Source: an uncultured Chitinophagales bacterium (lineage in GTDB: Bacteria > Bacteroidota > Bacteroidia > Chitinophagales > JAHDHT01). From it: a stretch of 32,314 nucleotides of DNA. Under the pieces are notes generated by a model, which ran no database searches, was not told the origin of the DNA, and saw only the letters and a list, made by a program, of their open reading frames with translations. The stretch lies in assembly GCA_938023075.1 (NCBI GenBank), contig CALHDG010000111.1, forward strand, positions 1-32,314, written 5' to 3'. The first letter of the stretch is position 1. Each line of letters begins with the position of its first letter. The translations under genes were made by a program, and so were the position numbers. Shown here piece after piece: positions 1 to 32,314 of this stretch.

Positions 1-1
1 T

Positions 2-601
2 ATGATTGTAAGTGAAGTGCAGAAAAAATTAAAAGAAGAAGCACAAAAAAGAAAGCAGTTTTATGAAACCATTACCGAACAAGAAAAAGCCGAATTTATT
101 AATGGAGAAGTAATTGTGCATTCGCCTGTAATTTTAGCGCATAATAAAGTTTGTGGTAATTTATATTCTATTTTAAAGTCGTATGTTGTTGAAAAAAGTA
201 TAGGTTTAGTTGGTATTGAAAAATTGATGATTAAACTAACCCGAAATGATTATGAACCCGATATCTGTTATTTTAGCAAAGCAAAGGCAGATACTTTTTC
301 TAACGACCAAATGTTTTTTCCCGCACCGGATATGATTGTAGAAGTGCTTTCAAAAAGTACGGAAAAAAGAGATAGAGGCATAAAGTATGATGATTATGAA
401 AAACACGGTGTAAAAGAATACTGGATAGTTGACCCTAAAAAACAAACCGTTGAGCAATACGTTTTAGAAAATGCCATCTACAAACTGATGCTAAAATCAA
501 ACTCGGGCAATGTTACGGTACAAGTAATCGAAAATTTAACGATACCGGTTGAAGCTATTTTTGATAATACCTTAGCCCATCAATTAGTTAAGAGTTGGTA
601 A
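2..601 (+). CDS. Uma2 family (DUF820) PD-(D/E)XK nuclease-fold protein
   Basis: A 199-residue protein matching the Uma2 family, whose members have a restriction-endonuclease-like fold; the biological substrate of the family is not established. Visible family marks are an FINGEV..SP segment near residues 32-42, an acidic PD at 86-87 (YEPDICYF), the hydrophobic strand with E114 in PDMIVEVLS, K128 in the GIKYDDY stretch, and GVKEYWIVDP at 136-145. These fit the D...ExK-type active site. Length is normal for the family. The ATG begins at base 2, so its ribosome-binding region lies outside the window and an upstream start cannot be excluded. No partner gene is visible, and such genes often occur singly in cyanobacteria and Bacteroidota. 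Family assignment is secure; function is open. Confidence 0.88.
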   Translation: MIVSEVQKKLKEEAQKRKQFYETITEQEKAEFINGEVIVHSPVILAHNKVCGNLYSILKSYVVEKSIGLVGIEKLMIKLTRNDYEPDICYFSKAKADTFSNDQMFFPAPDMIVEVLSKSTEKRDRGIKYDDYEKHGVKEYWIVDPKKQTVEQYVLENAIYKLMLKSNSGNVTVQVIENLTIPVEAIFDNTLAHQLVKSW

Positions 602-635
602 TTTTTTGTTTTTAATCAGTCGCATAAATAACCAT

Positions 636-766
636 ATTTTTTTTAGAAGCGAAACAGTAGAAACCATGTAGAAAGGGGCTCCCCGCTATCCGCTCAAATG
701 CCATTTTGCCAACGCTTCAAATCATCGCTGCAAATGGCATAACCGCTACTATCGGGGCTAAACTTC
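636..766 (-). repeat. Structured intergenic repeat core, copy A
   Basis: Read on the minus strand this carries TAGCCCCGAT (751-760), AGCGGTTATGCC, a hairpin whose arms are 732-740 and 698-706 (ATGCCATTT with AAATGGCAT), then GCATTTGAGCGGATAGCGGGG and the closing TTTCGCTTCTAAAAAAA. The outer CCCCG/CGGGG pairing is complete in this copy. Neither of the two left-arm types seen on other copies is recognisable here. It lies downstream of the Uma2 gene. Confidence 0.8.
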
Positions 767-812
767 CAACATCATCACTATTTAAATACATTCCAAATAT
801 ATATCTACTCGG

Positions 813-1127
813 TTAATAAGTTAGGCAATTTAAATTACTGTGGCTATGTTGCAACTGTTGTAAAAGTGAAGTAGTCAACTCCGCTTGGCAGTCAATTTCT
901 ATACCATTAGGCAGTAGTATGCTTAGCCTGGCAGAAGTATACAGCTGTTCAGGCAGCTTAACAAAGTTTGCTGAGCTACTGGTATTGGAAAAACAGACTT
1001 GACAATTTTGTATCCATTTACAAAAAGTACAATAGCCAATGTTTTGTTTGAGGCAGTATTGTTTTATACCTAGTGTGCCTTGCTGCCAAGCCTTAATGTG
1101 CCCTTGCCGTTGACTGTTGGTTAATTC
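813..1127 (-). pseudogene. IS66-family orfA (TnpA-like accessory protein) relic
   Basis: The minus strand holds about 104 sense codons, open up to a TAA at 813-815, that read like the small IS66 accessory protein of Bacteroidota: IKAWQQGTLGIKQYCLKQN, then YCTFCKWIQ, then FVKLP, then a C-terminal LPNGIEIDC and a leucine-rich tail. That is the usual order of a helix-turn-helix-like start followed by a hydrophobic strand with PNG. The frame opens directly after a TGA (1128-1130) and has no ATG, GTG or TTG at the expected start, so it has probably lost its start codon. No orfB or transposase is present nearby, so only a remnant of the insertion sequence survives. Assignment rests on motif recognition. 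Confidence 0.6.
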
Positions 1128-1234
1128 TCAAAATAACTATTTTTGGTAGGCAAAGGTGGGTCAGTAGAAAATACTAGGCAAGATGTTTTGGCGTTTGTGG
1201 ATACACTTGAAATTAGGGGAAACCCATAGGAGAG

Positions 1235-1276
1235 ATCGCCGATAAATGCTCCGCTACTCTCCACATTTTCGGCGAT
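1235..1276. other. Strong isolated hairpin
   Basis: The arms ATCGCCGATAAATG (1235-1248) and CATTTTCGGCGAT (1264-1276) pair over 13 positions with one bulged base, around a 15-base loop. It does not share the AGCGG internal-loop motif of the repeat cores, and no run of T follows it, so it is not an obvious terminator. Confidence 0.5.
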
Positions 1277-1317
1277 GACAGTAGTTGGTATATGAAATTT
1301 TTGGGCTTTCAATAGTG

Positions 1318-1376
1318 TCTTCATATCGAAAAAATCAAAAAAGGGTCAACCATATTTATTATTTGGATAAACTTGT
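1318..1376 (+). repeat. Truncated right end of the L1-type repeat
   Basis: The stretch contains AAAAAATCAAAAAAGGGTCAAC and ends TTTGGATAAACTTGTT. This matches the right end of copy E (32185-32254), including the GGGTCAAC block and the terminal inverted repeat. The hairpin core that should precede it is missing. The full copy B starts only 33 bp further on. Confidence 0.6.
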
Positions 1377-1409
1377 TACTATTGGCTACTATTTCTATTA
1401 ACAATTTAA

Positions 1410-1657
1410 GACAAGTTTATCAAAGTGCTTGGTACTTTTCTGTTTTCGAGTGCCGGCATTTTTCTTTCAACGAAGCACCGAAGTTTGCAAACTAGCCCCG
1501 ATTGCAGCGGTTATGCTGCCTGAAGCACAGGCTTTTGCAGCGTTGGCGCAGCATTTGAGCGGAAAGCGGGACCAAAGTTATTATGATGCTATAAGGTTTT
1601 GCTTCAAAAAAATCATTGCAAAAATGTAAACTACTTAATGGTTTGGATAAACTTGTC
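1410..1657 (+). repeat. Complete L1-arm structured repeat, copy B
   Basis: The element is about 248 bp and is bounded by near-perfect inverted ends, GACAAGTTTATCAAAG (1410-1425) and TTGGATAAACTTGTC (1643-1657). Its core starts TAGCCCCGAT at 1493, has hairpin arms ATGCTGC (1513-1519) and GCAGCAT (1548-1554), then TTGAGCGGAAAGCGGGACC and GCTTCAAAAAAATC. AATTTAA occurs on both sides (1403-1409 and 1659-1665), a possible but AT-rich target duplication. A 66-codon frame inside it is not treated as a gene. Confidence 0.8.
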
Positions 1658-1716
1658 TAATTTAACTATCCTGATTTTTTTTATGAAAAGCACATTAAGT
1701 AACCAATTTGCTTTAA

Positions 1717-3123
1717 CTATAATTTATACAATTGTATTAAATCATGCACATCTTGCATTTTTTCAAGGGCAGGATTAATTTCAAACAATTGGTGATTGCT
1801 GTTATAATCTATACTCAACGCTTCTGCCAAATAACTTAAGGCTTGTTGTTTTTTGCCCAATTCAAAACTATAAGCTGCCAAATGATAGAATTTTAAAGCT
1901 TCATTTCCAACGCTAATAGTGGCATTGTTCAATAATTCAATGGCAATTTCTACTTCATCATTTTGAAACAACACCTCTGTAAGGGTAACCCAATCTTCGG
2001 CACTTTGCGGTTTTGTTTTTAAAGCCAACTCAATTTGAGTGTGTGCTTTGTCAACCTCTTGCAAATGAAATAAAATGTTAGCAGCAGTTAAGCGATAATC
2101 AAAATCATTCGCATTTTCTTCTAAACCTTTGTTGATGTGTTTTAAGGCTAATTGAAAATTACTTAATTGAACATGGCAACAAGCTAACTCAAAATTCGCT
2201 TCAAAATAGGTGTTATCCATATTTAACACCTTGTTAAAATGATAGATAGCTTGATGATAATCTTCTAATTCGCTATAGCATTTACCCAACAGAAAATAGG
2301 TGCTTTCTAAACCCAACATTTTGTTGCGCTTAATGGCTTCGGTTAAAATTTCTATGGCTAATGGGTATTGTTGCATTTTGTAATACACGGCACCCAACTC
2401 TTCATAAGCCAAATCAAAATCTTCATCAATAGCAATGGCTAACTCGTAGGCTTCTGCGGCATGTTCAAATTGTTCTAAATTGCAGTAGGCATTGCCAAGG
2501 TTAAGCCAAATGCTTTTGGCGTAGGGGTCTTTATCGGATAGTTTATTTAAAAATAGGATAGCCTCATTATCCCAACCATTTATCTCGGTGGTAAATTGAA
2601 AACGTCCTTGTGCTTCTATATGTCGAGGTGCTTTCCATAATGATTTTTTGAGATACTCGAGTACCATTTTAGGCTTTTCCATTTCTTCGTATACATCAGC
2701 TATTTCCAAGTACACATCAGGTAACTCATTTTTATCTGACATCGTAGCGGCTTCGTGTAAAACTTCTAAGGCACGATCGTATTCTTCTAATTCAATATAA
2801 GCATCTGATGTAATAAAATAAACTCTTAAATCAGCTGGATCAAAAATGAGGGCTTTTTCTAAATAAGCCAGCGCCTGATTGGGCTTTTTCATCTCTAATA
2901 AATATTCTCCTTTTTTTAAGAGAAAGAAAGCTGAAAAAGGATGTTGCTCTAAAGCACAGTTAGCTGCCTTCATCGCTTTCGCAAAATTTACTTTGCTTTC
3001 ATAGTATTCCATAATTCTTTCGTAGGCATAGGTATCAAAAAAGTAGTTGTTTTTATCGTGGAGCATTCTTTCAAATTGTCGAGCAAACTGTTGACGTTCT
3101 CGCGCAATATTTTTTCTCTTCAT
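1717..3123 (-). CDS. Tetratricopeptide repeat protein
   Basis: A 468-residue protein made almost wholly of TPR helices, with about ten units. Clear examples are the segments around AYLEKALIFDPADLRVYF, WLNLGNAYCNLEQFEHAAEAY, LAYEELGAVYYKMQQYPLAIE and YFLLGKCYSELEDYHQAIYHF, each with the W/L-G-Y-A-P spacing typical of the repeat. There is no signal peptide or membrane segment, so it is probably a cytoplasmic scaffold or adaptor. The N-terminus (first ~30 residues) is basic and not TPR-like. A TAGTTTTG box lies 44 bp upstream of the ATG, and the gene appears monocistronic, with repeat B just beyond its 3' end. Similar all-TPR proteins are widespread in Bacteroidota and mostly uncharacterised; no specific partner can be inferred. 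Confidence 0.88.
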   Translation of the reverse strand: MKRKNIARERQQFARQFERMLHDKNNYFFDTYAYERIMEYYESKVNFAKAMKAANCALEQHPFSAFFLLKKGEYLLEMKKPNQALAYLEKALIFDPADLRVYFITSDAYIELEEYDRALEVLHEAATMSDKNELPDVYLEIADVYEEMEKPKMVLEYLKKSLWKAPRHIEAQGRFQFTTEINGWDNEAILFLNKLSDKDPYAKSIWLNLGNAYCNLEQFEHAAEAYELAIAIDEDFDLAYEELGAVYYKMQQYPLAIEILTEAIKRNKMLGLESTYFLLGKCYSELEDYHQAIYHFNKVLNMDNTYFEANFELACCHVQLSNFQLALKHINKGLEENANDFDYRLTAANILFHLQEVDKAHTQIELALKTKPQSAEDWVTLTEVLFQNDEVEIAIELLNNATISVGNEALKFYHLAAYSFELGKKQQALSYLAEALSIDYNSNHQLFEINPALEKMQDVHDLIQLYKL

Positions 3124-3166
3124 AAGTATTTACCTTTACTGTAAGAATTTGTAAACAAGTCAATTA

Positions 3167-3174
3167 CAAAACTA
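3167..3174 (-). promoter_or_regulatory. Candidate -7 promoter box for the TPR gene
   Basis: TAGTTTTG on the minus strand matches the Bacteroidota -7 consensus TAnnTTTG and would give a leader of about 40 bases. No convincing -33 TTTG is seen at the usual spacing. Confidence 0.35.
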
Positions 3175-3533
3175 CTGCATTTTTAAGGGAACTGTTTTTG
3201 AGTAATGCTACAATAGTAAGTTTACCATCTGCACTAATTCTTATTCTTCCTGTCTTCCTTAAAAAACCTTGTTTAGGCTTTCGTTAAGTTTACGTTTTAT
3301 AACTTTGCCAGAAAAAAATAATCAACTGCAAATTAATAAATTTATGTTAACCTCATTCCCTACAAAAGTATTCAATATTACTAACAGGCGCAAATATTGT
3401 TTTTGTAAGATGATATATTTTTTAAGAAAAAAGATTTTCAACAAAGTCTTTAAATTGCAGTAAAATATTAATTTTGGAAAATATTTGGCTTAAAACATTG
3501 ACAATCAATTTATTGAGAATATTATGAAGCGCA
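3175..3533. other. Intergenic region, no gene recognised
   Basis: About 360 bp of AT-rich DNA between the TPR and patatin genes. A plus-strand TAACTTTG (3300-3307) fits the -7 consensus, and a 39-codon frame begins at the ATG near 3343, but the predicted peptide resembles nothing known. A small RNA or spurious frame are both possible. No repeat or terminator was found. Confidence 0.4.
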
Positions 3534-5759
3534 CTACAACAGTTCATTCTTTAACCTACTCATGCTTTCTAAGTTGCTTTTTAAATACAGGGCTTTTTCT
3601 ATAGCTCGCTTTTCTTTTTCCATTAAACGCAAACTCATACTTACTTTTTCAGCATTTTTTGTAGGATTGTATTGCAGGCTAATAATTTCTAATTTATCAT
3701 CTAATATTTCATTGAGCAAACCAGCGAAATTGTCGTGTGCATAATCTTGTACAAAACCCCAATTATCGTATACGGAAACCGGGGTAAATATCTTTTGTAA
3801 CAATCTTTTTATCCGGTGATCTTCTATTATTTCTTTTTTATTATAACTACGGATATCTATTATAATTACTTTACTAACATGCTCTTTTATCCAATTACGC
3901 ATATGATATAAAAATCGATGTGTAATTTCATAGCCATTATTGTCAACCAAACCTGCATCCATAATTTCAATAACTGGTTCAGAAGGCAAAAACACACTGG
4001 GAAAGATCAATGGAAAAGTACCATTCATTCTAACAGCAGTTGACGTTAACAAGCCTTTGGCATTTTGTGCTTTAAATAAACTATTAAACTCTACTGCATC
4101 TAACTCGGCAAATTTATTTTTAAAGGCGTGGGCAGGTCGGGTTAAGTAGGCAATAGGTTGTGCGGCAAACAACATCCGTCTTTTATCATTCATAATTGTT
4201 GAAGCCATAAACATCATCGGGATGGTTGCCTCTGCTTCGTAAGTTTGGTAAGCTGAAATGGGTTTGTTGAGTAAATGATAAGTTTGTTGATTAAATTTTT
4301 GTTCCCAAGAGTAGCCCCTATCTTTAATGTAACTATGCTGCCCTACTTGATGGCGTTGCCAGGGGAAAAATATATCATTTACCACAAAAGTAAATACCAT
4401 GGGATTTAAATAATCAGCCGCTATAGAAATAGCATGAGCTCTGTCATAATAATTTGTACTATCGGCAATTTGATTTTGTAAATACAACTCTCTAAAAAAA
4501 GAGGTACCGTACATACCACCAGAAGCCCCCGTCATTAATACGGTGTGTCTCATAAAATCTCCCTTAGTTAAACTATCTAAAGTTTGTAACACCCTTATAC
4601 TCCAATAGCCGGCACTAATGCCACCGCCGCTGCAATTGGTAATCACCATAGGTAGCTTTTCATCTCCGTGTCCTATACTTGCTTTAGCCTTCCATTTTTC
4701 TAATATCAAAGTGGTCTGTTCAATAGATTGTTCAATGGCAGTTTCATTGGACAGACTGTCTAATTTTTCTAAACTATAGGTGGCTGGTGAGGTATTATAG
4801 TTTAAACCATAGGCTTCGTTTTTGTGTGAAAAAAAATCGTACCCGGTAAAATAATTCGCAATTAACAGAATAATAATAAATGAAGTAACCCGCCAATTAC
4901 CCAGCCAATAATTAAAAGCGCCAGCCACTACAATTATAATGGAAGTTAATAAAAACAAACTGGCAGCCGCAGGAATTTGAAAGGCAGGATAGTCGATAAA
5001 AAACCCCAAAACAACCAATACAGCCAGTGTAACTACTTGCACCAACAGGGCATTTTTATGATGTTGTTGAAACACTCGTAACAATAAACTTTCATTATAA
5101 TGCGAAACATCTCGTACTGGTCGTAATTTTAAACGTTGCGATAAAAAGTACTCCACTCTTTGCATAGGTTCGCGTTCTATTAAGGTGGTCCAGCTTTTAT
5201 CTTTTCTAACCGTGTAGCCTAATTTCTTTTTTTTATTTTCTCTTAAAAAACTTAAAATGCTGGTATTGGTTAAGTTAAAATATAAAGCAGTTAACAGCAT
5301 TACTACTGCAACACCACTTAACATACCGGCAACTCTAAATAAAATAGTATCAAATGCTTTTAACGCATATAAAAACTGAAAACGAATGATGGCAATAGCA
5401 TAAAAAATAACAAAAGTTGCTGGGATGATAAAATTATTTATACTGTAATGCCACAAAGGATATTCTAAAGAAGCCAGGAAAGGAAAACGATAACTATTAA
5501 TAATATAGCTGGTAATATTCCAAGTAACAATAAAACCACCCAAGGCAATACCAATAAATAAAAAACTTAAAAAATTGACCTTGCCCATGTATTCAGGATC
5601 AAGGTATAGATATAAAATTCCATATTGAAAACCAGACATCCCGGTAATTAGTATTACAAAAAACAACCAGGCAAATAATAGGATGTGGTCTTTTTTAAAA
5701 TGAAGTATTAATAATTGAATTGGAAAAGAATAATATATCCAATGTACGGTTTCCTTCAT
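3534..5759 (-). CDS. Patatin-like phospholipase with N-terminal membrane domain
   Basis: A 741-residue protein with two parts. Residues ~1-310 hold about seven or eight hydrophobic helices (for example around 25-45, 60-80, 105-130, 140-160, 235-310), with a basic cytoplasmic loop (KKKKLGYTVRK) between them. The rest is a patatin-type hydrolase domain: an oxyanion loop SGGG at 377-380, the nucleophile elbow GASGG with Ser413, and the catalytic DAG with Asp601 (DAGLVDNNG). Patatins use a Ser-Asp dyad to release fatty acids from lipids, so this enzyme likely acts on membrane lipids from an anchored position. A TATTTTTG box ends 4 bp before the ATG. It lies 89 bp downstream of four methyltransferase genes on the same strand, so co-transcription is possible. 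The family call is firm; the substrate is unknown. Confidence 0.88.
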   Translation of the reverse strand: MKETVHWIYYSFPIQLLILHFKKDHILLFAWLFFVILITGMSGFQYGILYLYLDPEYMGKVNFLSFLFIGIALGGFIVTWNITSYIINSYRFPFLASLEYPLWHYSINNFIIPATFVIFYAIAIIRFQFLYALKAFDTILFRVAGMLSGVAVVMLLTALYFNLTNTSILSFLRENKKKKLGYTVRKDKSWTTLIEREPMQRVEYFLSQRLKLRPVRDVSHYNESLLLRVFQQHHKNALLVQVVTLAVLVVLGFFIDYPAFQIPAAASLFLLTSIIIVVAGAFNYWLGNWRVTSFIIILLIANYFTGYDFFSHKNEAYGLNYNTSPATYSLEKLDSLSNETAIEQSIEQTTLILEKWKAKASIGHGDEKLPMVITNCSGGGISAGYWSIRVLQTLDSLTKGDFMRHTVLMTGASGGMYGTSFFRELYLQNQIADSTNYYDRAHAISIAADYLNPMVFTFVVNDIFFPWQRHQVGQHSYIKDRGYSWEQKFNQQTYHLLNKPISAYQTYEAEATIPMMFMASTIMNDKRRMLFAAQPIAYLTRPAHAFKNKFAELDAVEFNSLFKAQNAKGLLTSTAVRMNGTFPLIFPSVFLPSEPVIEIMDAGLVDNNGYEITHRFLYHMRNWIKEHVSKVIIIDIRSYNKKEIIEDHRIKRLLQKIFTPVSVYDNWGFVQDYAHDNFAGLLNEILDDKLEIISLQYNPTKNAEKVSMSLRLMEKEKRAIEKALYLKSNLESMSRLKNELL

Positions 5760-5763
5760 CTGC

Positions 5764-5771
5764 CAAAAATA
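5764..5771 (-). promoter_or_regulatory. Candidate -7 box abutting the patatin start
   Basis: TATTTTTG fits TAnnTTTG and ends only four bases before the ATG. If real, the transcript would be leaderless or nearly so, and the gene would have its own promoter apart from the methyltransferase run. Confidence 0.3.
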
Positions 5772-5848
5772 TTGATAAATACTAAATTAGTCATAAAATG
5801 TAAAACTAATTCAATTTTAATACACTTAAAGCTAAAATTTCAAAAATT

Positions 5849-6661
5849 CTATTTTGTACGATATACCTTTAGTTGATATTTGAAAATATTGTTAGCATAA
5901 AAATAATCCATAATTAGGGCACCCATATAAATATTGAGCTGAGTTTGTTTGTTTCGGTTTTTAACAAATTGCCGGCATACTTGTACTATCCATAATTTTA
6001 AACGGGTAACAAACGTATTCTTCTTTATGATTAAATTAGATAATGCAATACTCTTTACTACAGTTAATTGAGCTTGTTTGGCGTATTGTTCAAATTCATA
6101 TTCGGTATAAACATTAGGCACATTCCAAGCATCAGAAAAGGCGTTGGTTAATGCGTGCTGTTTGTAAGCAGGGTTTAAAAAATCTTCAACAACAATAAGT
6201 TGCCCATTAGGCTTTAAATGTTGCTGAAACACCAGTAAAGTGTCTTCCACATTTTGCGCATGCTTTATCGATTCAATTGCAATAATTAAATCGAAAGTTT
6301 CACTTTCAAGATCATCAAAATTTTGAACCCGAAAGTTACAAGTATTTTGCAATTGCTGCTGTATGGCGTTGGTTTGCGCAGCTTGTATTTCGTGCGGACT
6401 TAAACTGATACCGATTCCGTTACAACCATAGGCTTTACATAATTTGAGTAAAACGTATCCTACACCACAACCAGCATCTAATATAGTGGCAGTTTTTGCA
6501 AGCGAAATATGTTCAATAATCCAATCAGAGACATCAGTATAATTTTTGTAGGTGGCACTATTTTTAAATTGTAGCTTTTTATGAATAGGATAGAGCTTGT
6601 TTTTTTTGCCTTTTTCAAATTTAAATAAAGCGTTGTAAATATGGTCAACTTTTTCGCGCAC
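5849..6661 (-). CDS. Class I SAM-dependent methyltransferase (last of the methyltransferase run)
   Basis: A 270-residue Rossmann-fold methyltransferase. Motif I is LDAGCGVG at 61-68, followed by an acidic-strand region (GIGISLSPHEIQAAQ), a motif around FDLIIAIESIKHA, and GQLIVVEDFL (post II). The ISLSPHEIQ wording resembles the cyclopropane synthase/small-molecule C-methyltransferase branch (Met-11 type), which suggests a lipid, quinone or small-molecule acceptor rather than a nucleic acid. The C-terminal ~70 residues are basic and tyrosine-rich. It starts with GTG two bases after the stop of the preceding methyltransferase, so the two are translationally coupled. No membrane segment is clear. 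Acceptor unknown. Confidence 0.82.
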   Translation of the reverse strand: MREKVDHIYNALFKFEKGKKNKLYPIHKKLQFKNSATYKNYTDVSDWIIEHISLAKTATILDAGCGVGYVLLKLCKAYGCNGIGISLSPHEIQAAQTNAIQQQLQNTCNFRVQNFDDLESETFDLIIAIESIKHAQNVEDTLLVFQQHLKPNGQLIVVEDFLNPAYKQHALTNAFSDAWNVPNVYTEYEFEQYAKQAQLTVVKSIALSNLIIKKNTFVTRLKLWIVQVCRQFVKNRNKQTQLNIYMGALIMDYFYANNIFKYQLKVYRTK

Positions 6662-6663
6662 GC

Positions 6664-7386
6664 TTATGCTTTTGATAAGATGAAAATAAATTCATACGCA
6701 TGTTCTAAAGCAGTCTGCCGTTTCTGTATTTTTTGATAATCTACCTGCCATAATGTACTGTTAAGCGACAGCCACCTCAACCATCTTGTTTTGGGCCATT
6801 GGTCATGGTGGATACGGTTAATTTTAAAACCTGTTTCGGTAAAAACCTCAGACCATTCATTTAAACTTTTTGCCCCCTGATGACCGGCTTTATTAATAAA
6901 GCCCAACTTTTCTTTAACAATTTTCCAGGAAGCTCTTTCTGAATTTCTAACCAAAAAACAAAAATGAGCATGTGGTTTTGCTACACGTAACATTTCTTTT
7001 AACGCCACTTTAAGATGAATAAACCGTTCTAAGGATCCCAAACAAGTCAGGTAATCAAATTGATTATTTTCAAAAGGTAATTGCTCAGCGTTTGCTACTT
7101 TAAGATCAGCTTCAGGCAAAACTTCTTTGGCATAGTTAACAGCAACTTCTGCAATATCAATTCCACTTAGTGTTAAGCCTTCTTTTTGCGCAGCTTTCAA
7201 TAGTTGTCCTGGTCCGCAGGCGATGTCTAAAATGTGATGCTCCTTTTGTACCTGCAATAGTTTCAAATAAATTTCATAGGCCTCTACCGGTCGCAAATAT
7301 TGAAAGGCTCTCCTTTCATAGGTTTTGTTAAACCAATGTTTAATTTGATCTTGCTGTTGATTGGTATTCACGGCATCACCTTGCAT
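6664..7386 (-). CDS. Class I SAM-dependent methyltransferase (Methyltransf_11 type)
   Basis: A 240-residue methyltransferase with motif I DIACGPG (54-60), an acidic GIDIAEVAVNYAKE region, LPFENNQFDYLTCLGSLERF (the PF..FD motif of Methyltransf_11 proteins) and a post-motif strand AHFCFLVRNSE. The C-terminal third has a tryptophan-rich WPKTRWLRWLSLNSTLW stretch that may contact a lipid or membrane. Its ATG lies inside the end of the FkbM gene (11-bp overlap), and its stop is two bases from the next start. Within the family, related proteins methylate quinones, glycans or polyketide-like products; the acceptor cannot be read from sequence. Confidence 0.82.
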   Translation of the reverse strand: MQGDAVNTNQQQDQIKHWFNKTYERRAFQYLRPVEAYEIYLKLLQVQKEHHILDIACGPGQLLKAAQKEGLTLSGIDIAEVAVNYAKEVLPEADLKVANAEQLPFENNQFDYLTCLGSLERFIHLKVALKEMLRVAKPHAHFCFLVRNSERASWKIVKEKLGFINKAGHQGAKSLNEWSEVFTETGFKINRIHHDQWPKTRWLRWLSLNSTLWQVDYQKIQKRQTALEHAYEFIFILSKA

Positions 7387-8107
7387 AAATATCTCCTGAA
7401 AATTTTTTGTCTTTTTGTTCTTCTATATGCTGCACCAATAATTTTGCATTTATCCAGGTTTCCAATTTCAATTGCTGTTGCTCGCCTTTGCTCCAGTTAA
7501 ATTGTTGATAGCCTAATGCTTCTAATCGCGCCAAGCAAAGTAAGGTATTGTTCATATCATAATTAAAAAATTCAAAAGAAATTAAAGGAATTTTTACACT
7601 TAAGCCTTTCAACACGGTTAATTCAAAACCTTCTACATCTAATTTGCAAAAATCAGGCAGTCCATAGCGTTCAATTAAATCATCTAAAGTATATACCCGA
7701 ACAGTTTCTTCTTTATCATATCGAATATTTAATATAGATGGTTTGATGATGTTATCGATCCAACCATCATCAGCTAAAGTACTAACCATTGGAAATAATG
7801 AACTGATTTTAATAGTTAAGTTACCAGCATTGTCTCCAGCTGCCCCATGTATAGCTTTAAAATTTTGATGCTTAGCAAATTGTTTTTGCAATGCCTTATA
7901 AAAAACAGATTGAGGTTCAACGGCAAGTACGCGGGCACCCAAGTCTAAAAAAGTTTGACTTCTACCACCAATGTTTGCTCCAATATCAAAACATAAATCA
8001 CCTGGTTGTATCCATTTTTTATAAAATGTACGGTTCTTTTTTAAAGTAGCTTTCCGAAAATATAAGTACTTAGCAATCCATAAGCCAATTTGTTCTTTAT
8101 ACTTCAT
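7376..8107 (-). CDS. FkbM family methyltransferase
   Basis: A 243-residue protein with the FkbM pattern: DIGANIGG (41-48) as the SAM-binding loop, an acidic VEPQ at 63-66, LDDLIERYGLPDFCKLDVEGFE (the diagnostic D-D-L...K-D-V-E-G stretch, about 141-162), and LISFEFFNYD near residue 180. FkbM enzymes O-methylate sugar or macrolide hydroxyls, and Bacteroidota homologues are commonly found in glycan clusters. ATG at 8105-8107 overlaps the stop of the upstream ICMT-like gene (ATGA), indicating coupling. Length is standard. The specific acceptor is unknown, but a sugar or glycolipid is the likeliest by family precedent. Confidence 0.88.
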   Translation of the reverse strand: MKYKEQIGLWIAKYLYFRKATLKKNRTFYKKWIQPGDLCFDIGANIGGRSQTFLDLGARVLAVEPQSVFYKALQKQFAKHQNFKAIHGAAGDNAGNLTIKISSLFPMVSTLADDGWIDNIIKPSILNIRYDKEETVRVYTLDDLIERYGLPDFCKLDVEGFELTVLKGLSVKIPLISFEFFNYDMNNTLLCLARLEALGYQQFNWSKGEQQQLKLETWINAKLLVQHIEEQKDKKFSGDIYAR

Positions 8108-8673
8108 AAATATCGACGGGTTTGTTGTTGATAGCTTTCGTATTCTAATGGATATTCTTGTAAGAGCAAGTTTTCTTCTAACAACACTTTTGCATTTAAA
8201 TTAATTACAAAAAATACGGAGAGCAACAACAAAAATACATTTACAAAAGCCAAATTAAAACCAAACAGGCTAATAAATAAACCAGTCGCAATTGGGTGTC
8301 GGGAAATAGAAAATATACCAGTTTTCAAAATTGATGAATTCTTTTTATTAAGATGTTTGCGGATGTTAAGCGTTCCCCAAAGGGTAAAAACTCTGCCCAT
8401 TAAAATTAGACTAATTGAAACTATAAGGAGCAAAGTATGATTGCTCAAGCTCAATATTGACATACCAAAAAATGATAGCACCACACTTAGTAAAGGCAAC
8501 ATAAAAGCAAGCAAGGCAGGTACACTCATCATGACCGTAGACAACCGACTCCATTCTTTTTCTTGTACAATTTGATAAGTTGAAACCGGGCTAGGTACGG
8601 CAAGCACCAATAATTCAACCAATATACTTACATAGTAAACCAAAGTGATGATTGTGAAAAATGCTTGTATCAT
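8104..8673 (-). CDS. ICMT/PEMT-like membrane methyltransferase
   Basis: A 189-residue integral membrane protein with about five hydrophobic helices. The C-terminal part has the fingerprint of the isoprenylcysteine carboxyl methyltransferase/phospholipid methyltransferase superfamily: ISRHP (123-127), where the family has R-N/H-P, then two hydrophobic helices, EE (166-167) and Y..EY..Y (174-181). Bacterial homologues methylate small or lipid substrates at the membrane. I chose the ATG at 8671-8673; a TTG at 8683-8685 would add RFI and is less likely. A TAGCTTTG box sits just upstream, so this is probably the first gene of the run. Substrate unknown. Confidence 0.78.
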   Translation of the reverse strand: MIQAFFTIITLVYYVSILVELLVLAVPSPVSTYQIVQEKEWSRLSTVMMSVPALLAFMLPLLSVVLSFFGMSILSLSNHTLLLIVSISLILMGRVFTLWGTLNIRKHLNKKNSSILKTGIFSISRHPIATGLFISLFGFNLAFVNVFLLLLSVFFVINLNAKVLLEENLLLQEYPLEYESYQQQTRRYL

Positions 8674-8682
8674 AATAAAGCG

Positions 8683-8690
8683 CAAAGCTA
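8683..8690 (-). promoter_or_regulatory. Candidate -7 box for the methyltransferase operon
   Basis: TAGCTTTG on the minus strand fits TAnnTTTG and lies nine bases before the chosen ATG at 8671-8673. It also argues against the TTG start, which it overlaps. A TTTG occurs 12 bases further upstream, closer than the usual ~19. Confidence 0.35.
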
Positions 8691-8795
8691 AAAAGTATTT
8701 TGCAAATCATTTTGATAGTACTACATTTACCTTTACAACATTCAACATAAACAACCTAAATCAAATTTAGTATATTAAAAATATAATTTAATTAA

Positions 8796-9359
8796 ATAGA
8801 GAATCGGAAAATTACATTAACTGAAAAAGAGATACCGGAAAAATGGTATAACATTGTAGCTGATATGCCAAACAAACCTTTGCCTCCCTTGTATCCTGAA
8901 ACCAAAGAACCTATTGGTGCTGATGCTTTGGCTCCTTTATTTCCTATGGATTTAAATAAATGTAAAGAAGCAGGCTCAACTAAAACCATATTATTTACTT
9001 AAGTTTCGGTAGTAAAATAATTGCTGTTCCAATGGGACCTGTTCCATTGTGTCAACAAAAGCCTAGCCACTTTACTACAACAAGTGAACAGGTTCATTTG
9101 GATGATTTTATGCTTTATATTTTGAATTAAGTTAACTTAACTTTATTGAGTACTTCAATTTTCGTATATAATTTATATTCAAGTTTTTATGAAATAAATA
9201 CTACTACCGAAACTTAAGTTATTTAATTTATGTGGTCATTGCAATTTTGACATGAAAGCTTACGAAGATTACTTTGCCGGCAATATTGTTAAGCACGAAT
9301 TATCTGAAGAAGCAATTCATCAATCACTTGCAGAGTTACATACGCCTGAAATAGCATGA
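8796..9359 (+). pseudogene. trpB: TrpB-like (tryptophan synthase beta-type PLP enzyme) pseudogene
   Basis: Two parts of a TrpB2-type protein survive. The N-terminal part, from 8796, reads RKITLTEKEIPEKWYNIVAD..PNKPLPPLYPETKEPI..LAPLFPMDL, which is the characteristic TrpB2 start. The C-terminal part, to the TGA at 9357-9359, reads KTILFNLCGHCNFDMKAYEDYFAG, where the family has FNL(C/S)GHGHFDM. The 300-odd residues between, including the PLP-binding lysine, are absent. The start codon position holds ATA (8796-8798) where ATG is expected before GAGAATCGG, so the gene is probably also start-less. Removing the 223-bp element at 8997-9219 with one TATTT rejoins ILF to NLCGH in frame, showing that the internal deletion preceded the insertion. 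The product is certainly non-functional. Confidence 0.82.
8997..9219. mobile_element. MITE-like element with 18-bp terminal inverted repeats
   Basis: The ends ACTTAAGTTTCGGTAGTA (8997-9014) and TACTACCGAAACTTAAGT (9202-9219) are perfect inverted repeats. The 5-bp TATTT flanks both sides (8992-8996 and 9220-9224), consistent with a target-site duplication. The 223-bp element has no coding capacity beyond short frames, so it is non-autonomous. Its excision plus one TATTT restores the reading frame of the disrupted TrpB-like sequence, independent evidence for the boundaries. No matching transposase or second copy is seen in this window. Confidence 0.85.
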
Positions 9360-9498
9360 TACAATTTGTCATTATATATTTATCTATATAAATATATGAA
9401 GTTTTATGAACGCGTCGAATTGCTTAAAATTTTTCTTGAAAAAATGAAAACCAAAAAATAATACAAATTTGGTTGTCATTTTTTCAGGATAAATAATT

Positions 9499-11553
9499 TT
9501 ACTTTGCCTTAGCATGTGCAAAAGCATCCAACCCACAATCTAAAAACCGGCTGTATTCTTTAACATTTGGTTCGTAGCCAACTGGTGGATTGAGCAATTC
9601 TTCATCTGGACTTAATAATGCATAATAAGGTTGAGCACTTGTTTTGAAAGTTTCGGTTTGTAATACACTCCAAACTTCTCCCCGGGTATCAACCCTGCGT
9701 TTTTTACCGGTTGTTGGATAGGCATAATCGTATATTTCATTGGCAGGTAATTCTCGCTGATCATCTACATATAAAGAGATTAAGACAAACTCTTCATTGA
9801 GTTTGTTAAATATTTCAGGTTTTACCCAAACAGTCTCTTCCATTTTACGGCAGCTTACACAAGCCCAACCGGTAAAATCTAACAATATGGGCTTGTTCAC
9901 TTTTTTAGCATAGGCTACCCCTTGTTCATAATCTTTATAACAATCTAAATTTAAAGGACAGGTTGATACGGTTTCATATAAAGAATAAAACAAGGGTGGT
10001 GGAAAACCAGAAAGCAACTCCCGGTTTGCATATTTACTGTTGGTTAAACCGGGTATTAAATAAACTACAAAAGCAATGCTTAACACACCTAAGCCAATTC
10101 TTGTAAAACTCAATTTTTTAATAGGACTATCGTGTGGAAATTTAATAAACCCGAACAAGTAAGCGGTTAGTGCCAAGCCAATCAATATCCATAAAGCAAA
10201 GAAAATTTCTCTTGGTAAAAATCCCCAGTTTTTAACCAAATCGGCATTAGACAAGAATTTAATGGCTAAGGCTAACTCAACAAAACCGAGTACCACTTTA
10301 ACGGTATTTAACCAACCGCCAGATTTTGGCAAACTACCCAACATACCAGGAAACAAAGCAAAAATTGCAAAGGGAATACCCAAAGCAAGCCCAAAGCCAC
10401 TCATTCCTGCGGTTAGTTGCATTGCTCCACCATCGGCACTGAGGGTGCCAGCTAACAACGACCCTAAAATGGGACCGGTACATGAAAATGAAACAATGGC
10501 TAAGGTAAATGCCATAAAAAAGATGCCTACCATTCCACCAATTTCTGAAGCCGCATCGGCTTTGTTGGCTATACTACTGGGCAAAGTCATTTCAAAAAAT
10601 CCGAAAAATGATAATGCAAAAATTACGAAGATGATAAAAAAGGCAATGTTAAGATAAACGCTTGTTGAAATTTGATGAAATATATCAGGTGCAATTGAAT
10701 CAAATATATGAAAGGGTAAACTGAACAACAAATAAATTAAAAAGATGAAAAAGCCATATAAAACTGCCCTGAAAATACCTTTAGAACGATTGCCACTGCC
10801 TTTGGTAAAATAACTTACGGTTAAGGGAATCATTGGGAAAACACATGGCGTTAACAATGCCAGCAAACCACCCAAAAACCCCAGTATAAAAATACTCCAG
10901 ATGCCTTTACTTTGCTTTTCCTCTCCACAATTATTTATTGGATTATCAATATCAACTGCACTAATACTATGTTTTGCGTGTTGGTTAAGATCGTTTGGCG
11001 ACAACGGAGTTGCTTCTATTAGTTCTAATTTGAAACTTTGATTGCCTTTCAAATCAAATTCAAAATCAATATAATCAGGTGGCAAACATTGATGGTCGTT
11101 GCAAGTCATAAAACCTACTGTACCAGCTAATTTAACAGTATCAACATTAGTTTTTACCTGAGTGCTATAGACAACTTGACTTGAAAATTTTTTGATCGGC
11201 ATATCGTAAAACTGATCATGCCCTTCTTTCACATTGTTACTTTTTTCAGTTAATTTTTCTTGTAAGAATTGAACATGTTGGTTTTCCTGAAATTCAATGG
11301 AAGTGGGTATTGGTCCGTTTTTAGCAATATCCTGAGCATAAATGTACCAACCCTGCTCAATTTGTGCGGTGAAACTCAATTCATAAATCCCGCTTTCATT
11401 TTTTAAAGATTGCAGTTTCCATTGTATCGGATCGGGAATGCTTGTTTGTGCGAATAGACTATTAGATAGCGATAGACTTATTAGTAAAGACAGTAAGCAT
11501 ATGATGTAGTTGCCGGTTTTAAACCTGAACCATAGACGAGTATTACGTTTCAT
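9499..11553 (-). CDS. dsbD: Thiol:disulfide interchange protein DsbD (protein-disulfide reductase)
   Basis: A 684-residue protein in the DsbD arrangement. A signal peptide (~1-36, ending SLFAQ) is followed by a periplasmic alpha domain with a Cys pair at 151 and 156 (CNDHQC). A membrane domain of about eight helices begins near 215 and has TPCVFP (Cys237) and SCTGP (Cys358), the two cysteines that pass electrons across the membrane. The C-terminal gamma thioredoxin domain has WACVSC (Cys565/Cys568). DsbD carries reducing power from cytoplasmic thioredoxin to periplasmic proteins, supporting cytochrome c maturation and disulfide repair. All expected cysteine pairs are present, so it should be functional. 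It stands alone, downstream of the TrpB-like remnant and divergent from nothing obvious; no operon partner is visible. Confidence 0.93.
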   Translation of the reverse strand: MKRNTRLWFRFKTGNYIICLLSLLISLSLSNSLFAQTSIPDPIQWKLQSLKNESGIYELSFTAQIEQGWYIYAQDIAKNGPIPTSIEFQENQHVQFLQEKLTEKSNNVKEGHDQFYDMPIKKFSSQVVYSTQVKTNVDTVKLAGTVGFMTCNDHQCLPPDYIDFEFDLKGNQSFKLELIEATPLSPNDLNQHAKHSISAVDIDNPINNCGEEKQSKGIWSIFILGFLGGLLALLTPCVFPMIPLTVSYFTKGSGNRSKGIFRAVLYGFFIFLIYLLFSLPFHIFDSIAPDIFHQISTSVYLNIAFFIIFVIFALSFFGFFEMTLPSSIANKADAASEIGGMVGIFFMAFTLAIVSFSCTGPILGSLLAGTLSADGGAMQLTAGMSGFGLALGIPFAIFALFPGMLGSLPKSGGWLNTVKVVLGFVELALAIKFLSNADLVKNWGFLPREIFFALWILIGLALTAYLFGFIKFPHDSPIKKLSFTRIGLGVLSIAFVVYLIPGLTNSKYANRELLSGFPPPLFYSLYETVSTCPLNLDCYKDYEQGVAYAKKVNKPILLDFTGWACVSCRKMEETVWVKPEIFNKLNEEFVLISLYVDDQRELPANEIYDYAYPTTGKKRRVDTRGEVWSVLQTETFKTSAQPYYALLSPDEELLNPPVGYEPNVKEYSRFLDCGLDAFAHAKAK

Positions 11554-11804
11554 ATTGACTAAATTTTTTAATTAAGAATGAGAAAAAAATAAAGTACAAA
11601 TAACGCTGCCCACTAAGTAAAGCACAAGCCAATAAGGGTGGTATTATAGTGTACACAGGGATGGAAAAAAGGTGGAAAAGGGTTGTAGACCCCTAATTTT
11701 ACTACCTCCATAGCAACTTGCTTGTTGTTGCGCACATTTATTGCCTAAAAAATCTCAATTCTAAAATCCGTGTTCCGTATTTGATATTTTTTTAATGATT
11801 TTTT
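11554..11804. other. Intergenic region upstream of dsbD
   Basis: No gene is evident. It contains a short block, GTGTTCCGTATTTGATATTT (11770-11789), that resembles part of the L2 arm seen at 19185-19367. The rest is AT-rich, and no clear TAnnTTTG promoter box was found at a plausible distance from the dsbD start. Confidence 0.35.
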
Positions 11805-12011
11805 GACAAGTCTATCAAAGTAGTTGATACTTTTCTGTTGTTGATTATTGGTGTTTTTTGTCTTGCTACGAAGCACCTACGTTTTTAAACTAGCCCCGAT
11901 TGTAGCGGTTATGCCATTTTGGTTGGGCATTGCAGCGTTGGCAAAATGGCATTTGAGCGGAAAGCGGGACCACCGTTATCATCATGCCGCAAGGTTTCGC
12001 TTCAAAAAAAC
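11805..12011 (+). repeat. L1-arm structured repeat, copy C (right end missing)
   Basis: The left inverted end GACAAGTCTATCAAAG (11805-11820) matches copies B and E. The core begins TAGCCCCGAT at 11891 and contains the longest hairpin of the family: ATGCCATTTTG (11911-11921) pairs perfectly with CAAAATGGCAT (11942-11952). TTGAGCGGAAAGCGGGACC and TTTCGCTTCAAAAAAA follow. Similarity then stops abruptly at about 12010, next to the stop codon of the neighbouring glycosyltransferase, so the right inverted end is absent. Confidence 0.8.
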
Positions 12012-13169
12012 TTAAAGTGTATCGTTAGAAGGACTGGCATCTAACCTACCAAATGAACCGGAAGCTGGTCTTATATTGGATAAGGCTCCACCTACTTTTC
12101 TGCCCCTCGACAAGCCGGTTGGAAACGTATTTGAATCAATACCTTTAGCAGGCACTCTACTTGTTAATATATTGTTGTATAAAATTCGATACTCGCTCAT
12201 CATTTTTTCTATTGAGAAATCATGAACGTTAATTTGCATAGCTTTATCACTCAGAGTCTGTATGTTAGTTCGGAAGGTTTTTATTGTTTCAACAAGTTGA
12301 TTGGCATCAAAAGTATCTAATACTAAACCACAATTATTTTTAGAAACAAAATCGGCTATTGGAATTTCTTTTGAAGCAATAACAGGTTTACCACTGACCA
12401 AAGCCTCTAATAAAGAATGAGGATATGATTTTACGATGCTTGCATTGCTACATAACAATACACAGCCATGTACTTGCCTTAAAAGTTGTTTTATATCTAC
12501 GGTTTCATTAATAAAAGTAACTTTATCTTGCACATCATATTGAGTAATGAGTTGCTGCATATCTTTCACCAACACATTTCTCCACAAAAAAGTAAGGTGT
12601 ACATTTTCTATTTGTTGAAGGGCAGATAACAGTAAATGAATACCCTTAGAATGAAACTGCTTGCTTTCCCAAGGGGCAGAAGCCATTAACAAATTTAACC
12701 TGCCATCTATAGGTAATTGATGCTTTTCTAATTTTGAGGTATCAATAGCGCTGCGTATTAACCTTACGTTGTGGATTCCCTTTTGTAAAAGTGTATTTTT
12801 ATCCTTTTCGTTTGATACAACAAAGGCACTTATTTTATTTAAGAATCCTTTGGGCAATAAAATACCATTTTCACTAATTCCGGTAGAAACATTATAAACA
12901 ATGGGCTTGCTTAAGGCATACATAAATGGTAAGTACGACAAAGAAGGCGCAAACAATTGATTAATAGCATTTTGTCGCTCCAAAGTTATTATTTTCAAAA
13001 GATTATGAGCACCGTACAACAGTGCTGGATAGCTCGAGTTGGGCTTTGAAAAGGGATATAACGGAGTCACCGATCCCCCAAAATGGTCTTCTAACTTGTA
13101 TATCTCGTTATACAAGGCATCTGTGCCACTTAACTTAGGCTTTGGTGAGGTACATAAAAAGTTGATCAT
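12012..13169 (-). CDS. GT4-type glycosyltransferase (GT-B fold) with unusual C-terminal tail
   Basis: A 385-residue glycosyltransferase, last gene of the glycan operon. The C-terminal half carries the GT-B donor-site pattern: LNLLMASAPWESKQFHSKGI, then SYPHSLLEALVSGKPVIAS, in which E/G/P positions match the GT4 nucleotide-sugar site (the usual E-G-F at its start is replaced by S-Y-P). The N-terminal half is less typical. Its ATG is 35 bp inside the end of the sulfotransferase gene. The last ~45 residues (from about NTFPTGLSRGRKVGG on) are rich in G, S, P and R, unlike the rest, and end directly at repeat copy C; they may be translated repeat DNA replacing the original terminus. It probably adds a sugar to a surface glycan; donor and acceptor are unknown. 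Confidence 0.8.
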   Translation of the reverse strand: MINFLCTSPKPKLSGTDALYNEIYKLEDHFGGSVTPLYPFSKPNSSYPALLYGAHNLLKIITLERQNAINQLFAPSLSYLPFMYALSKPIVYNVSTGISENGILLPKGFLNKISAFVVSNEKDKNTLLQKGIHNVRLIRSAIDTSKLEKHQLPIDGRLNLLMASAPWESKQFHSKGIHLLLSALQQIENVHLTFLWRNVLVKDMQQLITQYDVQDKVTFINETVDIKQLLRQVHGCVLLCSNASIVKSYPHSLLEALVSGKPVIASKEIPIADFVSKNNCGLVLDTFDANQLVETIKTFRTNIQTLSDKAMQINVHDFSIEKMMSEYRILYNNILTSRVPAKGIDSNTFPTGLSRGRKVGGALSNIRPASGSFGRLDASPSNDTL

Positions 13170-13911
13170 CTTCCTGTAGCTTTTTATAATGTCTATGCTG
13201 CAAAATCTGTTCCTTTAATATATTATTATACTTTTTTTTCGAACTTTTGTTCAAAAAAGGAAAGTTATTAAATGTTATTATCTCATCAATATTAAGAAAT
13301 TTAAAAATTGTATTCATCCATTTTTGTGGATTTTTAATCACTTTTTCAAAGTTCAATAGCAAAATTTGTTGATTATCAAACACTTGAAAGAAAGGAAGTA
13401 TTCTTTTGTAATAACACGAAATTTCAAAAGCTTCTTCATTTTCTAAAAAATCTTCAAACCTTAACTGCTTGTTTTTTGCTTGTTCATGATAAAAATGAGA
13501 GATTATCCGCTCAACTCTATTTCTACAAATGTAAATGATTTTTATTTGAGAATTGTAATTAAAAATGTTAAAAACCAATTTTTCTGTTGACCACTCTTTT
13601 GTAGTATAAAACGTTGAAGATTCACCAAAATATTGTTCTCCCTCATAACCTTTTAAAAGATGGTACTCAAAAAAGTGTTGTTTGCTCTTTAATTGAATGC
13701 CCCTTTGTTTAAAATAATGTTTCATTACCTCAAATGGCAAAAAATAGCCGGGTTCTTTTATGGGATTAGTCATAAATATATCAGGATGCTGATTTAAGGC
13801 ATAGTGTAAACTAGTTGTTCCCGCTTTTTGCGCTCCAACTATTAACAGATTGAACTTTTTGTTACGGTAATGCCGTTGTTTTCCTATATTTAAATCAAAC
13901 CATCTTTTCAT
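13135..13911 (-). CDS. PAPS-dependent sulfotransferase family protein
   Basis: A 258-residue sulfotransferase. The 5'-phosphosulfate loop is IVGAQKAGTTSL (residues 24-35), followed by the family segment KEPGYF (52-57) and GESSTFY (96-102). The 3'-phosphate-binding strand-loop is IIYICRNRVERIISHFYH (125-142), with the conserved R and S. Downstream YYKRILPFFQVF and ILLLNFEKVIKNP complete the fold. The reaction is transfer of sulfate from PAPS to a hydroxyl; the gene sits between glycosyltransferases with overlapping ends (17 bp with the upstream gene, 35 bp with the downstream), so a carbohydrate acceptor is likely. Cytoplasmic, with no membrane segment. PAPS synthesis genes are not in this window. 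Confidence 0.87.
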   Translation of the reverse strand: MKRWFDLNIGKQRHYRNKKFNLLIVGAQKAGTTSLHYALNQHPDIFMTNPIKEPGYFLPFEVMKHYFKQRGIQLKSKQHFFEYHLLKGYEGEQYFGESSTFYTTKEWSTEKLVFNIFNYNSQIKIIYICRNRVERIISHFYHEQAKNKQLRFEDFLENEEAFEISCYYKRILPFFQVFDNQQILLLNFEKVIKNPQKWMNTIFKFLNIDEIITFNNFPFLNKSSKKKYNNILKEQILQHRHYKKLQEDDQLFMYLTKA

Positions 13912-15934
13912 TTTTTAAGGTATAATATTTAAGTAAAATGGTTTCGGCTCTTTTTATAAATGTATGTTTATTGTGCACTTCGTAATAATGTGCTAACAAA
14001 TTATTTTTAGAGGAACTTATCGCTTCGACTTGTTCTTTAAATGAAGTATGATTTTGATAATAATGGATTCCTGGAATTAAATGATTAGAACCTTTGGGGC
14101 AGTCGCTTAAAATAGTAGCTCCGCATGCCGAAGCATCAAACAGCCGGTTTGAAACATAGCCTTGTGTTAGCATATCTTCCCAATGATCATTTAAAACAAT
14201 AGCATACTCGTTATACAGTTGATATAATTTTTCATTCGGTACAAACTCAGCTTGAATATATTTTACTGGTATAAATTGCTTCCAATCTTTTCCAATTACA
14301 TCAATTTTGTAGCCCGCGTTTAAGGCAAATTTTACCGACTTCCGAAATACATTTCTACTGTTGCCAACAAATAGTAATTTATTATTTTTAGTAGATGAGG
14401 TTTTTTTAAAAATACTGGGGTCGGTGCATTGATGCAATACACTAATATTTTTTATGGATTGTTGTTGTAGTTTTTGATAATGATAATCAGATGCAACAAA
14501 GCAATGTTGGTATTGATGCATCTCTTGTATAGAAACTTCATCAGGGTGACTGATTAACCACATAAAATTAGTTTGATTAGGCAAGGGTTGATAGGCTCGT
14601 AAACCTCTTAAAGTAATTACCAAATCTATTTGAGAACTGTTGGAGTTAAACCAATTATCGTAGTTGTCAACCTGCACTTGATGTCCAAAATGTTGCAAAG
14701 CTTTTGCTAAGCTCTTAGCAAAATACCAATCGCCAAAGTGTTGTTGCTGTGCTGCTTTCGCCGCTATTTTAATGGAGATATTAAGTTTTGGTGCTAACAA
14801 TAATTGAAGTGTTTTGGCTCTATGATGATACGTATGGCAATTTGTTAACTCGTTATATAAGAAATTTGTAGTATGGTTATAGGCTGTTTCATTTTCATTA
14901 AAATTTTGTAATAGATAAATTAATTCTTTTTCATTTTGATAAGAAGGAATAGGATATTTAAATAGCTTAATGGCATCAGTAGAATTGGTTAACACCATTT
15001 TTTTAGTAGCCATAGCGTTAAAAACCCGGCTATTTAAGGATGCCCATTTTGAAGTAGTATCATTAGCACAATCTAAAATAAACCTTGAATTTTGATACAG
15101 ATTGGGTACCGCTTGGTTGGCAATTGGTCCTTTCACAGCATCGCCAAATTGTTTGGCATCCCAACCTTTACCATAAATTTTTATTGGGTATGATGTATTC
15201 TTGAAAAAGGCTTCAATTGTTCTGCCTTCTTTCCATCTATTGCCTACAAAACAAATTTCATGAGTTGATTTAATTGCTTGGTGAGGTTGAAAACGATTTA
15301 CATTAGCAGCTATCGGAAAAAGATGAACCCGCTTTTTTGTATGATCTTTAATATAATCAACCATCTTATTAGAAGAGCACAAAAACAAATCATATTGCAA
15401 AAAAGAAGGATTGGTTATCCATCGGTCCGGATAATTTCTTATCCAAGCAATAGTAAAAGTGGTTTCAATTTGATGAGGTAAAGCAGTATCCCACAACATA
15501 TTGATAAGTATATCGTAAGTATCAATTTCTGTTAGATTTTCGTAATTAATTAAATGGCAACTCAACTTTGGATGAACTGCCTCTAAGGCTAATTTAAAGT
15601 CGTGCGCAACGTGGGTATCTCCAAATACAGAATCTTCTACATGCACATCACTTACTAAAAAGCCTATTTTTTGTGCCTTATTTAGAGAAAGAGAAAGACC
15701 ACTTAACTGAGTTTTACTGGTCTGCTGAAGACTCAATTGCTCAATAGTTTGTAAGTGTTCTTCCAAAAAATCGATGGATAACTTTTCTTTTTTTCTGAAT
15801 AAGAAAATTTCAATCAATCGGGCAAATGCATTGCCTGCTTTCCACCTGAAAGACTGTTTAATTTTTTGCACATGTCTTTTGGCTTCTTGCGTATGAATTT
15901 TAATCAGTTGATCTTTTATTGCTTTTTTATCCAT
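13895..15934 (-). CDS. Tandem CgeB-like glycosyltransferase (two GT domains)
   Basis: A 679-residue protein with two related GT-B-type halves. The first (about 85-350) has KIGFLVSDVHVEDS, EICFVGNRWKEGRT, YGKGWD and WASLNSRVFNAMATKKMVLT. The second (about 385-665) repeats the order: IKIAAKAAQQQHFGDWYFAK, LLFVGNSRNVFRKS, IGKDWK, and QGYVSNRLFDASACGATILS. These are the nucleotide-sugar site signatures of the CgeB/Glyco_trans_1_2 family. The shared FVGN...GK.W...S.R.F.A.A pattern indicates an internal duplication. Residues 1-85 are basic and helical. The protein probably adds two sugars in turn, or one half has become regulatory. Its ends overlap the neighbouring genes (8 bp and 17 bp). Confidence 0.82.
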   Translation of the reverse strand: MDKKAIKDQLIKIHTQEAKRHVQKIKQSFRWKAGNAFARLIEIFLFRKKEKLSIDFLEEHLQTIEQLSLQQTSKTQLSGLSLSLNKAQKIGFLVSDVHVEDSVFGDTHVAHDFKLALEAVHPKLSCHLINYENLTEIDTYDILINMLWDTALPHQIETTFTIAWIRNYPDRWITNPSFLQYDLFLCSSNKMVDYIKDHTKKRVHLFPIAANVNRFQPHQAIKSTHEICFVGNRWKEGRTIEAFFKNTSYPIKIYGKGWDAKQFGDAVKGPIANQAVPNLYQNSRFILDCANDTTSKWASLNSRVFNAMATKKMVLTNSTDAIKLFKYPIPSYQNEKELIYLLQNFNENETAYNHTTNFLYNELTNCHTYHHRAKTLQLLLAPKLNISIKIAAKAAQQQHFGDWYFAKSLAKALQHFGHQVQVDNYDNWFNSNSSQIDLVITLRGLRAYQPLPNQTNFMWLISHPDEVSIQEMHQYQHCFVASDYHYQKLQQQSIKNISVLHQCTDPSIFKKTSSTKNNKLLFVGNSRNVFRKSVKFALNAGYKIDVIGKDWKQFIPVKYIQAEFVPNEKLYQLYNEYAIVLNDHWEDMLTQGYVSNRLFDASACGATILSDCPKGSNHLIPGIHYYQNHTSFKEQVEAISSSKNNLLAHYYEVHNKHTFIKRAETILLKYYTLKNEKMV

Positions 15935-17267
15935 TCTTTTTTCTGAAAAAATATCTTATTTGAAGACCTACCATCACCACAATTGCAGAATACATAGAAA
16001 CTTCAAAGCGGTTTAAATATATTTTTTGAAAGATTGTTTTGAAAGATAAAAATAAAAGCCGGAATACCAGGATAATATTGGTTTGGGTATGATTATATTT
16101 AGTTAGTTGAAGGTCACCCAAATGTACATAAAACAATTTAAGCCGTTGTACATTAGTAAAATATACTTGTTGGTGTTGAGTGATAAATTCATTTAGATTG
16201 GACAAATCTTTTTTAATTATGAGCTTTACAAAAATGAAATATAAAGACATAAAAGACAAAGCTCGTTGAGCCAAGTTTACTTTTTTAAAGGGTTTATAGC
16301 CGGTAACATTATGCTGATGTTGTATGTATTTTACTAATGGTGTATTAATGTAATGTACCTTATATTGCTTATTTTTCAGGTACGCGCAAATCCAATGATC
16401 ATGGTAAACTTTACCTGTTTGTTGCGGAAAGGGTAAAAGCTTTGATAGTAATTCGGTTTTAAATAACATGGTTGAGCCGGTCGCTACATTATTTACGCAA
16501 AGGGCATGATAATCGTTAATATGATTAGAACGTTTAACCCAAAAAGTAGCCTGTAATTGCTTGAGATTTTCATCTACTATTTCGAGATCACTGTAAACTA
16601 AATCAGCTTGGTGTTTTTTTAGCTGTTCAACTTGTTTTTCTAATTTATTTAAATGCCAAACATCATCTTGATCGCTAAAAGCGACATAACTATATCCTTC
16701 GCCAATTTTATTCAGCAACAATTCTATGTTATTATAAAAGCCAATATTTTTGCTGTTTTGAAAAAAGTGAATATTGCTAAACTGTTGAATGTATTGTTTA
16801 ATTTGATGAGCCCTTTTTTTATCCGATCCATCATCTTGTATAATAATTTCTATAGGATGTTGCTTCGCATAACCTTGCTGTAAAATGGAATTGACCTGCT
16901 GTTTAAACAAGTTAATGTTGGGTTGATAAGTTGGCAAAACAATTGCTATGGAGTTGGGTAGTTGCGCTTCTATTTTTTGAAGATTGATTTTAACCTTTGC
17001 TTTACCTACTTTATATTCAACATTTCCTGAAGATGCCACAAACCGAAGATGAAAAGCAATTTCATCATATTGTTCATTTTGTTTTAAATAACCTGTAATA
17101 GCGAACCCTCTTTTTTGAGTTTTGCCGCTAATTTTATCATAGTACGGTATCGCTTGGCATGCTCCAACTATTTTTTTACCGGCAACTAATTGAACCTGCT
17201 CAAATTTAACCTGACTATAACCACAACACAACAGCAATTTTTCACTGCTGTATAAAAACGTTGGCAT
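15927..17267 (-). CDS. Family 2 glycosyltransferase with N-terminal extra domain
   Basis: The GT-A catalytic domain begins near residue 105 (numbered from the ATG at 17265-17267). It shows IAIVLPTYQPN, IIIQDDGSDKK with D145/D146, FLQN-type FFQNSKNIGFYNNIE, and the metal-binding FSDQDDVW (D199-D202). HDHWICAYL lies further on. This pattern resembles rhamnosyl- and related O-antigen transferases. About 100 residues before it form a strand-rich domain of unknown role. Hydrophobic segments near the C-terminus (FMSLYFIFVKLII and MYSAIVVMVGLQI) suggest membrane association. A TTG at 17301-17303 would add 12 residues; the ATG is preferred. It is the first gene of the four-gene glycan operon. Confidence 0.86.
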   Translation of the reverse strand: MPTFLYSSEKLLLCCGYSQVKFEQVQLVAGKKIVGACQAIPYYDKISGKTQKRGFAITGYLKQNEQYDEIAFHLRFVASSGNVEYKVGKAKVKINLQKIEAQLPNSIAIVLPTYQPNINLFKQQVNSILQQGYAKQHPIEIIIQDDGSDKKRAHQIKQYIQQFSNIHFFQNSKNIGFYNNIELLLNKIGEGYSYVAFSDQDDVWHLNKLEKQVEQLKKHQADLVYSDLEIVDENLKQLQATFWVKRSNHINDYHALCVNNVATGSTMLFKTELLSKLLPFPQQTGKVYHDHWICAYLKNKQYKVHYINTPLVKYIQHQHNVTGYKPFKKVNLAQRALSFMSLYFIFVKLIIKKDLSNLNEFITQHQQVYFTNVQRLKLFYVHLGDLQLTKYNHTQTNIILVFRLLFLSFKTIFQKIYLNRFEVSMYSAIVVMVGLQIRYFFRKKNG

Positions 17268-17375
17268 CGCAAGGTATAGTTGAACTGAATTTTGGATTGT
17301 CAAATTAAATTAATTAAGATAATTGGATTTAGCTTAGTAGTTAGGAATAAAAAAAAGTAACGTTAACATGCTGAC

Positions 17376-17507
17376 TTTACAATTTTTTGATATACTTTGT
17401 TGGAAAGCCTTTTCTTGGCTCCCCACTAAGCCTGCGTTTTTCGCCTCGTCTATCAAAAAATTGCTTTATCATAGATCGTAAATTTATTTTTTCATCATTC
17501 CTTAAAA
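17376..17507 (-). repeat. Palindromic 3'-flanking repeat R3, copy 1
   Basis: Perfect 13-bp inverted arms CAATTTTTTGATA (17380-17392) and TATCAAAAAATTG (17451-17463) enclose a second hairpin, AAGCC..GGCT, and the block CCACTAAGCCTGCGTTTTT. Outside the arm lies AAATTTATTTTTTCATCATTCCTTA (in two halves around 17479-17505). The order and spacing are repeated at 23530-23650. It lies downstream of the 89-residue gene of the nucleotidyltransferase pair, whose stop codon is about 26 bp away. Confidence 0.7.
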
Positions 17508-17530
17508 GTGCATGCTCCCTTAAAAATCAT

Positions 17531-17800
17531 TCAAGCTTTATCATGCGCATTTTTTATTGCCTGCATAATTGTTTTTAGTTCTTTTGCAGTAAAGTCATTT
17601 CTATAATAACGTTCAAACAGTAAGGCAATTAAAGTCCCTTTAGATGCATTCGGATTTTCTGCCTGAATAACCCGTTTAATCATATAATAGATGGCATCAA
17701 TCATTTCAACACCCATTTGTATGCGTTCTTCATTGCTTTTTGATAAAATAATATCCAACTGTTTTTGCTGCATTTCTTTGCTAGTATCTTTCAATTTCAT
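17531..17800 (-). CDS. Small helical protein partnered with a nucleotidyltransferase
   Basis: An 89-residue acidic/basic, largely helical protein with no recognised motif. Features are an N-terminal charged stretch (MKLKDTSKEMQQKQLDIIL), EERIQMGVEMIDAIYYMIKR and a central KGTLIALLFERYYRNDF segment. Its ATG overlaps the TGA of the nucleotidyltransferase gene by four bases (ATGA), so the pair is translationally coupled. In AbiE- and MNT-type modules such a small neighbour is often the antitoxin or a structural partner, but the order and sequence here prove neither. It has the look of the small Bacteroidota proteins that follow DUF6036-type genes. Function unknown. Confidence 0.65.
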   Translation of the reverse strand: MKLKDTSKEMQQKQLDIILSKSNEERIQMGVEMIDAIYYMIKRVIQAENPNASKGTLIALLFERYYRNDFTAKELKTIMQAIKNAHDKA

Positions 17801-18327
17801 TTTATTAAATTAAATGTTTTTAAATTCATTTTTGTTATCCAGTTATATACATATTTTTTATCAATTTGATCAACTGACAATAAATTAGAAATGTCTCTCA
17901 TTTGGTTTTCACTTTGAAGGGTTTGTATCCAGATTAATTTAGCGATAATAAGGTCTTCTAATGAAACTACCCAAACCGGAAATCCATAAAACATCACTTG
18001 TTTTCTTCGATTAAATTCGTTAAGATGAAAATCTGTATTTTTTAATATGATAAAATCTATTTTCTGCCCACTATCGAAATCAATTACATTAAACCTGCCT
18101 CTACGGTTAACTTCTTCCTCAATACCATCCTTGTAAATATAATAACCCTCTTTAAAAATAGAAGTAAATTTATCAATATCTGATACGGATAAATTTATTA
18201 CCATATCAATATCTCTGGTCATTCTCGGCACTGTGTACACATTCATAGCCACACTTCCAGACAACATATAGGGTATTTTTTTTTCGTCTAGAGCTTTTGA
18301 TACTTTGTCCAATAATTGAATAATCAC
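17797..18327 (-). CDS. AbiEii/MNT-like nucleotidyltransferase
   Basis: A 176-residue protein with the minimal nucleotidyltransferase fold: GS at 24-25 (LSGSVAMNVY), R-T-R-D-I-D at 36-41 carrying D39 and D41, and the third acid in KIDFIIL (D91). SLEDLIIAKLIW (121-132) and the closing RDISNLL..D segment are typical of DUF6036/AbiEii proteins, which are relatives of toxin nucleotidyltransferases that modify tRNA or other proteins. The reading begins with GTG at 18325-18327, five bases after a TATCTTTG box. Downstream the 89-residue gene overlaps by four bases. Likely roles are a toxin-antitoxin or phage-defence module, but a housekeeping nucleotidyltransferase cannot be excluded. Confidence 0.78.
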   Translation of the reverse strand: MIIQLLDKVSKALDEKKIPYMLSGSVAMNVYTVPRMTRDIDMVINLSVSDIDKFTSIFKEGYYIYKDGIEEEVNRRGRFNVIDFDSGQKIDFIILKNTDFHLNEFNRRKQVMFYGFPVWVVSLEDLIIAKLIWIQTLQSENQMRDISNLLSVDQIDKKYVYNWITKMNLKTFNLIK

Positions 18328-18332
18328 TCATT

Positions 18333-18340
18333 CAAAGATA
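18333..18340 (-). promoter_or_regulatory. Candidate -7 box before the nucleotidyltransferase pair
   Basis: TATCTTTG fits TAnnTTTG and ends five bases before the GTG start, which would make the transcript leaderless or nearly so. Confidence 0.35.
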
Positions 18341-18384
18341 TTAAAATATACAGTGATTTTTTTAATAAAATATGATCATCTCAA

Positions 18385-19074
18385 TCAATTCTCTAAAACC
18401 GCCTTCAAAGCATTAATCTGTTTAACGTCAATTGCTCCATCAACGCTATTTTGCTGCCGAACGGCAGTGCCTACATGAAAAGCAGTTGCCCGGGTTTGTT
18501 CAACCAAAGTTGGTAAATTATTCAGATTAACTCCAGCACCAACCATAATGGCATTTTTACTTATTTGCACCAACTGTTTTAATTCGGGTAAAGCATCTAT
18601 GGCTTTGGTTTTAGTGCCAGAAGTTAATATAGCATATGTTTCTGGGTATTGATTTAGTGTTTGGATACTACTTTTATAATCACTAAGCTCATCAAAAGCG
18701 CGGTGAAAAACTAAATTCAAATCTTTTTTATGTTTTATGATTTGTTGTAACTGGTTTTCACTAATTTGATTATTGGAGGTTAGACTACCAAATACAATAC
18801 CTTGAGGTGGTTGAGTTAGCGCAGTTATTTTTTTTAGGTAAGATAAGATGTTTTCAAACTCGGCAGCGGTATAGATAAAATCCCGGTAATGAAGCCGCAA
18901 CATCACGTATATAGGTAAGCGGCTTATTTGAACGGCTTGTTCAACCATTGCTATATTGGGAGAAAGTCCACCTTGGGCCAAATCAATTACTAATTCAATT
19001 TGGTCGGCTTTTGATTGGTTGATGGCTTTTACATCAGCAAGGTTGGTGGCAATTATTTCTAAGATTTTTTCCAT
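18385..19074 (-). CDS. cutC: Copper homeostasis protein CutC
   Basis: A 229-residue TIM-barrel protein matching CutC. Family segments in order are ADQIELVIDLAQGGLSP (24-40), LPIYVMLRLHYRDFIYT (53-69), QGIVFGSLT, LNLVFHRAFDELSD, YAILTSGTKTKAIDAL, NAIMVGAGVNLNNL and ATAFHVGTAVR. CutC is a cytoplasmic protein linked to copper tolerance in older genetic work, although its direct copper role is debated. The usual MIRPR motif reads MLRLH here, a modest deviation from the consensus. The gene is monocistronic as far as can be seen. Confidence 0.9.
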   Translation of the reverse strand: MEKILEIIATNLADVKAINQSKADQIELVIDLAQGGLSPNIAMVEQAVQISRLPIYVMLRLHYRDFIYTAAEFENILSYLKKITALTQPPQGIVFGSLTSNNQISENQLQQIIKHKKDLNLVFHRAFDELSDYKSSIQTLNQYPETYAILTSGTKTKAIDALPELKQLVQISKNAIMVGAGVNLNNLPTLVEQTRATAFHVGTAVRQQNSVDGAIDVKQINALKAVLEN

Positions 19075-19184
19075 TAGTTATGATAGTAATTGTAAATTAT
19101 GAAAACTCACTACGGCGGAGTGCTATTTTAAATATAGCCCTGATTTCCAAGCCAACAACACTAAAGTGCATTGGGTTGTTTAGC

Positions 19185-19367
19185 AGCTAAGTGTTGTTTT
19201 TCGAATGGAAAAATTCGTCATTCGTCATTCAAAATTCGGTGTTCGATATTTGATATTTTTCGGATGACTTTTTAATGAATAACGAATATCGATTAACGAA
19301 TAATGAATGTTGAATTATTTTTAGTGTATAAATATATGACATTCAATATGCCGAAAGACACTTAGCT
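19185..19367 (+). repeat. L2-type left arm of structured repeat, copy D
   Basis: The ends AGCTAAGTG (19185-19193) and CACTTAGCT (19359-19367) are perfect inverted repeats, extended by TTTTTCG opposite CGAAAGA. The interior has GTGTTCGATATTTGATATTT and alternating AACGAATATCGATTAACGAA blocks, and closes with TATAAATATATGACATTCAATATG. The same sequence recurs at 28403-28563. It leads straight into repeat core D. Confidence 0.75.
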
Positions 19368-19482
19368 AGAGTTGGAGCGGTTATGCCTTATGCAGCGAAG
19401 GCTTTGCAGCTTAGCTAAGGCATTTGAACGGAAAGCAGGCTGCCCCTTTATGCGAGTTGTTATGTTTCGCTTCAAAAAATTT
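19364..19482 (+). repeat. Structured repeat core, copy D
   Basis: The core has GGAGCGGTTATGCC, hairpin arms ATGCCTTA (19383-19390) and TAAGGCAT (19416-19423), then TTTGAACGGAAAGCAGGC and TTTCGCTTCAAAAAAT. The usual left TAGCCCCGAT is degraded to TAGCTAGAGT, where the L2 arm joins it. Confidence 0.7.
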
Positions 19483-19525
19483 AACGTATTCTTTTTGAAA
19501 TATCAGTCAGCAAAGCTCAAAAAAT

Positions 19526-19561
19526 AAAAAGTAAAACCATCTAAAAACGGTTTTACTTTTT
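19526..19561. terminator. Bidirectional hairpin terminator downstream of the GlsB-type gene
   Basis: AAAAAGTAAAACC (19526-19538) pairs perfectly with GGTTTTACTTTTT (19549-19561) around a 10-base loop. A/T runs on both flanks make it usable from either strand. It lies 22 bp past the stop of the GlsB/YeaQ-type gene on the minus strand. Confidence 0.75.
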
Positions 19562-19582
19562 TTAAATTCTTTATTAAAAAAA

Positions 19583-19837
19583 TTATCTATTGCGGCGGCT
19601 TAAAAACATTCTATACAAAATTAGTAATAAAATTGCTCCGCCGGCAGAAACTAAAATATTGATTAAACTTAAGCCTGAGCTTTCTATACTTAATAGATTG
19701 CGAGCTATAAAGCCTCCTACAGAAGCCCCACCAATACCTAATAAGATGGTTACGATAATTCCACCGGGATCTTTACCGGGCATTAAAAATTTACCCAAAG
19801 CACCGGCTATTAAACCTAAAACTAATGATTCTATCAT
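19583..19837 (-). CDS. GlsB/YeaQ/YmgE family stress-response membrane protein
   Basis: An 84-residue protein of three hydrophobic segments (about 1-18, 26-46 and 55-75) with the family pattern LGLIAGALGKFLMPGKDPGG near the start, ILLGIGGASVGGF in the middle, and a C-terminal SAGGAILLLILYRMF followed by a basic tail. Members are small inner-membrane proteins often induced by envelope or osmotic stress; an older label is transglycosylase-associated protein. Length is typical. A clear terminator follows, and no operon partner is apparent. Confidence 0.9.
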   Translation of the reverse strand: MIESLVLGLIAGALGKFLMPGKDPGGIIVTILLGIGGASVGGFIARNLLSIESSGLSLINILVSAGGAILLLILYRMFLSRRNR

Positions 19838-19871
19838 ATTTACTGATTAAATTTTTATTTTCTTTTAGATG

Positions 19872-21008
19872 CTAAAGTAGCAATTTCGTCATACTTTCCC
19901 ATAATAAATTGGCGGTTCGTTGCCATGTAAATTGACTTCGTTGTATTTTGCCCTTTTCAATTAATTGTTTTCGTAAAGCAGGTTGTTGCTCTATTTGAAA
20001 CATCGCTTTGTAAATATCTTCGGTTTCCGTTGGGTCAACCAACAAAGCGGCGTCGCCGGCTACTTCGGGCATAGAAGAAACATTGGACGTAATAACCGGC
20101 GTTTCGGCATACATTGCCTCTAAAATAGGTAAGCCAAAACCTTCGAACAACGAAGTATAACATAAAGCTAAGGCTGATGCAGTCAATTTTTCTACTTCGA
20201 TAATGGGTAAATGACCGGTAAAAATTACGGCATCGCGGTGTTGCATATCGTTTAAAATGGCTTTTAAATGACTGTTTTGCCAAGCCATTCTACCGGCAAC
20301 TACTAATTTGGTATGGCTTTGTGTTTGTTGTTTTAACATCTCAAAGGCTTGCAAAATACGGGCTAAGTTTTTGCGTGGATGTACCGCACTAATAAAAATA
20401 AAATAAGGGCAGCCTTGTGTGTATTGTTGAAGTACCACCGCTTTTTGAGTTGGATTTAAAGGTTTACATGAGGGGTTAGCACCATTATATACTACATCAA
20501 TTTTATCAGCAGCTATGTTGTATTTTTCTATAATATCTTTTTTAGAAAATTGAGAAACCGTAGCTATTCGTTCAACCTTTTTTGCATACTTCGGACTATA
20601 ATATTGATAGAATTTCCGGTTTAAAAAGGGTACAAATTGAGGATAATGTTCAAACGCTATATCGTGAAAAACACTTAAGGTGGGTACTTGTGTTTTTAAA
20701 GAAGCAAAGCCATCGGGCGACAAAAACATATCAGGTTTTATTTTATTTAAAGCCTTGGGTACGGCATGTTCAAACCAATAATACCACAATAGCGGATGCC
20801 TTGCCGGTGGCGAAAGTATAATGGGTGTTATATTGTTGGCGAATAAAAAGGTATCGTAGTTTGAACGATCAAACAAAAAATAGAATTGATGTTGAGGATA
20901 ATTTTGAGTTATGCGCTGTAAGGTTTCTTTCGTAAACCTGCCCATACCTTCTAATTTATCTTCAATTAAAAAGCGGGTATTGACTGCTATTTTTAAACCT
21001 TGTGTCAT
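19872..21008 (-). CDS. GT4-type glycosyltransferase (mannosyltransferase-like)
   Basis: A 378-residue GT-B glycosyltransferase. The acceptor half has IAVNTRFLIEDKLEGMGRFT near the start (a GIGR-like loop) and FLSPDGFASL. The donor half has YFIFISAVHPRKNLARILQAF, KLVVAGRMAWQ, and the EX7E retaining motif from E289 to E297 in EGFGLPILE, with TPVITSNVSSMPEVAGDAA after it. This is the common GT4 arrangement for transferring a sugar from a nucleotide donor to a lipid- or polymer-linked acceptor. It stands apart from the 12-17 kb operon but may serve the same envelope glycan. A TATATTTG promoter box lies upstream. Confidence 0.9.
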   Translation of the reverse strand: MTQGLKIAVNTRFLIEDKLEGMGRFTKETLQRITQNYPQHQFYFLFDRSNYDTFLFANNITPIILSPPARHPLLWYYWFEHAVPKALNKIKPDMFLSPDGFASLKTQVPTLSVFHDIAFEHYPQFVPFLNRKFYQYYSPKYAKKVERIATVSQFSKKDIIEKYNIAADKIDVVYNGANPSCKPLNPTQKAVVLQQYTQGCPYFIFISAVHPRKNLARILQAFEMLKQQTQSHTKLVVAGRMAWQNSHLKAILNDMQHRDAVIFTGHLPIIEVEKLTASALALCYTSLFEGFGLPILEAMYAETPVITSNVSSMPEVAGDAALLVDPTETEDIYKAMFQIEQQPALRKQLIEKGKIQRSQFTWQRTANLLWESMTKLLL

Positions 21009-21042
21009 TCAACCCAAAAAAAGGTAACTCAATTATTGGCAG

Positions 21043-21050
21043 CAAATATA
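21043..21050 (-). promoter_or_regulatory. Candidate -7 box for the GT4 gene
   Basis: TATATTTG fits TAnnTTTG and lies 34 bp before the ATG, giving a short leader. No strong -33 element was identified. Confidence 0.4.
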
Positions 21051-21158
21051 TCAATTTGCCCATACAAGTTTATGTATGACTATCTATTTTAATCAGATAT
21101 AGAAAGTCTTGCTACTATTTTTGTTTTGATAATTGTAATTTTATTTTTTTCTCATTCC

Positions 21159-21611
21159 TTACACTCCAAACTGTGTTAAATGATGATCTAAATGTTTGTA
21201 AAATAAATTACTCCACTCTGCAGTAGATAAAGGTCCGAATGAATGCGATTCTCTACCATCAAAATTAGCAGCCCCTTCTTGTTGTACTTGATTGATGTAA
21301 TTAATTAAACGGTTTTTTTCTTTATCAAAGTCTTTGTCTTCTTTTATAATAAATTGAGCAGCGGTTTGGCTACTTTTTTTGTATGGCTTGTCACTTACCA
21401 CAGCAGATTTTACAAACAGCTTTAACATGAATTTGGCTAAAAAACCTGGTTTAGGATGAATGTTGTCGTAAACCATTTCGTAAGTAACATTACAATGCGC
21501 CAACATTTGAGGAGCATTCATTTTTCCCCACTGTGCTTTTGTATCAGGCTGTAATTGATTGATTCGGCTAATAATGTCACTACTAACGCTTTGTTCAAAA
21601 ATATTTTTCAT
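21159..21611 (-). CDS. DUF1569 (DinB-like) protein
   Basis: A 150-residue protein with the DUF1569 pattern: WGKMNAPQMLAHC at 28-40 and HLDHHLTQFG at 140-149. DUF1569 belongs to the DinB four-helix superfamily, and histidines at these positions (H39 and the late H-x-x-x-H) would form its metal site. Family members are small metal-dependent enzymes of mostly unknown substrate. Its TAA stop is directly followed by the GGAATGAgaAAAAAATAAA tail shared with the R3 repeats. Confidence 0.85.
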   Translation of the reverse strand: MKNIFEQSVSSDIISRINQLQPDTKAQWGKMNAPQMLAHCNVTYEMVYDNIHPKPGFLAKFMLKLFVKSAVVSDKPYKKSSQTAAQFIIKEDKDFDKEKNRLINYINQVQQEGAANFDGRESHSFGPLSTAEWSNLFYKHLDHHLTQFGV

Positions 21612-21853
21612 CTCACAATTATTTTTTGTGTAAGATAAAAAGAAGGATATAATTTAAAAATAATTTGAAGGGCTTTCTATTGCTATTGAATAATTAAGTA
21701 TAGCAACTGTTGAACTAAAAAATGTAGTTTACTGTTATATACTTACAGTTGATTCTATGTTTCAATTCAATATTAAGGCAAGTAAATAATATTGAATATC
21801 CGCATTAGTTGATTCAGGAAGAAACAATTGTAATCTTAATAAATTATTTATAA

Positions 21854-22771
21854 ATGAAAGCAATTGTCTATACAAAATATGGTTCACCAGATGTACTCAA
21901 CTTGGTTAATGTAGATAAACCCGTTCCTAAAAACCATGAATTACTGGTCAAAATTTATGCAACAACAGTCACCTCAGGAGATGTAAGACTTCGTGCATCA
22001 GATTTTCCACCGGCATTCTGGCTACCGGCAAGATTGATTTTTGGGCTTTTTAAACCTAAGAAGCAGATATTAGGTCACGAATTTGCTGGTGTGGTTGAAA
22101 AAGTGGGAAAGGATATAACCAAATTTAAACCAGGCGATGAAGTATTTGGTACCACTACAATGCTCAAAACAGGGTCTTATGCTGAATACATTTGTATACC
22201 TCAAACCTTGAAACATGGAGTGGTTAGTTCGAAACCTGAGAATTTGAATTTTAAAGAAGCTGCGGCATTACCTATTGGTAGTATGACCGCCCTATTTTTG
22301 TTGGAAAAAGCAACGATCAAAAACAACCATAGGGTATTGGTTTACGGTGCTTCAGGAAGTGTTGGAACCTATGCTGTTCAAATAGCTACTCAATTTGGCG
22401 CGTCGGTAACAGGTGTATGCAGTACTTCAAATTTAGGTTTAGTAAAATCGATTGGTGCTGATGAAGTTATTGATTACACCAAACAAGATTATGCACTTCT
22501 TGAAAATGACTTTGATATTGTTTTTGATGCGGTTGGAAAAACTTCCAAATCAAAAGCAAGTAACATTTTGAAAAAAAATGGTGTTTTTGTTTCAGTTAAA
22601 ATGATGACCAAAGAAAAAGAAGATCATCTTTTACAGATAAAAGCGATGGCAGAGAAAGGCAAACTAAAGCCAGTAATTGACCAGTATTATCCGCTTGAAA
22701 AAATTGCAGTAGCACATCAATATGTAGATCAAGGGCATAAAAAAGGTAATGTAGTAATTGAGATCAATTAG
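21854..22771 (+). CDS. Zinc-independent NAD(P)-dependent alcohol dehydrogenase / quinone reductase family
   Basis: A 305-residue MDR-family oxidoreductase. The N-terminal catalytic domain has LGHEFAGVVEKVG and FKPGDEVFG; the Rossmann domain has VLVYGASGSVG (Gly165-Gly171), followed by VIDYTKQDY and DIVFDAVG. Cysteine ligands for a structural zinc are not present, and the pattern is closer to quinone oxidoreductases and reductases acting on small carbonyls, using NADPH. Length is slightly short for the family but complete. It is the first plus-strand gene after a long minus-strand run. Substrate unknown. Confidence 0.88.
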   Translation: MKAIVYTKYGSPDVLNLVNVDKPVPKNHELLVKIYATTVTSGDVRLRASDFPPAFWLPARLIFGLFKPKKQILGHEFAGVVEKVGKDITKFKPGDEVFGTTTMLKTGSYAEYICIPQTLKHGVVSSKPENLNFKEAAALPIGSMTALFLLEKATIKNNHRVLVYGASGSVGTYAVQIATQFGASVTGVCSTSNLGLVKSIGADEVIDYTKQDYALLENDFDIVFDAVGKTSKSKASNILKKNGVFVSVKMMTKEKEDHLLQIKAMAEKGKLKPVIDQYYPLEKIAVAHQYVDQGHKKGNVVIEIN

Positions 22772-22808
22772 TAATTGACCCAATTAAAATCTAATGAGTG
22801 CTCGTTAC

Positions 22809-23086
22809 TTAAATCATAAAATACCGGTTCAAATAAATCTTCCAATCTATCGCATTAAATTCACCGGCAATGTGGGTATCAGGACGAATTAGGAATAATT
22901 CTGTTCGAACGCCTAATTTTTCTAAACTTTTGTTCTACAAGATGAAAAGGAAATGGAAAGGTTGCTTCCATTAATTTTTTGATATCTGTATCTATAGTTT
23001 CATTAGCAATATGCAGTATATGAAAGGCAGGTTAATAAACTTGCCAAATCTTCTAATAAAAAATGATTTTCTTTATATTTGAGCAT
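22809..23086 (-). pseudogene. Frameshifted C-terminal remnant, probably of a FAD-dependent monooxygenase
   Basis: The minus strand keeps a short start MLKYKENHFLLEDLASLLTC then a stop. In another frame MEATFPFPFHLVEQ follows, and in a third KSLEKLGVRTELFLIRPDTH then IAGEFNAIDWKIYLNRYF. The last segment resembles the LVRPDGHIA end of PheA/TfdB-type flavin monooxygenases. At least two frame breaks show it is not functional. Only the tail is present, so the family call is tentative. Confidence 0.4.
23074..23081 (+). promoter_or_regulatory. Candidate -7 box for the VOC gene
   Basis: TATATTTG fits TAnnTTTG, 48 bp before the ATG of the VOC gene. Confidence 0.35.
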
Positions 23087-23129
23087 GTTATTTAATTACT
23101 TACATAAAATATATTAAACTATTAAAAAG

Positions 23130-23495
23130 ATGAATAATCCAGTACAATGGTGTGAGATCGCCGCAACAGATCTTGAAAGAGCAAAAGCATTTTACACAAA
23201 AGTTTTCGGTTTAGAATTTCAAATGATGGAAATGCCCGATGCTAAAATGTATATGTTTGGTTCATCAGACAAAGTGGGTTCTTCAGGTTCTCTTGTAAAA
23301 TCTGCGGAAAATACTCCAAGCACTGATGGTACCATTATCTATTTTGAATGTGAAGATTGTGGCGTGGAAGCATCAAAAGTTGAAGAAGCCGGAGGTAAAT
23401 TAATTGTTCCAAAAACAGACATTGGTGAGTTTGGTTTCTTCGCTCAGTTTATTGACACCGAAGGCAACCGGTTGGGGATACATTCGAACAAGTAA
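23130..23495 (+). CDS. VOC (glyoxalase/bleomycin resistance) family protein
   Basis: A 121-residue vicinal-oxygen-chelate protein with two beta-alpha-beta-beta-beta units. The first has VQWCEIAATDLERAKAFYTKV, and the second has IIYFECEDCGVEASKVEEAG and closes with FGFFAQFIDTEGNRLGIHS. These are family signatures. The metal ligands are not all obvious, so enzymatic function is uncertain; many relatives of this short type lack a known substrate. ATG at 23130, with AT-rich sequence before it and a TATATTTG box further up. Confidence 0.88.
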   Translation: MNNPVQWCEIAATDLERAKAFYTKVFGLEFQMMEMPDAKMYMFGSSDKVGSSGSLVKSAENTPSTDGTIIYFECEDCGVEASKVEEAGGKLIVPKTDIGEFGFFAQFIDTEGNRLGIHSNK

Positions 23496-23529
23496 TAATT
23501 CAAAAATAACTGTCCATTTTTACCTTTGA

Positions 23530-23650
23530 GATTTTCCGATCTACTTCATTAAAAATACTCGTCTTAGCACCACTAAGCCTGCGTTTTTTAACTTGAATAT
23601 CAAAAAATCTCTTTGCTAAAATTTGAACATTTATTTTTTCTTCATTCCTC
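23530..23650 (-). repeat. Palindromic 3'-flanking repeat R3, copy 2
   Basis: GAGATTTTCCGAT pairs with ATATCAAAAAATCTC as the outer arms, and CTTAGCACCACTAAG forms a perfect inner hairpin followed by the CCTGCGTTTTTT block. ACATTTATTTTTTC and TTCATTCCT complete the copy. It corresponds part by part to copy 1 (17376-17507), although the outer-arm sequence differs. It ends nine bases from the stop of the adjacent minus-strand gene. Confidence 0.65.
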
Positions 23651-23658
23651 AACAAGTA

Positions 23659-24390
23659 TTAGGGCGTTCTTTTTTGGATTGTAAATTCTCCAAATTGATT
23701 AATACAATTTACCGGAGGGCAACACGCTAGTGGTGAGGAAGTAGCATCTGCGGTTTCTGTACTAATACAATCAGAAGAAAAATCATTAACACAACGCGCT
23801 CTAAGGGTTATGGTATTAGCTTCATCATATGCAGGTTGTGCGGTTGACCAGGTTGCGCCTCCATCTGTTGAAAATTCTATAGTGTTGCCTGCAGGGCATA
23901 AGGTATCTACATTAACACTACCAGCAGTTTCGGGCTCACAAACATTATCAGTAATAGATATGGCAGGGGCTGATGGCGTTTCTGCTACACATACATTATA
24001 AGTAAACGAAAAAGCTGGACAAAGTTTTCCGCCCATTCCATCGCTTGCAACATTAAAACTACCACATTGGTTTACCACATCAATAACAATACTGTTATCA
24101 CAATTATCAAAATTAAAATCGTTTAATAATGGGTCAACAGTCCACTCGCCTTCGCATATAGAACAACCAATTAAATCTAATATAAAAAGTTTTTCACCTA
24201 TTACAGGATTACAAAGTACGGTATCAATAGTAGTGATTTGTTGAGTAGGGCAACATTCTTCTATTATCGTTATGGCTTTACCTTGAGAGCCATCTCCGGG
24301 AGAAGGAACAGCAGGACCGAGATAGTTTAAATTAGTAATATGTACTTTATATTGAAAAATATTAGTCACGCCTTTCTCAATCACATCCAT
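23659..24390 (-). CDS. Surface-protein fragment with Cys-rich and sugar-like beta modules
   Basis: The frame from the ATG at 24388-24390 (a TTG at 24403-24405 would add five residues) encodes about 243 residues of extracellular-type sequence. There are many cysteines (ECCPTQQ, GCSICEGEW, ACCPPVNC), and a module FSTDGGATWSTAQPAYDEAN resembles those of Bacteroidota surface proteins. It lacks a signal peptide, and its start overlaps the end of the larger neighbouring gene by 14 bp. There is no T9SS-type C-terminal domain. It is probably either the tail of a once larger adhesin joined here by deletion, or a separate gene that lost its 5' part. Expression as a protein is doubtful. Confidence 0.5.
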   Translation of the reverse strand: MDVIEKGVTNIFQYKVHITNLNYLGPAVPSPGDGSQGKAITIIEECCPTQQITTIDTVLCNPVIGEKLFILDLIGCSICEGEWTVDPLLNDFNFDNCDNSIVIDVVNQCGSFNVASDGMGGKLCPAFSFTYNVCVAETPSAPAISITDNVCEPETAGSVNVDTLCPAGNTIEFSTDGGATWSTAQPAYDEANTITLRARCVNDFSSDCISTETADATSSPLACCPPVNCINQFGEFTIQKRTP

Positions 24391-27300
24391 TGATAATAGC
24401 TTCAAAACAACCGTTTTGTTCTACTTCAAAACTATTATTTAATTCTATATAAGTGTCCGCTTGAAAGCTAATGTTTTCAGTAACCTCAATTTTACCGTTG
24501 GATTGTATAAAATCGGCAACCTGGTAAACTCCACTTGTGTGTTGCGGCTGGTTATTATAGATTAAGTTTGATAAACAATCATTAAAAACTTCAATATTAC
24601 TTATGGTAAATGGGCAATTATTGGCGTCTGCAATGCTTAACGAATAAGTGCCTGCCGGTATGTTAACAACATCTTGTGTTGTGGCTGTATTAGACCAACT
24701 GTAGGTGTAAGGTAAAATTCCACCAGTAACGGTTAAGTCAATTGCTCCATTATTAATTGGTGTAGACCCGGCATTGGTAACAATAACAGAGGCTTGTAAT
24801 GGTGTTGGTTCGGTTATTGTAAAACTGTCAACTCTGGTGCAATTATAAAGGTCTGTTGTGGTTAAAATATGTGTACCGGTAGATAAATTACTGGCTACAT
24901 TATTGGTTTGTCCGTTACTCCAACTATAGGTTAAAGGGCGCGTGCCACCTGAAATATTAGCAACAATAAACCCATCGTTTGCTCCATTGCAAGAAACATC
25001 AATTACGGTAGGTGAACTTTGCATTGCTGTACAAAAATCATTTTTTCGACCTGGAGAAATAGCGGATGCAAGCGTTTGCGCTTCCCATGAAGTAGGTACA
25101 TTATTATTGATTATACTATCTAACAAGGCTAAAGAAAAACCTTGCCCATCTGCCTTTTGATTCCAAAAATTATTGTCGTTATAATAAACAGAATCTAATA
25201 CTTCATTAGCTGGATTTGAGAAAACGATAGCTTCTCCATCATTATCTAAACTACCGCATTCCCATTCAAAAACTTGATAGCCATTGCCTACATAGGCACT
25301 ATCGTTATGCGCTATAACAATATATTCTCCCGGCTGAATGATACTATTTTGAGGAAATTGAAATTGAATACCATTGGTAAATTGATAACCCCACAGGCTT
25401 TTGGCTTTATCATCGGGGTTGTACAACTCAATAAATTCCTCCTCTTCTGTAGTACCTGTTGGGTTGTAATAAATTTCATTAATTACCAGCTCTAAAGCGG
25501 GTTCAAAAATAGGTGTTAAAGTTTGATTAGATGCATATTGTTTATATAAATTCTGATTGTACTTGTAATTATTGTCAGCAATTTCTTGCCACTCTACAAA
25601 ACGGTAACCGGGTTTTGGTATGGCGTGTAACCATAATTCTACATCATTAAAATAAGTTCCTGAAAAATTATAGGGTACTTCAAAAAAGTTTTGATGCATA
25701 ACAACGCTACCTAAAGTGTTGGCATCTGCATTTAAACTTAGGGTAATTTCATTGCCTAAACTTAGTACATTTTTTAGCATTTGTCTGGCGTATACCGGGC
25801 GATGTTTGAAAAAGGTGTCCATTTCAAATATTCCTGTATTCCAAGTATTCAAATCCCAACCACTCCATCTGTTGGTTTCTGCTGTCATTTCTGGTGAAAT
25901 TTCATTAATGAGTTCATTAAACATTGGGTGTGTTCTGTTGTAATTCCAAATGGTTTGAGCGTAGGTGTTCATACGCTGTACAAATTCATTTCTGAAAGTG
26001 TTGTTTTCAAACAAGCTTCGGTACAATTCTGTTGATTTCGGATTTCTTCTTTTCGTTGCATCCATATTGTTTAAAAATTCATCAAACAAAGTAGTATTTA
26101 TAAAACCGCCACCGGCCCAAACCTCGCTACGAGCGGTACGGTCTAAATCAAAAAGTGCCCAACGCCATTTACCTTCTGGTGTTCTTTCTTTCCAAATTTC
26201 TATATTATTTTCGGGCCAATCCGAATTGTTCAAGTAAATTTCGCATACCAAATAATTAATTAATTCATTTACATCAATTTGCCCAGTGGCAATTTTGTAG
26301 TTGGCATCTATACTTAAATCATTATTAACTGCAAAATTATGCATTTGATAATAAGCCATATTGTCTCCTTGCGTTACTGCTTCTATTGCATATTCCCACC
26401 ACAAACCATCGGAATTGGGCCATTTTATATAGTCAATATTATCGTGGTCTACTTTTGTATGATGAGTTTGCAGATAACCAGGATTTATACGGTCTCTAAT
26501 ATAATATAAGCCCCAGTAAGCTCCATTTAAATATAAGGCTACCGGTCGTGCATATTGCAAATCAATATCAATTTGATTTTCAATGGTTTTCTGTGGAAAA
26601 ACATCATCAATTCTATTTCTAAGTTTAGCCGATCTTAATTTAAAACCATCAAATACATCGGCATCGCTATCCGCAAACAATTTATAGTTTAAAGTACCTA
26701 TACCATATTCATCTTTAAACTTAATATTAAATGATTTTTTATCATGATTTCTTCCGCAGCCACCAGAAATTTTTATGCCACACGATTCATTAAACCCTAC
26801 ATCGCCATTTTTTTCATAGAGTGTAACGGTGGCTTCATATTCCCAATCTTGCCACCAATTTCTTGGGTCATCCATACACATGCCGGGTATACCATTTGTA
26901 CCTTCAACATACATCCCAACTTGGTCATCAAATAAATAATCAGGATTAATAGAAACATTAACAATAGAAAGATTTGAAGTTACCCCCAACATATAACTTT
27001 CATACACCATTTTACTATCAAAAAAACCGGGCTTAACCGCAAATGCTTTAATAGTTTGAGAACTGTTTATAGTAATTGCACCATTATAAATAGCACTATT
27101 TGTAGTGGGCGTTGAGCCATCAGTTGTATAATAAATACTTGCTCCACTGTCTGCCGTTATGCTGATGGTTTGATTGCCGTTATACCTTCCACTTTTAAGG
27201 CTGATAAGGGGTTCAGATAAATAGGGACTAACCGTATTGTTGCTTGCTCCTGGAGTTGGAGTTAGATTTAGATAGGCAGTATTAGCTCCATCAGGTTGTT

Positions 27301-27739
27301 TAAGGTACGATTCATCGGTTTTAATTGCCGGTAATTGTAATGAATCAATAATAGTAGTTTGATCTGAGCTAATGAGAAAAATGGTTTCGCCACCAGAAGC
27401 GTTGAGCTTAAAGTTAAGGTGGTTGGTGCCTTGCTCTTCATCATCATCTGCCCATAACAATAAATAACCATTGGCAGGTATGGTTGTTAAGGCAGCACTG
27501 CCAAATTTAAATTGATGTTTTAAAGGGTCGTTCAAATCATCGCTCATAAAGTATCCTGCCAAATCTATCGCTGTATTCGTTGGGTTATATAGCTCAATCC
27601 AATCATCATATTCTAAAAAGTTGTCGGTAATTGTCAAATCGTTTGACGATTGTATTTCATTAAACGTTACCTGGCTGTATGAAAATTTAAACAAGACAAT
27701 TAGTATAAGAAAAAAGAACTTTTTTATGTTTGTAGTCAT
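24377..27739 (-). CDS. Secreted CotH-kinase-domain protein with lamin-tail, chitobiase-like and SprB-like modules
   Basis: An 1120-residue exported protein. A signal peptide (~1-22) is followed by a lamin-tail domain (23-160; FNEIQSSND..DDWIELYNP), a chitobiase/Fn3-associated module (~170-245; YYTTDGSTPTTNS), and a CotH-type kinase domain (~260-600; GIKISGGCGRNHDKKSFNIK, ARPVALYLNGAYWGLYYIRD, and the acidic RWALFDLDRTA). A second lamin-tail domain follows (~755-895; INEIYYNPTG..EEEFIELYNP). Two SprB-like repeats (~905-1045; SCNGANDG..YSWSNG) lead to a C-terminal beta domain (F.A.T.I.L...F.V..GCFEA) like those ending Bacteroidota adhesins. CotH homologues phosphorylate spore-coat proteins; activity here is unproven. 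The protein is probably cell-surface or secreted. Confidence 0.85.
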   Translation of the reverse strand: MTTNIKKFFFLILIVLFKFSYSQVTFNEIQSSNDLTITDNFLEYDDWIELYNPTNTAIDLAGYFMSDDLNDPLKHQFKFGSAALTTIPANGYLLLWADDDEEQGTNHLNFKLNASGGETIFLISSDQTTIIDSLQLPAIKTDESYLKQPDGANTAYLNLTPTPGASNNTVSPYLSEPLISLKSGRYNGNQTISITADSGASIYYTTDGSTPTTNSAIYNGAITINSSQTIKAFAVKPGFFDSKMVYESYMLGVTSNLSIVNVSINPDYLFDDQVGMYVEGTNGIPGMCMDDPRNWWQDWEYEATVTLYEKNGDVGFNESCGIKISGGCGRNHDKKSFNIKFKDEYGIGTLNYKLFADSDADVFDGFKLRSAKLRNRIDDVFPQKTIENQIDIDLQYARPVALYLNGAYWGLYYIRDRINPGYLQTHHTKVDHDNIDYIKWPNSDGLWWEYAIEAVTQGDNMAYYQMHNFAVNNDLSIDANYKIATGQIDVNELINYLVCEIYLNNSDWPENNIEIWKERTPEGKWRWALFDLDRTARSEVWAGGGFINTTLFDEFLNNMDATKRRNPKSTELYRSLFENNTFRNEFVQRMNTYAQTIWNYNRTHPMFNELINEISPEMTAETNRWSGWDLNTWNTGIFEMDTFFKHRPVYARQMLKNVLSLGNEITLSLNADANTLGSVVMHQNFFEVPYNFSGTYFNDVELWLHAIPKPGYRFVEWQEIADNNYKYNQNLYKQYASNQTLTPIFEPALELVINEIYYNPTGTTEEEEFIELYNPDDKAKSLWGYQFTNGIQFQFPQNSIIQPGEYIVIAHNDSAYVGNGYQVFEWECGSLDNDGEAIVFSNPANEVLDSVYYNDNNFWNQKADGQGFSLALLDSIINNNVPTSWEAQTLASAISPGRKNDFCTAMQSSPTVIDVSCNGANDGFIVANISGGTRPLTYSWSNGQTNNVASNLSTGTHILTTTDLYNCTRVDSFTITEPTPLQASVIVTNAGSTPINNGAIDLTVTGGILPYTYSWSNTATTQDVVNIPAGTYSLSIADANNCPFTISNIEVFNDCLSNLIYNNQPQHTSGVYQVADFIQSNGKIEVTENISFQADTYIELNNSFEVEQNGCFEAIINGCD

Positions 27740-28402
27740 ATAAACCTTAATCCATTGTGTGTTGGTTTAATATTCTACGAGAAATTATCTAATTAGTTGT
27801 TTGGCAAACTTTTTTTTTCAATACCGTAATTTGAATTAAAAATTGATGAGCTAGCATGTTTTTTATGTTTTTATTTTGTTTTGGGTTACTTCAGTAATTT
27901 AGCCAAACTTTCGTATTAAATTTTTTTATTATGCATAATTCGTTAAGTATTTTAATGAAAAATACTATTAATTTGGGTTGTCAGTTATTGAACCATTTTG
28001 ATTGTGTTTAACATGTTTACGTTATTCAAATAAGGCATAAATCTCAAGTTCAATATTTTCTTATTTCTAAAAACAAATTTATTCTTGAAGTTAGTAGTGC
28101 TATGCCTGATAACCTCCGCCTCATTCTCTTCAAATTTTACGTAAATTAATCCGACATTAAAGTATATAGAAAAATACAAAGTCTGCCTGTAAATTTTTTT
28201 CTCATTTCTTAGATAAACTTATCGGCATTTCAATCTAGTTGTATTAAGTTTTTTAATCATAAATATCATAACCGAATACTAATTTTTTCACATTAATAAA
28301 GCTTATTTTTTATCTTTACGATGCCGGTTTTCAAAAACATAACTAACTACTAACTCGTATGTGTAGCTGTTGAATGAAACGCTAGTGAGGTTTTTGTTTA
28401 GC
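27740..28402. other. Intergenic region, no gene recognised
   Basis: About 660 bp of AT-rich DNA between the CotH-type gene and the serpin-side repeat. A 64-codon minus-strand frame (27985-28179) shows no recognisable domain and is not called. TAAGAAATGAGAAAAAAATTT on the minus strand near 28195-28215 resembles the tail motif of the R3 repeats, with no R3 palindrome beside it. Promoter signals for either neighbour are not clear. Confidence 0.4.
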
Positions 28403-28563
28403 AGCTAAGTGTTGTTTTTCGATTGCAAAAAATTCAGTGTTCGAAATCTGATATTTTTGATAACCATTTAATGATTAACAAATATCGATGAACGAATAAT
28501 GATTCTTAAATAATAATTACGGTATAAATAAATGACATTCAATATGATGAAAGACACTTAGAT
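28403..28563 (+). repeat. L2-type left arm of structured repeat, copy F
   Basis: The ends AGCTAAGTG (28403-28411) and CACTTAGAT (28555-28563) are inverted. The interior shares GTGTTTCGA-like blocks, AACAAATATCGATGAACGAA and AAATGACATTCAATATG with the arm at 19185-19367, with scattered changes and a 22-bp shorter length. Confidence 0.7.
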
Positions 28564-28708
28564 AGAATGATGGTAGTTATGCTGCTTGAAGTGTTTGCCT
28601 TGCAATAGAGTAGCCGCATTTGAACAAGATAATATTATTCCGGTAACAAGGCATTCCACGGCGGAATATCCGGTTGATAACTATACGAATGTAACGTTTC
28701 TAAAAAAC
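28562..28708 (+). repeat. Structured repeat core, copy F (degenerate)
   Basis: GTAGTTATGCTGC, hairpin arms ATGCTGC (28579-28585) and GCCGCAT (28613-28619, one mismatch), then TTTGAACAAG and a closing TTTCTAAAAAAC. It is the most diverged copy, contains an extra small hairpin (ATTCCACGGCGGAAT), and ends 36 bp before the serpin ATG, so it may fall in that gene's leader. Confidence 0.5.
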
Positions 28709-28743
28709 AATTACATTTCAATTAAAATATTAAATTTAAAATT

Positions 28744-31149
28744 ATGAATACGTATTTGGAAAACTTTTTGTTTTTAAACCTATTATTATGCTGGTTATGT
28801 TATGGACATGTTGCCACAGCACAGGAGCAAATTAGCACTGCTTCGGCTGCACCACAAATAACTTGTCCGGAAATTAAGACGATTAATATTTGTGCACCCG
28901 TTGGCTCGCCGGCACAGCTGTCGTTCGACAATTTTAATCCAACAGATGATAATACCCCAACAGCAGAAATTGAATTTGAAGTACAGGAAACCTTAAACAT
29001 TTTAAACGATGTAACCGTAATGACCCATCAGTATAGTTTTACCGATAAAGATGGAAACAGCAGTTACTGCGAAATGGTTTACAACATTACCAACCGTTTT
29101 ATGCAAGCTCCGGTATTTCCCAATCAATATCGCATTTGTCAAGATGATTTTTTTAGAGGACTGAAATTAGGCAAAGCGAATTATATGATTTATAACGATC
29201 ATAACGGACAACCGGGCAACCTGCTTGGAAAATGCGATCAAGCCGGTTTATTGTGTGCTGCCGACAATTTAAATATTAATGCTGCCGAAGGCGGTCTTTC
29301 CAGGCTTTGGCTTACCGAATTTATTAGCTTCCCCGATGCTTCAATTTGTGAAAGTGAAGCCACGCGTTTAACTATTGAAGTGATTGAAAAACCAACCGCA
29401 AAACTAACCACTAATCTGCATCAAGCTGAAGCCGGTACGGTTTTAAATTTAATGAATTTTGTAGAAGAAAACACCAACGGCTTTTGGAATGGAAAAGGCG
29501 TTTTTAGTGCCACCACTGTTGATGGTTCGCTAGCTTGGTTTTTTACCGCTACCGGCGTAAGTACTGCTAAACTATATTATACCGTTAGCAATTTAACTTG
29601 TTCGCAAAGTTATTGGTTGTTAATAGAGCCTAAAGCAAACGAAACATGCCATTTGGGAGAAGCTTGTACCATTCAGTTTGATGAAACCAAAACAATAGAT
29701 TCAGAAGGTCTAACGATTCATTTTAGTAGCATTAGTGATAGCCGCTGCCCGGCAGAGGCAGTTTGTTTTTGGGAAGGAATAGCCACTGCTTCGGTTGAAA
29801 TCTCCAGTTCAAAAGAATCGGGTACCATAACTTTAAATACCTTTGGTGCCTGTGCTCCTCTAGAGCCTGATTTGTTTAATGGACCTTGCGAAGGGGAACA
29901 AAAAGACACCTTAGGCTACCGGTTTACCTTAGTTTCTATTGATCCTTATCCTGGTGGTTTACCAGCTGATGAAAACGAATATTCTATTAGCCTAATTGTT
30001 GAAAAAAGTGCTACAGCTGTTAGTACAACTGAGTTAAGCCAAGCACAAAACACCTTTGCAATTAATTTATTTAAAGAAGCCAATGCGATAGATGCCGAAG
30101 ATGAAAACGTGATTATTTCTCCTTTAAGTGTAGCGATTGCTTTGGCAATGGTTAGCAATGGAGCAAATGGAGCAACGCTAACCGAATTTCAACAAGTAAT
30201 GCATTTAAATGATTATGAACTTGCAAATATTAATGCAGGCTATTTGGATTATATGCAAAAGCTGCAAAATTTAGATGAGCAGTTAAGCCTTGAAATTGCC
30301 AATGCTGTTTTTTATGATGATGGTGGAATTGCTGTTAATCCTGCATTTATTGAAACGGTACAACAATATTATGATGCTCAAATTGAAGTGAAAGATTTTA
30401 AGGATGAAGCCACCGTTGAGGATATTAACAATTGGGTAAAAACCAACACCGCAAACAAAATTGAAAAGATCATTGACCAAATTAACCCGGCTGAAATTAT
30501 GTTTCTGTTAAATGCCATTTACTTTAAAGCCAATTGGTCAAAACCATTTAATAAAGCTTTAACCCTTGAAGGTAATTTTACTTTGGATGATGGCAATTCA
30601 GAAACTGTTGAATTTATGGGCAATAGAGATCGTTGGGAAATTTTTACAAATGCCAACTTAAATGCCGTTAATATTCCGCTTGGTGATTCTATTTATAATA
30701 TGCTGTTCATTCAACCGGCTAATGAGAACACCTCTTTAAAATCGTTTGCCAGTAATTTTAGTTTGTCTGATTTTTCGGAAATTACTACCGGTTTAAGTAA
30801 CCGTGATTATATTGTTTCGATTCCAAAATTTGAATTGTCTTATGAAAATCAAATGAATGATGACTTAATGAACTTAGGATTGACTCTACCTTTTAATGAA
30901 GCGGCTGCTGATTTTAGCAACTTAGGTACTGCCGGTGGAAACTTATATATTTCACGGGTAGTGCATAAAACCTATTTAAAAATTGATGAAGATGGTGCGA
31001 CTGCCGCTGCGGTAACCGGTGTTGGAGTTGGGGTAACTTCTGTACCTCCTTCCATTCGATTTAATCGTCCTTTTATATGTTTAATATGGGAGAAAGCAGA
31101 TAATTCTATTTTATTTATGGCTAAGATTATGAATCCAAATGCAGAGTAA
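28744..31149 (+). CDS. Secreted serpin (serine-protease inhibitor) with N-terminal surface modules
   Basis: An 801-residue protein. An N-terminal signal segment (~1-28, ending HVATAQ) is followed by Ig/HYR-like modules (~35-300), then a module with DSRCPAEAVCFWEGIA (~331-347). The C-terminal ~370 residues (from ~432) form a complete serpin: VIISPLSVAIALAMVSNGA, FLLNAIYFKANWSKPF, and the signature RPFICLIWEKADNSILFMAK. The reactive loop follows E749-D-G-A-T-A-A-A, the small-residue hinge required for inhibitory serpins, and counting from P15 Gly751 puts the scissile bond near Thr765-Ser766. It is likely a surface or secreted trap for a neutral serine or cysteine protease. Start ATG lies just after repeat copy F. 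A terminator follows the gene. Confidence 0.9.
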   Translation: MNTYLENFLFLNLLLCWLCYGHVATAQEQISTASAAPQITCPEIKTINICAPVGSPAQLSFDNFNPTDDNTPTAEIEFEVQETLNILNDVTVMTHQYSFTDKDGNSSYCEMVYNITNRFMQAPVFPNQYRICQDDFFRGLKLGKANYMIYNDHNGQPGNLLGKCDQAGLLCAADNLNINAAEGGLSRLWLTEFISFPDASICESEATRLTIEVIEKPTAKLTTNLHQAEAGTVLNLMNFVEENTNGFWNGKGVFSATTVDGSLAWFFTATGVSTAKLYYTVSNLTCSQSYWLLIEPKANETCHLGEACTIQFDETKTIDSEGLTIHFSSISDSRCPAEAVCFWEGIATASVEISSSKESGTITLNTFGACAPLEPDLFNGPCEGEQKDTLGYRFTLVSIDPYPGGLPADENEYSISLIVEKSATAVSTTELSQAQNTFAINLFKEANAIDAEDENVIISPLSVAIALAMVSNGANGATLTEFQQVMHLNDYELANINAGYLDYMQKLQNLDEQLSLEIANAVFYDDGGIAVNPAFIETVQQYYDAQIEVKDFKDEATVEDINNWVKTNTANKIEKIIDQINPAEIMFLLNAIYFKANWSKPFNKALTLEGNFTLDDGNSETVEFMGNRDRWEIFTNANLNAVNIPLGDSIYNMLFIQPANENTSLKSFASNFSLSDFSEITTGLSNRDYIVSIPKFELSYENQMNDDLMNLGLTLPFNEAAADFSNLGTAGGNLYISRVVHKTYLKIDEDGATAAAVTGVGVGVTSVPPSIRFNRPFICLIWEKADNSILFMAKIMNPNAE

Positions 31150-31266
31150 CCGGCACAATATTTTTTGAATTTGATTTGTTGAATTGCTTCTACTACTATT
31201 TTAATGGGAACAGTTTTATGCAAGTATACAAGGTAAGCCGGACTAATTCCCCTTCAAACATTGAAG

Positions 31267-31300
31267 AGCCTGTACCGACACTTCGGTAGGTGGGCTTTTT
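31267..31300 (+). terminator. Intrinsic terminator after the serpin gene
   Basis: AGCC (31267-31270) and TACCGA (31273-31278) pair with TCGGTA (31283-31288) and GGCT (31293-31296) around a CACT loop, followed by a T run. A small hairpin with a GAAA loop, CTTTTTCGAAAGAAAAAG (31296-31313), overlaps the T run. The stop codon is 118 bp upstream. Confidence 0.75.
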
Positions 31301-31358
31301 CGAAAGAAAAAGGTCGGGGTAGTTTAAAAACTTATAAAGGATATTTCAATACTTTTCC

Positions 31359-31901
31359 TCACTTCCGAACCTCTATTAACGTTTCTTCAATGTTCAATAT
31401 GTTCATTAGGGAGTCTATTTGAAGTTGAATAGTATACGGATTTTCTAAACGCAAAATATCACCAAATTGATGTTGATGCATCGCCTGCATATAGAGCACG
31501 AATGCCCAATCTGGAAAATCACCATGTTGATAACCTGCATAAAAATAGGGCATGTTGCGTTTTAAACAGGCAAAGCTAGGTTTTTTATCTGCTAATATTT
31601 TGGGGGGAATCTTTACAAAATCTGGTCCGTGATCTTCAATGGTTGGAAAACCATACAGACTTAAATATGCTTCCATTTTATAAATACTTTGTTTAACTAT
31701 TTTGTGTTGCTTTCTTAAGGCTAAATTGTGTACCTTGCTTCGGTAGCCATATTTTTCTTTGGCTATTTCAGTATTGCTAAATGCTTGTTCATATTCATCA
31801 ATTAAGCTTTGTAAAATATGGCATTGTTTTTTAGTAGAACTAAAGTTTGAGGTACAATAGCTAAACAACAACATAAAAACAAGCAGGAGGTACCGGTTCA
31901 T
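31359..31901 (-). CDS. Small exported protein of unknown function
   Basis: A 180-residue protein with an N-terminal hydrophobic segment (MNRYLLLVFMLLFSYC) that works as a signal peptide. Cys16 could be a lipid attachment site, but Tyr at -1 does not fit the standard lipobox. The mature part is helical, with basic QKHKIVKQSIYKMEAYL and the segments EDHGPDFVKIPPKI and PYFYAGYQHGDFPDWAFV. These have a loose resemblance to DUF6624-type Bacteroidota proteins, whose function is unknown. It is encoded opposite the serpin and separated from it by the terminator. No operon partner is in the window. Confidence 0.6.
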   Translation of the reverse strand: MNRYLLLVFMLLFSYCTSNFSSTKKQCHILQSLIDEYEQAFSNTEIAKEKYGYRSKVHNLALRKQHKIVKQSIYKMEAYLSLYGFPTIEDHGPDFVKIPPKILADKKPSFACLKRNMPYFYAGYQHGDFPDWAFVLYMQAMHQHQFGDILRLENPYTIQLQIDSLMNILNIEETLIEVRK

Positions 31902-32007
31902 ATAAATATTTATTATTTATCTAAAACGTAAAATAATACATTTCATTATTTGTCAATTTAAATTTTTGTTTTTTTTCGTGCTTTCTTTAATATTTTTTAT
32001 TTCATAG

Positions 32008-32254
32008 CCAAGTTTATTAAAGTAGTCGATACTTTTCTATTTTTGAGTGCCTTCGTTTTGCTTTGTACGAAGAACCGAAGTTTGCAAACTAGCCCCGATT
32101 GCAGCGGTTATGCAATTTTGCAGCGCAGATTTTGAAGCATAGCAATTGCATTTGAGCGGAAAGCGGGACCGGAGGTATTATAAAGCTAAGAAGTTTCGCT
32201 TCAAAAAATCAATGCAAAAGGGTCAACTACATTTGTTGTTTGGATAAACTTGTT
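32008..32254 (+). repeat. Complete L1-arm structured repeat, copy E
   Basis: The left end CCAAGTTTATTAAAG (32008-32022) and right end TTTGGATAAACTTGTT (32239-32254) are inverted and match copy B. The arm contains a CTTCG/CGAAG hairpin. The core starts TAGCCCCGAT at 32090, with hairpin arms ATGCAATT (32110-32117) and AATTGCAT (32144-32151), TTTGAGCGGAAAGCGGGACC and TTTCGCTTCAAAAAATC. Total length is about 247 bp, the same as copy B. Confidence 0.8.
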
Positions 32255-32314
32255 CTTTATTATAAACTTAAATTTGTAAGTTGTATAGTTAAGTCATCTT
32301 TTTTGCTGATGCTC

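Follow-up and report, generated by a model that had tools for sequence, protein, structure and literature searches.

What substrate could call for four dissimilar methyltransferases encoded in one closely packed run was the question raised by the window analysed here, a stretch of 32,314 nucleotides from an uncultured Chitinophagales bacterium. The run lies entirely on the minus strand and consists, from its first gene, of an ICMT/PEMT-like integral membrane methyltransferase (8104-8673; PF04191), an FkbM-family methyltransferase (7376-8107; TIGR01444 and PF05050), a class I, UbiE-like methyltransferase designated MT3 (6664-7386; Methyltransf_11) and a class I, CMAS/UbiG-like methyltransferase with a GTG start designated MT4 (5849-6661; Methyltransf_23); a patatin gene (3534-5759) follows on the same strand. 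The ICMT-like gene was taken to start at the ATG at 8673, the mechanical ORF opening at a TTG at 8685. Both the membership of the run, by family searches, and its spacing, by ORF coordinates, agreed with an earlier note on this DNA: the ICMT-like and FkbM genes overlap by 4 bp (ATGA) and the FkbM and MT3 genes by 11 bp, while gaps of 2 bp and 89 bp separate MT3 from MT4 and MT4 from the patatin gene. The note had also described none of the four as a recognisable duplicate of another, and this held because MT3 and MT4 have only the class I SAM-binding core in common (cluster copies of MT3 are about 29% identical to MT4 over about 96 aa). The promoter pattern TTTG-N16-22-TAnnTTTG gave 3 matches compared with 4.45 expected, none of them directly before the run. 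Copies of TAnnTTTG were noted at 8683-8690, before the ICMT-like gene, and at 5764-5771, before the patatin gene, but these mean nothing on their own since the motif occurred 63 times against 60 expected.

Scores against family models placed the individual proteins in broad families. The ICMT-like protein passed PF04191 (28.9 bits, cut-off 25) and carries the C-terminal SRxPI...EE...Y motifs in common with ICMT/PEMT enzymes, but differs from isoprenylcysteine carboxyl methyltransferases in its score of 32.2 bits against an equivalog cut-off (NF040696) of 160; by composition it is an integral membrane protein, as is usual in the ICMT/PEMT family. The FkbM protein passed both TIGR01444 (93.5 bits, cut-off 37.7) and PF05050 (53.8, cut-off 22.7), and MT3 did not reach the curated UbiE/MenG cut-off (62.2 against 158.35). 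The predicted model of MT3 (pLDDT 81) has the fold of small-molecule methyltransferases, and that of MT4 (pLDDT 89) had as its closest solved folds geranyl diphosphate C-methyltransferase, CmaA, SpnF, AtmM and MitM. Likeness of MT4 to geranyl diphosphate C-methyltransferase, mycolic acid cyclopropane synthases and RebM/AtmM/MitM was noted at Z 21.7-25.3 and rmsd 2.6-4.7 A over 228-258 residues, figures that cover the matches of named families only, many matches being tied; identity to these enzymes is 12-21%, and the likeness of fold gives no substrate. Reading the substrates of MT3 and MT4 from structure matches was rejected for the number of tied matches.

The gene neighbourhoods of relatives were more informative. 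Scans made with MT3 only, and blind to neighbouring genes, yielded six further loci at 52-66% identity, five from Saprospiraceae MAGs and one from a genome of another order (L097 and G191, being one contig, were counted once). MT4 beside or near MT3, a CDP-alcohol phosphotransferase and a flippase were each present in all six, a BchC-like dehydrogenase in five (L100 ends inside MT3), an ICMT gene and a RibD reductase in four each, PTPS-IV in three and RibA in one (L092). Neither L087, a contig of 15.6 kb, nor the part of L096 that was examined yielded PTPS-IV. A glycosyltransferase also occurs in the cluster type that holds relatives of all four methyltransferases together with the CDP-alcohol phosphotransferase, the flippase and pterin/riboflavin-type enzymes. 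No such cluster surrounded three more distant MT3-like genes (33-36% identity; G395, G425 and G259). Type III polyketide synthase clusters with ICMT and UbiE-like genes exist, and a cluster of that type was considered, but inspection of the loci by eye revealed no polyketide synthase.

Wherever an ICMT gene was present in these loci (L087, L096, L098 and L099), it lay directly upstream of MT3. The order ICMT-MT3-MT4 was thus found again in independent loci, more than chance would give, whereas the four-gene order with FkbM inside was confined to this genome among the loci examined. An order unique to the genome, which the earlier note had named as the result that would speak against it, therefore describes the placement of FkbM but not the order of the other three. 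In the ICMT tree, the window copy grouped with the cluster copies from the same four loci and with L052 and L056 (support 100/100). ICMT relatives occurred in 20 of 59 genomes, the window's own included, but ICMT was rejected as a marker of the module since all others were weak (E>=1e-11). MT3, found in 2 of 248 genomes of the order (E<=1e-15), is by these sequence counts the most specific marker of the methyltransferase module; a plasmid search with MT3 gave 150 records, all of which fell short of 80% query coverage. The nearest relatives of the FkbM protein, in L119 (43%), L099 (38%) and L120 (32%), are all in clusters with the dehydrogenase and RibA or RibD, and FkbM relatives adjoin the dehydrogenase, RibA and RibD in G237 and the dehydrogenase and RibA in G017, the support for the FkbM clade being weak (80/80). 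As a stand-alone marker FkbM was set aside, a single-sequence scan of the genome contigs having given no relative.

These neighbourhoods also bear on the idea that the four enzymes decorate a surface polysaccharide made by glycosyltransferase and sulfotransferase genes of the window (12012-17303 and 19872-21008). Those genes lie only some 4-12 kb from the run, and other FkbM relatives in the order are found near relatives of the same glycosyltransferase and sulfotransferase genes. A DsbD gene and a decayed TrpB-like gene nevertheless stand between the run and the glycosyltransferase block, and orthologues of MT3 and MT4 recur with the PTPS-IV cluster rather than with the window's glycosyltransferases, the window copy of MT4 and six cluster copies forming a clade with 100/100 support against eight non-cluster homologues. 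Decoration of such a polysaccharide is accordingly regarded as improbable. We favour instead, at a probability of roughly two in three, the reading that the four genes form a tailoring module, for methylation, in a scattered orphan pathway that would be centred on PTPS-IV, the BchC-like dehydrogenase, the CDP-alcohol phosphotransferase and riboflavin-type enzymes.

Partner genes were sought in the window's own genome. Adjacent genes for a BchC-like dehydrogenase and PTPS-IV (50% and 66% identity, respectively, with FGPAQ present) were found at 6526-7910 of contig C77, and a CDP-alcohol phosphotransferase (PF01066), 40% identical to the G191 copy and the sole match in the genome, on contig C98. 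The methyltransferase run being on C111, these genes do not form one cluster here, and because they are spread over three contigs the run is tied to the pathway through guilt by association. The dehydrogenase is rare, occurring in 5 of 248 genomes of the order, among them both of those that hold MT3. The chance of this co-occurrence for both MT3 genomes was 3.3e-4, a figure that is partly circular because the G191 cluster itself suggested the partner genes; the independent figure, the chance of the window's genome holding the dehydrogenase, is about 1.6%. The link between the run and the PTPS-IV pathway is well supported. Next to the CDP-alcohol enzyme gene of C98, two ORFs had by eye the look of a split sulfotransferase; they matched no Pfam family and were not used.

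A dedicated RibD reductase and a dedicated RibA were not found in this genome, the only candidates being a 351-aa RibD of housekeeping type (30%) and a 418-aa protein of bifunctional type (46%), and their apparent absence counts against a complete pathway. Together with the scatter of genes over three contigs, it could mean that the pathway has decayed and that the run is an orphaned remnant whose enzymes act on another substrate or on none. All four methyltransferase genes are, however, intact ORFs that retain SAM-binding and ortholog-specific motifs, the dehydrogenase, PTPS-IV and CDP-alcohol enzyme genes are likewise intact, and G191 also does without a dedicated RibA, so that decay of this kind is considered unlikely.

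A tailoring set acting on a core made elsewhere, as the earlier note proposed, is consistent with the presence of relatives of all four methyltransferases in one cluster type and of partner genes on C77 and C98. Membership of the patatin gene in that set, as part of one lipid-remodelling operon, which the same note implied, was not supported. The gene is on the same strand as the run and follows it after only 89 bp, but its orthologues were present in 42 of 59 genomes, as expected of an order-wide gene, and none of 20 patatin neighbourhoods contained ICMT, MT3 or MT4 (E<=1e-3), one distant FkbM being noted; an unrelated gene of about 480 aa precedes patatin in 10 of the 20. A common operon is thus very improbable; the adjacency of the patatin gene is incidental, since the methyltransferase set was missing from all 20 neighbourhoods, and the gene looks like an unrelated neighbour. 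A plasmid search with it gave two records of low identity. Its product would be at most a distant relative of patatin-like phospholipases, the match to PF01734 being just under the gathering score (26 bits against 27.7; E 1.2e-5).

Outside the Bacteroidota, plasmids from Actinomycetota, Proteobacteria and haloarchaea were found to carry the same core cluster, with a single methyltransferase of another kind; the core was repeated in plasmid clusters of six organisms, the CDP-alcohol enzyme and a GT4 glycosyltransferase being among its parts. Compared with these compact clusters, the parts in the window's genome are on separate contigs. The single core methyltransferase was detected in all seven other PTPS-containing clusters examined but in none of the six MT3 loci (tblastn, E<=1e-3), which have ICMT-MT3-MT4 instead (with FkbM in L099); this absence was recognised in hindsight rather than predicted. 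This search was made on DNA because the ORF filter of the neighbourhood comparisons, which in GC-rich loci may discard a gene hidden behind a longer reading frame, had lost core methyltransferases. L118 and L120 had neither the core methyltransferase nor the ICMT/MT3/MT4 set. In this lineage the methyltransferase set seems to replace the single core methyltransferase of other PTPS-IV clusters.

From the gene content, the module would probably act on a membrane-linked pterin or aminopyrimidine product. GTP cyclohydrolase II (RibA) would open GTP, a RibD-type reductase would reduce the ribosylaminopyrimidine, and its remodelling would fall to PTPS-IV and the dehydrogenase; for the RibA and RibD steps, the window's genome would have to rely on housekeeping riboflavin enzymes. 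The CDP-alcohol phosphotransferase would couple the resulting compound to a phospho-alcohol or lipid, and GT4 would supply a sugar. Of the methyltransferases, MT3 and MT4 would act on the small headgroup and FkbM on a hydroxyl group, which may be one of the sugar; the membrane-embedded ICMT would modify an intermediate still held in the membrane, which the flippase would then export. A lipid or glycolipid product is plausible in view of the CDP-alcohol phosphotransferase, membrane ICMT, glycosyltransferase and flippase. The recurrence of these four also makes a membrane-linked product a better fit than a soluble deazaflavin-type compound methylated in a pathway to an F420-like cofactor, which we regard as a rather improbable function. 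Tentatively, the product may belong to an undescribed class of membrane-linked molecules of several bacterial phyla and haloarchaea, with a GTP-derived headgroup (RibA/RibD/PTPS-IV) joined through the CDP-alcohol phosphotransferase, for which a Bacteroidota lineage swapped the single methyltransferase for up to four unrelated ones, the genes of the window. As far as literature searches show, the PTPS-IV pathway is known only as a gene neighbourhood, and no paper describing this cluster was found in them. The run provides a genomic handle on the pathway, adds to it four methyltransferase families (one a membrane enzyme) and a flippase in Bacteroidota, narrows the kind of product to be sought and names genes whose removal should shift the mass of that product by methyl groups.

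Toxoflavin-type pathways likewise draw on GTP cyclohydrolase II and on enzymes of RibD type. A resemblance to them was noted in the weak match of MT4 to the methyltransferase ToxA (8rdl, E 1.3e-5), but ToxA was not the best match of MT4, and toxoflavin synthesis is not known to involve PTPS-IV or a CDP-alcohol enzyme.

The PTPS-IV of the cluster is homologous to Streptomyces coelicolor SCO6650 (PDB 3d7j), the structure paper for which reportedly dates from 2008. SCO6650-type neighbourhoods and the plasmid clusters, the closest known systems, share with the present one a dehydrogenase that adjoins PTPS-IV, with the CDP-alcohol phosphotransferase, GT4, RibD, RibA and a methyltransferase nearby. 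The signature FGPAQ and the gene neighbours PF00925 and PF01872 are published for PTPS-IV (PMC5445326); among the papers listed in the literature searches, PMC5041015 is the only other one that deals with PTPS-IV proteins. In seven of eight aligned sequences FGPAQxxHGA replaced the CxxxHGH of QueD (PTPS-I), the Haloarcula sequence having neither, and the L092 copy did not reach the QueD equivalog cut-off (47.1 against 89.25). Plasmid records annotate PTPS-IV proteins as 6-carboxytetrahydropterin synthase; on the present findings, annotation of FGPAQ proteins as QueD-type is probably mistaken.

The layout that the earlier note had described for the four methyltransferase genes was confirmed, with all four on the minus strand: ICMT-like (8104-8673), FkbM (7376-8107), UbiE-like MT3 (6664-7386) and CMAS/UbiG-like MT4 (5849-6661). 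The ICMT-like and FkbM genes overlap by 4 bp (ATGA), FkbM and MT3 by 11 bp, and 2 bp separate MT3 from MT4. A decayed TrpB-like (PRK12391) gene (8796-9356, plus strand), of which N- and C-terminal pieces remain and the middle is gone, sits between this run and DsbD.

Beyond MT4, after 89 bp, lies a gene on the minus strand (3534-5759) for a large membrane protein whose patatin domain is weak; the same note had implied that it goes with the run. Orthologues of this protein were found in 42 of 59 genomes searched, the window's own included, and surroundings were fetched for 20 of the 41 others. None of these 20 contained a relative of ICMT, MT3 or MT4 (E<=1e-3), and a distant FkbM (24%) was noted in one. 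The gene preceding patatin belonged in 10 of the 20 to a single family of about 480 aa without a Pfam match, including that in G001, the only same-family relative, and the next gene beyond belonged to a phosphoribosyltransferase family in 8. Since the 20 fetched surroundings lack the three methyltransferases and in half of them a different gene precedes patatin, its adjacency to the run is local to the window's genome; patatin is a bystander, and its proposed membership was not upheld.

Relatives of FkbM and ICMT within the order were mostly weak and their neighbourhoods varied, whereas MT3 is a specific marker, detected in 2 of 248 genomes of the order (E<=1e-15) and 5 of 395 of the class (E<=1e-30), own genome counted in both. 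In G191 the order ICMT-MT3-MT4 was that of the window, again with overlap (4 bp between the end of ICMT and the start of MT3), and in G564, from another order, MT3 and MT4 adjoin. Scanning genome contigs with an MT3 alignment yielded five loci, all from Saprospiraceae MAGs, one of which (L097) is the same contig as G191 and was counted once. Six distinct further MT3 loci resulted (L087, L092, L096, L098, L099 and L100; 52-66% identity); three MT3-like genes at 33-36% (G395, G425, G259) lacked the surroundings described next.

MT4, a CDP-alcohol phosphotransferase and a Polysacc_synt-type flippase were present at all six loci, and a BchC-like dehydrogenase at five, the exception being L100, which ends inside MT3. 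ICMT lay directly upstream of MT3 in four; none was seen in L100 or in the 18 kb of L092. A RibD-type reductase occurred in 4/6, a PTPS-like protein in L092, L098 and L099, sulfotransferases in L092, L096 and L099, and RibA in L092. L099 also carries FkbM (38%), and thus all four methyltransferase families of the window meet in one cluster. FkbM was also noted in G237 (43%; FkbM-RibA-RibD-dehydrogenase-PTPS-GT-MT) and G017 (32%; FkbM-sulfotransferase-dehydrogenase-RibA). In trees that included non-cluster homologues, the window's MT4 formed one clade with six cluster copies (100/100) and its ICMT grouped with four (100/100), L052 and L056 falling inside on a long branch, while its FkbM joined L099, L119 and L120 with support of only 80/80.

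A single solved structure, SCO6650 from Streptomyces coelicolor (3d7j, E 5e-33), was matched by the PTPS-like protein, which has FGPAQ in place of the catalytic CxxxHGH region of QueD. According to excerpts of PMC5445326, FGPAQ is the signature of subfamily PTPS-IV, with PF00925 and PF01872 in its neighbourhoods, and an excerpt of PMC5041015, citing unpublished work, gives PTPS-IV a role in the synthesis of F420 in archaea. The neighbourhood of PTPS-IV is thus not new in itself. Among the six examined of 24 matching records in a plasmid collection, from hosts that include Actinomycetota, Alpha- and Gammaproteobacteria and one haloarchaeon, the dehydrogenase directly preceded the PTPS-like gene in all six and GT4 immediately followed the pair in five; CDP-alcohol phosphotransferase and RibD were each annotated in four, RibA and a creatininase-family protein each in two, and FkbM in one (Palleronia). 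On the Haloarcula sinaiiensis plasmid (L110, 9001-9378) the PTPS in the usual cluster position is without FGPAQ.

A distinct core methyltransferase was common to the six plasmid clusters and G237. A tblastn search (E<=1e-3) detected it at none of the six MT3 loci, and the window and the stretches of C77 and C98, two other contigs of its genome, gave no match either. Given this absence from the MT3 loci, ICMT-MT3-MT4 may have taken its place, a pattern noticed post hoc in the sequences of few loci.

The window is the whole of one contig in an assembly of 6.1 Mb and 288 contigs, and pathway genes were located on others. Its relatives place it in the Bacteroidota, within the order that also contains the Saprospiraceae genomes. 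The dehydrogenase occurs in only 5 of 248 genomes of the order, both MT3-bearing ones among these; the chance of its presence in the window's genome alone is 4/247 (1.6%). On C77 it adjoins a PTPS-like gene whose product is 66% identical to that of G564; a FolB/HPPK fusion and a short-chain dehydrogenase lie beside the pair on the opposite strand (4777-6243), and the other cluster loci with which they were compared showed no relatives of them. C98 carries the CDP-alcohol phosphotransferase, next to two adjacent ORFs (8450-9367) that by eye resemble one split sulfotransferase, neither with a Pfam match. No dedicated RibD or RibA was found in this genome, only housekeeping-type copies, which counts against a complete pathway there.

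From family knowledge, RibA, RibD and PTPS chemistry would give a GTP-derived pyrimidine or pterin, while the presence of CDP-alcohol phosphotransferase, GT4, membrane ICMT and flippase suggests that it would be joined to a phospho-alcohol or a lipid of the membrane and then exported. The folds of MT3 and MT4 are those of methyltransferases that act on small molecules, without naming a substrate, and any assignment of the individual methyltransferases to positions is a guess. A literature search, mostly outside subscription journals, turned up no account of what the cluster makes or of this methyltransferase set. Elsewhere in the window, glycosyltransferase and sulfotransferase genes abut or overlap as one block (12012-17303), and the C-terminal half of an 801-aa ORF (28744-31149) is home to a complete serpin domain (PF00079, E 2.8e-97).
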